A stretch of 64,000 nt of DNA from Pseudomonadota bacterium (GTDB lineage: Bacteria > Pseudomonadota > Gammaproteobacteria > Steroidobacterales > Steroidobacteraceae), in NCBI GenBank assembly GCA_021779535.1, contig JAJYAM010000003.1:92501-156500 (forward strand), given 5' to 3'. Positions within the stretch are counted from its first letter, which is position 1. Each line of letters starts with the position of its first letter. The translations under genes and the position numbers were made by a program. The notes below the pieces were generated by a model. It did no database searches. It was not told the DNA's origin and saw only the letters and a program-made list of their open reading frames with translations. Shown piece by piece: positions 1-64,000 of this stretch.

Positions 1-944
1 CGCGCGGCGAAGTCGGCCTGCGCGCCCGCCGCCGCCGCCTGTCCGTGGAATCGGGCGACGATTTCGAGCGCAAGCTCGATCTTCGCGTCGCGCGGATTCC
101 TGCCGGTCGCGACCGCCGCGCGCAGCGCCTCGATCTCGCGCAGCGGACGGAAGCTCAGGAGCTCGAAGTATCGCCACATCAGTTCATCGCTGATCGACAT
201 CAGCTTCCCGAACATCTCGCCCGGCGGATCGTGGATCGCGATGGTGTTGCCGAGGGATTTCGACATCTTCTGGACGCCGTCGAGCCCCTCGAGCAATGGC
301 ATCGTCAGCACGATCTGCGGCTCCTGGCCGTAGGCCTCCTGCAGCTGCCGGCCGACGAGCAGATTGAATTTCTGATCGGTGCCGCCGAGCTCGACGTCTG
401 CGCTCAGCGCGACCGAGTCGTACCCCTGCACCAGCGGGTACAGGAATTCGTGGATCGCGATCGGCTGCCCGGATTTGTAACGCTTGTGGAAATCGTCGCG
501 CTCGAGCATGCGCGCGACCGTGTGCTTCGCGGCGAGCTCGATCAGCCCCGCGGCGTTCATCGCACCCATCCAGCGCGAGTTGAACTCGATCCGGGTGCGC
601 TCGGGATCGAGGATCTTGAAGATCTGGTCCTGGTAGGTGCGCGCGTTGACCGCGATCGCCTCCGGGGTGAGCCGGGGCCGCGTCGCGCTCTTGCCGGTCG
701 GGTCGCCGATCAGCCCGGTGAAATCCCCGATCAGGAAGATCACGTCGTGCCCGTACTGCTGGAACTGGCGGAGCTTGTTGATCAGCACCGTGTGACCGAG
801 GTGCAGGTCCGGGGCGGTGGGGTCGAACCCCGCCTTCACGCGAAGCGGAGCGCCCCGCTCGATCTTCCTGCGCAGGTCGTCGCCGTGGATCACGTCGACC
901 GCGCCGCGCGCCAACTCGCTCAATTGTTCGTCGATTGCTGTCAC
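1..944 (-). CDS. tyrS: Tyrosyl-tRNA synthetase, C-terminus truncated by window edge
   Basis: Minus-strand translation from GTG at 944: [90 protein letters not shown]...KMSKSLGN. Class I aaRS HxGH and KMSKS motifs. Not in the ORF track because it runs off the window. Confidence 0.93.
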
Positions 945-1120
945 GGCTGGTCTCGTCCTCGCTGGATCCGATCGGCTCGCGACCGACCCGATCGCGCCCC
1001 GGCGGGCGCCGCCGCACTTTAACCGGGTGGCGACACCGCTTGCCAGCGTCGCCGTTCATCGGCGGCATTGACCGCGCCGCGGGTCGCCGCTAGCCTTACC
1101 GGCTCATTCAGCCTCGAGGA

Positions 1121-2515
1121 GTGGAACCCGTGCGTCGGGACAGCTCGACAGTCCGCGATTGGTCGCGGCAATTCCACCGTTTCACCGCCCGAATAGCGCC
1201 GTTCGCCGCCATCGCGAGCGCGATCCTGTTGCTCTGGCACGCCGCGCGCGACCCGGTCCCGACCGTCGCCGCGGCGCCGGCGCCGCTGATCTATCCGGGC
1301 GCGCGGTCGCCGGCGCCGCAGCCCGCCGGCATTCCAGCTGCGGTGCAGCAGGCGGGCCTCGGTTCGACGATCGACGTGGTGGTCGGTCGCAACGACACCC
1401 TGGACTCGATCTTCCGACGCTTTGCGCTCGACAAATCGGACCTCGCCGAGATCCGCGGCCTCCCGGGCATCCGACAGAGCCTCGATTTGCTGAAACCCGG
1501 TGAATCGATCGAACTGCGGCACTCGGCCGGCGAAGTGAACGAGTTGACGCGCAAGCTCAGCCCGACCGAAACGCTGAAGGTCGTGCGCCGCGCCGGCGGG
1601 TACACCGCGCAGCTGGTCAGCGACCCGATCCAGACTCGCATTCGTACCGCGCGCGCGGTGATCACCTCCTCGCTGTTCCAAGCGGCCCAGGCGGCCCGCG
1701 TGTCCGATGCGATCGCGCTGCGACTCGCCCACATCTTCGCGTGGGACGTCGATTTCATGCTCGATCTGCGCCGCGGCGACCGGTTCACGATCGTCTACCA
1801 GCAGCTGTTCGAGAACGGCAAGTACCTGCGCGACGGCAAGATTCTCGCCGCGAAGTTCGTGAATGCGGGCCACGTCTACGAGGCGGTGCGTTTCGTCGGT
1901 CCGGACGGGGTCGATGGCTACTACACCCCTTCCGGGCAACCGATGCACAAGGCGTTCCTGCGCGCGCCGCTCGCGTTCACCCGCGTCAGCTCGGCGTTCA
2001 ACCTGCACCGGATGAACCCGATCCTGCACGTGATCCGGCCGCACCTCGGCACCGATTACGCCGCGCCGCTCGGAACGCCGGTGGACGCGGCCGGTGACGG
2101 GCGCGTGCAATTCGTCGGTCGCGAGGAGGGTTACGGCAACACCGTGATCCTCGCGCACGCCGGCGACATCACGACGCTGTACGCGCACCTCGAGCGCTTC
2201 GCCCGCAAGCTGCACCGCGGCGAAGCGGTCCGGCAAGGACAGGTGATCGGCTACGTCGGGATGTCCGGGCTCGCGACCGGGCCACACCTGCACTACGAAT
2301 ACCGCATCGGCGACGTCCACGAAAACCCGCAGACGGTTCGCCTGCCCGGCGCACCCCCGCTGCGGGGCAGCTCGCTGGTCGCATTCCGCATGCAAACGGC
2401 GACCTGGCTCGCGGACCTGCAGTCGCCGCTGGTCGGTGCCAGCGCACGTACCGCGACCGCCGCGAACATCGCGCCCAGGACGGTCTTGCCGGCGTCCCGA
2501 ATCGCGCCGAACTGA
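1121..2515 (+). CDS. M23-family peptidoglycan DD-metalloendopeptidase (MepM-like), membrane anchored
   Basis: N-terminal hydrophobic segment, LysM/OapA-like region, C-terminal M23 motifs HLGTDYAAPLGTPV and GPHLHYEYRI. Confidence 0.9.
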   Translation: MEPVRRDSSTVRDWSRQFHRFTARIAPFAAIASAILLLWHAARDPVPTVAAAPAPLIYPGARSPAPQPAGIPAAVQQAGLGSTIDVVVGRNDTLDSIFRRFALDKSDLAEIRGLPGIRQSLDLLKPGESIELRHSAGEVNELTRKLSPTETLKVVRRAGGYTAQLVSDPIQTRIRTARAVITSSLFQAAQAARVSDAIALRLAHIFAWDVDFMLDLRRGDRFTIVYQQLFENGKYLRDGKILAAKFVNAGHVYEAVRFVGPDGVDGYYTPSGQPMHKAFLRAPLAFTRVSSAFNLHRMNPILHVIRPHLGTDYAAPLGTPVDAAGDGRVQFVGREEGYGNTVILAHAGDITTLYAHLERFARKLHRGEAVRQGQVIGYVGMSGLATGPHLHYEYRIGDVHENPQTVRLPGAPPLRGSSLVAFRMQTATWLADLQSPLVGASARTATAANIAPRTVLPASRIAPN

Positions 2516-2534
2516 CGGCTGCGACGGACCCGCA

Positions 2535-3665
2535 ATGGGTTGGTACGTCGGCCTGATATCCGGGACCAGCATGGACGCGATCGATGCGGTCGTCGTCGAC
2601 TTCGCGGCGTCCCCGCTGCGAATTCACGCCGCGGGCGCGAGCGAATATCCGCGCGAACTCGCGCAACGGCTCGCCGCGGTACTCGACGGCGATCACGCGG
2701 TCCCCCTGGACGCGATCGGACGGCTCGACGTCGATGTCGGCCGCGCGTTCGCGCACGCGACGAACGCGTTGCTCGAGCGGGCGGGGATCGCTCCCGACGC
2801 GATCGACGCGATCGGTAGCCACGGGCAGACGCTGCGGCACCACATCGCGCCACCCTCCCCGTTCAGCTGGCAAATCGGCGACCCGAACGTGATCGCCGAA
2901 TTGACCGGAGTCACCGTCGTCGCCGATTTCCGGCGCCGCGACGTCGCCGCCGGCGGCCAAGGGGCGCCGCTCGTGCCGCTGTTCCACGACGGCGTGTTTC
3001 GCAGCGACGCCGAGGACCGGGTGATCGTGAACGTCGGCGGGATCGCGAACCTGACGGTACTGCGACGCGACACGCCGCTCCGGGGCTTCGATACGGGACC
3101 GGGCAATCGGCTGATGGACGCGTGGGCGCAGCGACAGCGTGGCGAGCCGTTCGACCGGGACGGCGCGTTCGCGGCGAGCGGCCGCTGCGACGCCGTCCTG
3201 CTCGCCCTGCTGCTGACGGAACCCTACCTCGCGCTGCCCGCGCCGAAGAGCACCGGTCGAGAGCTGTTCAACCTGGCGTGGCTCGACGCCCGGCTCGACA
3301 CCCATCGCGCGAAGGGCCACGGGATCTCCCCGGCCGACGTGCAGGCGACTCTGCGGGAGTACACGGCGGAGACGATCGCCCGCGCCGCCGCCGACGCCGC
3401 GCCCGGTGCGGCCCTGTACGTCTGCGGCGGCGGCGCGCACAACCCGGGGCTGCTCGACTCGCTGCGCCGGCGCGCGGCGCCCTCGCGGATCGCAACCACC
3501 GCGGCGCTCGGCTTGGACCCGGATTTCGTCGAGGCGGCGGCGTTCGCGTTCTTCGCATACCGCACGCTCGCGGGATTGCCGTCGAGCGCCGCGAGCGTCA
3601 CCGGCGCGCGCGGCGCGCGCGTGCTGGGAGGCATCTACCGGGGCGCACCGCGGGGGCGCGCATGA
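2535..3665 (+). CDS. anmK: Anhydro-N-acetylmuramic acid kinase
   Basis: MGWYVGLISGTSMDAIDAVVVDF start; GSHGQTLRHH; FDTGPGNRLMDAW motifs of AnmK. Confidence 0.95.
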   Translation: MGWYVGLISGTSMDAIDAVVVDFAASPLRIHAAGASEYPRELAQRLAAVLDGDHAVPLDAIGRLDVDVGRAFAHATNALLERAGIAPDAIDAIGSHGQTLRHHIAPPSPFSWQIGDPNVIAELTGVTVVADFRRRDVAAGGQGAPLVPLFHDGVFRSDAEDRVIVNVGGIANLTVLRRDTPLRGFDTGPGNRLMDAWAQRQRGEPFDRDGAFAASGRCDAVLLALLLTEPYLALPAPKSTGRELFNLAWLDARLDTHRAKGHGISPADVQATLREYTAETIARAAADAAPGAALYVCGGGAHNPGLLDSLRRRAAPSRIATTAALGLDPDFVEAAAFAFFAYRTLAGLPSSAASVTGARGARVLGGIYRGAPRGRA

Positions 3666-5737
3666 ACGACGTCGATCTCGGTGCCGCGGCACTCTATTTC
3701 AACCGCGAACTGTCGTTCCTCGAATTCAACCAGCGAGTGCTCGAGCAAGCGAAGGACCCCTCGGTCCCGCTGCTCGAGCGCGTGAAGTTCCTGTGCATTT
3801 CCTGTTCGAACCTCGACGAGTTCTTCGAGATCCGGGTCGCGGGCCTGAAGGAGCTCGCGGAGGCGGGCGCCACCCGCGGCGGGCCGGACGGGATCGGCGT
3901 CGCCGAGCAGCTGCGGGCGATCAGCGCACGGTCGCGGCGCCTGGTGGAGGAACAATACGCGTTGCTCAACGAATCGCTGACGCCGGCGCTCGCGCGCGAG
4001 GGCATCGAGTTCATCACGCCCGACAACTGGACGCGCGAGCAGGCCCGGTGGCTCGAGGAGTATTTCGCCCGCGAGGTCGAGCCGGTGCTGAGCCCGCTCG
4101 CGCTCGATCCGGCGCGACCGTTCCCGAAGATCCTGAACAAGAGCCTCAACTTCGCGGTGATCGTCGAGGGCAAGGACGATTTCGGCCGCGACAGCGGGCT
4201 CGCGGTCGTGCAAGCGCCGCGCTCGCTGCCCCGGATCATCCGCCTGCCGGATTTTCTCGGCGGTGGCAGCTTCGTGTTTCTCGGAACGATCGTCGACGCG
4301 TTCGTGTCGCAGCTGTTCGAGGGAATGCGGGTGCGCGGCTGCTATCAGTTTCGCGTGACCCGCAACAGCGATCTGTACGTCGAGCCCGAGGAGGCCGACG
4401 ACCTGCTGGCGGCGGTCGAGGGCGAATTGGCTTCGCGTCGCTACGGCGACGCGGTCCGGCTCGAGACCGCGCACGATTGCCCGCGCGACATCCTCGACGT
4501 GCTGCTCGGCCAGTTCTCGCTGACCGAGACCGAACTGTATCGCGTCCCCGGACCGGTCAATCTCAATCGACTGATGGCGGTCTACGATCTCGTCGGTCGC
4601 CCGGACCTCAAGTACCCCGCGTTCGCGCCGAGCGTGCCGGAGCGCCTGCGGACGCCGGCCGATCCGTTCGCCGCGTTGCGCGACGGCGACGTGCTGCTGC
4701 ACCACCCGTTCGAGTCGTTCGCACCGGTCGTGGATTTCATTCGACACGCGGCCGCCGACCCGAGCGTGCTCGCGATCAAGCAAACGCTCTACCGGGCGGG
4801 CAGCGACTCGAGCATCGTGCAGGCGCTGTGCGACGCGGCACTCGCGGGCAAGGACGTGACGGTGATCATCGAGCTCCAGGCGCGGTTCGACGAAGAGGCG
4901 AATATCGACATCGCGACCAAGCTGCAGGAAGCGGGCGCGCACGTGATGTACGGGGTGGTCGGCTACAAGACGCACGCCAAGCTCGTGCTGGTGGTGCGGC
5001 GCGAGGAACGGGGCCTGCGGCGTTATTGCCACCTCGGCACGGGAAACTACCATGCGCGCACGGCGCGCGCGTATACGGATTACGGGCTGCTGACCGCCGA
5101 CGAGGCGATCGGCGAGGATATCCACCAGATCTTCCTGCAGTTGACCGGCCTGACCCGGAAGCCGAGCCTGCACAAGCTCCTGCACGCGCCGTTCACGCTG
5201 CAAAGCGTGCTGCTCGAGAAGATCGAGCGCGAGATCGACAATGCCGGTGCCGGGCGACCCGCCCGCGTGATCGCGAAACTCAACGCGTTGACGGAACCGA
5301 AGATGATCCGGGCGCTGTACCGAGCCTCGCAGGCGAACGTCGACGTCGACCTGATCGTCCGCGGCGTATGCTGTCTGCGGCCGGGCCTCGCCGGGGTCTC
5401 CGAGCACATCGAGGTCCGCTCGATCGTGGGCCGCTTCCTGGAGCACTCCCGCGTGTATTACTTCGAGAACGGCGGCGAGCCCGAGGTATTCTGCGGCAGC
5501 GCGGATTGGATGGACCGCAACCTCTACCGGCGCATCGAGGTCGCTTTCCCGGTCGAGGATCCCGCGTTCCGGCGCCGCGTGATCGAGGAGCTCGAGCTGT
5601 ACCTGCACGACGACACCGAGGGTTGGAGGCTCGGCGCGGACGGGCGGTACCAGCGTCCATCGGGCCGCGCCGGCGGCTGCGCGCAAACCCGGTTGCTGCA
5701 GCAGTACGCCGGACGGCCGAGCGGCGGCGACGCCTGA
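3662..5737 (+). CDS. ppk1: Polyphosphate kinase 1
   Basis: YFNRELSFLEFNQRVLEQA, KQTLYRAGSDSSIVQAL, THAKLVLVVRRE, HLGTGNYH. ATGA overlap with anmK stop. Confidence 0.97.
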   Translation: MNDVDLGAAALYFNRELSFLEFNQRVLEQAKDPSVPLLERVKFLCISCSNLDEFFEIRVAGLKELAEAGATRGGPDGIGVAEQLRAISARSRRLVEEQYALLNESLTPALAREGIEFITPDNWTREQARWLEEYFAREVEPVLSPLALDPARPFPKILNKSLNFAVIVEGKDDFGRDSGLAVVQAPRSLPRIIRLPDFLGGGSFVFLGTIVDAFVSQLFEGMRVRGCYQFRVTRNSDLYVEPEEADDLLAAVEGELASRRYGDAVRLETAHDCPRDILDVLLGQFSLTETELYRVPGPVNLNRLMAVYDLVGRPDLKYPAFAPSVPERLRTPADPFAALRDGDVLLHHPFESFAPVVDFIRHAAADPSVLAIKQTLYRAGSDSSIVQALCDAALAGKDVTVIIELQARFDEEANIDIATKLQEAGAHVMYGVVGYKTHAKLVLVVRREERGLRRYCHLGTGNYHARTARAYTDYGLLTADEAIGEDIHQIFLQLTGLTRKPSLHKLLHAPFTLQSVLLEKIEREIDNAGAGRPARVIAKLNALTEPKMIRALYRASQANVDVDLIVRGVCCLRPGLAGVSEHIEVRSIVGRFLEHSRVYYFENGGEPEVFCGSADWMDRNLYRRIEVAFPVEDPAFRRRVIEELELYLHDDTEGWRLGADGRYQRPSGRAGGCAQTRLLQQYAGRPSGGDA

Positions 5738-5749
5738 GCCGCCGGGACG

Positions 5750-7249
5750 TCAACCGAAGTTCAGCCGGAACCCCGCGGCCTTGAGGTATTGCCGCTCCTC
5801 GACCAAGTCCTCGATCGTCAACGGATGTTCCTTCATCCACCGAGCCGGCAGGTCCAGCGCGAGATGCCGGCCTTTGACGCGCAAGCGCACGTCGGGCAGC
5901 GGTGCCGCGCTGCGCCCCCGGTGCAGCAGCACCGCGAGGCGCAGCAGCACGATCAGGTACTCGCCGAGTCGGTCCCACGGCGGCACCAGGTCCTCGAGGG
6001 ACTCCAGCGACAATTGCCGGCGGTGGCCGCCGACCATTGCGGCGAGCAACAGCTGCTCCTCGCGCGGGAACCCCGGCATGTCCGCGTACTCCAGCAGGTA
6101 GGCGCTGTGGCGCTGGTACTTCGAATGGGCGATGTCGAGCCCCGTCTCGTGCAGGCGGGCGGCCCAGCGCAGCGCGAGCTCGGCGAGCGGCTCGTCGAGG
6201 CCCCATTCGGACTCGACCTGCGCGAGCAGTGCGACCGCGGTCGCTTCGACGCGATCGGCCTGGCGCGTGTCCACGTGATAGCGCGCCTCCATCGCGCGCA
6301 CGCTGCGCACGCGCGCATCCTCGTTGGTGAAGCGGCCCATCAGGTCGTACAACAATCCCTCGCGCATGGCCCCTTCGGCGATCCTCAGACGCTCGATCGC
6401 GAGACTCTCGACCAATTCGAGCAGGATTGCGAAGCCGCTCGGGAACACCGGCGCACGCTCCGCGTCGACACCCAGGGACTCGAGGCGAGCGGCGTTGCCG
6501 GCCGCGAGCATCCGCTCCTCGATCTTGTGGAGATTGGCCGCGGTGATCCACGGATCCTCGGGAACCATCCGCCGCAACGCCTCACCGATCACGCGAACCG
6601 TGCCGGAGCTGCCGAACGCCTCCAGCCAGCCCTGCTTGCGATAGCGCTCCAGGATCGGCTCCAGCTCCAGGCGCACTGCGGTCCGCGCCCGCTCGATCCG
6701 CTTCGGCGTGACCCGGCCGTCATCGAAGATCGCCGCGAGCCCGACGCATCCGACCGACAGGCTCTCGAGCAGGATCGGTTCGAAGCCCTGCCCGATCACC
6801 AGCTCCGTCGAGCCGCCGCCGATGTCGATGACCAGGCGCCGGTCCGGGCTCAACGGACTGGTGTGCGCGACGCCCGAATAGATCAGGCGCGCCTCCTCCA
6901 GGCCGGAAATGATCTCGATCGGGTGGCCGAGGGCGGCGCGCGCGCGCTCGAGGAACCAGCGTTTACGCCGTGCGCGGCGCAGCGCGTTCGTGCCGACGAC
7001 GCGCACGCTGTCCGCGTGCATCGCGCGCAGACGTTCGCCGAAGCGCTCCAGGCAGCGCAGCGCACGGTCCATGGCGGCCTCGTCGAGTCGGCCGCTCTCG
7101 TCGAGACCGGTCGCGAGCCGCACGGTCTCGCGCAAGCGATCGAGGATCGACAACTGGCCGTGGGAGTGCCGCGCGACCACCATGTGGAAGCTGTTGGACC
7201 CGAGGTCGACGGCCGCGAGCACGTCCGGAACGGCACGCCCGCTGGTCAT
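5750..7249 (-). CDS. ppx: Exopolyphosphatase, Ppx/GppA family
   Basis: AAVDLGSNSFHMVVAR, VIDIGGGSTELVIG, followed by an HD-like C-terminal region. Confidence 0.95.
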   Translation of the reverse strand: MTSGRAVPDVLAAVDLGSNSFHMVVARHSHGQLSILDRLRETVRLATGLDESGRLDEAAMDRALRCLERFGERLRAMHADSVRVVGTNALRRARRKRWFLERARAALGHPIEIISGLEEARLIYSGVAHTSPLSPDRRLVIDIGGGSTELVIGQGFEPILLESLSVGCVGLAAIFDDGRVTPKRIERARTAVRLELEPILERYRKQGWLEAFGSSGTVRVIGEALRRMVPEDPWITAANLHKIEERMLAAGNAARLESLGVDAERAPVFPSGFAILLELVESLAIERLRIAEGAMREGLLYDLMGRFTNEDARVRSVRAMEARYHVDTRQADRVEATAVALLAQVESEWGLDEPLAELALRWAARLHETGLDIAHSKYQRHSAYLLEYADMPGFPREEQLLLAAMVGGHRRQLSLESLEDLVPPWDRLGEYLIVLLRLAVLLHRGRSAAPLPDVRLRVKGRHLALDLPARWMKEHPLTIEDLVEERQYLKAAGFRLNFG

Positions 7250-7267
7250 CGCGCAGGCGGCTCGAGC

Positions 7268-7639
7268 TTATGCCGAGAACGAGGAACCGCAGCCGCAGGT
7301 GGTCTTCGCGTTGGGATTGCGAATCACGAACTGCGCGCCCTCGAGATCTTCCTTGTAGTCGATCTCGGCGCCCATCAGGTACTGAGCGCTCGTCGGATCC
7401 ACGAGCAGCGTGACGCCGCCGTTGTCGATCTGGAAATCGCCTTCCTCGACGTTCTCGTCGAACGTGAAGCCGTATTGAAAGCCCGAACACCCGCCGCCGG
7501 AGACGAACACGCGCAGTTTCAGGTTCGGGTTCGCTTCCTCGCGGATCAGCTCCCCGACCTTGCCGGCCGCGGCATCCGTGAACACCAGGATCGCCGGTGG
7601 TGCCAGCGGCGCGTCCGAGATCACTTTGAGCTCTTGCAT
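7268..7639 (-). CDS. erpA: Iron-sulfur cluster insertion protein
   Basis: A-type carrier motifs [13 protein letters not shown] and CGCGSSFSA; start MQEL at 7639. Confidence 0.95.
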
Positions 7640-7683
7640 GCGACCGATTCTACTCGTCAGGCGTCGTCGGGGCAAAATCGCGC

Positions 7684-8118
7684 TCAACGGCCCGGCGGTT
7701 CGCGGCGATCGGCCCGGCCGTCGGCCTCGGCGGGCGGGGGCGCGTCGGCAGGGCCCGCCGGCGCCCGATGGAGCAACTGGCCGTTGATCTGCGCGCCGAC
7801 CGCGGTCTCGATCGTTTCGTAGGAGACGCTGCCCAGCACGCGCGCTTTTGGCCCGAGCTCGACACGCTTGGCGACCTCGATGTCGCCCTTGACGACGCCG
7901 TTCAGGATCACGTTCGCGACCTTGACGGAACCGTCGATGCAGCCCTGCTCGCTGACGACGAGCGTCGCCGAGAGCTCGGGATCGCCCTTCACGTTGCCGT
8001 TGATCCGGCCATCGAGATGCAGGCCGCCGCCGCCGAACTCGACGTCACCGTCGATGCGGGTTTGCGCGCCGATCAGCGTGTGGATCCGCGGCAACCTACG
8101 GTGCTTGCGTTTGAACAT
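7684..8118 (-). CDS. Bactofilin (polymer-forming cytoskeletal protein)
   Basis: Repetitive beta-helix bactofilin core: [32 protein letters not shown]...[22 protein letters not shown]. Confidence 0.9.
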
Positions 8119-8881
8119 CGAGCCCCCCTCGTTTCGCCCCGCGGGGCGCGCCGTCCGCTTCCGAGGACATTCCCTGTGTCCGCCACAGGAACGCCTGGCG
8201 ATACTCCCGGCCCGCGCCGTCGCGCAACACGACGCCGATGCGCACGGGCGCGAAGCCGGGCGGCAGGCGCAGCGTCTCGTCGAAACTCTGGAAATCCCGG
8301 AACGAGTATCGCAAGCTCGGCTGGCGATCGTGCGAGACCTGCGCGAGCGACAGCCGGCTGTCGCGCCCCGCGCGGCGGCCGAGGAACGTGAGCGCGATTC
8401 GTCCGGCGACGGCGTGGGTCGGCGGGCCGACCTGCATCAGCGTGAACTTCAGGCGAAACCGCCGCGGCTCCGGCAACGGGACGATCTGCATCTGCTGCAC
8501 CTTGGCCTTGACGATCGAGTCGGGCTGCACGAGCCCGCGATAGAACGCGAGGCTCTGGTTGAGCCGCGCGACTTGGCCCTGGAGTTCCGCGAGATTGCGC
8601 TCGAGCTGCGCAGCGCCTTCGCGATCCACCCGGCGGGCGATGTCGGCGGCGGCGATCGCAGCGCGCTGCTTCGCGTCCTCCCGTTCGAGCGCCCGAATCC
8701 GCCGGCTCGCCACCCAGGCGTCGCGCTTCGCATCGATCACGTCGTACCCCGCGACGGCGCGGCCCAGCTCGAACACGCCGTACGCGCCGAGCACGCCGAT
8801 GCCGATCGCGGCGCCGAGCAGCAGCGCGCGGCGTTTCGGCGCATAGCTGCGCACGACCAGTTTGCGCGTAGGATCCGCCAT
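8096..8881 (-). CDS. Membrane-anchored coiled-coil protein, probably DUF6776-like
   Basis: N-terminal TM helix then a long heptad-like region (IRALEREDAKQRAAIAAADIARRVDREGAAQLERNLAELQGQVARLNQSL); C-terminal beta domain; overlaps the bactofilin gene by 23 bp. Confidence 0.7.
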   Translation of the reverse strand: MADPTRKLVVRSYAPKRRALLLGAAIGIGVLGAYGVFELGRAVAGYDVIDAKRDAWVASRRIRALEREDAKQRAAIAAADIARRVDREGAAQLERNLAELQGQVARLNQSLAFYRGLVQPDSIVKAKVQQMQIVPLPEPRRFRLKFTLMQVGPPTHAVAGRIALTFLGRRAGRDSRLSLAQVSHDRQPSLRYSFRDFQSFDETLRLPPGFAPVRIGVVLRDGAGREYRQAFLWRTQGMSSEADGAPRGAKRGGLDVQTQAP

Positions 8882-9057
8882 CGGCCCTGATTTCAGCGGC
8901 CCGCCAGGCCAGGAGATCGTGACATTACACGAACCCGGCGTGGTTCTGTGAGACCATGGCGTACACGGTGCCGGGCGTCGCCGATTGGAGACGCCCGGGC
9001 ACGCGCAACCCCGGCGGCGTGACCGACGGCGGCCGCACCCACCCCGAGGAGCCGACG

Positions 9058-9489
9058 ATGCTGTGGCTGAAAGCGTTTCACGTGATCGCGATGGTCACCT
9101 GGTTCGCCGGCTTGTTCTATCTGCCGCGCTTGTTCGTCTATCACGCCGGGACGACCGATCCGCCGGGGCTCGCGCGCTTCGAGACGATGGAACGCAGGCT
9201 CTTCAAGCTGATGACGATCGGCGGCGCGGCGACGATTGCGCTCGGCGTCGCATTGCTCGCGAGCGAGCCGGCGGCACTCAGATCGTACTGGCTACGCGCC
9301 GGTTGGTTGCATGCGAAGCTCGGCTGCGTCGTGTTGTTGATCGCGTACCATGCGCAGTGTTACCGCCTGATGCGCGAGTTCGCGCAAGGGCGCAACCGCC
9401 ACTCGTCCCGCTGGTATCGGGTGTTCAACGAGATCCCGTCGCTGCTCCTGATCGCGATCGTGGTGCTGGTGATCGTGAAACCGTTCTGA
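9058..9489 (+). CDS. hemJ: Protoporphyrinogen IX oxidase HemJ-like membrane protein
   Basis: MLWLKAFHVIAMVTWFAGLFYLPRLFVYH...; four TM helices, YRVFNEIPSLLLI. Confidence 0.9.
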   Translation: MLWLKAFHVIAMVTWFAGLFYLPRLFVYHAGTTDPPGLARFETMERRLFKLMTIGGAATIALGVALLASEPAALRSYWLRAGWLHAKLGCVVLLIAYHAQCYRLMREFAQGRNRHSSRWYRVFNEIPSLLLIAIVVLVIVKPF

Positions 9490-9502
9490 ATCCGCGCGGG
9501 GT

Positions 9503-10039
9503 TCAGGACACGGCGTCGATCTCGGGCCACCACTGCGGATACGGCGGGAGACCGCCGGGGAACAGCAGCGCGCCGAGCTCGTGCAGAGCGCGAACGTAGA
9601 CGCGGCGTTTGAAGTAGACCACCTCGCGCACCGGCGTCCAGTACTCCGCCCAGCGCCAGCGATCGAACTCCGGCTGCGAGGTCGTGTCGAATCGCAGCCG
9701 CGACTCGTCGCTGACCAGGCGCAGCAGATACCAGCGTTGCTTCTGGCCGATGCAGCGATCGCGGACGTATTGCCGGGGCAGCCGGTAGCGCATCCAGCTC
9801 CGGGTGGAACCGAGGACCTGCACGTCGCTCGGCTCGAGGCCGATTTCTTCGTTCAGCTCCCGGAACAGCGCGTCCTCGACGCGTTCGCCGCGGTTGACGC
9901 CGCCTTGCGGAAACTGCCAGCCGCGGCCCCCGACACGGCCGCCGAGGAACACGGTCCCGGACTCGCGAGAGAGCACGATTCCGACGTTCGCACGAAATCC
10001 GTCTTTGTCGATGTAATCGACCCGCGGTTCTATCGACAT
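9503..10039 (-). CDS. rppH: RNA pyrophosphohydrolase (Nudix)
   Basis: [23 protein letters not shown]...; Nudix box [23 protein letters not shown]. Confidence 0.93.
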
Positions 10040-10118
10040 GATCCCGCATTGTTCCACATCGAGTGCCCGTTTGGCGCTCCCGCGAGCCGCTGCGACCGGC
10101 ACCGGGGCCCTGGCGCGT

Positions 10119-11243
10119 TCAGCCTGCGCCCGCCTGGACACGGTTTCGGCCGAGCGCCTTCGCCCGGTAGAGCGCGGCGTCGGCGTCGGCTAGCAGGCGG
10201 CTCGCGAGTGCCGCCAGATCGCCGTCGTAGCGGCTCGGCGCAAGCGCGGCCGCGCCGATCGATACTGTCACGATCCTGCTGGTACCTGGAGCCAACGTCA
10301 TGGCTTCTCCGGCGATCGTGCTGCGAATTCGCTCCGCCAGTGCGACCGCTTCCGTCACCGACGCATCCGGCAGCAGCACGGCCAGTTCGTCCCCGCCGAA
10401 CCGGGCGGCGGTGTCCATGCTGCGGATCTGGCCCTCGATCCGCTGGGCGATCTCGCGTAGCGCATGATCGCCCACCAGGTGGCCGTACGCATCGTTGATG
10501 CCCTTGAAGCGGTCGACGTCGATCATCAAGCAGGCGACCGAGCCGTTACGGCGCTGCGCGCGCCCGAGCTCCTCCTTGATGCGCTGCTGCAGATAGCGGC
10601 GGTTGTGCCAACCGGTCAGGAAATCGGTGATTCCGGCACGCAGCAGGCGCGCCCGATTGATCGCATTCTCGACGCACAAGCCGACGATCGCACCGAGATG
10701 CGCGAGAAAATCCGTGCCGTGGTGCCGCGTGAAGCGGACCGGATCGCCGCTCCCGAGGCACAGCGCGCCGATCGCCCGGTCTTTGCGCGGCAACGCGATC
10801 AGCGCGATGCTGCGAAGCTCGCCCCCGGCCGGGAATATCAGCCGGTGATCGGCCCCGACGAACGGCCCGAGCCAGGGCTTCAGCGAGCCCGTCAACTGCG
10901 GCGCGAGGCCGACGAGCGAGTCGACGAACGAAACCTGCCGAAACTCCTCGGGACGATCGCCACCGGCGATCAGGAGGTGGCGGATCTCGTGCTGCGGATC
11001 GAGCAGCACCAGGCTCACCGCTTCCAGGCCGAAGGACGCGCGCAAGCCATCGACGATCTCGTGCAGCAGCTGCGGCAAGGTATCGGCCCGCAGCAAGCTC
11101 AGCTCGCGCTCCTGGGTGCGCTTCAGGATCGCCGCGTTCTGGACGGCCTCGGCCGTCAACTCGGCGAGTCGCTTGCGCAGTTCCTCGACGTCCGGCGACG
11201 GCCGTTCCTCGGGCACGGGCTCAGCCGGCTCGCGACGCGGCAC
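10119..11243 (-). CDS. Diguanylate cyclase with N-terminal DUF484/GAF-like sensor
   Basis: GGDEF domain with [14 protein letters not shown] active site; RSMD five residues upstream of GGDEL fits an RxxD I-site. Confidence 0.88.
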
Positions 11244-12324
11244 GGACGTCGAAATACGCCCGTCCGCGATCCATCATCGCGGCGAAACCGGTCGAATCGC
11301 CGGTCGCGACCGCGGCGATCAGCTTCTCGACCGCTGCGTGCAGCGCCCGGAGCGATTCGCCGCCGTAATCGTTCAAGCTCTGGATTTCGAAGTACAGATC
11401 GGGACTCTCGACCGCGACGCGGCTGGCCACGTCGAGCTGCGCATCGAACGTCGTGCTCGAGAGCCGCGCGAGCCGGGGCGCCGCCTCGCCGCTCTCCGCG
11501 AGAGCCGTGAAGAAAGCGATGTTCAGCGCGTGCGACAACCCCAATACGTACGCGATCAGGCGATCATGCTCGTCGAGGGTCATCACGACCCGCTCGGCCA
11601 TCGTCGGCGCGAACAGCGCCTGCGCCTCGCGCAACGCGTCCTCGTTGCCGAGATCGATGAAGATCACGTGCCGGCCCGACAACAGCCCGGTGTCGGGGCC
11701 GAACATCGGATGGATCGACGTCGCACGGCAACCCGCGCGGATCAACGCGTCGAGCCCGGTGCGCAACGGCGTCTTCAAGCTGCCGATATCGAAGATCACG
11801 CCGCGCGGCGCGCGCTCGGCGAGTTCCCGCAGCAGTCCCGCGGTCACGCCGAGCGGCGTCGCGAGCACGATCAGGTCCTGCTCCAGCGGATCGGCGCGCC
11901 AGTCGGGGATGAAGTCGAACGTGGGATCGGCGCCGGCCGGATCGGCGATCGCGACGCGAAATCCCTGCGATGCGAGAAAGTCCGCGAACCAGCTTCCCAT
12001 CTTGCCCCGACCGCCGATCACGAGCGCGCGCTTGCCGCTTCCCTGCGCCTGCGCGGCGACCCGAGCCCGCTCCTGGGTCGTGAGCGAGGACTCGATCAAG
12101 AGCCGCAGGAGCGACTCGACGAGGTCCGGCGACACGTGCGCCCGCGCGGCGGCATCGCGTCCCTTCAAGATCACTTCGCGTTCGCGCGCGAAATCCCGCG
12201 TCGGCCGCCCGGTCGCCCGTTTGACGGCCGCCACCTGTTCGCTGAGCGCCTGGCGGCGCGCAACCAACTCCACGAGCTGAGCGTCGATTCCGCTCAGCGC
12301 CTCGCGCAATTCGTCCAAATTCAT
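11221..12324 (-). CDS. tyrA: Bifunctional chorismate mutase / prephenate dehydrogenase (T-protein)
   Basis: MNLDELREALSGIDAQLVELVARRQALSEQVAAVK (chorismate mutase) fused to VIGGRGKMGSWFADFLASQGF (prephenate dehydrogenase). Confidence 0.93.
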   Translation of the reverse strand: MNLDELREALSGIDAQLVELVARRQALSEQVAAVKRATGRPTRDFAREREVILKGRDAAARAHVSPDLVESLLRLLIESSLTTQERARVAAQAQGSGKRALVIGGRGKMGSWFADFLASQGFRVAIADPAGADPTFDFIPDWRADPLEQDLIVLATPLGVTAGLLRELAERAPRGVIFDIGSLKTPLRTGLDALIRAGCRATSIHPMFGPDTGLLSGRHVIFIDLGNEDALREAQALFAPTMAERVVMTLDEHDRLIAYVLGLSHALNIAFFTALAESGEAAPRLARLSSTTFDAQLDVASRVAVESPDLYFEIQSLNDYGGESLRALHAAVEKLIAAVATGDSTGFAAMMDRGRAYFDVRAASRAG

Positions 12325-12455
12325 CCCGGTCGATTCCTCGATGGAGCGCGACGCTCGCGGCGGCGCCGTTTACATTCCTTTTAGCGACCGCCCGCGCGGA
12401 TCGCAAGGCGCAGGCGAGCGTGACTCACGGACCCCTGACCCTTTAACATCCCGCC

Positions 12456-13109
12456 ATGGAAACTCTACCCGATCCCTTGCCCGGGAACCCGCTCGCGGTC
12501 GTCGCGGACTGGCTGCGCGACGCCCAGCGCGATGCCGCTCAACCCAACCCGAACGCGATGGTGCTCGCAACCGTCGATGCCGACGGGCGGCCGTCGGCGC
12601 GCGTCCTGTTGTGCAAGGACATCGACCCCGACGCGGGGACCCTGTCGTTCTACACGAACTACCGGTCCCGCAAGGGCCGCGAGCTCGATGCGAACCCGCA
12701 CGCCGCAATCGTATTCCACTGGGATCATCGCCATCGGCAGGTGCGCGCGGAAGGCCGGATCGAGCGCTTGCCGGCCGCCGACAACGACCGCTACTTCCGA
12801 TCGCGCCCGTGGCAGAGCCGCCTCGGCGCGTGGGCCAGCCGTCAGAGCGAACCGGTGGAATCGCGCGCGGCGCTGATCGCCGAGGTCGCGTCGGCCGCGC
12901 GGCGCTTCGGGATTCCATACGCCGGCCCGGGCACGCCCGAGCCGGAATCGATCGCGGCCGACATCCCCCGGCCGGAGCACTGGGGCGGCTATTGTCTGCG
13001 CGTCGAGGCCTTGGAACTGTGGGTCGAGGGCGACTTCCGGATCCACGACCGGGCGCGCTGGACGAGGTCCGCCGCCGGCGGTTGGCGCGCGACGCGCCTG
13101 CAGCCCTGA
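12456..13109 (+). CDS. pdxH: Pyridoxamine 5'-phosphate oxidase
   Basis: FYTNYRSRKGRELDANPHAAIVFHWDHRHRQVRAEGRIERL; WGGYCLRVEALELWVEGDFRIHDRARW. Confidence 0.95.
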   Translation: METLPDPLPGNPLAVVADWLRDAQRDAAQPNPNAMVLATVDADGRPSARVLLCKDIDPDAGTLSFYTNYRSRKGRELDANPHAAIVFHWDHRHRQVRAEGRIERLPAADNDRYFRSRPWQSRLGAWASRQSEPVESRAALIAEVASAARRFGIPYAGPGTPEPESIAADIPRPEHWGGYCLRVEALELWVEGDFRIHDRARWTRSAAGGWRATRLQP

Positions 13110-13118
13110 GTCCGCGGC

Positions 13119-13892
13119 TCACGGCGTCGATCGCAGGGCCCGCAGCACCTCTTCGTGCAATCGCCCGTTGGTCGCGAGCACGCTGGTGGAAGCGAGCGTG
13201 ATCGGCCGCCCTTCGAGATCGGTGAACCGGCCGCCGGCCGCCGCGACGATCGCAACCGCGGCCGCGATGTCGAGCACGTTCACGTCGCTCTCGACGACGG
13301 CGTCGATCTTGCCGGCCGCGAGCAAGTGATAGTGGAGGAAGTCGCCGTAGCCTCGGATCCGCGCGACCCGCGCGACCAGCGCCCCGTACGCGGACCAGCG
13401 ATCGCTGCGCGCGAGCGTGCGCAGGTTCCCGGACGAAAGCGCCGCGTCCTCGATCGTCCCGACCTCGCTCACCGAGACCCGTTCGCCGTTCAGGGTTGCG
13501 TCCCGGCCCCGCTCGGCGTACGCGAGTTCGCCGTAGACCGGAGCGCTGGAGACCCCGAGCACGATCTCGCCGGCGCGCATCAGCGCGATTTGCGTGGAGA
13601 ACATCGGGTATTCGCGGATGAACGCCTTGGTGCCGTCGATCGGGTCGACGAGCCACAGGCATTCGGCGCCGGTATCGGTGCCGCCGGTCTCCTCGCCGAG
13701 GAATCCGTAGCTCGGGAACCGCGTCGCGAGGATCTCGCGGATCGCGACCTCGCAGCGCCAGTCGGCCTCGGTGACCGGCGATTTGTCCTCCTTCAACCGG
13801 ACCTCGAGATTGCGCCGGTAGAGCGCGCGCGCGATCTCGGCGGCCGCGGCCGCGGCATCGAGCGCCGCCTGTAATTCTGGCGAAGGCTTCAT
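13119..13892 (-). CDS. Inositol-monophosphatase family phosphatase, probably histidinol-phosphatase (HisN type)
   Basis: LGEETGG, LWLVDPIDGTKAFIREYPMFSTQIAL, metal-binding DPIDGT; RGYGDFLHYHLLAAGKIDAVVE. Confidence 0.85.
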   Translation of the reverse strand: MKPSPELQAALDAAAAAAEIARALYRRNLEVRLKEDKSPVTEADWRCEVAIREILATRFPSYGFLGEETGGTDTGAECLWLVDPIDGTKAFIREYPMFSTQIALMRAGEIVLGVSSAPVYGELAYAERGRDATLNGERVSVSEVGTIEDAALSSGNLRTLARSDRWSAYGALVARVARIRGYGDFLHYHLLAAGKIDAVVESDVNVLDIAAAVAIVAAAGGRFTDLEGRPITLASTSVLATNGRLHEEVLRALRSTP

Positions 13893-14015
13893 CCCAAGCT
13901 GCACTCCCCGGCGGGACCCGCACCGACGACCGGTCGACCCGCCGGCGCTTACCTTGACAGAAATGCCACTCGCCGCCTACCGTCCGAGCCCCGACCGCAC
14001 ACCGCAGACCATCCG

Positions 14016-14594
14016 ATGGGACACCGACTGAGCAAGATCTACACGCGCACCGGCGACGACGGCACGACGGCGCTCGGCGACGGCACCCGCGTACGCAAGG
14101 ACCATCCTCGCGTCGAAGCGTTCGGAACCGTCGACGAGGCGAACAGCGCGATCGGCACGGTGCTCGCGGTCGCCGGGTTGCCGGACCCGGTCCGCGAGTG
14201 CCTGACGCGCGTGCAGCACGATCTGTTCGATCTCGGCGCCGAGCTCTGCATCCCCGGTCACCGGGTGATCGGGCCGGCCCAGATCGAGCGCCTGGAGAGC
14301 GACCTGGACGCGTTCAACGCAACCCTGCCGCCGCTGAAGGAGTTCATCCTGCCCGGGGGCGGTCCGGCCGCCTCGGCCTGCCATCTGGCGCGCACGGTCT
14401 GCCGCCGCGCCGAGCGGCGTGCCTGGTCGCTCGCCGCGACGGAGACCGTGGCCGCCGAAGCGCTGATCTACCTGAATCGTTTGTCCGATTTGCTGTTCGT
14501 GCTCGCGCGCGTCGCCGCGCGGGCCGAAAAGGGCGGCGAGTCGCTGTGGCGCGGTACGTCTGCGGACGCCGCCAAAGATCAGCCGCGCGACTGA
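14016..14594 (+). CDS. Cob(I)yrinic acid a,c-diamide adenosyltransferase (PduO-type ATR)
   Basis: LSKIYTRTGDDGTTALGDGTRVRKDHPRVEAFGTVDEANSAIG; FILPGGGPAASACHLARTVCRRAER. Confidence 0.95.
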   Translation: MGHRLSKIYTRTGDDGTTALGDGTRVRKDHPRVEAFGTVDEANSAIGTVLAVAGLPDPVRECLTRVQHDLFDLGAELCIPGHRVIGPAQIERLESDLDAFNATLPPLKEFILPGGGPAASACHLARTVCRRAERRAWSLAATETVAAEALIYLNRLSDLLFVLARVAARAEKGGESLWRGTSADAAKDQPRD

Positions 14595-15193
14595 TCGGCG
14601 CGGGTGCTCCGTGCGAGCGCGATCAGCCGCCGCGCGCGTGGCCAGTCGAACGCCGGCCCCGGATCCGTCTTGCGCCCGGGCGCGATGTCGCTGTGACCGA
14701 CGACCCGTTCCGGCGACAAGCTCGGATAGGCGGCGCACAGGGCTGCGATGACCTGCGCGAGCACGCGGTACTGGGCGTCCTCGTACGGGATCCGATCGGC
14801 CCCTTCGAGCTCGATCCCGATCGAGAAATCGTTGCACGCCTCGCGGCCCCGGTAGCTGGAGCGCCCGGCGTGCCAGGCCCGGTCGGTGAACCGCACGTAC
14901 TGGACCGCCTCGCCGCTGCGGCGGATCAGCAGGTGCGCCGAGACCCGCAACCCGCACACCTCGGCGAACGCCGGGTGCTCCTCGCGGGACAGCGTGTTCG
15001 TGAACAGCCGGTCGATCCACGGCCCGCCGAACGCTCCGGGCGGCAGACTGATCCCGTGAACGACGATCAGGTCGACGGATGCGCCGGCCGGACGCGCATC
15101 GCAATTGGGCGACCGCAGTTCGCGCGCGCCGCGCAGCAACCCCGTTCGCGCGTCGACCTCGCAGGCGGGCATTCGCGTCGGCGTACGTTCCAT
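14579..15193 (-). CDS. ampD: 1,6-anhydro-N-acetylmuramyl-L-alanine amidase
   Basis: LIVVHGISLPPGAFGG, AWHAGRSSYRGREACNDFSIGIELEG, VVGHSDIAPGRKTDPGPAFDW. Confidence 0.93.
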   Translation of the reverse strand: MERTPTRMPACEVDARTGLLRGARELRSPNCDARPAGASVDLIVVHGISLPPGAFGGPWIDRLFTNTLSREEHPAFAEVCGLRVSAHLLIRRSGEAVQYVRFTDRAWHAGRSSYRGREACNDFSIGIELEGADRIPYEDAQYRVLAQVIAALCAAYPSLSPERVVGHSDIAPGRKTDPGPAFDWPRARRLIALARSTRADQSRG

Positions 15194-15236
15194 CCCGTCT
15201 CCTTCGCGACCAGCATATGCGAAAATCCCGCCCATC

Positions 15237-16622
15237 ATGAACCGGCATCGTACCGATCCGCCCGCATCCGGCGCGACCGACCCCGGACTCGTCTCCCGCG
15301 ACCTGCGCGTCGTGTGGCATCCGTGCACCCAGATGAAGGATCACGAGTCGCTGCCGCCGATCGCGATCCGGCGCGGCGAAGGGGTCTGGCTCGAAGACGT
15401 CGACGGCAACCGCTATCTCGACGCGGTGAGTTCCTGGTGGGTGAACCTGTTCGGGCATGCGAACCCGCGCATCGCCGCGGCCGTGGCGCGGCAGGCGCAG
15501 ACGCTGGAGCACGTGATCTTCGCGGGCTTGACCCACGAGCCCGCGATCCGGGTCGCCGAGCGCCTGGTATCGATCGCGCCGCCGGGGCTGGGGCGCTGCT
15601 TCTTCGCCGACAACGGATCCGCTGCGGTCGAGGTCGCGCTCAAGATGAGCTTTCACTACTGGCACAACCGCGGCAACACGCGCAAGACCCGGTTCGTCGC
15701 GCTCGCGAACGGTTATCACGGCGAGACGCTCGGCGCGCTCGCGGTCGGGGACGTCGACCTGTACAAGTCGCTCTATCGGCCGATGTTGATGGACGTGATC
15801 ATGGCGCCGTCGCCGGACTGCTATGCAAGGGATCCCGGGGAATCCTGGGAGAGCCATTCGCTGCGTCGCTTCGAGTCGATGGAACGGATCCTCGAACGGC
15901 ACGCCGACGAGGTCGCCGCGGTGATCGTCGAGCCGCTGGTGCAATGCGCCGGCGGGATGCGGATGTACCATCCGGTCTATCTCGCGCGGCTGCGCGAGGC
16001 CTGCGATCGCTTCGGCGTTCACCTGATCGCGGACGAGATCGCGGTCGGATTCGGGCGCACCGGCACGATGTTCGCGTGCGAGCAGGCGCGGATCACGCCG
16101 GATTTCTTGTGCTTGTCGAAGGGGCTCACGGGCGGATTCCTGCCGATGTCCGTCGTGATGACCCACGAGGAGGTCTACGACGCGTTCTACGACGAATACA
16201 CGTCGCAGCGCGCGTTCCTGCATTCCCACAGCTACACCGGCAATCCGCTCGCGTGCAGCGCGGCGCTCGCAACGCTCGACCTGTTCGCCGAGACGGACGT
16301 CCTGGAATCCAATCGCGCGAAGGCCGCCCGGCTCGGGCGGCGCGCACGGGAGCTCGAGGCGCATCCGCACGTCGCCGAGGTCCGGCAATGCGGGATGATC
16401 GTCGCGATCGAGATGGTGAAGTCCAAGGCGACCCGTGAACCCTACCCCTGGCAGGAACGGCGGGGCCTGCGCGTCTATCGGCACGCGCTTTCCCGCGGTG
16501 TGCTCTTGCGCCCGCTCGGCAACGTGATCTATTTCCTGCCGCCCTACGTGATCGACGAGGCCGGTATCGACTTGATCACGAGCGTCGCGGCCGAGGGCAT
16601 CGAACTCGCGACGTGCGACTGA
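15237..16622 (+). CDS. bioA: Adenosylmethionine-8-amino-7-oxononanoate aminotransferase
   Basis: RDLRVVWHPCTQMKDHE...; YLDAVSSWWVNLFGHANPRI; LCLSKGLTGGFLPMSVV. Confidence 0.94.
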   Translation: MNRHRTDPPASGATDPGLVSRDLRVVWHPCTQMKDHESLPPIAIRRGEGVWLEDVDGNRYLDAVSSWWVNLFGHANPRIAAAVARQAQTLEHVIFAGLTHEPAIRVAERLVSIAPPGLGRCFFADNGSAAVEVALKMSFHYWHNRGNTRKTRFVALANGYHGETLGALAVGDVDLYKSLYRPMLMDVIMAPSPDCYARDPGESWESHSLRRFESMERILERHADEVAAVIVEPLVQCAGGMRMYHPVYLARLREACDRFGVHLIADEIAVGFGRTGTMFACEQARITPDFLCLSKGLTGGFLPMSVVMTHEEVYDAFYDEYTSQRAFLHSHSYTGNPLACSAALATLDLFAETDVLESNRAKAARLGRRARELEAHPHVAEVRQCGMIVAIEMVKSKATREPYPWQERRGLRVYRHALSRGVLLRPLGNVIYFLPPYVIDEAGIDLITSVAAEGIELATCD

Positions 16623-17398
16623 CTCGGCTGTACGTCGACGGGCCGCTCGCCTCGGGCGACCTGCTGCAGCTGCCCGCGCCGGCCGCGGCGCACGTCGCGC
16701 GCGTGCTGCGGGCGCGCGACGGCGATCCGGTCGTGCTCTTCAACGGCGACGGCCGCGAGTACCAATCGCGGATCGAGACCGTTCGCGGCTCGCGCGTCGC
16801 GGTCGCGGTCGGCACCGCGCGTACCGTCGATCGGGAGTCGCCGGTCGCGCTCACGCTGCTGCAATGCCTGCCGCGCGGCGACCGGATGGATTGGATCGTG
16901 CAGAAGGCGACCGAGCTCGGCGTCGAGCGCATCGTGCCCCTGGTGAGTCGCCGCAGCGTGGTGAGGATTTCCGCGGGGCAGGCCGAATCCAAGGCGATGC
17001 ATTGGCGCGCGATCGCGGTGGCCGCTTGCGAGCAATCCGGCCGGAACCGGGTACCGGCCATCGACGCGCCCCGGGGGCTCGACGAGCACCTCGGCTCGAT
17101 CGGATCGGCGGGCATGCGGTTCGTGCTCGATCCGGACGCCGCGCCGCCCGCGGCGGACGCCGCCTGGGTGCACGCGGCGACACCGATCGCGCTCGACGTC
17201 GCGGTCGGCCCGGAAGGGGGATTCGAGCCGCAGGAGCTGGACGGCTTTCGCATCGCCGGCTATTGCGGCGTGCGCCTGGGGCCGCGGATCCTGCGCACCG
17301 AGACCGCCGCGATCGCGGCGCTCGTGTGGCTGCAAACGCGCTTCGGCGACCTGCGCGTCGGGGAGTCCGCCGGACCCGCCGACGACGACGCGCGCTGA
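16613..17398 (+). CDS. rsmE: 16S rRNA (uracil1498-N3)-methyltransferase
   Basis: SPOUT family: QKATELGVERIVPLVSRRSVV; VGPEGGFEPQELDGF; LGPRILRTETAAIAAL. Confidence 0.94.
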   Translation: MRLTRLYVDGPLASGDLLQLPAPAAAHVARVLRARDGDPVVLFNGDGREYQSRIETVRGSRVAVAVGTARTVDRESPVALTLLQCLPRGDRMDWIVQKATELGVERIVPLVSRRSVVRISAGQAESKAMHWRAIAVAACEQSGRNRVPAIDAPRGLDEHLGSIGSAGMRFVLDPDAAPPAADAAWVHAATPIALDVAVGPEGGFEPQELDGFRIAGYCGVRLGPRILRTETAAIAALVWLQTRFGDLRVGESAGPADDDAR

Positions 17399-17428
17399 GC
17401 GCGCGCCGGCGGAAGACGCCGTCCCGGC

Positions 17429-17454
17429 GCGGTTCGTCGGCTCCGTCGAACCGC
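17429..17454. terminator. Candidate hairpin between convergent rsmE and cupin gene
   Basis: GCGGTTCG-tcggctccgt-CGAACCGC, perfect 8-bp stem in the convergent intergenic gap; no clear U tract. Confidence 0.4.
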
Positions 17455-17455
17455 C

Positions 17456-18088
17456 TCAGCGGCTCCCGGCCCCGGCCGGCACGAGCCGTGCGCTGCAATC
17501 GAGTCCGTGGCCGCGCCAAAGGTAGAGTGCGAGCAGCGGTTCGCTCGCGGTGCGCATCGCGTGAATCGCGCCGCTCTCGTGCCGCACCGCGGTGCCCGGC
17601 GGACGCGCCGTCCACGGCTCGCACCCCCGTTGCCACTCGGCCGTGCCGGCGAGCGGCACGTAGATCTCCTCGGCCGGATGGCGATGGCCCGGGTAGTGGA
17701 CCTCGGGGCCGAGCAGCAGCAATCCGCCCGACAACCGCTGGCATCGGACCGGCCCGGCGGGGCCGACGAACTCGGTCCATGCGTAGTTCTCGAGGAATCG
17801 TGCGCCGACCTGCGCCCTCGAGTACGTCCGGCGCCAGACCAGATCCGGCACGGCGCGGGCGAGTGCGGCCGCGAGACGCCGATCGAGCGCACGGGTGCGC
17901 GCCAGCGTCCCCGGCAGGAAGCGCAGCGCCGGCAAGGGCCGATCGGAACGACGACGCGGCGGCGCGGCCGCGCACGGCCACCGGGGCCATTCGTCGAGGA
18001 AGCGTGCGAGTTCCGGCGCGTGAAGACCGGCGAGGTGCGCGCGAACCGCGCGCAGCAGCTCGAGCAGATCCCGCGTGCGGGCGGCCAC
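17456..18088 (-). CDS. Cupin-fold DMSP-lyase-family-like protein (DddQ/DddL-like)
   Basis: FLENYAWTEFVGPAGPVRCQRLSGGLLLLGPEVHYPGHRHPAEEIYVPLAGTAEW...SGAIHAMRTASEPLLALYLWRG: HxHxxxExxY metal motif plus downstream His characteristic of the family; GTG start at 18088. Confidence 0.78.
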   Translation of the reverse strand: MAARTRDLLELLRAVRAHLAGLHAPELARFLDEWPRWPCAAAPPRRRSDRPLPALRFLPGTLARTRALDRRLAAALARAVPDLVWRRTYSRAQVGARFLENYAWTEFVGPAGPVRCQRLSGGLLLLGPEVHYPGHRHPAEEIYVPLAGTAEWQRGCEPWTARPPGTAVRHESGAIHAMRTASEPLLALYLWRGHGLDCSARLVPAGAGSR

Positions 18089-18092
18089 GGGA

Positions 18093-18566
18093 TCAGCCGA
18101 GTACCGAGGTTTCCTCGGCGATCATCTGTTCCAGCCGCTGCAGATCGGGAATCAGCGGCGTCTCGTTGACCATGCGAATCTGGCATATCACCGGAACGCG
18201 CTCGGGGAATCCGCGCGAGGGATCGGGACGGATCACCTCGGCGTTCACCCGCACGAGCTGCGGGAAACCCTGTGTCAGGATCCCGAAACATCCGGATTGC
18301 AGCTTGCCGTCGATCGCGTTGAACACCACCACCCGCGTGCGGCCCGACACGACCGGTATCGCCTGTCCCAGGACGCCCTCGAAGGAAACCACCGGGACCT
18401 GGACTTCGTTCCAGGTCACGAGCCCGAGGTACCACGGCGGCGCATTGGACATCGGTGCGGGCGCCTGCAAGCCGATGACCTCGGCGACGCAGGTGCGCGG
18501 CACGATCAAGCGTTCGCCGACCAGCGGTACCAGCAGGCTGTACAGTTCGTCACGCAGGGTCGACAT
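18093..18566 (-). CDS. chpC: CheW-like chemotaxis coupling protein (ChpC-like)
   Basis: CheW fold: LYSLLVPLVGERLIVPRTCVAEVIG...WYLGLVTWNEVQVPVVSFEGVLG; directly downstream of chpA. Confidence 0.82.
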   Translation of the reverse strand: MSTLRDELYSLLVPLVGERLIVPRTCVAEVIGLQAPAPMSNAPPWYLGLVTWNEVQVPVVSFEGVLGQAIPVVSGRTRVVVFNAIDGKLQSGCFGILTQGFPQLVRVNAEVIRPDPSRGFPERVPVICQIRMVNETPLIPDLQRLEQMIAEETSVLG

Positions 18567-18581
18567 GCGCGGCTCCCGATC

Positions 18582-21500
18582 TCACTGGCCGACCGCGCTG
18601 CGGCGATTCACCAGCGGCTCGATCGCATCGAGCAACTGGCTTTCCTGATAAGGCTTGCCGAGATAGTCGTTGACGCCGAGTTCGATCGCGCGCGCACGGT
18701 GTTTCTCGCTGACCCGCGAAGTGATCATCACGATCGGTATGTCGCGCAGCCGCGGCTCGTTGCGTACGTGCGCGGCCACTTCGTAGCCGTCCATCCGCGG
18801 CATCTCGATGTCCAGCAAGATCACGTCCGGCTTCAGGTCCTGCAGGATCGAAACGGCTTCGACGCCGTCTTTCGCCGTGACGACGCGCATGCCGTTGCGT
18901 TCGAGGAGCCGCTGCGTCACGCGCCGCACCGTGATCGAATCGTCGACCACCAGCGCGACGGTGCGCCGCTCGCGCTGCTCGGTGACCGTGTCGGCCGGTC
19001 GCGACCGCCACTCCGAGCGCACCAACGCACCCATGTCGAGGATGACCACGATCCGGCCGTCGCCGAGGATGGTCGCGCCGGCGATGCCGCGAATCCCGGA
19101 GATCTGCGGCCCCAGCGACTTCACGACGATTTCGCGGCTGCCGACCAGCTCGTCCGTGACCAACGCCGTCGAATGCTCGCCGGCGCGGATCAGCACGACC
19201 GCCATCGACACGTCGGCCTCGGGCAGGGGCGACGCGCCGAGCCCGACGAAATTACCGAGATGCTGGAACCGGTACTTCTGGCCGCCGTAATCGAACGGCG
19301 GTCCGTCGCGCCCGAGATGGCGCGCGACGATGCTGCGCGGCAGGCGGACGACGCCTTCGACGGTCGCGAGCGGCAATGCATAGGTTTCCTCGCCGACGCG
19401 CACGATCAACGCCTGGCTGATCGCGAGCGTGAACGGCAGGCGGATCGTGAATCGCGAGCCCTTGTCGAGCGTCGACTCGATGAACAGGCCGCCGCCGAGT
19501 TTCTTCACCTCGGTGGCGACGACATCCATGCCGACGCCGCGACCCGCCGCCTGGGTCACGCGACCGGCCGTGCTGAATCCCGGCTCCAGGATCAGCTGCA
19601 TCGCCTCCTCGTCGGTCAGGCGGGATTGCGGGTCGACGAGCCCGAGCGCGATCGCCTTGTCGCGGATCAGCCCGACGTTGATGCCCGCACCGTCGTCGGC
19701 GACCACGATCACGACCTCGGCACCGTCGCGCTCGAGGCTCACCGTGATCCGGCCGACCGCGGGCTTGCCGAGCGCAGCTCGCCGCTCCGGGCTCTCGATC
19801 CCGTGAACGACCGCGTTTCGCAGCATGTGCTCGAGCGGCGGCACCATGCGCTCGAGCATCTGCCGGTCGAGTTCCGCCGCCGCACCGTCGACCGTGAGTT
19901 CGGCGCGTTTCCCGGTGTCGTTCGCGGCTTGTCGGACGAGCCGGGTGAGCCGCTGCACGTGCCGCTGGAACGGCACCATTCGCGTCCGCATCAAGCTGTT
20001 CTGCAGCTCGGTGATCACGCGGGCCTGCTGGGCGAGGAGATTCTGCGCCTCGCGAACGAGGCTCTCGAGCAAGCCCTGAATGCTCCCGACGTCGCTCGAG
20101 GTCTCCGCGAGCGCCCGGGAGTACTGCTGGAGCGCCGAGTAGCGGTCGAGCTCGAGCGGGTCGAATTCGCCGCGGCGGGGATCGGCGTCGGGGTGCCGAT
20201 GCAGAACCTGGGTCTCGGTCTCGATCTCGAGGCCGCGCAACTGCTCCTTCAACCGCGTCACGGTCCGCGCGAGCTCCGCGAGATTGAAGTCGATCGAGCC
20301 GACTTGTTGATCGAGCCGCGAGCGGAAGATGCTGACCTCGCCGGCATTGTTCAGCATCTTGTCGAGCAAGTCCGCGTCCACACGCGCCATTTCCGCGCGT
20401 TCGACCGGAGCGGTATCGCGCCCCGGCAGCATCGCGGCGACCGTGAGTTCGAGGCTCGACGCGGCGAGATCCGGCGCCACCGGTCCCGCCGGCATGACCG
20501 GCTCGATCGCGGCCGGTGCTTCCCCGCCGGCCGCGGGCACCGCCGCGCCACTCACCGCTTCCGGTGACGGCGGACGAGCCTCGGGGGCGGGCTCCACGAT
20601 CCCGATCGGCGCGGCGGGCGCCGCGGGCGCCGCCGGCACGGGTTTCGCGGCCGTGGCCGGTGCCGGCTCGGAGAGGCCCGCGCCGAGCGCACGGATGCGG
20701 CCGATCAGCGCCTCTGCCGGCGGTGGCCACGTGCCGGCGCTGACGAGATCGCGCATCAGCGCAAGCTCGTCGAGGCTCACCTGCAGCACCGCATGGGTGG
20801 ACTCGGTCGCCGGAATGGCGCCGTTCGCGATCTGTATCACCAGGGTCTCGAGCTCGTGGCTCAAATCCCCCATCGGCGCGATCCCGGCCATCCGTGCGCC
20901 GCCCTTCAGGGTGTGCAACTGGCGCTGCAATTCGGCGACCGGCGCTTTGTCGTTCCGATCCGCGCTCCACGCCGCGAGCGACGCCTGTGCGCTCTCGAGA
21001 AGCTCCGTGGCTTCTTCGCTGTAGATGTCGGCGATCTCGCGGTCGAAGCCTTCCGGCGGCGTCGCGGCTTCGCTGCGCGGCGGCGGCATGGCGGCAGGCG
21101 CGGCGACCTCCGTCGCGGCGGTCGTCGCGGCGATCCCGGACGGCAGCACTTGCGAGATCTCGGCATCCTCCTCGGCACGCGCGAGTTCGGCGTCGAGCGC
21201 GGCGTCCAGCGCGCGGATGCGCTCGAGCAGCATCGGTTGTTCGGCGAAGAACACCGTCGACTCGTCGATGTGCGCGACGACGTTCTCGATCGCGGCCACC
21301 GCATCCTCGAGCAGCCCGAGCGCGGCCTCCGGCAGGCCGAGACCGCTGTCGTAGGCTTTGCGCAAATACTGGTTCAGCGGCTCGGTGACGCGGATGCCGT
21401 GGCGTGCCTCCGCCATTTTCGAGCTTCCGCACAGGGTGTGAACCGCGCGATAGATGGTCTCCGGGAGATCGTGCGGGGCGAGGCGCCCGCGCTCGGTCTG

Positions 21501-23918
21501 CAGATACCGACGAATCGCCGCAAGGTGGGTCTCCGCCTCCTTGCTGAAGATGTCGTGGAGCATCGGATCCATCGTCGCGGGCGCCGGCGGCGCCGCCACG
21601 ACCGCGGCCTCGTGCGCGTCGGCCGGTTCGGCGGGTTCGGGGTTCTCCTCCGATCCGGCAGCCGCGGCGTCCGCGCGGACGTCCGCAGAGCCTCCGGCGG
21701 GTTCACGCACGACGACCGTCGCATGCGCTCGCGCGATGAGCTGATCGACCGCGACCCGCGCCGGTCGTCCGGTCTCGAGCTGCTCGATCACCTGCGGGAG
21801 CGCGTCGATCGCGGTCCGCACGACCGAGATGATCTCGGGCGTTCGCGTGAGGGTCTTGTCGATCAAGCGGTTCAGCAGATTCTCGATCGACCAGGCGAAA
21901 TCGCCGATCACGCGGGCGCCGACCATTCGCCCGCTGCCTTTGAGCGTATGGAAGCTGCGCCGCATCGCGTTGAGCGAGTCTCCGTCCATCGGATTCTGTT
22001 CCCAGAGCGGGAACCGCCGGCCGATCGCCGCCATCTCGTCCTTGGCTTCCTCGATGAACAGTTCGACGAGCTGGGGGTCGGGCGCCGAATCCGGCCCCGA
22101 CGGCGGCGGCGGCGCGGACACCGCGGGTGCGGTCGTGAGCACCACCGTGTCGCGGGACTCGATCCTCACGGTCGTCGCCGCCTCGGCGCCGGCCGGCGGA
22201 CCGGTCGGCGCGGCCGGCAGCCGCGTCGCGTAGTCTTCGGCGAGCGCTTTCACGCAGGTTTCGGCGTTGTCGAGCATGTACCACGGATCGTTCCGGCCGC
22301 TCTGGATCGTCTCCATGTAGTATTCGATGCTGACGATCGCATCGGCGATTCGCTCGAGGCGCAGCGGGTCGGGCGGGATCGCCCCGGGCTCGACGAGCGC
22401 GCGGACGTGCACCGCGAGCGCGTCCATCAACTCCGCGGCGCGGGTCTTGCCCAGCATCAGCAGACCCGCGGTGATCCCGCGCAGCAGCTGCGGGACGTTG
22501 TCGAGCCCCTGCGGCGACCCGTCACCGGTCTTCTGGACCGCGATCGAGATCGCTTCCTTGATGCGTGCGAGATTCACGCTGCACTCGCGCAGCACCGCCT
22601 CGCTCACGAGCCGGAAATCCAGGTCTTCGGACTCGGCGCCGGACGGCGCGGCGGTCGATGGCAGGATCAGCCGCACCAACTGGTCGTCGAGACTGTCTTC
22701 GACCGACAACAGCACGCCCGCGACCTTGAGCAGCGCGTCTTCCGCGGGCGGCGCCCCCGACGCGAGGATCGTGCTCAAATCGGCGGCCTCGCGACGCACG
22801 CGCTGCCGCAGTTCACCGAGGCCGAGGACGCCGAGCGTGTCGCTGATCTTCTTCAGCAGCTCGAGCTGCGGGGCAAGATCCTCGACGCGTCCGCCGCCGC
22901 GGCGGACGAAGATGTCGAGCACATCCTTGACCTTCGCCAGGTCCTCCTTGATCGCGGCGCCGACGGTGCGCATGAGCTTGACGCTCGGCGCGGAGAGGCT
23001 CGCGCGCTCCTGTTCGATCGCATCGTCGACCGGCAGGAGCTCGGTGAGCTTGAACGACGCGCGCACCGCGCCGATCCGGCCGCCGCCGGCGGACGATCGC
23101 GCGACGTAGTACAGGAGGTTGTTCAACAGCTCGACCGGCGGATTGTCGCAATAGCGCTCCTCGCCGAGGTCGTAGAGCACCTTGATCTGCCGGTCGGTCT
23201 GGCCGAGGAGCCGCTTCAAGGTCGCGCTCGCCTCGAGGCCGTTCGCCTGCAGGGCCTCGAGCACGGCGCCGGTGACCCACCAGAACTGGAACACCGGCTG
23301 CGTGGTGGCGACCTGCTCGAGTTTCTCGGCGACTTTCGCCATGATCTCCAGGCTCTGCTCGGTCCGCTCGCCGCGGATCAGCCCGAGCAGACCCACTTGG
23401 AAACGCGGGCGCAAACGGCGCGCCCACAGCGCGACCGCGGCCTGCCCGTCCGCGTCGGAGCGCCCACGCGGGCTCTGGTCGGACTTCAGGTTGAGCAGCA
23501 GCAGAGTCCCTTCGGACAGCAGCGGGCTGCCGCGCACCGAGCGCAGGTCGTTGAGCAGCGGCAGCAGGATCAACGCGAGGTCGCGGCCACCGGAGAGGAC
23601 CCGCTCGAGATAGGTCGGCAACTGCACCATCGCCCGCATCAACGCATCGAGTCCCTCGATCCGCCGCTTCTCGTCGTCGTTGAGTTCCAGCAGATAATGG
23701 GCGACGTGCTCCATCTCCTCCGCGAGCAACGCCGCTCCATACACCTCGACCACGCGCAGCACGCCGTGCGCGGCGTGCAGTTGTTCCGCGCACTTCTCCA
23801 GCGATTCGCGATGATCGGAACGCTCGGCATAGTCTTCCAGTGCCGTGCGCGCATCGCCGAGCGTCGCCGCGAGTTCCTTGGCGACGACGTGCAGCGTTTG
23901 GGAGCTGATGTCGGTCAT
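18582..23918 (-). CDS. chpA: Pil-Chp hybrid chemotaxis histidine kinase (Hpt/CheA/CheW/REC)
   Basis: Hpt motifs HTLKGSGRMVG, HTLCGSSKMAEARHG, HTLKGGARMAG; HATPase NAVVHGIESPERR, DDGAGI, GRGVGMDVV; C-terminal REC VVDDSITVRRV...LLDIEMPRMDGYEV. Confidence 0.95.
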   Translation of the reverse strand: MTDISSQTLHVVAKELAATLGDARTALEDYAERSDHRESLEKCAEQLHAAHGVLRVVEVYGAALLAEEMEHVAHYLLELNDDEKRRIEGLDALMRAMVQLPTYLERVLSGGRDLALILLPLLNDLRSVRGSPLLSEGTLLLLNLKSDQSPRGRSDADGQAAVALWARRLRPRFQVGLLGLIRGERTEQSLEIMAKVAEKLEQVATTQPVFQFWWVTGAVLEALQANGLEASATLKRLLGQTDRQIKVLYDLGEERYCDNPPVELLNNLLYYVARSSAGGGRIGAVRASFKLTELLPVDDAIEQERASLSAPSVKLMRTVGAAIKEDLAKVKDVLDIFVRRGGGRVEDLAPQLELLKKISDTLGVLGLGELRQRVRREAADLSTILASGAPPAEDALLKVAGVLLSVEDSLDDQLVRLILPSTAAPSGAESEDLDFRLVSEAVLRECSVNLARIKEAISIAVQKTGDGSPQGLDNVPQLLRGITAGLLMLGKTRAAELMDALAVHVRALVEPGAIPPDPLRLERIADAIVSIEYYMETIQSGRNDPWYMLDNAETCVKALAEDYATRLPAAPTGPPAGAEAATTVRIESRDTVVLTTAPAVSAPPPPSGPDSAPDPQLVELFIEEAKDEMAAIGRRFPLWEQNPMDGDSLNAMRRSFHTLKGSGRMVGARVIGDFAWSIENLLNRLIDKTLTRTPEIISVVRTAIDALPQVIEQLETGRPARVAVDQLIARAHATVVVREPAGGSADVRADAAAAGSEENPEPAEPADAHEAAVVAAPPAPATMDPMLHDIFSKEAETHLAAIRRYLQTERGRLAPHDLPETIYRAVHTLCGSSKMAEARHGIRVTEPLNQYLRKAYDSGLGLPEAALGLLEDAVAAIENVVAHIDESTVFFAEQPMLLERIRALDAALDAELARAEEDAEISQVLPSGIAATTAATEVAAPAAMPPPRSEAATPPEGFDREIADIYSEEATELLESAQASLAAWSADRNDKAPVAELQRQLHTLKGGARMAGIAPMGDLSHELETLVIQIANGAIPATESTHAVLQVSLDELALMRDLVSAGTWPPPAEALIGRIRALGAGLSEPAPATAAKPVPAAPAAPAAPIGIVEPAPEARPPSPEAVSGAAVPAAGGEAPAAIEPVMPAGPVAPDLAASSLELTVAAMLPGRDTAPVERAEMARVDADLLDKMLNNAGEVSIFRSRLDQQVGSIDFNLAELARTVTRLKEQLRGLEIETETQVLHRHPDADPRRGEFDPLELDRYSALQQYSRALAETSSDVGSIQGLLESLVREAQNLLAQQARVITELQNSLMRTRMVPFQRHVQRLTRLVRQAANDTGKRAELTVDGAAAELDRQMLERMVPPLEHMLRNAVVHGIESPERRAALGKPAVGRITVSLERDGAEVVIVVADDGAGINVGLIRDKAIALGLVDPQSRLTDEEAMQLILEPGFSTAGRVTQAAGRGVGMDVVATEVKKLGGGLFIESTLDKGSRFTIRLPFTLAISQALIVRVGEETYALPLATVEGVVRLPRSIVARHLGRDGPPFDYGGQKYRFQHLGNFVGLGASPLPEADVSMAVVLIRAGEHSTALVTDELVGSREIVVKSLGPQISGIRGIAGATILGDGRIVVILDMGALVRSEWRSRPADTVTEQRERRTVALVVDDSITVRRVTQRLLERNGMRVVTAKDGVEAVSILQDLKPDVILLDIEMPRMDGYEVAAHVRNEPRLRDIPIVMITSRVSEKHRARAIELGVNDYLGKPYQESQLLDAIEPLVNRRSAVGQ

Positions 23919-23941
23919 CGTTGCGTCCGGATTCGTGCCGC

Positions 23942-26023
23942 TCAGGTACCGAACCCGCGCGCCTTGCGGATCCGGCCGGCGTCCTCGACCGCGGCGGCGA
24001 CCGCGGCGGGAACACCCGCGTCGCTCGGGGTCCCGACCGGCTCCTTCAGCGCCGGCAATCGGGCCGAGGTCGAGCCGACGACCGTCGTCGCGCCGGCGTC
24101 GGCCAGGCGGAAGCCGGCGACCGACTTGCGCAACTGCGCCGCGAGGGCCGCGAGCTTCGACACCGATGCGGAGGTGGCCGAGGAACCGTCGGCGGTCTGG
24201 CTCGAGATCTCGCGGAGCACCTGCATGTTCTTCGAGATGTTCCCGGAGACGGCCGCCTGCTGCCGGGCGCTCGCGGAGATGTTCTGCACCAGACTGGCGA
24301 TCTGGTTCGACACCTGCTCGATTTCCTCGAGCGCCGCGCCGGCGTTTTCGGCGAGCAGCGCGCCGCCGACGACGTCGGTCGTGCTGCGCTCCATCGAGAC
24401 CACGGCCTCATTGGTGTCGGTCTGGATCGTGCGCACCAGCACCTCGATCTGTTTCGTCGCGTTCGCGGCGCGCTCCGCGAGCCGCTGGACTTCGTCGGCG
24501 ACGACCGCGAAGCCGCGGCCCGCCTCGCCCGCCATCGACGCCTGGATCGACGCGTTGAGCGCGAGGATGTTGGTCTGTTCGGCGATGTCGTTGATGAGCT
24601 CGACGATGTTGCCGATCTCCTGGGAGCTCTCGCCGAGGCGCTTGATCCGCTTGCTCGTCTCCTGGATCGTCTCTCGGATCGCGTTCATGCCGTCGATCGT
24701 TCGCCGGACGGCATCGCCGCCCTTGTGCGCGATGTCGACCGAATGCCGCGCGACGTCCGAGCAGCGTTCCGCGTTCCCCGAAACTTCCTCGATCGACGCG
24801 GCCATCTCGGCGACGGACTCGCTGGCAGCCGAGATCTGGCGCGACTGCGCGGCGCTCGCCTTCGCCATGTGTGCCGCGGCGGCCTGGGCCTGCTTGGTCG
24901 CTCCGTCGAGCTGGATCGCACCCGCGGTGATCGTCGTCACGAGCTCGCGCAGCGCCTCGATCGCATAATTGATCGAGTCCGCGATCGCGCCGGTGATGTC
25001 CTCGGTCACCGTCGCCTGGACCGTGAGGTCGCCGTCGGCGAGGTTCGACAGCTCGTCGAGCAAGCGCATGATCGCGTCCTGGTTGCGGTCGTTCTCGCGC
25101 GCGCGCATCTCGGCTTCGCGACGCCGATCCACCGCATTGCGGTACACCCACACGAGCGCGCCGAGGCAGCTGAGCGCGATCGCGAGCGCGACGATCACCG
25201 CGAGTCGCCGGACGCCGAGCCCTCCGGCGCCCGCCCCGCGTACGACCCCGGCCTGGCCCGCGAGCGCATCGGCCGATCTCGAGAGCGCCGCGACGGCCGA
25301 CTGCGCCTTCGCGACCGGTGCGGCCGCCCCGATCGCGGTGCGCACCGCGGCCGAGAAGAGGCCGTTCGACTGCACGAACGCGGCGGCCGCCGCCGCATTC
25401 GCGCCGGCGGCCGCGGTGTTGCGCGTTCGACCCCCGGTCAGCCCGCGCGCGAGCGTGTCGAGCGTTTCGAGACCGTCGGCGAGGCGTTGCGCGGTCGGCC
25501 CGGTCCTGCCGACGCCGCTCGCGAGCGCGTCGACGTCGAGTTGCAGTCGCTGCACGGTGACTTGGAAGCGGTCGAGGTGCGCGCCGGCGCCGGCCAACGG
25601 GCCTGCGCCCCCGGTGCTCGCCAGGTCACCGAGCCGCGACAACAGCTGCGGGGCACGCTCGCGGACCTGCCGGGCGGCCTCGCCGATCGTTTGCACCGCC
25701 GGCCGCGCGCTCTCGACCGCCGCGACCGACGCGCTCAGTGCGCGCCAGTCGGCCTCGCCGCCGCCGGCCGCGCGACGCGCGGTGCTTGCGCGCCTGAAAT
25801 CGGCCGCGAGCGCATCGAACGACGCGGCGTCGCCGTGCAGCGCACTGCGGGCCTCGAGCGGCAGCCCTCGCAGCGCGAGTGCGAGGGTCGAGCGGGCGTC
25901 GCCGCCGCCGGGTCCGCCGCCCGCGAACGTCAGCGCGCCCGCGACGAGCACGCCGAGCGCGGCCAGTCCGGCGAGCACCGGCGCGATCAACGCCCATCGA
26001 TTGGCTTCATTCTTTCCGTTCAT
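23942..26023 (-). CDS. pilJ: Pil-Chp methyl-accepting chemotaxis protein
   Basis: MCP signalling core EQTNILALNASIQASMAGEAGRGFAVVADEVQRLAERAANATKQIEVLV; two TM segments; context pilI-pilJ-chpA. Confidence 0.94.
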   Translation of the reverse strand: MNGKNEANRWALIAPVLAGLAALGVLVAGALTFAGGGPGGGDARSTLALALRGLPLEARSALHGDAASFDALAADFRRASTARRAAGGGEADWRALSASVAAVESARPAVQTIGEAARQVRERAPQLLSRLGDLASTGGAGPLAGAGAHLDRFQVTVQRLQLDVDALASGVGRTGPTAQRLADGLETLDTLARGLTGGRTRNTAAAGANAAAAAAFVQSNGLFSAAVRTAIGAAAPVAKAQSAVAALSRSADALAGQAGVVRGAGAGGLGVRRLAVIVALAIALSCLGALVWVYRNAVDRRREAEMRARENDRNQDAIMRLLDELSNLADGDLTVQATVTEDITGAIADSINYAIEALRELVTTITAGAIQLDGATKQAQAAAAHMAKASAAQSRQISAASESVAEMAASIEEVSGNAERCSDVARHSVDIAHKGGDAVRRTIDGMNAIRETIQETSKRIKRLGESSQEIGNIVELINDIAEQTNILALNASIQASMAGEAGRGFAVVADEVQRLAERAANATKQIEVLVRTIQTDTNEAVVSMERSTTDVVGGALLAENAGAALEEIEQVSNQIASLVQNISASARQQAAVSGNISKNMQVLREISSQTADGSSATSASVSKLAALAAQLRKSVAGFRLADAGATTVVGSTSARLPALKEPVGTPSDAGVPAAVAAAVEDAGRIRKARGFGT

Positions 26024-26041
26024 TCGCGCCTCCGAGCACGC

Positions 26042-26620
26042 TCAGCTCGCCGCCTGCAGGAAGCTTGCGCTCTCCAGGAGGCCCCTGATGCTCAAGACCG
26101 GCCACAGTTCGCCGCCGCGCCGGAACGCGCCCGCGAGGTAGCTGTCGCAACGAATCACCGTCGGCGGCGGTTCGGCGCTGAATTCGCCCTCGGCGAAGCG
26201 CCGGAACCCGTGCACCTCGTCCACGACCAGGCCCGCGGGGATCTCGCGGTGATTGACGACGACCACCCGGGTGTTCCGCCCGATCGCGGTCGCGCCGCTG
26301 CCGAGGAACTGCCGCAGGTCGATCAGCGGCAGCAGTTGACCGCGGACGTTCGCGAGTCCCTTGATCCACGATTTCGCGCCCGGAATTCGAGTCACCGACG
26401 GCGGATAACCGAGTACCTCACGCGTCTCCTCGCGAGCGATCAAGAACGTCTCCCCGCCGATCCGGAACGCGACGCCGACCCATTCGCGCCCGGCCGGGGT
26501 TTCCGCGGCGGTCCCCTCGTTCTTCGTGCGGCTGCGCCGTTCGATCTCGCGCAGGAGCTCGAACGGGCGATCCCTGAGGTCGCGAAGGCCGGCGCCGGCG
26601 ACTCCGTCGGCCGCGTTCAT
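26042..26620 (-). CDS. pilI: CheW-family protein
   Basis: CheW motifs: WVGVAFRIGGETFLIAREETREVLGYPPSVTRIPGAKSWIKGLANVRGQLLPLIDLRQFLG. Confidence 0.92.
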   Translation of the reverse strand: MNAADGVAGAGLRDLRDRPFELLREIERRSRTKNEGTAAETPAGREWVGVAFRIGGETFLIAREETREVLGYPPSVTRIPGAKSWIKGLANVRGQLLPLIDLRQFLGSGATAIGRNTRVVVVNHREIPAGLVVDEVHGFRRFAEGEFSAEPPPTVIRCDSYLAGAFRRGGELWPVLSIRGLLESASFLQAAS

Positions 26621-26982
26621 ACCGCGAGCGCCGCTTGCGCCTTTTGCACCAGGGTTTGCACCGACACGGGTTTCACCAGGTAGTCGACGGCACCTTGCCG
26701 CAGACCCCAGACGCGATCGGTCTCCTGCCCCTTGGTCGTGACCATGATGATCGGGATCAACCGCGTCTCCGGATCGTTCGCGAGCGCCCGCGTCGCCTGA
26801 TAGCCGTTCACCCCCGGCATCACGATGTCCATGAAGATCAGGTCGGGCTTCATCGCTTTCGCCTTGCGGATGCCCTCGGCGCCGTTCTCGGCGGCGGCCG
26901 TTTGGAACCCGTGCTTCTCGAGTGCCTTCTGCATCACGAACACTTCGGTGGGTGAATCGTCGACGATCAGGATCAATGCCAT
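26617..26982 (-). CDS. pilH: Single-domain response regulator
   Basis: MALILIVDDSPTEVFVMQKALEKHGFQT...DLIFMDIVMPGVNGYQATRAL...VTTKGQETDRVWGLRQGAVDYLVKPV. Confidence 0.94.
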   Translation of the reverse strand: MALILIVDDSPTEVFVMQKALEKHGFQTAAAENGAEGIRKAKAMKPDLIFMDIVMPGVNGYQATRALANDPETRLIPIIMVTTKGQETDRVWGLRQGAVDYLVKPVSVQTLVQKAQAALAV

Positions 26983-26996
26983 CGCTGAGTTCTCCG

Positions 26997-27392
26997 TCAC
27001 TTGCCCACGTGCGCCTCGATCGCGCCCAGCAACTCGTCCTTCGTGAACGGCTTCGTCAGGTAGTGCTCCGACCCGACGATCCGTCCCCGCGCGCGGTCGA
27101 ACAATCCGTCCTTGCTGGACAGCATGATCACCGGTATCTGCTTGAACACCTTGTTGTGCTTGATCAGCGAGCACGTCTGGTAGCCGTCGAGCCTCGGCAT
27201 CATGATGTCGACGAACACGATGTCCGGTTGGTGGTCGGCGATCTTCGACAGCGCGTCGAAACCGTCGATCGCAGTGAACACCTCGCAGCCTTCCTTGCTG
27301 AGCAGCGTCTCGGCGGTCCGGCGGATCGTCTTGCTGTCGTCGATGACCAGTACTTTCAAGCCGGTCAATTTGGTCTTTTCGGTGGCGCTCAT
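26997..27392 (-). CDS. pilG: Single-domain response regulator
   Basis: LKVLVIDDSKTIRRTAETLLSKEGCEV...DIVFVDIMMPRLDGYQTCSLIKHN...YLTKPFTKDELL. Confidence 0.94.
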   Translation of the reverse strand: MSATEKTKLTGLKVLVIDDSKTIRRTAETLLSKEGCEVFTAIDGFDALSKIADHQPDIVFVDIMMPRLDGYQTCSLIKHNKVFKQIPVIMLSSKDGLFDRARGRIVGSEHYLTKPFTKDELLGAIEAHVGK

Positions 27393-27640
27393 GCTGTCCT
27401 TCGAAACCTGGCGGTGCCGTCTAACGTGAGACCCCCGAGCGGGCGCGCATCGTTTCCAGGAAATTGGGAACTTTTTAACATATCCAGCCGACCCGGGCCA
27501 CGTCGCCCGGATCACATTTCGAGCCATGCCGGCCGAAACGACGGCGGACTGGTTCACAGTTTCCGGAACTGGGACCCTCCTGCGAAGGCTTGCGCTAGAC
27601 TGCGGGCGCGAACGCGCCGAACGACCCGTAGAGGACCCCG

Positions 27641-28603
27641 ATGCCGACCGAAACGCGCCTGCTCGTCGTGATGGACCCGATCGGGTCGATCAAGCCGGCG
27701 AAGGACAGTACGCTCGCGATGCTGCTGGCCGCCCAGCGGTCCGGGTACCGCTTGCTCTACGCCGAGCAGAGGGACATCGGGCTGCGCGACGGAATCGCCT
27801 GGGGCCGGCTGGCTCCGCTGCGGGTTCGCGACGATCCCCGCGACTGGTTCGAGCTCGGTCCTGCCACGACGCGGCGACTCGGCGATTGTCACGTGATCCT
27901 GATGCGCAAGGATCCGCCGTTCGATACCGAGTACGTCTACACGACCTACATCCTCGACCGGGCCCGCGACCAGGGCGCGCTGGTGGTCAACGATCCGCGC
28001 GGGCTGCGCGACATGAACGAGAAGGTCTACACGGCATGGTTCCCGGAGTGCTGTGCGCCGACGCTGATCACGCGCGACATGGGCGACATGGCGGAGTTCC
28101 TGCGCGAGCACCACAAAGTGGTTTGCAAGCCCTTGCACGGGATGGGCGGGCGGTCGATCTTCGTGCTCGAGGAAGGCGACAAGAACCGTAACGTGGTGTT
28201 CGAGACCCTGACCGACTACGGGAGCCGGTACGCGATCGCGCAACGCTACCTTCCGCAGATCGTGACCGCCGGGGATTGCCGGATCATCCTGATCGACGGC
28301 GAGCCGGTCCCGTTCGCGCTGAAACGCATGCCGAGCGAGACCGATCATCGAGGGAATCTCGCCGCCGGGGCTCGGGCCGAGAGCCGGCCGCTCACCGACC
28401 GCGATCGTTGGTTGTGCGAGCGGATCGGCCCGCCGTTGCGCGATGCGGGAATGGTGTTCGTCGGACTGGACGTGATCGGCGAGTACGTGACCGAAATCAA
28501 CGTGACGAGCCCGACCGGGATCCGCGAGCTCGACCGGAAGCACGATCTCGACATCGGCGGTATGCTCATCGCATCGATATCGAGGCGACTGGGACGTTCG
28601 TGA
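27641..28603 (+). CDS. gshB: Glutathione synthetase
   Basis: VMDPIGSIKPAKDSTLAMLLAAQRSGY; KPLHGMGGRSIFVL; FVGLDVIGEYVTEINVTSPTGIREL. Confidence 0.96.
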   Translation: MPTETRLLVVMDPIGSIKPAKDSTLAMLLAAQRSGYRLLYAEQRDIGLRDGIAWGRLAPLRVRDDPRDWFELGPATTRRLGDCHVILMRKDPPFDTEYVYTTYILDRARDQGALVVNDPRGLRDMNEKVYTAWFPECCAPTLITRDMGDMAEFLREHHKVVCKPLHGMGGRSIFVLEEGDKNRNVVFETLTDYGSRYAIAQRYLPQIVTAGDCRIILIDGEPVPFALKRMPSETDHRGNLAAGARAESRPLTDRDRWLCERIGPPLRDAGMVFVGLDVIGEYVTEINVTSPTGIRELDRKHDLDIGGMLIASISRRLGRS

Positions 28604-29559
28604 ATTCGGAGCTCCTCGAGACCGGGCTGCCGCCGGCGCAGGATCGGTTGCTGACCACGCTGTTCCTGGCGGCCTTGCTGCACGGCATCGTGATCCTCGG
28701 GGTCGGTTTCGGCGCACCTCGATTTGCGGTCCATCGGGACACGGCTCGCGGGCTGCAGGTGATCCTGGTGAGTGACCAGGCCCCGGCCGTCGCCCACAAT
28801 CCGCACGCCGCATACCTCGCGCAGCGCAGCCAGCGCGGTGCCGGCAACACGCTCACCCGCGCACGCGCCCGGATTCCCAAATCCTCGCCGGCATCGATCG
28901 ACCACCCGGGGATCGCCGGGGGTCAGGCGCTGCGCTACCCGTCGCTGCCGCAGGGCGGCGACTCGGACGACGCCGTGGTCACGACCACTGCGCCGCAGAC
29001 CCGGATCGTCTACCAACGCCCGTCCCAACCGCTGCCGTCAGCCTCGATGCTGCCGATCCGCCTCGAGAAGCGGCCGGATCTGCGGATGGAAGCGAACGCC
29101 GACGGCGTCGAATTGCGGCTCCGCGGCAAAGCGCGCCGGATGCTGTGGATCGCCGCCGACACTCGCGCGATCGACGTCGCCGCCTACCTGGACGCGTGGC
29201 GACGCCACGTCGAGCGAATCGGCACCCGGAACTTTCCGAGCGCCGCACGGCTCGCCGGGCGCACGGGCACGCCGTTGATCCAAGCGACGATCGACGCGAA
29301 CGGGCACCTGGCGGCCGTGCGCATCCGCCGCAGCAGCGGCAACCCCGCGATCGACGACGCGGCGATCCGGATCCTGCAGCTCGCCACGCCGTTCGCGCCG
29401 TTTCCGCGCGCGCTCGCCGCGAAGCACGATGCGATCCGGATCACCTATGCTTGGGAATTCCTGGCCGGTGCGCCGGGCGGTTCGCGCGTCTACACCGAGC
29501 CGGCCGCGGCACCGACGACCTCGGCGGGGCCTCGCCAGCATCCGCCCGCTGCGCGATGA
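28600..29559 (+). CDS. TonB family energy transducer
   Basis: N-terminal TM helix (LLTTLFLAALLHGIVILGVGF); C-terminal TonB domain YLDAWRRHVERIGTRNFPSAAR...LIQATIDANGHLAAVRIRRSSGNPAIDDAAIRIL; GTG start overlapping gshB stop. Confidence 0.88.
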   Translation: MNSELLETGLPPAQDRLLTTLFLAALLHGIVILGVGFGAPRFAVHRDTARGLQVILVSDQAPAVAHNPHAAYLAQRSQRGAGNTLTRARARIPKSSPASIDHPGIAGGQALRYPSLPQGGDSDDAVVTTTAPQTRIVYQRPSQPLPSASMLPIRLEKRPDLRMEANADGVELRLRGKARRMLWIAADTRAIDVAAYLDAWRRHVERIGTRNFPSAARLAGRTGTPLIQATIDANGHLAAVRIRRSSGNPAIDDAAIRILQLATPFAPFPRALAAKHDAIRITYAWEFLAGAPGGSRVYTEPAAAPTTSAGPRQHPPAAR

Positions 29560-29569
29560 TGGTCCGGCG

Positions 29570-30133
29570 ATGAACGAATCCGCGTACCTGACGAACCAGC
29601 TGCTGATCGCGATGCCGGCGATGAACGACCCGAACTTCGCGCAGACCGTCGCGCTGGTCTGCGATCACGGTCCTCGCGGCGCGCTCGCGCTGATCGTGAA
29701 CAAGCCCTTGCCGATGCGCCTCGGCGAAGTCTTCGAGCAATTGGAGATCGAGATCCCGACCGGACCGGTGACCGCCCGCCCCGTGCTCCGCGGCGGTCCG
29801 ATGCAGACCGACCGCGGATTCGTCGTGCACACCGCCGCAGGCGGGTGGGACTCGACGTTGCAGGTCTCGGAGCAGCTGTACGTCACGACCTCGCGGGACA
29901 TCCTCGTCGCGCTCGCGCGCGGGGACTGCCCCGGCGACGCGCTCGTTGCGCTCGGATATGCCGGCTGGGACGGCGGTCAACTGGAAGACGAGATCCGCGC
30001 GAACGCGTGGCTGAACGCACCGGTCGATCGCGGCATCCTCTTCGATCTGCCGTACGAGGCTCGCTGGGAGGCCGCCGCCCGGCTGCTCGGCGTCGATCTC
30101 GCGCGGCTCAGCCCGTTGAGCGGCAATGCCTGA
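29570..30133 (+). CDS. yqgE: YqgE/AlgH family protein
   Basis: LTNQLLIAMPAMNDPNFAQTVALVCDHGPRGALALIVNKPL; RPVLRGGPMQTDRGFVVH; GYAGWDGGQLEDEIRANAWL. Confidence 0.95.
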   Translation: MNESAYLTNQLLIAMPAMNDPNFAQTVALVCDHGPRGALALIVNKPLPMRLGEVFEQLEIEIPTGPVTARPVLRGGPMQTDRGFVVHTAAGGWDSTLQVSEQLYVTTSRDILVALARGDCPGDALVALGYAGWDGGQLEDEIRANAWLNAPVDRGILFDLPYEARWEAAARLLGVDLARLSPLSGNA

Positions 30134-30585
30134 GCCGTCGGGTCGCGGCGCCCCGCGGCTCCTCCTCGCGTTCGACTACGGCAGGCGCCGGATCGGCGTC
30201 GCCTGCGGCGATACGCTCAGCCGATCCGCCGCCGCGTTGCGTGGACTGCGGACGCCCGATGGCGTCGTGCCCTGGCGCGAGGTGCAGGCACTGCTCGAGG
30301 AGTGGCGCCCGGCGGCGGCGGTCGTCGGCCTGCCGTATAATGCCGACGGCACCGAGGGCGATCTCGCGCGCGAGTCGCGTGCGTTCGCAACGCAGCTGGC
30401 CGGGCGGTTCGCGCTGCCCGTACACCTCGTCGACGAGCGTTACTCCTCGCTCGCGGCCACCGAACGGCTGCGCCGCGAACGCGAGTCCGGGGCGCGCCGC
30501 CGCCGCGTCACGAAGACCGACGTGGACGCCGCCGCGGCCTGCGTGATACTGGAACGTTGGTTCGACGAGACGGACGGCGGAGCGA

Positions 30586-30605
<20 letters not shown>
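30126..30605 (+). CDS. ruvX: Holliday junction resolvase-like RuvX/YqgF
   Basis: LLAFDYGRRRIGVACGDT; VVGLPYNADGTEG; VHLVDERYSSLAATERL. Confidence 0.95.
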
Positions 30606-31554
<949 letters not shown>

Positions 31555-32523
31555 CCGGTCCCTCGTGCCGGCCGGTCGCGGCCGGTCGCGGAGCCACCCC
31601 GTCGTCGAGGCGCATCAACGCCTCGCCCATCCGGATCTCGCGGCCCGGGACGATTCCGGAGCACAATTCGGCCCCGTCGGGCGCGAGCACGATGATCGTC
31701 GAGCCGTGCTCGAACCAGCCCATCTCCTCGCCCTTCACGAGATGCGCGTCGCAGGCGATCCGGTTCGGTCCGCGATACCGCAGGTGCAATCGCACGTCGA
31801 GGAAGCGCAGGCGGATGCTCGCGACCAGGATCGCGGCCACCGGGACGATCGTGATCGGCGCCCCGGACTCGAGTCGACAACGGATCACCGCCCGTTCGTT
31901 CCGGCAGAACAGCCGTTGCACCCGGGCGAGCGCCGGGGGATTGACGTTCCACGCATCGCCGGCGACGTAATCGACGCGCTCCACGGCGCAGTCGTGCGGC
32001 GCGTGGAAACGGTGATACATCCCCGCCCGCAGGCGCAGGGTCGCGTAGCAGCCGTTCGCGTAGGCGGCCGCGAGTTCCCGATCCAGCAGCAGGTCCCCGA
32101 GCGCGTAGCGGGAATCCTTCGCCTGCAACAGCAAACCCCGCTCGATCGTGCCGCACGCGCCGACGATCGCGTCGCAGGGACTCGCGAGCCGGCGCGGGTC
32201 GTCGACCACGGTGCGCGCGCCCGGACGCAGCCGGCGCGTGAAGCACTCCTGTAGGCTCGCGAAGCTTGCGTGCTCCGCGTCGCGCAGGTCCAGTCCGCCG
32301 TAGCGGCGCCACAACGCGATCCCCGCGGCGGCGAACCAGCGGTTCCGGTATCGGCTGACCCGGCCCATCGCGATCGTCGCCAAGCGGCGCGGAATTCGGT
32401 TGCAAATCGCGAAATTCCACCCGCCCCGCGAAACGGGGCGTCGGGTCGGTCGGCGCACGGTCATCGAAACGTCATTCGCCGGCCCTACAGTCGGCGCCGG
32501 GCCATCACCGAGGGAGCCCGGTC

Positions 32524-34233
32524 GTGTCGATCCCTGCCGAATGGCTGTTCGCGGTGCCGTTCGCGCTCGTGCTGCTCGCCGCGGTGCGCGCGCTGCACGC
32601 GCGTTGGCTGCTGTCCGCGGCCAAGCATCCCTCGATCGCGGGCCACGCCCGCCTGGCGCGCGCGATCACCCGGCTCGTCCCCTATTACGAGTACGATGAC
32701 AGCCGCTTCTTCAGCGCCGACGGCGCGCCGGCGCCGCTCGCCGCCAAGCGACGCGGGGCGTTCGAGGCTCTGGCCGGACGGCTCGCCGATCGGCATCCGT
32801 CCTCGCTCGCCGTCACGCGAACCGCGCAGACGGCGATCTCCGATCTGCAGTTCACCGCGCGATACCGCGTGCCGTTCCAATTCAGCCGGCGAGTCCGCGA
32901 GCAGCTCGGCGCCGGGGCTTTCCTGGCCGCTTCGCACGGCGTCGAGCTCGTCGACCTCGACGGTCGTCGGTTCTACGATCTGACGGGCTCTTACGGCGTG
33001 AACGTCTTCGGCTACGACTTCTACAAGGAATGCATCGATCGGGGCGCGGCGGCGGTCCGCGACCTCGGTCCCGTGCTCGGCGCCTATCACCCGGTGGTCG
33101 CCGACAACGCTGCCCGGCTGCTCGCGATCTGCGGGCTCGACGAGATCTCCTTCCACATGTCGGGGACGGAGGCGGTGATGCAGGCGGTGCGCCTGGCCCG
33201 CTATCACACCGGCCGGCGGCGGCTGGTGCGCTTCAGCGGCGCCTATCACGGCTGGTGGGGCGACGTGCAGCCCGGTCCGGGAAACCCGGTACCCGCACCC
33301 GATACGCTGACCCTGAGGGACATGGACGACGCGAGCCTGCGGGTCCTGCGCGGCCGCCGCGACGTCGCCTGCGTGCTCGTGAACCCGCTGCAGGCGCTGC
33401 ATCCGAACGCCGCGGCGCCCGCCGATTCGGCGCTGGTCGACGGTGCGCGGCCTGCCGGCTTCGACCGCGTTGCGTATACCGCCTGGTTGCGCGCGCTGCG
33501 CGAGGTGTGCACCGCGCGTGGCATTGCGTTGATCTTCGACGAGGTGTTCGTCGGCTTCCGGCTCGCGCCCGGGGGCGCGCAGGAATATTTCGGCGTCCGC
33601 GCCGACCTCGTGACCTACGGCAAGACGGTCGCCGGCGGCCTGCCGGTCGGCGTGCTCTGCGGGCGACGCGATCTGATGCGCCGGTTCCGCGCGGACCGCC
33701 CGGCGGACGTGTGTTTCGCGCGCGGCACCTTCAATTCGCATCCCTACGTGATGGGCGCGATGCAGGCGTTCCTGCAGCGCCTGGAGACGCCGGAGATCCG
33801 CACGCTGTACGCGGGACTGGACGAGCGCTGGAACGCCCGGGCGGAGGCGCTCAACGAGCGGTTCGCGACCGCCAATCTGCCACTGCGGGTCGCGAATCTG
33901 TCGACGATCTGGACGATCGCCTACCGGCAGCCGTCTCGCTACCACTGGATGCTGCAGTACTACCTGCGCGACGCCGGCCTCGCGCTCGGCTGGGTCGGCA
34001 CCGGCCGCCTGATCTTCAGTCTGAACTACACCGCAGCCGACTACGCCGAAGTCGCCGACCGGATCGTCGCCGCCGCCCGGCAGATGCTGCACGACGGATG
34101 GTGGTGGTCGGATCCGGGCGCGACGGGCGCGCGCATTCGCCGCCGCGTGCTCTTCGAGATGCTTCAGGCGCGTCGCTCCGTCATCATCGGGTCGAGCCGC
34201 TCGCCCCGCAGCAAGTGGAGCGGCGCCTTGTAG
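32524..34233 (+). CDS. Membrane-anchored class III PLP-dependent aminotransferase/aminomutase-like enzyme
   Basis: N-terminal hydrophobic helix LFAVPFALVLLAAVRALHA; class III signature ALIFDEVFVGFRLAPGGAQEYFGVRADLVTYGKTVAGGLPVGVLCGRRDLM with PLP Lys. Confidence 0.88.
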   Translation: MSIPAEWLFAVPFALVLLAAVRALHARWLLSAAKHPSIAGHARLARAITRLVPYYEYDDSRFFSADGAPAPLAAKRRGAFEALAGRLADRHPSSLAVTRTAQTAISDLQFTARYRVPFQFSRRVREQLGAGAFLAASHGVELVDLDGRRFYDLTGSYGVNVFGYDFYKECIDRGAAAVRDLGPVLGAYHPVVADNAARLLAICGLDEISFHMSGTEAVMQAVRLARYHTGRRRLVRFSGAYHGWWGDVQPGPGNPVPAPDTLTLRDMDDASLRVLRGRRDVACVLVNPLQALHPNAAAPADSALVDGARPAGFDRVAYTAWLRALREVCTARGIALIFDEVFVGFRLAPGGAQEYFGVRADLVTYGKTVAGGLPVGVLCGRRDLMRRFRADRPADVCFARGTFNSHPYVMGAMQAFLQRLETPEIRTLYAGLDERWNARAEALNERFATANLPLRVANLSTIWTIAYRQPSRYHWMLQYYLRDAGLALGWVGTGRLIFSLNYTAADYAEVADRIVAAARQMLHDGWWWSDPGATGARIRRRVLFEMLQARRSVIIGSSRSPRSKWSGAL

Positions 34234-34772
34234 TAGAGCTGCACGTCGTGGAACGGGTCGGTCAGGATCTTCGTGAGCCAGACCAGACCGGTCTTTGGGT
34301 CCTTGATGAACGCGAGCTGCGCCGTGCGGAACAGCAAGCCGCCGGTGCCGACCGCGAGCCAGACCTCACCGAGCCGGCGCAGGAAGTCCGCGGCGCCGGT
34401 TTGCGCCCGGAACGCACCGAACAGCGTCGGATCGATCCAGAGCAACACCGGAGCGACCGCCCATACCGCGAGCAGCACGGTCTTGCGGCGCAAGTTGTAT
34501 CCCACCTTGATCGCCTCCTTGTGCTCGTGCGTGGCGCCGTTGACCGTGTCGTAGCCCTTCGGCTCGAAGAAGAAGTGGCCGGCCTGGCGACTGACCATCG
34601 CCAACAGCCAGCCGACCAGCGCCGCGAGCGCCGGGCTCACGACGCAGGTCGCATACGCGGCCAGGAAGCTGATCGCGCTGAACAGGTGCAACGTTTGATT
34701 GATCCGGCTGTGGTGATAGTAGCGGTGGTCGTCCCAACGCTGCGTCGCCAGGGCCTCACGGAAGCTGGGCAT
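34164..34772 (-). CDS. Four-TM His-rich membrane protein, Mpo1/DUF962-like
   Basis: YYHHSRINQTLHLF and RQAGHFFFEPKGYD resemble the YxHHxxxxNxxxH and GWxxQxxGHxxFE signatures of Mpo1/DUF962; extra HEHKE and DPFHD motifs; start MPSFREAL at 34772. Confidence 0.6.
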   Translation of the reverse strand: MPSFREALATQRWDDHRYYHHSRINQTLHLFSAISFLAAYATCVVSPALAALVGWLLAMVSRQAGHFFFEPKGYDTVNGATHEHKEAIKVGYNLRRKTVLLAVWAVAPVLLWIDPTLFGAFRAQTGAADFLRRLGEVWLAVGTGGLLFRTAQLAFIKDPKTGLVWLTKILTDPFHDVQLYYKAPLHLLRGERLDPMMTERRA

Positions 34773-34923
34773 TGCCTGTGTCTCCGGGTGGTACGAACAG
34801 AGCGGTCGCGGGTTCGCGAATCTCAGTAATAAGCGACTCATGTTGCAGGCGCATGACGAGCCCGCCGGATCGGTCGCCGATCCTTAATCGAACCGTCACC
34901 GACGCATGCGATGCTCCCCGCCA

Positions 34924-35967
34924 ATGCGAATCGTCATCGTCACCGACGCCTGGCATCCCCAGATCAACGGCGTCGTCGCGACGCTCGCGCACACCGCGAC
35001 GTGGCTGCGCCGCTTCGGGCACGACTTGGAGATGATCACGCCGTCGGGATTTCCGAGCCTGCCGTGCCCGACATACCCGGAGATCCGGTTGTCGCTGCTG
35101 CCGTACTCGACGATCGCTCGACGCATCGAGGCGTTCGCCCCCGACGCGGTGCACGTCGCGACCGAAGGTCCGCTCGGGCTCGCCGCGCGGCGATTCTGCA
35201 CCGGGCGGCGCTGGCGGTTCACGACCTCGTATCACACCCGGTTCCCCCAGTACCTGCGCGCACGATTCCCCGTCCCCGAACGCCTTTCCTACGCGGCGCT
35301 GCGGCGCTTCCACGCGCCGGCACGGTGCTGCATGGTGAGCACGGAGTCGGTGCGGAGCGAGCTCGCCGCCCGCGGCTTCCGGAATCTCGCGATTTGGCGG
35401 CGGGGCGTCGATACGGAACTGTTCCGTCCGGGGGACAAGTCGGCTCTGGCGCTGCCGAGGCCCATCGCCGCGTACGTCGGGCGGGTCGCGGTGGAGAAGA
35501 ACGTCGGCGCATTCCTCGCGATGCCGTGGCACGGCAGCAAGGTCGTGATCGGCGACGGGCCCGCGCGGGCGCCGCTGCAGCGCGAGCATCCCGGCGCGCA
35601 TTTCCTGGGGTTTCGCGTCGGCGAAGACCTGGCGAGGCTGCTCGCCGCCACCGACGTGATGGTGTTTCCGAGCCGCACCGACACCTTCGGTCTGGTGAAT
35701 CTCGAGGCGGCGGCCTGCGGCGTTCCGGTCGCCGCCTACCCGGTGACCGGACCGATCGACGTGATCGAGGACGGGGTGTCCGGTGCGCTCGACCCGGATC
35801 TCGCCGTGGCCGCCCGGCGGGCACTCGACCTCGATCCGCAGGCGTGCCGTCGTCGCGCGCTGCAATTCGACTGGGCGGGGTGCAGCCGCGAGTTCGTGGC
35901 GAATCTCGCCCCGAACGGCGGCGAACGCGCCGCGCCCGCGCCGGCGCCCTGCGTCAGCCGAAGTTGA
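34924..35967 (+). CDS. GT4-family glycosyltransferase (Sqd2/MgtA-like)
   Basis: MRIVIVTDAWHPQINGVVATLAHTATWLRRFGHDLEMITP; VGRVAVEKNVGAFL; VFPSRTDTFGLVNLEAAACGVPVAAYPVTGP (EX7E). Confidence 0.9.
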   Translation: MRIVIVTDAWHPQINGVVATLAHTATWLRRFGHDLEMITPSGFPSLPCPTYPEIRLSLLPYSTIARRIEAFAPDAVHVATEGPLGLAARRFCTGRRWRFTTSYHTRFPQYLRARFPVPERLSYAALRRFHAPARCCMVSTESVRSELAARGFRNLAIWRRGVDTELFRPGDKSALALPRPIAAYVGRVAVEKNVGAFLAMPWHGSKVVIGDGPARAPLQREHPGAHFLGFRVGEDLARLLAATDVMVFPSRTDTFGLVNLEAAACGVPVAAYPVTGPIDVIEDGVSGALDPDLAVAARRALDLDPQACRRRALQFDWAGCSREFVANLAPNGGERAAPAPAPCVSRS

Positions 35968-37036
35968 TCTTCGCCTCGAGGTTCGTCCGCGAATCGGCGG
36001 TCGAGAGCGCCTCCTCGAGCGCAATCCGGCCCTCGCGCACGAGGTTGTAGAGGGCGCTGTCGAAGCTCTGCATCCCGCGCTCGGTCCCGGTCCGCAACGC
36101 CTCCTTGACCCCGAAGACGTCGCCCTTCTTGACCAGTTCGCTGATGTGCGCGGTGTTCACGAGCACCTCGCAGGCCGCGACCCGCGCGCCGCCCTTGGTC
36201 GACACGAGCCGCTGCGACACGATCGCGCGCAGATACTGGGACAGGTCCAGGAAGATCTGGTTGTGCTGATCGCGCGGGAACATGTTGATGATTCGATCGA
36301 GCGTCTCCGCGCAATTGTTCGCGTGCAGCGTCGCGATGCACAGATGACCGGTCCCGGCGAGCGTGATCGCGGCCTCCATCGTCTCGCGGTCGCGGATCTC
36401 GCCGATCAGGATCACGTCCGGGGCGGCCCGCACGGCGCTGCGCAGCGCGCGCGCGTAGGATTTCGTGTCGAGACCGACCTCCCGCTGGTTCACGATCGAT
36501 TTCTTGTTGGTGTGCAGGAATTCGATCGGGTCCTCGATCGTCAGGATGTGGTCGGACGAGGTTTCGTTGCGGTGGTTGAGCATCGCCGCGAGCGTCGTCG
36601 ATTTGCCGGCGCCCGCGCCGCCGACCATCAGCACCAACCCGCGCCGCAACATCACCAGGTCCTTGAGGATCTCGGGCATGCCGAGATCCTCGAGCCGCGG
36701 CATGTCGGCGGTGATGTAGCGCAGGACCATCGCCGGATAGCCGCGCTGGTAGAAGACGTTCACGCGAAACCGGCCGAGACCCGACTCGGAGATCGCGAAG
36801 TCGATCTCCAGGTCCTCGGTGAAGTGGTCGATCTGCTCCTGCGTCATCAGGCCGAGCGCCGCCTGCCGGACCATCTCCGGGGTCAGCACCTGCTTGTTCA
36901 CCGGGAAGATCTTGCCTTCGATCTTGATCTTCACCGGTGCGTTGCTCGTGAAGAACAGGTCCGAGGCCTTCTTCTCGACCATCAGCTTGAACAACGGCTT
37001 CGTGTTCATCGGCTGCGCGGGGGCTGTCGCGGCCAT
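35954..37036 (-). CDS. PilT/PilU-family twitching ATPase (third paralog)
   Basis: MVEKKASDLFFTSNAPVKIKIEGKIFPVN; Walker A GGAGAGKSTT; DVILIGEIRDRETMEAAITLAGTGHLCIATLHANN. Confidence 0.92.
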   Translation of the reverse strand: MAATAPAQPMNTKPLFKLMVEKKASDLFFTSNAPVKIKIEGKIFPVNKQVLTPEMVRQAALGLMTQEQIDHFTEDLEIDFAISESGLGRFRVNVFYQRGYPAMVLRYITADMPRLEDLGMPEILKDLVMLRRGLVLMVGGAGAGKSTTLAAMLNHRNETSSDHILTIEDPIEFLHTNKKSIVNQREVGLDTKSYARALRSAVRAAPDVILIGEIRDRETMEAAITLAGTGHLCIATLHANNCAETLDRIINMFPRDQHNQIFLDLSQYLRAIVSQRLVSTKGGARVAACEVLVNTAHISELVKKGDVFGVKEALRTGTERGMQSFDSALYNLVREGRIALEEALSTADSRTNLEAKINFG

Positions 37037-37041
37037 GGTGG

Positions 37042-38199
37042 TCAGAACACCTCGTCTTCACGTTCCTGGACGATACGCAACGATTGCGCGGTCTCGTCGA
37101 GCACCCGGCCCTCGCGCTTGCTCTCGAGCTTCACGCGCAGGCGCAACTCGTTCTTGGAGTCCGCATTGCGCAGCGCGTCCTCGTAGGAGATCAGATGGGC
37201 TTCGTACAACTCGAACAAGGCCTGGTCGAACGTCTTCATCCCGAGACGATTCGATCGGGCCATCACGTCCTTGATCTTGGACACCTCGCCCTTGAAGATC
37301 AGGTCCGAGATCAACGGCGACTGCAGCATGATCTCCATCGCCGCGATCCGTCCGGAACCGGATTCGCGCGGAATCAGCCGCTGCGAGATCAACGCCCGGA
37401 CGTTCAGCGACAGGTCCATCAACAGCTGTTCCCGACGCTCCTCGGGGAAGAAGTTGATGATGCGGTCGAGCGCCTGGTTGGAATTGTTCGCGTGCAGGGT
37501 CGCAAGCACGAGATGGCCGGTCTCCGCGAACTGGATGCCGTACTCCATCGTCTCGCGGTCGCGGATCTCGCCGATCAGGATCACGTCGGGCGCCTGGCGC
37601 AGGGTGTTCTTCAGCGCGACGAGCCAGTTCTCGCAGTCGACGCCGACCTCGCGATGGGTGATCACGCAGCCCGCGTGCGGGTGCACGTACTCGACCGGAT
37701 CTTCGATCGTCACGATGTGGCCGCGGGTCTTTTCGTTGCGGTAACCGACCATCGCGGCGAGCGACGTCGACTTGCCGGAACCGGTCCCGCCGACCAGGAT
37801 CACGAGACCGCGCTTCGAGAGCACGACCTCCTTCAGGACCGCGGGCAGCTCCAGTTCTTCGATCGTCGGGATCTTCGCGTTGATCGTGCGAAGCACCGCG
37901 CCGGTGTAGCCCTGCTGGATGAACGCGCTCACGCGGAACCGGCCGATGCCGGGGGGCGCGATCGCGAAATTGCATTCCTTGGTCGCATCGAAGTCGCGCG
38001 TCTGCCGGTCGTTCATGATCGCCCGGACGAGCACCGCGCTTTGTTCGGGCGTGAGCGCGCGCTCGGACTGGGGCCGGATCTCGCCGTCGACCTTGATCGC
38101 CGGAGGGAAGCCGGCGGTGATGAACAGGTCCGAACCCTTCTTCTCCACCATGCGCCGCAGGAGATCCTGCATCAGGCGAATCGCTTGATCGCGTTCCAT
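37042..38199 (-). CDS. pilU: Twitching motility ATPase PilU
   Basis: MVEKKGSDLFITAGFPPAIKVDGEI...CNFAIAPPGIGRFRVSAFIQQGYTGAVLRTINAKIPTIEELELPAVLKEVVLSKRGLVILVGGTGSGKSTSLAAMVGYRN: PilU-like. Confidence 0.94.
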   Translation of the reverse strand: MERDQAIRLMQDLLRRMVEKKGSDLFITAGFPPAIKVDGEIRPQSERALTPEQSAVLVRAIMNDRQTRDFDATKECNFAIAPPGIGRFRVSAFIQQGYTGAVLRTINAKIPTIEELELPAVLKEVVLSKRGLVILVGGTGSGKSTSLAAMVGYRNEKTRGHIVTIEDPVEYVHPHAGCVITHREVGVDCENWLVALKNTLRQAPDVILIGEIRDRETMEYGIQFAETGHLVLATLHANNSNQALDRIINFFPEERREQLLMDLSLNVRALISQRLIPRESGSGRIAAMEIMLQSPLISDLIFKGEVSKIKDVMARSNRLGMKTFDQALFELYEAHLISYEDALRNADSKNELRLRVKLESKREGRVLDETAQSLRIVQEREDEVF

Positions 38200-38200
38200 G

Positions 38201-39241
38201 TCAGATGCTGTCCTTGTTCTGCGCCTTGTAGCGGGCCTCTTCGCGACTGACGAGTCCTTTCTGGACGAGATCCTGCAGGCATTGATCCAGCGTCTGCATC
38301 CCCTGCGCCTGCCCCGTCTGGATCGCAGAGTACATTTGGGCAATTTTTCCTTCGCGGATCAAGTTGCGGATCGCGGGGGTCCCGATCATGATTTCGTGCG
38401 CTGCAATACGGCCGCCGCCGTTGCGCTTCATCAGGGTCTGCGAAATCACCGCGCGCAGGCTCTCGGAAAGCATCGCCCGGACCATCTCCTTCTCGGCGGC
38501 GGGGAATACGTCGACGATGCGGTCGATGGTCTTCGCGGCGGAGCTCGTGTGCAGCGTCCCGAACACGAGATGCCCGGTCTCGGCCGCCGTCAGTGCGAGG
38601 CGGATGGTCTCCAGATCGCGCATTTCACCGACGAGCACCACGTCCGGATCCTCGCGCAGTGCCGAGCGCAGCGCTTCGCTGAACCCGAGCGTGTCCCGGT
38701 GCACCTCCCGCTGATTCACCAGGCAGCGCTTGCTCTCGTGCACGAATTCGATCGGATCCTCGATGGTTATAATGTGATCCGGCCGATTGTCGTTGCAGTG
38801 ATTGACCATCCCCGCGAGCGTCGTCGACTTGCCGGATCCGGTCGGTCCGGTCACGAGCACGAGCCCCCGGGGGAGCATGCACAAGTCTTTGAAAGTCTTC
38901 GGCGCGTTGAGATCGTCGAGCGACAGGATCGTCGACGGGATCATCCGGAATACCGCGCCGGCGCCGCGGTTCTGGTTGAACGCGTTCACGCGAAATCGCG
39001 CGAGCTTCGGGATCTCGAACGAAAAGTCCGTCTCGAAGAACTCCTCGTACGCCTTCCGTTGCTTGTCGTTCATGATGTCATACACCATGCTGTGCACTTC
39101 CTTGTGCGCGAGCGCGGGCATGTTGATGCGTTTCATGTCGCCGTCGACCCGTATCATCGGGGGCACTCCCGCCGACAGGTGCAGGTCCGACGCCTTGTTC
39201 TTCACCGCAAACGCGAGGAGTTGCGCGATATCGACCGCCAT
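38201..39241 (-). CDS. pilT: Type IV pilus retraction ATPase PilT
   Basis: LLAFAVKNKASDLHLSAGVPPMIRVDGDMKRIN...PTGSGKSTTLAGMVNH...CLVNQREVHRDTLGFSEALRSALREDPDVVLVGEMRDLETI...AAHEIMIGTPAIRNLIREGKIAQMYSAIQTG. Confidence 0.97.
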   Translation of the reverse strand: MAVDIAQLLAFAVKNKASDLHLSAGVPPMIRVDGDMKRINMPALAHKEVHSMVYDIMNDKQRKAYEEFFETDFSFEIPKLARFRVNAFNQNRGAGAVFRMIPSTILSLDDLNAPKTFKDLCMLPRGLVLVTGPTGSGKSTTLAGMVNHCNDNRPDHIITIEDPIEFVHESKRCLVNQREVHRDTLGFSEALRSALREDPDVVLVGEMRDLETIRLALTAAETGHLVFGTLHTSSAAKTIDRIVDVFPAAEKEMVRAMLSESLRAVISQTLMKRNGGGRIAAHEIMIGTPAIRNLIREGKIAQMYSAIQTGQAQGMQTLDQCLQDLVQKGLVSREEARYKAQNKDSI

Positions 39242-39289
39242 CGACCGCTCCCGATTCGGCTCCATCGAAGCCGAGTGCAGTATATAAGA

Positions 39290-39303
39290 GGGTATCGATA
39301 CCC
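39290..39303. promoter_or_regulatory. 14-bp perfect palindrome in the divergent pilT/yggS promoter gap
   Basis: GGGTATCGATACCC, preceded by TATATAAG; ends 3 bp before the yggS ATG. Confidence 0.5.
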
Positions 39304-39306
39304 AAT

Positions 39307-40002
39307 ATGTTAACTGGTCCGCAAAATTCCGCGATCGATCCCCGCGGGGTCCTCGACCGCATCGCGCGCGCCGCGCGGGGGGCGGGTCGCGATCCGGCCG
39401 AGATCACCTTGATCGCCGTCGGCAAGACCCAGCCTGCCGAACGGCTGCGGGCGGCCGCCGCGGCCGGTATCGCCGATTTCGGAGAAAATTACCCACAGGA
39501 AGCGGCCGCGAAGATCGACCAGCTCGCGGACCTGCCGGTGCGCTGGCATTTCATCGGGCGCCTGCAGTCGAACAAGACGCGCCTCGTCGCGAACCGCTTC
39601 GACTGGGTCCATTCGGTCGACCGGGTCGAGATCGCACGGCGGCTCTCGGATCAGCGTTCGCCGCACCGTCCGGCGCTCGAGATCTGCCTCCAGGTCGCGA
39701 TCGTGCCGGAACCGAGCAAGGCCGGGTTCGAGCCCGGCGCGTTGCCGGAAGCCGCCGCCGCGATCGCGGCGCTGCCGCGTTTGCGCTTCCGGGGACTCAT
39801 GTGCCTCCCGCCGTTCGAGCGGGAGCCGGTGCAGCAGCGGGGCGCGTTCGCGCGTCTGCGCCAGCTGCGCGAGGAATTGAACGCCCGCGGGTTCGCGCTC
39901 GACGCACTGTCGATGGGGATGAGCGGGGATTTCGAAGCCGCGATCGCCGAGGGGGCGACCCACGTGCGCATCGGCACGGCCCTGTTCGGTGACCGGCGGT
40001 GA
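39307..40002 (+). CDS. yggS: YggS family PLP homeostasis protein
   Basis: LIAVGKTQPAERLRAAAAAGIADFGENYPQEAAAKIDQL; WHFIGRLQSNK; LSMGMSGDFEAAIAEGATHVRIGTALFG. Confidence 0.95.
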   Translation: MLTGPQNSAIDPRGVLDRIARAARGAGRDPAEITLIAVGKTQPAERLRAAAAAGIADFGENYPQEAAAKIDQLADLPVRWHFIGRLQSNKTRLVANRFDWVHSVDRVEIARRLSDQRSPHRPALEICLQVAIVPEPSKAGFEPGALPEAAAAIAALPRLRFRGLMCLPPFEREPVQQRGAFARLRQLREELNARGFALDALSMGMSGDFEAAIAEGATHVRIGTALFGDRR

Positions 40003-40006
40003 CCCG

Positions 40007-40837
40007 ATGAACACCGGCGGCCGGCTGGCTTTCATCGGCGGCGGCAACATGGCGGCCGCACTGGTCGGCGGACTCCTGCGCCGCGGCGTGCCCCCGACGC
40101 AGATCGCGGTGGCGGAGCCGCACGAGGAACGGCGCCGGTGGCTCCGGGCGCAGTTCGGCGTGGAGACGTTCTCCGACAACACGCTGGCCGCGGCGCAATC
40201 CGACGTGATCGTGCTCGCGGTCAAGCCGCAGGCGATGCGGGAGGTGTCGCTCGCGCTCGCGCCGCGGCTCGCGGAGTCCACGGCGCTCGTGATCTCGGTC
40301 GCGGCCGGCATACCGCTCGCGGCCCTCGAGCGCTGGTTCGGCACGCGGCGGGGTATCGTGCGCACGATGCCGAACCGGCCCGCGCTGAACGGCTACGGCG
40401 CGACGGCGCTGGTCGCCCCCGAGCGCACCGGCCGATCCCAGCGCGAACGCGCCGAATCGATCATGGGCGCCGTCGGGGTCACCGTCTGGCTGACGGACGA
40501 ATCCCAGATGGACGTCGTCACCGCGCTGTCCGGCAGCGGACCGGCCTATTTCTTCCTGTTCATGGAGGCCCTCGAGGCCGCGGCGCGCGACCTCGGCCTC
40601 GCCGGCGAGGTCGCGCACCGTCTGACGCTCGCGACGGCGCTCGGCGCCGCGCGCCTGGCGGACGAGGCGGCCGAACCGCTCGCGACCTTGCGCGAACAGG
40701 TCACGTCGAAGGGCGGGACGACCGAGGCGGCGCTGGCGGTTCTCGAGACCGCGGAACTGCGCGCGACGATCGCGCGCGCGGTCGCGGCCGCGGCGCGGCG
40801 TTCGGTCGAGCTCGCCGCCGAATTCGGTCTGCCCTGA
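40007..40837 (+). CDS. proC: Pyrroline-5-carboxylate reductase
   Basis: LAFIGGGNMAAALVGGLLRRG; VRTMPNRPALNGYGATAL; ALSGSGPAYFFLFMEAL. Confidence 0.96.
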   Translation: MNTGGRLAFIGGGNMAAALVGGLLRRGVPPTQIAVAEPHEERRRWLRAQFGVETFSDNTLAAAQSDVIVLAVKPQAMREVSLALAPRLAESTALVISVAAGIPLAALERWFGTRRGIVRTMPNRPALNGYGATALVAPERTGRSQRERAESIMGAVGVTVWLTDESQMDVVTALSGSGPAYFFLFMEALEAAARDLGLAGEVAHRLTLATALGAARLADEAAEPLATLREQVTSKGGTTEAALAVLETAELRATIARAVAAAARRSVELAAEFGLP

Positions 40838-40851
40838 GGAGCCGCGCCCCG

Positions 40852-41385
40852 GTGAACGCGATCCGTTTCGTTTCCGACACGCTCCTCGAATTGCTCGCGC
40901 TCGCATTCCTGCTGCGCTTGATGTTCCAGTGGGTGCGGGCGGATTTTCGCGACCCTTACGCGGATGCGATCGTACGGGTCACGAATTGGCTCGTGCTACC
41001 GCTACGCCGCGTATTGCCGCCGATCCGGAGAATCGATACCGCGACCGTCGTCGCGGTCGTGATCGCCGCCGCCGCCCGGACCGGGGTCCGGCTCGCCCTC
41101 GGCGGTGTCGCCGGGGTCGACCCGGCGGCGTTCCTCGCGTTGGCGGCCGCCAGCCTCGCGGTCATGGTGTTGCGCGTCTACCTGTTCGCGCTGCTCCTGT
41201 ACTGGCTGAGCGGCTTCGTGCCCGCCGGCGTCCATGCGCCCGGTTTCGGGCTCGTCGCGCGCATTTGCGAGCCGCTGCTGCGCCGGATCCGGCGCGTGAT
41301 CCCGCCGATCGGTCGCGTCGACTTCTCGGTGCTCTGGGCGTCGATCGCGATCCTCGCGGCGTTGATGCTGCTGCACGGCGCCTGA
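40852..41385 (+). CDS. yggT: YggT family integral membrane protein
   Basis: Repeated VRVTNWLVLPLRRVLPPIRRIDTATVV / ICEPLLRRIRRVIPPIGRVDFSVL modules; GTG start; yggS-proC-yggT order. Confidence 0.93.
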   Translation: MNAIRFVSDTLLELLALAFLLRLMFQWVRADFRDPYADAIVRVTNWLVLPLRRVLPPIRRIDTATVVAVVIAAAARTGVRLALGGVAGVDPAAFLALAAASLAVMVLRVYLFALLLYWLSGFVPAGVHAPGFGLVARICEPLLRRIRRVIPPIGRVDFSVLWASIAILAALMLLHGA

Positions 41386-41574
41386 CCGCGGGCGGTCGTC
41401 CCGCGCACCCCGGGGAATGCGAACTACCGGAAATTCCAGTCTCCCGCGAACCGAATCCAGCGATCTTTTTTTTCCAATGCGCTAAACATCGGCTTTTTTC
41501 TATGTTATTTTCGGCGCCGAGTTCGAGTTTGGGTCATCGAAACCCGCGTTCGGAAAACACCCTAGGAGATTGAA

Positions 41575-41886
41575 ATGGCGAAAAAGAGTGCAGCGCCGAC
41601 CAAGTCGGAGATCCTGGCGAACATCGCGAAGGAGACGGAACTGACGAAGAAACAGGTCGCATCCGTGTTCGACGCGATGGCGACGACCATCAAGAAGAGC
41701 CTGCGCGGCCACAGCACCTTCACGTTGCCCGGATTGCTCAAGATGAAGGTCGTGAAGAAGCCGGCGACGAAGGCCCGCGAAGGCGTGAACCCGTTCACCG
41801 GCGAAAAGATGATGTTCAAGGCGAAGCCCGCCAGCAAGAAGGTGCGGATCGCGGCGCTGAAGAACCTGAAGGAATTCGTGAACTAA
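41575..41886 (+). CDS. HU-family DNA-binding protein
   Basis: Lys-rich HU fold: SEILANIAKETELTKKQVASVFDAMATTIKKSL...LPGLLKMKVVKKPATKAREGVNPFTGEKMMFKAKPASKKVRI. Confidence 0.92.
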   Translation: MAKKSAAPTKSEILANIAKETELTKKQVASVFDAMATTIKKSLRGHSTFTLPGLLKMKVVKKPATKAREGVNPFTGEKMMFKAKPASKKVRIAALKNLKEFVN

Positions 41887-41906
41887 GCGACGGCGAACCC
41901 CTTGGG

Positions 41907-41942
41907 TCCGGAGCGCCTGAAACGCGCCTCAGACGCTCCGGA
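41907..41942. terminator. Bidirectional hairpin between convergent HU gene and hydrolase
   Basis: TCCGGAGCG ... CGCTCCGGA perfect 9-bp stem extended by CTGA/TCAG pairing; T-rich on + strand after the stem. Confidence 0.55.
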
Positions 41943-42567
41943 TTTCCGCGATCACCGCGTTCCGCAGTTCGGCGAGCCGGCCGTGGAAGAAATGCCCGAC
42001 GCCGGATAGAGACACGATCGTCGGCCGGGGATCCGCACGGCCCGCCCAGTCGATGACCTGTCCGGGATCGACGACATCGTCCGCATCGCCCTGGATCACC
42101 ATCCACGGACAGCGTGGCGGAGCGAGACCGGAGAAATCGAAGCGCCCGACCGGCGGCGCGACCAGGATCAACCCCGCGAGTTCACGCCGCTGCGCAACGC
42201 GCAACGCGACGTAGGCGCCGAATGAAAAGCCCGCGAGGACCAGCCGCCGATCGGGCCAGCGGCGCCCGCCCCAATCGGCGACCGCGGCCGCATCGTCCGT
42301 TTCGCCGACACCCTCGTCGTAGGTCCCTTGGCTCGAGCCGACGCCGCGGAAATTGAATCGCAGCGTCGGCATCGCGCAATCGGCCAGCGCCTTCGCGACC
42401 GTCGTGACGACCTTGTTGTCCATCGTCCCGCCGTACAGCGGGTGGGGGTGGCAAACGACCCCGAGGTGCAGACCCCGATCCGCCGCCGGTTCCGCGACCA
42501 GGGCTTGCAAGCGGCCCGCGGGCCCCGGGATCTCGACCGGCTGGACATCGAGCGGCGGCGCGCTCAT
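41929..42567 (-). CDS. Alpha/beta hydrolase, dienelactone-hydrolase-like
   Basis: [67 protein letters not shown]. Confidence 0.9.
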
Positions 42568-43013
42568 CGAATCGCGACCAACTCGACCTCGAAGACGAGA
42601 GTCGCGTTCGGCGGGATCACCCCTCCGGCGCCGCGCGCACCATAGGCGAGCGCCGGTGGAATCACGAGACGCCGGCGCCCGCCGGCCCGCATGCCGGCGA
42701 CGCCCTCGTCCCACCCCTTGATCACGCGCCCCGCGCCCAATACGAAGCGAAACGGCGCACGCGACAAGGAGCTGTCGAATTCCTTGCCTTCGTCCTGCGG
42801 AGCCGTGGAATCGTAGAGCCAGCCGGTGTAATCGACGACCGCCGTTTGACCGGCGTGGATCGCGGGCCCGACGCCGACCCGCAAATCGGTGCTCTGGAGC
42901 GTGCGCGGGGCCGTCGCGGCGGAGTCGGCCGGCGCCGGCACGGGGGATCTAGTGTGACAGCCCGTGATCAGCGTGCACGCGAGCCACGCCCAAGTCCAAG
43001 TCCATCGACGCAT
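42564..43013 (-). CDS. FKBP-type peptidyl-prolyl isomerase, lipoprotein
   Basis: Lipobox [71 protein letters not shown]. Confidence 0.93.
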
Positions 43014-43158
43014 CGAAATTTCCTGGTCGTTCGGATCGCCGAGAGTGTAGCGCGACCTTGGGCCAGGGCGGCATCGATCCGAGCGCGCCGAGCGCCCAGT
43101 GCCGCAGGATCGCGATCGCGTCGTCGATTTCGTCGAGGAGCTGTAGCACGCGTTCCAT
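42949..43158 (-). CDS. Possible small protein of unknown function
   Basis: [29 protein letters not shown]... amphipathic N-terminus; overlaps the FKBP signal region. Confidence 0.3.
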
Positions 43159-43259
43159 CGGAGCCGAGTGTAGGGCACGGGCCCCGAGCGCCGGTGTGAG
43201 TCGCTTCACAAGCTGCGCGGCGCACCGGCCGCTGCGCCGGGCGCGACGCGCGGCCGGGG

Positions 43260-43481
43260 TTACTTCTTGACGTCCCAGCTGCCGCGGACCTTGTCGGCCC
43301 AGTTCTTGTAGCTATGCCAGCTGTACAGGTCGGTGGTGATCGCGGCGTGACGACCGCCGATCTTCGCGCCGCGGCGCATCGGATTCTCGAACCGCTCCGG
43401 CGGTGCGCCGCTGGCCGGGGAGTCGATCCGGGCACGGCGATCCGGGCCACGGTAGGGAGATTTTGATTTGCCGTCGCTCAT
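43260..43481 (-). CDS. Small protein of unknown function (73 aa)
   Basis: MSDGKSKSPYRGPDRRARIDSPASGAPPERFENPMRRGAKIGGRHAAITTDLYSWHSYKNWADKVRGSWDVKK; occupies a gap with no competing gene. Confidence 0.5.
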   Translation of the reverse strand: MSDGKSKSPYRGPDRRARIDSPASGAPPERFENPMRRGAKIGGRHAAITTDLYSWHSYKNWADKVRGSWDVKK

Positions 43482-43682
43482 GCTCTGATCTGGCGCTAGC
43501 TCCGCGGATCTCGAGGTTAGGCGCGGGGACCGCGCTTCGCAGGAACTGTGTCACAGCAGCATCCGGCCAGCGAGCGCGGCACGCGTGAGCTGAGAGACGC
43601 CTCTCAGACGTCGGCGCGGTAAGTTAAATCAGTGCCCGGAACGGCGGCGGCGCGCAGCCGCGGCGATCGCGCCGCCGGCGCC

Positions 43683-45068
43683 TCAGGCAACGAGGCGGTA
43701 GCAGGGCCGGTATTCCGCACCCGCCAGCTTCATCCGGCGCTGTGCGACGAACGAGCGTAGCAATTCGTCGAGCGGCGCCATGATCCCGGGTTCGCCGTGC
43801 AGTTCGAACGGCCCCTGACGTTCGATCGCCGCGATACCGTATTCCTTGACGTTGCCGGCGACGATCCCGGAGAACGCCCGGCGCAGATCCGCGGCCCGCT
43901 GGTGCGCGGGACGATCGCGCGCCAACCGCAATGCGCCCATCGACTCGTGCGTGACCTCGAACGGCTGCTGATACTCGTACGGGATCTTCAGGAGCCAGTT
44001 GAAGCCGAACGAGTCGCTGACCGCGCGGCGGTGCGCCCGCACTTGCGCGAGACCCTGGACCATCTCCCGGGCGACCGCCGCCGGGTCGCCGAGGACGATC
44101 CGGTAGCGCGCCTGCGCTTCGGCACCGAGGGTCGCGCCGATGAAGCGATGGATTTGCTCGAAATAGCCGGCACTGGCCGCCGGCCCGGTCAACAGCAGCG
44201 GAAACGGCTGATCGCGGTTTGCCGGATCGAGCAGGATGCCGAGCAAGTAAAGAATCTCCTCGGCGGTACCGGCGCCTCCCGGGAACACCACGATGCCGTG
44301 CCCGAGCCGCACGAACGCCTCGAGCCGCTTCTCGATGTCCGGCATGATCACCAGCTGGCTCACGATCGGGTTCGGCGGCTCGGCGGCAATGATGCCGGGT
44401 TCGGTCAACCCGATGTAACGCCCGTTCGAAATGCGTTGCTTCGAATGACCGATCGTCGCGCCCTTCATCGGGCCTTTCATCGCGCCGGGTCCGCAACCGG
44501 TGCACACGTCGAGGCCGCGCAGGCCGAGTTCGTAGCCGACCCGCTTGGTGTAATCGTATTCCTCGCGCTGAATCGAATGCCCGCCCCAGCAGACGACCAG
44601 GTTCGGCTTGATCTGCAGGTCGAGCACGCGCGCGTTGCGCAGGATCTGGAACACGGCGTTGGTGATCCCGGTCGAATCCGACGTGTCGAACCGGCCGCCG
44701 CGCAGGATCTCGTTCGAGATGAACACGACGTCGCGCAGTACCGCGAACAGGTGTTCCTTGATGCCACGGATCATCACGCCGTCGACGAAGGCCGCGCCCG
44801 GCGCGTTGCGGATCTCGAGCTTGATCCCCCAGGCCCGCCGCACGATGCGGATCTCGAAGTCCCGGTACTTCTCGAAGATCAGCCGCGTGTCGTCGATCGC
44901 GCCGCCCGAATTCAGGACCGCGAGCGCGCACTTGCGGAACAAGGGGTACAAGCCGCCTTGCCCCGCGTCGAGCAGGGTCTCGATCTCCTGCTGGGAGAGG
45001 TGTTCGAGGCTCCCCTTCGGCGCGACTCGCGCATCGACGACGTCCGACGAGAGTATCTCGGTCTCCAC
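43683..45068 (-). CDS. ppnN: Nucleotide 5'-monophosphate nucleosidase PpnN (LOG family)
   Basis: LOG motif FPGGAGTAEEILYLLGILLDP; GCGPGAMKGPMKGATIGH; long PpnN N- and C-terminal regions. Confidence 0.93.
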   Translation of the reverse strand: METEILSSDVVDARVAPKGSLEHLSQQEIETLLDAGQGGLYPLFRKCALAVLNSGGAIDDTRLIFEKYRDFEIRIVRRAWGIKLEIRNAPGAAFVDGVMIRGIKEHLFAVLRDVVFISNEILRGGRFDTSDSTGITNAVFQILRNARVLDLQIKPNLVVCWGGHSIQREEYDYTKRVGYELGLRGLDVCTGCGPGAMKGPMKGATIGHSKQRISNGRYIGLTEPGIIAAEPPNPIVSQLVIMPDIEKRLEAFVRLGHGIVVFPGGAGTAEEILYLLGILLDPANRDQPFPLLLTGPAASAGYFEQIHRFIGATLGAEAQARYRIVLGDPAAVAREMVQGLAQVRAHRRAVSDSFGFNWLLKIPYEYQQPFEVTHESMGALRLARDRPAHQRAADLRRAFSGIVAGNVKEYGIAAIERQGPFELHGEPGIMAPLDELLRSFVAQRRMKLAGAEYRPCYRLVA

Positions 45069-45084
45069 GCGTGTCGCCGGTTCG

Positions 45085-45747
45085 TTATGGATAGATGTCG
45101 ATCGGGATGCCGTCGCGCGTCTTCATCCACACGTCGACCATGTTCGAGTCCGACAGCGCGATGCAGCCGTTGGTCCAATTCTGCGTTTCGTAATAGGTCG
45201 CCGGGTAGCGCGGATCGTTCGGCGTGCCGTGGATCATGATGTCGCCACCGGGCTCCCAGTGGTGCCGCTGCGCGCGCGCCTCGTCGCGCTGGTTCGGGTA
45301 GGAGACCTCGATCGACAGGAAATACGCACTGTGCGAATTGCGCCCCTCGAGGAAATAGTGCCCTTCCGGCGTACGAAAATCGTCCTCGCGTCGCTTGGCT
45401 CCACGCGGATCCAACCCGAACTCGACGTGGTATGCGCCGATGATCTCGTCGCCGTGGTAGAGGTAGAGCATGTGCGCCCCCTTGCGGACCACGATGCGAT
45501 CGGCCGTCAGCCCCGCGGTCGCGGCGTTCGGGCTTGCCGCGGGCTCGATGCCGGCCGTGGGGGCCGCGCCGTTCAGCGGCGTACCCATCGATTTCGTCAG
45601 CCTCGCGAGCATCGGGCGCATCGCGTGCGCCGCGGCCGTCGCCGCGTGAGCGGAGCCCGTAGCGGCCGCGAATGCGACGGCCGCGAGCAACGGGACGACG
45701 CCGGCGCGCGCCGGGCTGCAATCGGGCGGAGTCATGCGGGCGTTCAT
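45085..45747 (-). CDS. L,D-transpeptidase (YkuD family), secreted
   Basis: Signal peptide; HGTPNDPRYPATYYETQNWTNGCIALSDSNM catalytic motif. Confidence 0.9.
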   Translation of the reverse strand: MNARMTPPDCSPARAGVVPLLAAVAFAAATGSAHAATAAAHAMRPMLARLTKSMGTPLNGAAPTAGIEPAASPNAATAGLTADRIVVRKGAHMLYLYHGDEIIGAYHVEFGLDPRGAKRREDDFRTPEGHYFLEGRNSHSAYFLSIEVSYPNQRDEARAQRHHWEPGGDIMIHGTPNDPRYPATYYETQNWTNGCIALSDSNMVDVWMKTRDGIPIDIYP

Positions 45748-45862
45748 ACCGCGATTATAAACATCATCCCCCGGCCCGCGACCAGACCTGGATCACGGTG
45801 CCGCGACCGCCGGGCGATCCGCATTACCAATCCGCGGTCGGGGAGCGTATTCTTTTGCGATC

Positions 45863-46501
45863 GTGATGACCGCTCCGTTACGCCGCGCGCGCCCACGCTG
45901 CGCGACGATCGCACCCAGGCTCGCGATCGCTCTCTGCGTTGCGCTTCTCGCGGGCTGCCACTCGGGCGCGCCGCGGGCGTGGCGACTCACCGACGTCCGC
46001 GGACACCTGCCGGATCTGCGATTCCGGCTCGTCGGCGGCGCCGGTCGGACGGTCACCGCGTCGGATTTCCGTGGCGAGAACGTGCTGCTGTATTTCGGCT
46101 ACACGCACTGCCCCGACGAGTGTCCGCTGACGATGACTCACCTGCACCGGGTCATGGTCGATCTCGGTCCGCTCGCGGCGCGCGTGCGGATCCTGTTCGT
46201 CAGCGTCGACCCCGCCCGCGACACGCCGCAGGTCGTGCAGGAGTACGCGGCTGCGTTCGATCCGCGCGCAGTCGGCCTGACCGGTGACATGGCCGAGATC
46301 GACTCGCTCGCGAAGCGCTATCGCGTCGCGTTCGAGCGGGGCCCGGACCTTCCGGGCGGCGGCTACGAGGTCACGCACGGCTCGGCGATCTACGTGTTCG
46401 ACGCGCGGGGGCGTGCGCGCCTGCTCGCGTCGCCCGCGGATACCGACGGGGACATCGCCCACGATCTGAAGATGCTGATCGGAACGGAGGGTTCACGATG
46501 A
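45863..46501 (+). CDS. SCO1/SenC family copper chaperone, lipoprotein
   Basis: Lipobox LLAGCH; YFGYTHCPDECPLTMTHL; FVSVDPARDTP; VTHGSAIYVFD. Confidence 0.93.
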   Translation: MMTAPLRRARPRCATIAPRLAIALCVALLAGCHSGAPRAWRLTDVRGHLPDLRFRLVGGAGRTVTASDFRGENVLLYFGYTHCPDECPLTMTHLHRVMVDLGPLAARVRILFVSVDPARDTPQVVQEYAAAFDPRAVGLTGDMAEIDSLAKRYRVAFERGPDLPGGGYEVTHGSAIYVFDARGRARLLASPADTDGDIAHDLKMLIGTEGSR

Positions 46502-46526
46502 GGCGGCGGGGCTCAGGCGCCCGCGG

Positions 46527-47234
46527 CTAGCCGCACTTCGAGTCCCCGCAATTGAGGCAGGTGTAGCAGCCGTCCATCATCACGACCGCCGCGGTGTTGC
46601 ACTTCGTGCAGAGCTGCGCGCCCTCGGGGAATAGCGCCTTCGAGAACGCGTCGGTCTGCCTGGTGCGCGCCTCGAACTCGGCACGCTTCTCGTCGACGAG
46701 CTTGCGCTGGTGCTCGTCGAGTTCCGGCTTTCTCAGCATGCCGATCGACTGCAGGTGCCGTTCGATCACGTGCCCGAGCTCGGCGATCGTCGAGGGCATG
46801 TACTTGCCGCCCGGCTGCCAGTAGCCGCCGCGGGGATCGAACACGGCCTTGAGCTCGTCGACGAGGAAGGTGGTGTCGCCGCCCTTGCGGAACACGGCCG
46901 AGATCACCCGGGTCAACGCGACGATCCACTGGAAGTGGTCGAGGTTCTTCGAGTTGATGAACACCTCGAACGGGCGCCGCTGCTCGTGCGGCGTACCCTC
47001 GTTCAGCACGATGTCGTTGATCGTGACGTACATCGCGTGGTCGGAGACCGGCGTCTTGATCTTGTACGTCGAGCCGATCAGCACTTCGGGCCGTTCGACC
47101 TTCTCGTGCATCCAGATCACGTTGTCCTTCGGCGTCGCGGACTCGCTCGCGGCGGGCGCCTTCGGCGCCGCCTCCGCCTCCGGCTTCTGCACCCGGTACT
47201 TGACGATTTTCTTCTCGATTTTGATGGTCGGCAT
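46527..47234 (-). CDS. nrdJb: Class II RNR second subunit (TSCPD and zinc-ribbon)
   Basis: SDHAMYVTINDIVLNEGTPHEQRRPFEVFINSKNLDHFQWIVALTRVISAVFRKGGD; C-terminal CTKCNTAAVVMMDGCYTCLNCGDSKC. Confidence 0.92.
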   Translation of the reverse strand: MPTIKIEKKIVKYRVQKPEAEAAPKAPAASESATPKDNVIWMHEKVERPEVLIGSTYKIKTPVSDHAMYVTINDIVLNEGTPHEQRRPFEVFINSKNLDHFQWIVALTRVISAVFRKGGDTTFLVDELKAVFDPRGGYWQPGGKYMPSTIAELGHVIERHLQSIGMLRKPELDEHQRKLVDEKRAEFEARTRQTDAFSKALFPEGAQLCTKCNTAAVVMMDGCYTCLNCGDSKCG

Positions 47235-47236
47235 GG

Positions 47237-49387
47237 TCAGAATTTCCCGTAGTAGCCTTCCTTGAGGGCGTCGAACAAGTTCGCGGCGGTGTGGGTCTCG
47301 CCGTCGTACTCGATTTCCTGATCGCCCCTGACCTCGACTTCGCTGCCGTCCTCGAGCGTGAATACGTAGGTCGTGTTCTTCAGGTCCTGCTCCTTCACGA
47401 GCACGCCCTGGAACGCCTCCGGGTTGAACCGGAAGGTCGTGCATCCCTTCAGCCCTTGTTCGTGCGCATACAGGTAGATGTCCTTGAAGTCCTCGTACTT
47501 GTAGTCGGTCGGCACGTTCGCGGTCTTCGAGATCGACGAGTCGACCCAGCGTTGCGCGGCGGCCTGGATGTCGACGTGCTCGCGCGGACCGATGTCGTCC
47601 GCGGTGACGAAGTAGTCCGGCAGCCGCTCCGCGGGGTTCTGCGAATTCGGCAGCGCGCGCGGGTTCACGAGCTCGCGGTACGCGAGCAGCTCGAACGAGA
47701 AGACGTCGATCTTCTCCTTCGATTTCTTGCCCACCCGGATCACGTTGCGGAAGTAGTGGTGCGCGAACGAGGGCTCGATCCCGTTCGAGGCGTTGTTCGC
47801 GAGCGACAAGGAAATGGTGCCGGTCGGCGCGATCGACGTGTGGTGGGTGAAGCGCGCGCCGACCTCGGCGAGCTCGTCGACCAGTTCCGGCGCCGCCTCC
47901 GCGATACGCTGCATGTAACGGCTGTAGCGCGCGTGCAGCACCCGGCCCGGCACGCGCGCGCCGACGCGCCAGCCGTCGCGAACCATCTCGGGGCGCTTGC
48001 GCAGCATTTCCGCGTTGACCGTGAACTCCTCGGTCATGATCGGCGCCGGTCCCTTCTCCCGCGCCAGATCGAGGCCGGCTTCCCAACCGGCGAGCGCCAT
48101 CTCGCGGGAGACGTTCTGCGTGAACGCGACGGATTTGCGCGAGCCGTACTTCATGCCGAGCATCGTGATCGTCGAGCCGAGCCCGAGAAATCCCATCCCG
48201 TGACGGCGCTTGCGCAGGATCTCGTCGCGCTGCGGCGACAGCGGCAGGCCGTTGATCTCGACGACGTTGTCGAGCATCCGCGTGAAGATCTTGACGACCT
48301 TGCGGTAGGTCTCCCAGTCGAAGCGGGCGTCCTCGGCAAACGGATCCAGCACGAACTTCGTCAGGTTCACGGATCCGAGGAGGCAGGAGCCGTACGGCGG
48401 TAGCGGCTGTTCGCCGCAGGGGTTGGTCGCCCGGACGTTCTCGGTCCACCAGTTGTTGTTCATCTCGTTGACCCGGTCGATCAGGATGAACCCGGGCTCG
48501 GCGAAGTCGTACGTCGACGACATGATCAGATCCCAGAGACGCCGCGCCGGCAACGTCTTGTACACCTTGCACGCGACCCGTCCGTCCTCGTTGGTCACGT
48601 AGCCGTCGGTGTACGGCCAATCGCGCCACACGAACTGCGTACCGTCCGCGAGATCCGGGCGCTCGGTGTCGTATTCCTGCTCGCTCAACGGGAACGCGAG
48701 CCGCCAGTCGGAATCGCTCTTGACCGCCCCGATGAACTCGTCGGTGATCAGCAGCGAGAGATTGAACTGACGCAGCCGGCCGCTTTCGCGTTTGGCCCGG
48801 ATGAATTCGAGGACGTCCGGATGACCGATATCGAACGTCCCCATCTGTGCGCCGCGGCGCCCGCCGGCCGAGGAGACCGTGAAACACATCTTGTCGTAGA
48901 TGTCCATGAACGACAGCGGGCCGGACGTGTGCGCGCCGGCCCCGGAGACGTAGGCGCCGCGCGGCCGCAAGGTCGAGAACTCGTAGCCGATCCCGCAACC
49001 GGCCTTCAATGTGAGGCCGGCTTCGTGGACCTTGTTCAGGATGTCGTCCATCGAATCGCGGATCGTGCCCGAGACGGTGCAATTGATGGTCGATGTCGCG
49101 GGCTTGTGCTCGAGCGAGCCCGCGTTCGACGTGACCCGTCCGGCGGGGATCGCGCCCTGGCGCAGCGCCCACAGGAACGACTCGTACCATTGCTCGCGCA
49201 ACGCCTCGGTCGCTTCCACGTCGGCGAGCGCGCGCGCGACCCGCTTGTAGGTGTCGTCCATCGCGTGATCGATCGGCGACCCGTCCTTGGCGGTGAGGCG
49301 GTATTTCTTGTCCCAGATGTCGAGTGACGCCTCTTGGAACGGAATACTGCCGACGTCTTTGTTTTGTATCCTGACCACCGTGTTCAT
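47237..49387 (-). CDS. nrdJa: Adenosylcobalamin-dependent ribonucleotide reductase large subunit
   Basis: PAGRVTSNAGS; NCTVSGTIRDSMDDIL; RATNPCGEQPLPPYGSCLLGSVNLTKFV; HTSIAPTGTISL; GCTTFRFNP. Confidence 0.94.
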   Translation of the reverse strand: MNTVVRIQNKDVGSIPFQEASLDIWDKKYRLTAKDGSPIDHAMDDTYKRVARALADVEATEALREQWYESFLWALRQGAIPAGRVTSNAGSLEHKPATSTINCTVSGTIRDSMDDILNKVHEAGLTLKAGCGIGYEFSTLRPRGAYVSGAGAHTSGPLSFMDIYDKMCFTVSSAGGRRGAQMGTFDIGHPDVLEFIRAKRESGRLRQFNLSLLITDEFIGAVKSDSDWRLAFPLSEQEYDTERPDLADGTQFVWRDWPYTDGYVTNEDGRVACKVYKTLPARRLWDLIMSSTYDFAEPGFILIDRVNEMNNNWWTENVRATNPCGEQPLPPYGSCLLGSVNLTKFVLDPFAEDARFDWETYRKVVKIFTRMLDNVVEINGLPLSPQRDEILRKRRHGMGFLGLGSTITMLGMKYGSRKSVAFTQNVSREMALAGWEAGLDLAREKGPAPIMTEEFTVNAEMLRKRPEMVRDGWRVGARVPGRVLHARYSRYMQRIAEAAPELVDELAEVGARFTHHTSIAPTGTISLSLANNASNGIEPSFAHHYFRNVIRVGKKSKEKIDVFSFELLAYRELVNPRALPNSQNPAERLPDYFVTADDIGPREHVDIQAAAQRWVDSSISKTANVPTDYKYEDFKDIYLYAHEQGLKGCTTFRFNPEAFQGVLVKEQDLKNTTYVFTLEDGSEVEVRGDQEIEYDGETHTAANLFDALKEGYYGKF

Positions 49388-49526
49388 GGATTTACTGACT
49401 GCTCCCTCGATGATATCGGGCAACCCTCGACCTCGACGACTCCGGCATCCCTTTCGCGGCGATTCGCGGCGCTTCGCGCCGGGCGGAACGCGGCCCCGTG
49501 AGTGCTCGTCGGCCCAAACCCGGCAA

Positions 49527-49542
49527 ACACTAGATGTTGTGA
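49527..49542. promoter_or_regulatory. Candidate NrdR box upstream of nrdJ
   Basis: ACACTAGATGTTGTGA versus consensus ACACWATATATWGTGT, 13/16 by eye; lies just downstream of a minus-strand TTGACG-N17-TTAACC promoter-like pair. Confidence 0.6.
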
Positions 49543-49553
49543 TCGGGAGCAAA

Positions 49554-49583
49554 AGGTTAAGTCTCGACGCGGATCGACGTCAA
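49554..49583 (-). promoter_or_regulatory. Candidate nrdJ promoter
   Basis: Minus strand TTGACG (49583-49578), 17-18 nt spacer, TTAACC/TAACCT (49560-49554). Confidence 0.4.
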
Positions 49584-49817
49584 GCGAATTATCGGGTCAA
49601 TTTGCTTAATTTTTTATTATATAAAACAATTAGTTATTAAATATTTGCTAGAATAATTCTCAATGCATTTTTGAACGCCCAGGTCAAGCGGATCGCATCT
49701 GCGCCCCTATATGTTGTGCCGCCGCGATTGCGCCGACACGGTCCGGCGCGGGCTTGCGTCGCGCGACCCGCCCGCCATTGAAATTCCGCGCCCATGGCCC
49801 TAGATCCCGCGTCAGGA

Positions 49818-49849
49818 CCCGCCCGGCCGCCGATCGGTGGCCGGGCGGG
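49818..49849 (+). promoter_or_regulatory. Stem-loop in hsp20 5' leader
   Basis: CCCGCCCGGCC-gccgatcggt-GGCCGGGCGGG, 11-bp perfect stem extendable by G-U and CC/GG pairs to a GATC loop; followed by AGGAGG SD and ATG. Confidence 0.6.
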
Positions 49850-49880
49850 AAACGTCGAAATACTAGGAGGTAGAACCATC

Positions 49881-50312
49881 ATGGCCGTCGTGCGTTATGA
49901 ACCCTGGGCCATCGTCAATCGCTTGCAAAAGGACATCGACCGGCTGTTCGGCGCGCCGATCGCGACTGCGGCGGACTCCGGGGCGTGGCTGCCGCCGGTG
50001 GACATCCACGAAGAACCGAATCGCTTCGTGATCACCATCGACTTGCCGGGCGTCGACCCCAAGGCCGTCTCGATCACCGCCGAGCACGGCGTGCTGTCGA
50101 TACGGGGGCGCCGCGAAGAGCCTTCGCTGGAAGGCGCCGAGGGGTATCGGCGCGTCGAGCGCATCAAGGGAGATTTCGAACGGCGCTTCAGCTTGCCGGA
50201 CACCGCGGATGCGCAAGGCATCCGCGCGAAGGCGGCGAACGGCGTCCTCGAGGTCGCGATCCCGAAGCTCGCCCAGGTGCAACCGCAGCGAATCACCGTC
50301 GAAGCGGCCTGA
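49881..50312 (+). CDS. Hsp20/alpha-crystallin small heat shock protein
   Basis: LPPVDIHEEPNRFVITIDLPGVDPKAVSITAEHGVLSIRGRRE...FERRFSLPDTADAQGIRAKAANGVLEVAIPK. Confidence 0.95.
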   Translation: MAVVRYEPWAIVNRLQKDIDRLFGAPIATAADSGAWLPPVDIHEEPNRFVITIDLPGVDPKAVSITAEHGVLSIRGRREEPSLEGAEGYRRVERIKGDFERRFSLPDTADAQGIRAKAANGVLEVAIPKLAQVQPQRITVEAA

Positions 50313-50453
50313 GCGATCGGGCGCGCGAAGCGCCTGCCGGGCGACGCTTCCGTGTAATATCGCGCCGTTCGAAGATCGCTCGCGTGGGGCCGGGCGCGAC
50401 CCGCGCATCCCCCGCGCGAGCGATCTTCCTCATCGTCACGGAGTGCGCTCGGG

Positions 50454-51809
50454 ATGAACTCGCGCCTGTCTTTCGCGGCCGTCGCCGCCGCCGCCGCCAT
50501 CGCGTTCGGCCCCGGTGCCACGGCGGCGTCCCTCCCACCACGTTCCCAGCTTCCCTCGCTCGCGCCGATCGTCAAACGGGTCGCCCCGGCGGTGGTGAAC
50601 ATCGCGACGCGTGGCACGATCGAGGAATCGGGCAACGACCGCAACCCGTTGCTCGACGATCCGTTCTTGCGCCGCTTCTTCGAGACTCCGCCCAACGCAC
50701 GCCCTCGGAAACACGAATTCCGCGCGGCGGGCTCCGGCGTGATCGTCGATGCGGCGCACGGCTACATCGTGACCAACTATCACGTGATCGAGCATGCGAG
50801 CCAGATCACCGTGACCTTGCTCGACAACCGCTCCTTCAGCGCGAAGGTCATCGGCACCGATGAAGGCTCGGATCTCGCGCTGCTGCAGGCGAAGCAACCC
50901 GGCCTGGTCGCGATGCCGCTCGGCGACTCGAGCCACCTGCAAGTCGGCGACTACGTGCTCGCGATCGGCAACCCGTTCGGGCTGCAGCACACGGTGACCT
51001 TCGGAATCGTGAGTGCGCTCGGTCGCTCCGGGATCAACCCCGACGGCTACGAGGACTTCATCCAGACCGACGCGTCGATCAACCCGGGGAACTCCGGCGG
51101 CGCGCTCGTGAACCTGCGCGGTGAGCTGGTCGGGATCAACTCCGCGATCCTGTCCCGCCAGGGCGGCAACATCGGCATCGGATTCGCGATTCCGGTGAAC
51201 ATGGTCAAGAACGTGATGGCGCAGTTGATCCGCTACGGTGAGGTCAAGCGCGGCGTGCTCGGCGTGAACATCTACGACGTGACGCCGGAAATCGCGAAGG
51301 AGTTCGGTCTGCGCGAGGCGAGCGGCGCGCTCGTCGCCGGCGTGATCCGCGGGTCGGCGGCCGATCGCGCCGGGATCCAGACCGGGGACATCATCACGTC
51401 GATCGACGGACAGCCGATGCAGAACGCGGGCGAACTGCGCAGCGCGATCGGGATGCTGCGCGTCGGCACGAGGGTTCACGTCGGTCTGCTGCGCGACGGC
51501 CGCAGCCTGCACGTGACCGCGACGATCGAAAGCCCGGCCGGATCGGCCACTGCGGATGCCGGGCTCATCAACAAGGCGCTCGACGGGGCCCGCCTGGCGG
51601 ACGAACCGGGCGGCGGCGTGAGGATCCAGTCGATCCAGCCGGGTAGCGCCGCCGCGCAGGCGGGTTTGCGTCCGAACGACCTGATCGTCGGTGTCGGGCG
51701 CCAGACGGTCCCGGACACGAAAGCGCTGCGGGCCATTGCGAAGGACGCGCATTTCCTGATGCTGAAGGTCAAGCGCGGCTCTTCGTTCCTGCTGCTGCCG
51801 ATCCATTGA
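50454..51809 (+). CDS. Do-family periplasmic serine protease (DegP/DegQ-like)
   Basis: Catalytic triad in TNYHVIEHA, GSDLALLQ, NPGNSGGALVN; two PDZ domains. Confidence 0.95.
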   Translation: MNSRLSFAAVAAAAAIAFGPGATAASLPPRSQLPSLAPIVKRVAPAVVNIATRGTIEESGNDRNPLLDDPFLRRFFETPPNARPRKHEFRAAGSGVIVDAAHGYIVTNYHVIEHASQITVTLLDNRSFSAKVIGTDEGSDLALLQAKQPGLVAMPLGDSSHLQVGDYVLAIGNPFGLQHTVTFGIVSALGRSGINPDGYEDFIQTDASINPGNSGGALVNLRGELVGINSAILSRQGGNIGIGFAIPVNMVKNVMAQLIRYGEVKRGVLGVNIYDVTPEIAKEFGLREASGALVAGVIRGSAADRAGIQTGDIITSIDGQPMQNAGELRSAIGMLRVGTRVHVGLLRDGRSLHVTATIESPAGSATADAGLINKALDGARLADEPGGGVRIQSIQPGSAAAQAGLRPNDLIVGVGRQTVPDTKALRAIAKDAHFLMLKVKRGSSFLLLPIH

Positions 51810-51813
51810 GGCG

Positions 51814-52782
51814 ATGAGCGCGATGCGCCGAATGAGCGTGTGCATCCTTGGCGGAACCGGCTTCGTCGGTTCCCGGCTCGCCGCGCGCTTGCTGCGCGCC
51901 GGCCACGCGGTGACCGTGCTGTCGCGCGATCCCGAACGCCACAAGGCCTTGCTCGTGATGCCGGGTCTCGCGTTGGAGCGCTGCGACGTCTACGCCGAGC
52001 CCGCGCTCGCGGAGCGCCTGCGCGGCCATGACGTCGCGATCAATCTCGTCGGGATCCTGAATGAGCGAGGATTCGGCGGGCGCGGCTTCCGCAGGGCGCA
52101 CACCCAGCTCACCGGGATCGCGATCGACGCGGCTCGCGCGGCGGGCGTAGGCCGGTTCCTGCAGGTCTCCGCGCTCGGCGCCGCGGAGGATGCCCCGAGC
52201 CATTACCTGCGTTCCAAGGGCGTGGCGGAACGCCGGGTACGCGAACGGGCCGGCCCGATGGAATGGACGATCTACCGGCCGTCGGTGATCTTCGGTCCCG
52301 GGGACTCGTTCCTCAACCGGTTTGCCGCGCTGCTCGCCGCGGTGCCCGGGGTGTTCCCGCTCGCGATGCCCGACGCGAAGCTCCAGCCGGTGCACGTCGA
52401 CGACGTCGTCGAGGCCTTGCAGCGCGGCGTCGAGGGATCCGTGCCGTCCGGCGCCACGGTCGAGCTCGGGGGTCCGCGCGTGGTCACGCTGCGCGACGTG
52501 GTCCGGTTCGTCGCGACCTGCACCGGCAGGCCCCACCGGATCCTCGGTTTGCCCCGATTCGCGTCCCGGCTGCAGGCGTTCTGCATGGACTTCGTGCCCG
52601 GCCGCCCGTTCTCGAGCGACAACTATCGGTCGCTGACCATCGACAGCGTGTGCGCCGAGGACGGTTTTGCGAGGCTCGGCCTGCGCCCGCGGTCGATGGA
52701 AGGGTCCGCGCCCGCTTTCCTCGGCGCCCGCGAATCGAACGCGCGGTTCAGCCGCTGGCGCCGCCGCGCCGCGCGCGGCTGA
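51814..52782 (+). CDS. NDUFA9-like NAD(P)-binding protein (atypical SDR)
   Basis: CILGGTGFVGSRLAARLLRAGHAVTVLSRDPER; INLVGILNERG; YLRSKGVAERRVRE; RPSVIFGPGDSFLNRFA. Confidence 0.9.
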   Translation: MSAMRRMSVCILGGTGFVGSRLAARLLRAGHAVTVLSRDPERHKALLVMPGLALERCDVYAEPALAERLRGHDVAINLVGILNERGFGGRGFRRAHTQLTGIAIDAARAAGVGRFLQVSALGAAEDAPSHYLRSKGVAERRVRERAGPMEWTIYRPSVIFGPGDSFLNRFAALLAAVPGVFPLAMPDAKLQPVHVDDVVEALQRGVEGSVPSGATVELGGPRVVTLRDVVRFVATCTGRPHRILGLPRFASRLQAFCMDFVPGRPFSSDNYRSLTIDSVCAEDGFARLGLRPRSMEGSAPAFLGARESNARFSRWRRRAARG

Positions 52783-53842
52783 CCGCTCCGGCGCGCACGC
52801 CGCAAACCGCGGCATCGCGGGCGCGGCGTCCGAGCGCGGCGATCGAGCGGATCCGCGCGAAGAACTCCGGGAAATTCCCGCCGGCGCGCGCGAACACGCG
52901 CGCGAAGCCCGGTACGCAGCGCTCGTAGGTCGCGAGCGACGCGAGCTCGGCGTTGTTCAGCGGCTGGCGGAACCAGCGCGCGAGCGGGGCGTCCTCGCCC
53001 CACGGCGCGGCGAGGCGGTCATAGGCCGAGCGCAGGGCCTCGAACTCGCGGCGCTTGCGCTCGAGCATCGCCGCCGGAGCGATCGGCGCCCGGTAGATCC
53101 CCGCGAGGCGCTCCCGGGCGCCGCGCAGCAAGGCGAGCACGGCCGCATAGCGGTGCAGATACCGCTGGTAGCGGGCGAGATCGCGGGTGCGGCCTTGCGC
53201 CTCCAGCCAGCGGCGCACCCCTTCGCGCTCGACGAACGTGGCGAAGCCCTCGTCGAAGCGGGTGTCCCCGGGCACGAACAGCCGTTGATGGGTGAGCTCG
53301 TGGAAGATGATCCCCGCGAGATCCACGTCGCTCCAGCCCATCATCGTGCTGAGCACGGGGTCGTCGAAGTGCCCGAGCGTCGAATACGCCGCGACGCCCT
53401 CGACGGCGACGTCGTCGCCGCCGGCGCGCAACCTGCGCGCGAGCGCACGGGCCCGGCGACGCGAAAAATACCCGCGATAGGCCATGCAACCGACCAGCGG
53501 ATAGCACCACCGCTTGGCGCGCAGCGAAAACCGCGGCGCCGCGAACACGTTCCAGACGACGTACGGTCGGTCGATCGCGGCGTAGCTGCGGTAGCTCCCG
53601 TTGTCCGGCAGATCGAGGTCGCGAATCGCGAAATCGCGGATCGCGGTGACTTCGCGCAGCTGCGCACGCAGCCGCGCGGGCGTCGCGGGATCCGCGATCA
53701 CGCGTGCGATCGGCCTGCGCCGCCACAGCACCGCCGCCTGGCCGACCGCCGCCTGCCACTCGTAACACCCGGTCGTACCGATCGCGAGCGTCGCGAGGAT
53801 CGCGAGCGCAGCGGCGCGCCGCAGGATGCTGCTACCATTCAC
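52748..53842 (-). CDS. Putative zinc-dependent aminopeptidase, lipoprotein
   Basis: [14 protein letters not shown] lipobox; [39 protein letters not shown]. Confidence 0.88.
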
Positions 53843-53844
53843 GG

Positions 53845-55107
53845 ATGCAAGTGTATCTGGTCGGCGGAGCGGTCCGGGACGCACTGCTCGGCCTGCCGGT
53901 CAAGGAACGCGACTGGGTCGTGGTCGGCGGTTCGCGCGAGGGGTTGCTGCGGCTCGGGTTTCGGGAGGTCGGGCGCGACTTCCCGGTGTTCCTGCACCCC
54001 GAGACGCACGAGGAATACGCGCTCGCCCGGCTCGAGCGCAAGGTCGCGCCCGGTTATCACGGTTTCCAATTCCGCTTCGACCCCGGGGTGACCCTCGAGG
54101 AGGACCTGCGGCGCCGTGACCTGACGATCAACGCGATCGCCCAGGCGGCGGACGGCGCCTACGTCGATCCGTACGGCGGGCGGCGCGACCTCGAGGAGCG
54201 CTGGCTGCGGCACGTATCGGACGCGTTCGTCGAGGATCCCCTGCGCGTGTTGCGGGTCGCGCGCTTCGCGGCACGATTTGCGCCGCTCGGATTCCGGATC
54301 GCGCCGGAAACGGCGTCCCTGATGTCCGCGATCGTGCAACGCGGCGAGCTCGATGCGCTCGTGCCCGAGCGCATCTGGCAGGAGACCGACAAGGCGCTGC
54401 GGGAGCCCGCGGCGCGGGAATACTTCGCGACGCTGCGCGCCTGCGGCGCACTGCGCGTGGTTTTCCCGGAACTCGATGCGCTGTTCGGCGTCCCCCAGCC
54501 GCGCGAGTGGCACCCGGAGATCGACACCGGCGACCATACGCTCCGGGTGCTCGACCAGGCGGCGCGACTGAGCGGCGATCCGAAGGTGCGGTTCGCCGCG
54601 CTCGTCCACGACCTCGGCAAGGGGACCTCGCCCGTGCAGTCCTGGCCGCGCCACCGCGGACACGAGGAGCGCAGCGTCGAGCTGGTCGGCGGGCTGGCCG
54701 CGCGGCTGAAGATCCCCGCGGAATACCGCGATCTTGCGACGATCGTCGCCCGTTACCATGGACTCGTGCATCGCGCGTTCGAGTTGCGCGCGGCGACGGT
54801 GCTCGACGTGCTGGAGCGAGCCGACGCGTTGCGGCGCCCGCAGCGCTTCGACGAGGCGTCGACCGCCTGCGAAGCCGACTGGCGCGGGCGAGCGGGTTTC
54901 GAGGATCGCGCGTACCCACAGCGCGACTATCTGCGCGCGGCTCGCGACGCGGCGGCCGCGGTGAAGCCGACGCGCGCCGAGATCGAGACCGCGGACGGGC
55001 CGCGCATCGCCGGCCACCTGCGCGAGCGTCGAATCGCCGCGATCGACGCGGTGCGCGCCGCCTACCGCGAACCGGCCGTCGCGCCCGCACCCGAGGTCCG
55101 GCGCTAG
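53845..55107 (+). CDS. cca: Multifunctional CCA tRNA nucleotidyltransferase with HD domain
   Basis: [61 protein letters not shown] (HD). Confidence 0.96.
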
Positions 55108-56306
55108 AGGGTATGGCGTAGATCGCGCAGCGTGAAGCCGCGCAGCGCGCCGGCCAGGCGCCGGCTCCAGGCCATCACCTTGAAGCGCTCGCCCATCTCC
55201 CCGGGCATCATCAGACGTCGCGCCTCGTTGGCGAGGCGCGCGGCCTGCCGGGGGTCGGCGCCGGCGAGCTCGCGCAGGTGCGCATCGATCCCGGTGTCCG
55301 CGAGAAAATACGCCTGGGTCGTGTAGCCGGCGATGTCGAAGCCCGCGCCGTCGCCGGCCTCCGCGAGCGCGGTGAAATCCACCCATGCGCTGATGTCCGC
55401 GAGCCCCGGACGCGCGAACGGGTCGTCGAATGCCCGGTGGCGGTGATGACAGATCAACGTCCCCTGCCGGCGCTCGGCGAAGTAGTAGTGCGCTCGCGGC
55501 AACCCGTAATCGAACCAGAGCACCGCACCGGTGCGCAGCGACCGCGTGACCTCGGTCGCCCAGGGCTGAAGGCGCGGGCACCATTCCGACTCGTAGCCGT
55601 CGGCCCAATCACCGCCCGCCGCGTCGCGCAGCGCGGCGCAGGCCGTCGCGAGCGCCGGACCCGCGGGGCGCGCCGACCACTCGAACCGGTCGCCGTCGCG
55701 GCATTCGACCCCGAGCTCTTCGACCCCGCCCCGGCCCCAGCGGAACCGCATCACCGGGAGTGCATCGAGCACTTCGTTCGCGACGATCAGACCGTCGAAC
55801 GGCGCGTCCGGCGGCGCGTCGAGCCACTCGACCCGCTCCACGCGATCTCCGAGACGCTCGCGCAGATGCGCCCGCTGCCGGTCGCGCAGCTCGGCGCTGA
55901 CGTCGAGAATCCAGTAGCGCGCGGGTACGATCCCGCGGGCGCCGAGAAACTCGATCAGATCGCCCGCGAGACGCCCGCTCCCGGCACCGATCTCGAGGAT
56001 CGCGCCGCCGCCGACCTGCTCGAGCACCTCGGCACCGGCTTGCGCGACCGCGGCGCCGAACAGCCGCGAGATTTCGGGCGCCGTCGTGAAATCCCCGCCG
56101 GCACCGAGCTTGTGTGCACCGGCGCTGTAATACCCGAGTCCCGGTGCGTACAGCGCGAGTTCCATGTAGCGGTCGAAGCCGATCCAGCCGCCGGCCGCGC
56201 GCACTTCGGCGGCGATGTGCGCCCGCACCCGCGCCTCGTGGTCCCGTTCCACGTCCGTGATCGCCGATTCACGCTGCGACGGGGTTCCGGTATCGTAGAT
56301 TCGCAT
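55104..56306 (-). CDS. MidA/NDUFAF7-family SAM-dependent methyltransferase
   Basis: [79 protein letters not shown]. Start uncertain. Confidence 0.92.
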
Positions 56307-57063
56307 GATGGAGAACGACGAGGATCGATCGGGTTTGGCGGGGCGCGTCGCGCTGGTGACCGGGGGAGCCCGCCGCGTCGGCGCCGAGATCGTCCGTTGC
56401 CTGCACGCCGCGGGAGCGAACGTATTGGTTCATTATCGCTCCTCCGCCGGCGATGCGGAAGCGCTGGTCGCGCGGCTGAATGCGCGACGCGCCGGTTCGG
56501 CGAGCGCCGTGAGCGCGGATCTGCTCGACGAGCAGGCGCCGGAGGCCTTGGTCGCCACGGCGATCGCGCGGTACGGCGGAATCGACGTTCTGGTCAACAA
56601 CGCGTCGAGCTTCCATCCGACGCCGGTCGGGCGCATCACGCGGCGCGACTGGGACGACCTCGTCGGCACGAACCTGATGGCGCCCACGTTCCTGTCGCAG
56701 GCGGCGGCGCCGGCATTGCGCGCACGCCACGGCCTCATCGTGAACATCATCGACATCCACGGACTGCGGCCGCTGCGCGACCACCCGGTCTATTCGAGCG
56801 CGAAGGCCGGGCTCGCGATGCTCACCCGCGCGCTCGCGCGCGATCTCGGCCCCGAGATACGGGTGAACGGCGTCGCGCCCGGCCCGGTGCTGTGGCCGGA
56901 GCGGGAGATCGACGCGGCGCTGAAACAGGAGATCGTGGAGAAGACCGCATTGAAGCGGCCCGGGACGCCGCAGGACGTCGCGCGCGCGGTGCTCTATCTG
57001 GTGCGCGACGCGCCCTACGTGACCGGACAGATCATCGCGGTCGACGGCGGACGCAGCATCTAG
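56305..57063 (+). CDS. Pteridine reductase-like SDR
   Basis: VALVTGGARRVGAEIVRCLHAAGANVLVHYRSS; VLVNNASSFHPTPVG; YSSAKAGLAMLTRALARDLGPEIRVNGVAPGPVLWPE. Confidence 0.9.
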   Translation: MMENDEDRSGLAGRVALVTGGARRVGAEIVRCLHAAGANVLVHYRSSAGDAEALVARLNARRAGSASAVSADLLDEQAPEALVATAIARYGGIDVLVNNASSFHPTPVGRITRRDWDDLVGTNLMAPTFLSQAAAPALRARHGLIVNIIDIHGLRPLRDHPVYSSAKAGLAMLTRALARDLGPEIRVNGVAPGPVLWPEREIDAALKQEIVEKTALKRPGTPQDVARAVLYLVRDAPYVTGQIIAVDGGRSI

Positions 57064-57080
57064 GGCACGGCGAGGAGCAG

Positions 57081-57539
57081 ATGCGCCTGACGGCCTACAC
57101 GGACTTCTCCCTGCGCGTCCTGATTCGGCTCGCGCTGCGGCCCGCCGAGCTCGCGACGATCGCCGAGATCGCGGCGCTGTACGGGATCTCGGAGCACCAT
57201 TTGACGAAAGTCGTCCACAAGCTCGGGGTCGCCGGGTACGTCGAGACCGTTCGCGGCCGGGGCGGCGGGCTGCGGCTCGCGAAGTCCCCGGCGCAGATCG
57301 GGGTCGGCGACGTGGTGCGCCGGATGGAACCGGACCTGCGCATCGTCGCCTGCCTGCGCGACGCGGAATCCTGCCGGATCGCGCCGGCGTGCGTGCTGTC
57401 GACCGCGCTCGGACGCGCACTGACCGCGTTCATGGCCGAGCTCGATCGGTATACGCTCGCCGACCTGGTTGCGAAGCCGCGCCGGCTCGGTCGGCTGCTC
57501 GGCGTCGAGCCGGCGGACCCGGTCGGCGCGGACGAGTGA
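57081..57539 (+). CDS. nsrR: Rrf2-family nitric-oxide-sensing repressor NsrR-like
   Basis: MRLTAYTDFSLRVLIRLALRPAELATIAEIAALYGISEHHLTKVVHKLGVAGYVETVRGRGGGLRLA; three Cys VACLRDAESCRIAPAC for an Fe-S cluster. Confidence 0.88.
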   Translation: MRLTAYTDFSLRVLIRLALRPAELATIAEIAALYGISEHHLTKVVHKLGVAGYVETVRGRGGGLRLAKSPAQIGVGDVVRRMEPDLRIVACLRDAESCRIAPACVLSTALGRALTAFMAELDRYTLADLVAKPRRLGRLLGVEPADPVGADE

Positions 57540-57547
57540 GACCGCCG

Positions 57548-57958
57548 ATGACGCTCGCGGCGCACTTTTCCCAAGTCCTCGCCGTGCACGTCGGCGCCGT
57601 CGCGCTGTCCGGCGCGCTGTTCTCGGCGCGGGCCGTGTTGCGCATCGCGGGTCGGGACGATGCGGCTCACCACCCCGTGCTGCGGTACGCCTCCTACGTG
57701 ATCGACACGACGCTGCTCGTGGCCGCGATCGGGTTGACGCTGATCGTGCACCAGTATCCGTTCGTGAACGCCTGGCTGACGGCGAAGGTGCTGCTCCTGG
57801 TCCTGTATATCGGGCTCGGCAGCCTCGCGCTGAAGCGAGCTCGCAGCCGGCCCGGCCGGATCGCGGCGACGGTCGCCGCGTGGACGGTGTTCGCGGCGAT
57901 CATCGGTGTCGCGGTCACGCGCAGCCCGGCGAGCTGGTTCGCGCTGCTGGGCCGCTGA
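57548..57958 (+). CDS. SirB2-family membrane protein
   Basis: Four TM helices: VLRYASYVIDTTLLVAAIGLTLIVHQYPFVNAWLTAKVLLLVLYIGLGSLALKR. Confidence 0.85.
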   Translation: MTLAAHFSQVLAVHVGAVALSGALFSARAVLRIAGRDDAAHHPVLRYASYVIDTTLLVAAIGLTLIVHQYPFVNAWLTAKVLLLVLYIGLGSLALKRARSRPGRIAATVAAWTVFAAIIGVAVTRSPASWFALLGR

Positions 57959-57994
57959 GACCGCGGCGCCCGATCCGGGGCCGGCCTCGCGCGC

Positions 57995-59158
57995 TCAGCC
58001 CGGCCGGCCGTCGGCGCGGGGCGACAGCAGGATCGGCACGTAGACCCAGAGGAACAGCGCGAACGCGCAGGTCCACAGGAACGCGGCGATCAGGATCACG
58101 ATCGGGTACGCGAGCGGCAGGAACGCGAAACCGAACACCCGCACGAGGCCGGCGAGCAGCAGGAGTACATAGGCGATCACCGTGCGCGGATCCGGCTCGA
58201 GCGCCCGTCCGGAATGGCCGAGCGCGGCCCGCGTGATCACGCCGAGGATCATCGTCGCGAGCGCCCCGACCGTGAGCGCGTGCACCCAGAACGCCGCGAC
58301 CGCGTAGCCGCCGAGGAGCGCGGCGCACTTCAACGCGAGGCCGAGCGGTATCCACGCGTAGCCCAGGTGCAGCACCCAGACCAGTGGCTTCGACAGCGTC
58401 CGTCCGCTGCGCCACTGGGCGAGCCGTATCGCCTGGACCAGCGCGGCGGCCCCCGCGGTCACGGCGGCGACGCGTCCACCCGGGTCGATCGCGTCGACGA
58501 CGGCGACCGCCGCCATCGCGACGATGGCCGCCGGACCGACGCCGGGAAACGTCCGCATCGCGACGCCCTCGCCACGCAGCGCGCCCGCGGTGAATGCGGG
58601 CACGATGCGCCCGCCGATCACCGTCACGAGGACCAGCACCAGGTCGATCGCGACCAGGATCGCCCGCATCGCCGCGGCGGCGTCGCCGCGCAGGAGCTCG
58701 AAGTGGAAGACCGCGTCGCAGATCGTGAGCGCGCCGAGCACCAGCAGCAGCCGCCAGTTGCGGTTGCCGGTCTTCAGCAACGACGGCGCGAGCAGCCACG
58801 CGAGCAGCGGAAAGAACGTCAGGTCGAGCGCGGCGACGACCCCGGCGGGCCACCACGACGCGGTCGCGACCGCGACGCGCGCCCCGAGCCATGCCGCGAA
58901 GAGCGCCGCGAGCGGCGCCCCGGCGACGCCGCGCTGCCCGGTCCAGTTCGGCACCGCGGTCAACAGGAATCCCGCCATCGCGGCGCCGATGAAGCCGAAC
59001 ACCATCTCGTGGGCGTGCCACAGCGTCGGCGGCCACGGACAAGGCAGCGTCACCCCGTAGACGTACACCGCGGCCCAGATCGGCACCAGCACGAACGCCG
59101 CGAGACCCGCGGCGAGGAACGCCGGCCGGAAGCCGGCCGCGAAGACTTGGCAACGCAT
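57995..59158 (-). CDS. nnrS: NnrS family heme-copper membrane protein
   Basis: GFRPAFLAAGLAAFVLVPIWA; WHAHEMVFGFIGAAMAGFLLTAVPNWTGQ; VIGGRIVPAFTAGAL; polytopic. Confidence 0.93.
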   Translation of the reverse strand: MRCQVFAAGFRPAFLAAGLAAFVLVPIWAAVYVYGVTLPCPWPPTLWHAHEMVFGFIGAAMAGFLLTAVPNWTGQRGVAGAPLAALFAAWLGARVAVATASWWPAGVVAALDLTFFPLLAWLLAPSLLKTGNRNWRLLLVLGALTICDAVFHFELLRGDAAAAMRAILVAIDLVLVLVTVIGGRIVPAFTAGALRGEGVAMRTFPGVGPAAIVAMAAVAVVDAIDPGGRVAAVTAGAAALVQAIRLAQWRSGRTLSKPLVWVLHLGYAWIPLGLALKCAALLGGYAVAAFWVHALTVGALATMILGVITRAALGHSGRALEPDPRTVIAYVLLLLAGLVRVFGFAFLPLAYPIVILIAAFLWTCAFALFLWVYVPILLSPRADGRPG

Positions 59159-59220
59159 GGCCCAGCCCTCATCGCCGACCGCGGGCGGTGCGTCCGCCTG
59201 CGGCGATCCGGCGACATTTT

Positions 59221-59243
59221 AAGATGTATATGAAATATATCTT
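59221..59243. promoter_or_regulatory. NsrR operator upstream of nnrS
   Basis: AAGATGTATATGAAATATATCTT, 23-bp dyad matching the 11-1-11 NsrR consensus AAGATGYATTTnAAATRCATCTT; TAAAAT -10-like element on minus strand follows. Confidence 0.85.
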
Positions 59244-59634
59244 ACGTGGGCGCGCCCGTCGACCGGGGTCGCCCGTCGAGATCGACGCGCGCGCGTTCGA
59301 TCGCGACGCCGACGTCCCGCGAACTGCGCAGCGCGCCCGGCTTGCTGAGCACGACCCGGACCGATTCGACGCCGAACTCCTCGAGGACCAGCATCGCGAT
59401 CCGGTCGGCGAGCGTCTCGACCAGATGAAAGCTCGAGCCCTCGATGAACGATATGAGCCGCTTCGCGACCCGTTTGTAGTTGAGGGTATCCTCGATCGCG
59501 TCCGACGCGGCGGCCTTGCGGACGTCCATCGCCATCTCGAGATCGACGTACACCGCCTGCTTGACCTGGCGCTCCCAATCGAAGATCCCGATGATCGCTT
59601 CGCTCTTCAGCGCGTGAATGAAGATTTTGTCCAT
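59242..59634 (-). CDS. folB: Dihydroneopterin aldolase
   Basis: MDKIFIHALKSEAIIGIFDWERQVKQAVYVDLEMAMD; SSFHLVETLADRIAMLVLEEF; VVLSKPGAL. Confidence 0.94.
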   Translation of the reverse strand: MDKIFIHALKSEAIIGIFDWERQVKQAVYVDLEMAMDVRKAAASDAIEDTLNYKRVAKRLISFIEGSSFHLVETLADRIAMLVLEEFGVESVRVVLSKPGALRSSRDVGVAIERARVDLDGRPRSTGAPT

Positions 59635-59653
59635 CGAAATGTCCCGATCCACC

Positions 59654-60664
59654 CTAGTTCCCGACCTCGTCGAGCGGCCAGTTCGCCCGCGCCGGAGCGG
59701 GCGGTCCGCGATTCGCGCCGCGCTCGAGCCGCAGGCAGCCGGCGAGCGCGATCATCGCACCGTTGTCGGTGCAGAACTGCGGTCGCGGGAAATGCGCGCT
59801 CGCACCGTATTCCCCCGCGACGCCGGCAAGCCGCTCGCGCAGCCGCCGGTTCGCGCCGACCCCGCCGGCGACGACGAGGCGCTCGCGTCCGGTCGCCCGG
59901 AGCGCGCGCCGGCACTTCTCGGTCAACGTGTCGACGACCGCGTCCTCGAAAGCGCGCGCGACGTCGGCGCGGGCCGTCTCGTCGAGCACGCGACCGCGCA
60001 AGGCTACCCGTACCGCGGTCTTCAAGCCACTGAAGCTGAAGTCGAGTCCCGGCCGATCGAGCATCGGACGCGGGAACCGATAGACACCGGCCCGCCCGCG
60101 CTCGGCCAACGCGGCGAGCGCCGCACCGCCGGGATAGGGAAGTCCGAGGAGCTTCGCGGTCTTGTCGAACGCCTCGCCGGCCGCGTCGTCGAGCGACTCG
60201 CCGAGCACCCGATACTCGCCGAGCGCCGCGACGTCCACCAGCATCGTATGGCCGCCCGAGACCAGCAGCGCGAGGAACGGGAAGGCGGGCGGCCGCGGCT
60301 CGAGCAGCGGGGCGAGCAGATGGCCTTCGAGATGATGCACGCCGATCGCCGGTATCGACCAGGCATAGGCCAGCGCGCGTGCGAACGACGCGCCGACGAG
60401 CAGCGCGCCGATCAGACCGGGGCCGGCCGTATAGGCGACCGCGCCGATCGACGCCGGCGCCGCGCCGGCCTCCTCGAGCGCCGCCTGCACGAGCGGCAGC
60501 AGTCGGCGCACGTGATCGCGGGAGGCGAGTTCCGGCACCACCCCGCCATACGCCTGGTGCATCGCAACCTGGGTGTGGAGACGGTGCGAGAGCAGCCCGG
60601 CGACCGGATCGTAGACCGCGACGCCCGTCTCGTCGCACGAGGTTTCGATGCCGAGCACACGCAT
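59654..60664 (-). CDS. tsaD: tRNA N6-adenosine threonylcarbamoyltransferase
   Basis: [74 protein letters not shown]. Confidence 0.97.
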
Positions 60665-60758
60665 AGTTTTGCCTTTTATCCTGGCGCACCGTAGAATGCG
60701 CGCCCCGCCGCTCGATGCCGGCGGCCGTCACGTCAAGCGACTATACTTTGAGGTTTGA

Positions 60759-61007
60759 ATGCCCAGCGTTCGTGTTCGCGAGAATGAGTATTTCGACGCC
60801 GCGTTGCGCCGTTTCAAGCGCGCCTGCGAGAAAGCGGGCATCCTCACCGAACTTCGCCGTCGCGAATTCTACGAGAAGCCGACCCAGGAGCGTAAGCGCA
60901 AGAAGGCCGCGGCGGTCAAACGCCACCTGAAGCGTCTGTCCCGCGAAGGCATGCGCAGCGCGCCCGGTTCGGGCGCTCCGTCCGCGGGCCCGTCCCGCCA
61001 GTATTGA
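60759..61007 (+). CDS. rpsU: 30S ribosomal protein bS21 (with C-terminal extension)
   Basis: [60 protein letters not shown]; 82 aa. Confidence 0.95.
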
Positions 61008-61029
61008 CGTCCGGGAACGCCCCCCGCCG

Positions 61030-61476
61030 ATGACGCTGAAGGAGCGGATCACCGAGGACATGAAGGCGGCGATGCGCTCCGGGCAAAAGGAGCGGCTCGG
61101 CGTCATCCGGATGTTGACCGCGGCGATCAAGCAGCGGGAAGTCGACGAGCGGATCACGCTCGACGACGCGCAAGTGACCGGCGTGATCGAGAAGATGATC
61201 AAGCAGCGCAAAGAGTCGCTGCAACAGTTCCAGGCCGGCAACCGGCCGGACCTCGCCGACAAGGAAGCCGCCGAGATCGCGCTGCTGCAGACCTATCTGC
61301 CCGCCGCGCTGACCGACGGGGAAGTCGATGCGCTGATCGCCGAAGCGATCGCGGCCGTTGGCGCGGCGAGCGTCAAGGACATGGGCAAGGTCATGGCCTT
61401 GATCAAGGGCCGGGCCCAGGGCCGCGCGGACATGGCCGTGGTCGGCGCGAAGATCAAGGCGAAGCTCGGCGGCTGA
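61030..61476 (+). CDS. yqeY: GatB/YqeY domain protein
   Basis: LKERITEDMKAAMRSGQKERLGVIRMLTAAIKQREVDERI; MGKVMALIKGRAQGRADMAVVGAKIKAKL. Confidence 0.94.
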   Translation: MTLKERITEDMKAAMRSGQKERLGVIRMLTAAIKQREVDERITLDDAQVTGVIEKMIKQRKESLQQFQAGNRPDLADKEAAEIALLQTYLPAALTDGEVDALIAEAIAAVGAASVKDMGKVMALIKGRAQGRADMAVVGAKIKAKLGG

Positions 61477-61489
61477 CCGCGCGCGGTCC

Positions 61490-63304
61490 ATGTCCGGCCG
61501 CATCCCCCAAGCCTTCATCGACGAGGTCATCGCACGCTCGGACATCGTCGACGTGGTCGGCTCCCGCGTGCAACTCAAGAAGGCAGGCCGGGAATACAAG
61601 GCCTGCTGTCCGTTCCATAGCGAAAAGACCCCGTCCTTCTGGGTGAGCCCCGACAAGCAGTTCTATCACTGCTTCGGCTGCGGCGCGCACGGCACCGCGA
61701 TCGGCTTCCTGATGCAATTCGAGAAATTGGAATTCCCGGATGCGGTCGCGATGCTCGCCGAGCGGGCCGGGCTCGAAGTGCCGCGCGAGGCGGGACCCGT
61801 CGCGGGCGGCGGCGATCTGTACGAATTGCTCTCCCGGGCGGCGCTCTTCTATCAGCAGTGCCTGCGGGACGACGCGCGCGCCCGCGCCTATCTCGCGGGG
61901 CGCGGGATCACGGACGCGGCCGCATCGGATTTCGCGCTCGGCTATGCGCCCGACTCCTGGAACGCGCTGCTCGGGCGGTTCGGCACCAGCCCCGAGGAGC
62001 GCCGTCGTCTGCAGCAGGCGGGACTGATCATCGAGCGGGACACGCGCGGCGCCGAGCGCACCGCCGGCTTCTACGACCGATTTCGCGACCGGGTGATGTT
62101 CCCGATCCGCGATTCGAGAGGCCGCGTGATCGCGTTCGGCGGCCGGATCATCGACCAGGGCGAGCCGAAGTACCTGAACTCGCCGGAGACGCCGCTGTTT
62201 CACAAGGGACGCGAGCTCTACGGACTCTACGAAGCGCGCCGCGCGCAGACCGAGTTCCAGCGACTGGTCGTGGTCGAGGGTTATCTGGACGCGGTGCGGC
62301 TCCATCAGGCCGGCATCCGCTATGCGGTCGCAACGCTCGGCACCGCGACCACGCAGGAACACCTGCACAAGATCTTCCGGCTCACCAGCGAGGTGGTGTT
62401 CTCGTTCGACGGCGACCGGGCGGGCCGTGCCGCCGCGTGGCGTGCGCTCGAGGCCGCGCTGCCGCTCGCGGCCGACGGGCGCGAGATCAAGTTCCTGTTC
62501 CTGCCCGAGGGCCACGATCCGGACAGCCTGGTCGCGGCCGAGGGTGCCGCGGGCTTCGAGCAATGCCTGCAGGCGGCGCTGCCGCTGTCGGAGTACTTGT
62601 TGCGTGAGTTGGGCACCGGGATCGACCTCGACCACATCGACGGACGCGCGAAGCTCGCCGCGCGCGCGCGGCCGCTGTTCCAGCGAATGCCCGACGGGGT
62701 CTATCGGGAGCTGCTGACCGACCGGCTCGCGGCCGAGATCCGGCTGCCGGCCGAAAAACTCCGCTCACTGCTCGCGGCACCGGCCGAATCGGGCCGCCGC
62801 GGGGCGCCAACGCCGCCACCCGATCGCGGGGTCCGGCTCCGCGCGGGGGTCAGCCCCGGGCGCGGGCCCCTGCTCCGGCAAGCGATCGCACTCGTGCTGC
62901 ATCACCCCGCTGCGGCACAACGCCTGGATGCGGTCGACCGGCTCGAGCGGGTCGACCAGGCCGGGGTCGCGGTCCTCCGCGAGCTCATCGCGCAAGCGCG
63001 CTCGATCTCGGCGCCGACCACGGCGGCCTTGCTCGAGCGCTGGCGGGACCGGCCCGAATATGCGCGACTCCTCGAGCTCGCCGCCAAGGCGCCGCTGGTC
63101 GCGGGAGCCGAGGCGGCCGCGAGCGAGCTCAGCCAGGCGATCGAAAAGCTCGCGGTCGCGCAAGGAGCCGGCCGACGGGTCGACGAACTCCTCGAGAAGG
63201 CGCGAGAATCGGACTTGAACTCCGAGGAGAAGGCGGAACTAAATGCCCTGCTGAGGGCAAAAGGCCGTTCCGGGGGTCAGGGACCCGCGCCGGGCGGCGG
63301 CTGA
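61490..63304 (+). CDS. dnaG: DNA primase
   Basis: Zinc finger CCPFHSEKTPSFWVSPDKQFYHCFGCGAHG; TOPRIM VVVEGYLDAV, FSFDGDRAGRAAA. Confidence 0.97.
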   Translation: MSGRIPQAFIDEVIARSDIVDVVGSRVQLKKAGREYKACCPFHSEKTPSFWVSPDKQFYHCFGCGAHGTAIGFLMQFEKLEFPDAVAMLAERAGLEVPREAGPVAGGGDLYELLSRAALFYQQCLRDDARARAYLAGRGITDAAASDFALGYAPDSWNALLGRFGTSPEERRRLQQAGLIIERDTRGAERTAGFYDRFRDRVMFPIRDSRGRVIAFGGRIIDQGEPKYLNSPETPLFHKGRELYGLYEARRAQTEFQRLVVVEGYLDAVRLHQAGIRYAVATLGTATTQEHLHKIFRLTSEVVFSFDGDRAGRAAAWRALEAALPLAADGREIKFLFLPEGHDPDSLVAAEGAAGFEQCLQAALPLSEYLLRELGTGIDLDHIDGRAKLAARARPLFQRMPDGVYRELLTDRLAAEIRLPAEKLRSLLAAPAESGRRGAPTPPPDRGVRLRAGVSPGRGPLLRQAIALVLHHPAAAQRLDAVDRLERVDQAGVAVLRELIAQARSISAPTTAALLERWRDRPEYARLLELAAKAPLVAGAEAAASELSQAIEKLAVAQGAGRRVDELLEKARESDLNSEEKAELNALLRAKGRSGGQGPAPGGG

Positions 63305-63413
63305 CCCGCCGGGCGCGCGAGGCCCGGGGTTCCTGGCAGGTAGGGCCTGGGCAAAGTATACTAGCCGGCTTCGCGCCGTGTTTTCCACCTTTTGGCTTTA
63401 CGAGGCGTCCAGC

Positions 63414-64000
63414 TTGACCAAGAAAGCGTCACCAGGCACCGCGACCCAAATCGCCGACGAGCGGCAGTCCCAGCTGAAGCTCCTGATCGCGCGCGGCAAG
63501 GAACAGGGCTATCTGACCTACGTGGAGGTCAACGACCACCTGCCGAGCGAGATCGTCGATCCGGAGCAGATCGAAGACATCGTCAACATGATCAACGACA
63601 TGGGTATTCCGGTGTACGAGAAGGCGCCGGACGCCGAGTCGTTGCTGCTCGCGGACGCGACCGCGACGCCGGACGAGGAAGCCGTCGAGGAGGCGACCGC
63701 GGCGCTCGCGAGCCTGGACGCCGAGTTCGGCCGGACGACGGACCCGGTGCGCATGTACATGCGCGAGATGGGCACGGTCGAGTTGCTGACCCGTGAGGGC
63801 GAGATCCGGATCGCGAAGCGCATCGAGGAGGGACTCGAGGCGGTCAAGATCGCGCTCGGGAGCTACCCGGGAACCTACGATCTGCTGTTGAAGAGCTACG
63901 AATCGGTGAAGTCGGGTCAGACCCGGCTGGTCGACGTGATCGTCGGCTTCGTCGACCCGAATGCGCCCGACGAGATCGCGCAGCCCCAGAATCCGAAGAT
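63414..64000 (+). CDS. rpoD: RNA polymerase sigma-70 factor RpoD, truncated by window edge
   Basis: TTG start; TKKASPGTATQIADERQSQLKLLIARGKEQGYLTYVEVNDHLPSEIVDPEQIEDIVNMINDMGIPVYEKAPD; DPVRMYMREMGTVELLTREGEIRIAKRIEEG. Confidence 0.96.
   Translation, partial: MTKKASPGTATQIADERQSQLKLLIARGKEQGYLTYVEVNDHLPSEIVDPEQIEDIVNMINDMGIPVYEKAPDAESLLLADATATPDEEAVEEATAALASLDAEFGRTTDPVRMYMREMGTVELLTREGEIRIAKRIEEGLEAVKIALGSYPGTYDLLLKSYESVKSGQTRLVDVIVGFVDPNAPDEIAQPQNPK

Follow-up and report, generated by a model that had tools for sequence, protein, structure and literature searches.

A DMSP-lyase-like cupin gene behind the Pil-Chp genes of a soil or acid-water bacterium and five close relatives: a pattern that fits a single capture

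In Pseudomonas, the Pil-Chp operon has the gene order pilGHIJK-chpABCDE. ChpC of P. aeruginosa is a linker that is dispensable for basic twitching and needed for twitching responses to several chemical signals (PMC12632253). Among the cupin lyases, DddQ has six residues that are reported to be essential, Tyr120, His123, His125, Glu129, Tyr131 and His163 (PMC4437653), and the cupin DMSP lyases that have been tested all act on both DMSP and DMSOP (PMC10686828). The title of a survey by Lei 2018 (cited in PMC6331615) indicates that the family holds bona fide lyases as well as enzymes of unknown function.

We analyzed a window of 64,000 nucleotides in which a cupin gene stands behind a run of Pil-Chp genes. 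The run keeps the Pseudomonas order pilG-pilH-pilI-pilJ-chpA-chpC, but unlike the Pseudomonas operon, where chpD and chpE lie behind chpC, it ends with the cupin. All of these genes are on one strand with intergenic gaps of at most 23 nt, and the cupin is the last of them (Table 1), as the original prediction had it. The coordinates also bear out the predicted GTG start at 18088, 4 nt past the chpC stop (18093) and on the same strand; on the reverse strand the junction reads CTCGGC-TGA-TCCC-GTG-GCC (chpC stop, 4 nt, cupin GTG). Of the convergent hairpin proposed at the end of the cupin gene, a 12-nt inverted repeat in the 57-bp gap stood up to scrutiny, but it is without a T-run, and the interval 17300-18700 yielded neither a consensus promoter nor a consensus terminator. 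Also missing from the run (18093-27392), in comparison with Pseudomonas, are pilK (CheR-like) and chpB (CheB-like), so that the genes for receptor adaptation are absent there.

Table 1. Features of the chpC-cupin locus and the Pil-Chp run in the window.
Feature	Position	Strand	Notes
rsmE, convergent neighbour	16613..17398	+	syntenic behind chpC throughout genus
inverted repeat, 12-nt, 92% complementary	17429..17454	.	inside 57-bp gap, convergent cupin/rsmE
cupin ORF, DMSP-lyase-like (PF16867)	17456..18088	-	210 aa, GTG start
cupin motif 2 IHAMRT	17549..17566	-	residues 175-180, includes H176
cupin motif 1 HYPGHRHPAEEIY	17660..17698	-	residues 131-143: Y132, H135, H137, E141, Y143
chpC-cupin junction TGA-N4-GTG	18086..18095	-	4-nt spacing also in G022, G019, G006
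chpC, CheW-like linker	18093..18566	-	Pfam CheW
chpA, hybrid histidine kinase	18582..23918	-	3 Hpt, HATPase, CheW, receiver (Pfam)
pilJ chemoreceptor	23942..26023	-	
pilI, CheW-like	26042..26620	-	Pfam CheW
pilH response regulator	26617..26982	-	Pfam receiver
pilG response regulator	26997..27392	-	Pfam receiver

The cupin matched the Pfam family PF16867 (DMSP_lyase) over residues 44-187 at 112.8 bits (cut-off 27, E = 1.7e-32), and its membership in this family is confirmed. In the PDB it matched DddQ (E ~1e-21), and DddQ structures were the only full-length sequence matches; no NCBIfam profile match was found. With E values this low in Pfam and the PDB, the family match is far beyond chance. 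An AlphaFold model of the cupin was built from 64 aligned proteins (pLDDT 94.5, pTM 0.91) and searched with Foldseek. The top six matches were all DddQ (E 1e-15 to 8e-20), aligned over the whole length with TM values of 0.73-0.77, while the next cupins followed at ~5e-9 and aligned over ~115 columns. DddK (5tg0) was a weaker fold match than DddQ.

The metal-binding pattern of DddQ and DddL had been read from the motif HYPGHRHPAEEIY and a downstream IHAMRT. Both are present in the ORF, and with them all six DddQ active-site residues: Y132, H135, H137, E141, Y143 and H176 align with DddQ Y120, H123, H125, E129, Y131 and H163. These positions are invariant in 17 proteins from the genus and family; in the 64 aligned proteins each is either invariant or conserved to at least 90%. 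Like the six, W191, the Trp of LWRG, matches both DddQ and DddL. Two other positions set the cupin apart from DddQ: at Y189 DddQ has Val (Val176) and at W152 it has Phe, where DddL has Tyr or Trp at the first and Trp at the second. The alternation of the strand with W191 suggests that Y189 and W152 face the pocket.

We placed the cupin in two trees, the larger of 130 proteins. There the DddQ structures (4la2, 5jso, 4b29 and 5cu1, ~30% identical to the cupin) formed one clade (100/99) and the DddL-type proteins formed their own on a long branch (100/100), with the window lineage outside both. The smaller tree agreed on this placement, and a sister relation to DddQ was not rejected (p-AU 0.353). 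With DddL of the acuR-acuI-dddL type the cupin shares the metal and Tyr residues and the Trp152- and Tyr189-like positions; unlike the cupin, DddL has Asn at the position of H170 and a first motif that is one residue longer. One DddL-type protein in the tree has an AcuI-like neighbour, a gene with no counterpart beside the window cupin, which is also without ddd context.

The window cupin thus belongs to the large set of DMSP-lyase-like cupins, in a lineage that is mostly terrestrial, and its nearest named relatives are MAGs from bog, palsa and other non-marine sites. Few Gammaproteobacteria have PF16867 (8 of 369 sampled, E below 1e-10); in a sample of the phylum it is commoner (35 of 399, mostly outside Gammaproteobacteria). 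DMSP lyase-like cupins of Rhizobiales, Rhodospirillales and Paracoccaceae belong to the same Pfam family, are roughly 40-50% identical to the window cupin and have the same residues, but several of them sit in uptake or catabolic operons, unlike the window copy behind chpC.

All 23 genomes of the genus contain chpC, and in six the cupin stands behind it: the window genome, G022, G019, G006, G002 and G005, the last counted as linked with its cupin cut by the contig end. Among the remaining informative genomes, convergent rsmE comes behind chpC, either directly or after intervening sequence, which in several genomes includes a convergent gene for a product of ~620 aa; chpC therefore looks like the usual last gene. 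Ten further members of the genus carry the cupin at other sites (~39-47% identity over the alignment). A tree of chpA/chpC grouped the six linked genomes with G013, which is without the cupin, in one 7-species clade (98/95), which argues for one gain and one loss. The single gain is drawn mainly from this tree, as the cupin tree united the G002 copy with the core four only loosely (87/82 in the 130-protein tree, 26% of bootstraps in the smaller one). Among the best 80 cupins from 84,980 species genomes, four were linked to chpC, and all four were in the linked clade.

The chpC-cupin adjacency thus recurs in related genomes, but it is confined to one clade and goes back to one gain, and the cupin is not a component that stands behind chpC wherever the operon is present. 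Synteny behind chpC (rsmE, bioA and cobO, in a block chpA-chpC-...-rsmE-bioA) extends across the genus, and because gene order there is conserved genus-wide, retention of the adjacency would be expected without special selection. The linkage in this soil or acid-water bacterium and five close relatives fits one capture kept by gene-order conservation.

The junction is exactly 4 nt long in the window genome, G022, G019 and G006, with a longer spacer in G002, and its recurrence in separate MAGs rules out an assembly artefact. The cupins of the window genome and G002 are 46% identical (dS about 0.9). Pairwise dN/dS among the four close linked genomes was ~0.29-0.49 for the cupin, compared to 0.05-0.11 for chpC and 0.22-0.33 for rsmE, so the cupin is under purifying selection that is weaker than that on chpC. 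Co-transcription of chpC and the cupin is likely, as is re-initiation at the GTG; selection for coupled expression could be an alternative cause of the exact conservation of the gap.

We consider it rather probable that a metal-dependent lyase was captured once at the operon end, is co-transcribed there, and does a metabolic job that is most likely unconnected with twitching signalling. The capture would have taken place in the ancestor of the 7-species gammaproteobacterial clade, where the gene came to lie at the 3' end of pilGHIJ-chpA-chpC; today it would probably be translationally coupled to chpC via the 4-nt gap. By analogy with DddQ, H135, H137, E141 and H176 would hold the metal, and Tyr143 with Tyr132 would act on a small carboxylate that has a leaving group in the beta position, attacking it at the alpha-carbon; beta-elimination would yield an alpha,beta-unsaturated acid and set the leaving group free as a neutral molecule. 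An onium or betaine-type compound, not necessarily DMSP, is the probable natural substrate. It counts against this explanation that no catabolic partner gene adjoins the window cupin, that the dN/dS of the cupin is above that of chpC, and that selection for coupled expression may lie behind the exact gap. As found, the gene adds a clean, testable lineage to the lyase-like cupins whose real substrates are in question, and it warns that capture at an operon end should not be read as function.

The genomic contexts of relatives, which vary by lineage, hint at methylated onium or betaine substrates from which an unsaturated acid would be released. A Gemmobacter relative lies among ABC uptake genes and genes of CoA-dependent acid metabolism (AMP-ligase, enoyl-CoA hydratase), a Rhizobium relative among genes for a flavin oxidoreductase, ETF and formaldehyde oxidation, a Sinorhizobium relative with ABC permeases, and another family member near an MTTB-type methyltransferase. 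Neighbour clustering of 80 relatives was rejected as a clue to a single shared substrate because of this variation.

It appears unlikely that the cupin is a genuine DMSP/DMSOP lyase, converting imported DMSP to acrylate and DMS with the acrylate handled by AcuI. The conserved DddQ active-site residues and the activity of every tested cupin DMSP lyase on both substrates do argue for it, as do a YhdH/AcuI equivalog (438 bits, on another contig) and OpuAC-type compatible-solute binding genes in the window genome. The presence of AcuI says little, however, because it is so common in the family (158 of 200 genomes); within the linked clade it had looked promising, being absent from G013, which also lost the cupin, but its co-occurrence was set aside as uninformative about acrylate production. 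No BCCT transporter was found in the window genome, no ddd or acu genes adjoin the cupin, and Tyr189 and Trp152 take the place of Val176 and Phe of DddQ. The non-marine origin of the relatives and, by the title of the survey, the presence in the family of enzymes of unknown function also weigh against DMSP. As the cupin falls in neither the DddQ nor the DddL clade, the caution in the original prediction that the substrate may differ from DMSP was well placed.

A functional link to twitching had also been proposed, through co-expression of a sulfonium or other small-molecule lyase with the chemosensory system. On this reading the cupin would make or remove a small chemoeffector, and co-expression with ChpC would tune twitching to a nutrient. 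The idea is attractive because ChpC of P. aeruginosa is needed for chemical-signal responses, and both the persistence of the adjacency over large divergence and the identical junction in the four closest genomes speak for it, but we regard it as doubtful. The linkage is one clade-specific event, the same cupin family is unlinked in about ten other genus members and occurs in unrelated contexts elsewhere, and general synteny accounts for the retention. In addition, PilJ of G019 (L028:352-1743) and G006 (L031:14370-15755) is missing ~230 residues between its two transmembrane helices relative to its window counterpart (23942-26023). The missing region is the periplasmic sensing domain; both genomes have an otherwise intact system and keep chpC-cupin, which argues against a cupin that feeds a ligand to PilJ. 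Nothing in the sequences connects the cupin with the signalling proteins, and beyond likely shared transcription the proposed link is unsupported. A chemosensory role is possible, although it is improbable that the cupin is now a working part of Pil-Chp in the clade, clearing or generating an onium or betaine metabolite that steers surface motility, perhaps intracellularly where the periplasmic sensor of PilJ was lost. A true tie to Pil-Chp would make the enzyme the metabolic counterpart of chemical signalling in pilus-based motility.

It is likewise improbable that the same metal site serves an oxygenase or isomerase reaction or a ligand-binding sensor, as the enzymes of unknown function named in the Lei 2018 title and the diverse contexts of the family might allow, since the two catalytic Tyr are as strongly conserved across the 64 aligned proteins as proton abstraction expects.

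An MscS-like channel gene lies between the cupin and rsmE in G022 (L027:6496-7845), G019 (L028:8502-9854) and G006 (L031:6273-7610). It was rejected as a cupin partner, being absent at the window locus and having its G002 homologue on another contig; MscS matches in the window genome were weak only. In another branch of the genus, a gamma-glutamyltranspeptidase gene lies directly 3' of the cupin on the same strand (L075, L081, L083, L084 and L121). The cupins of two relatives (L041:7647-8378 and L039:8106-8789) have N-terminal extensions with RR-containing, Tat-like signals recognized by eye, which suggests export. On a plasmid of Rhizobium sp. N324 (L256:4749-7805), ETF genes lie between two DMSP-lyase-like cupins; their operon also holds genes for glutathione-dependent formaldehyde oxidation and for a flavin oxidoreductase, and it looks like N-methyl or betaine catabolism.
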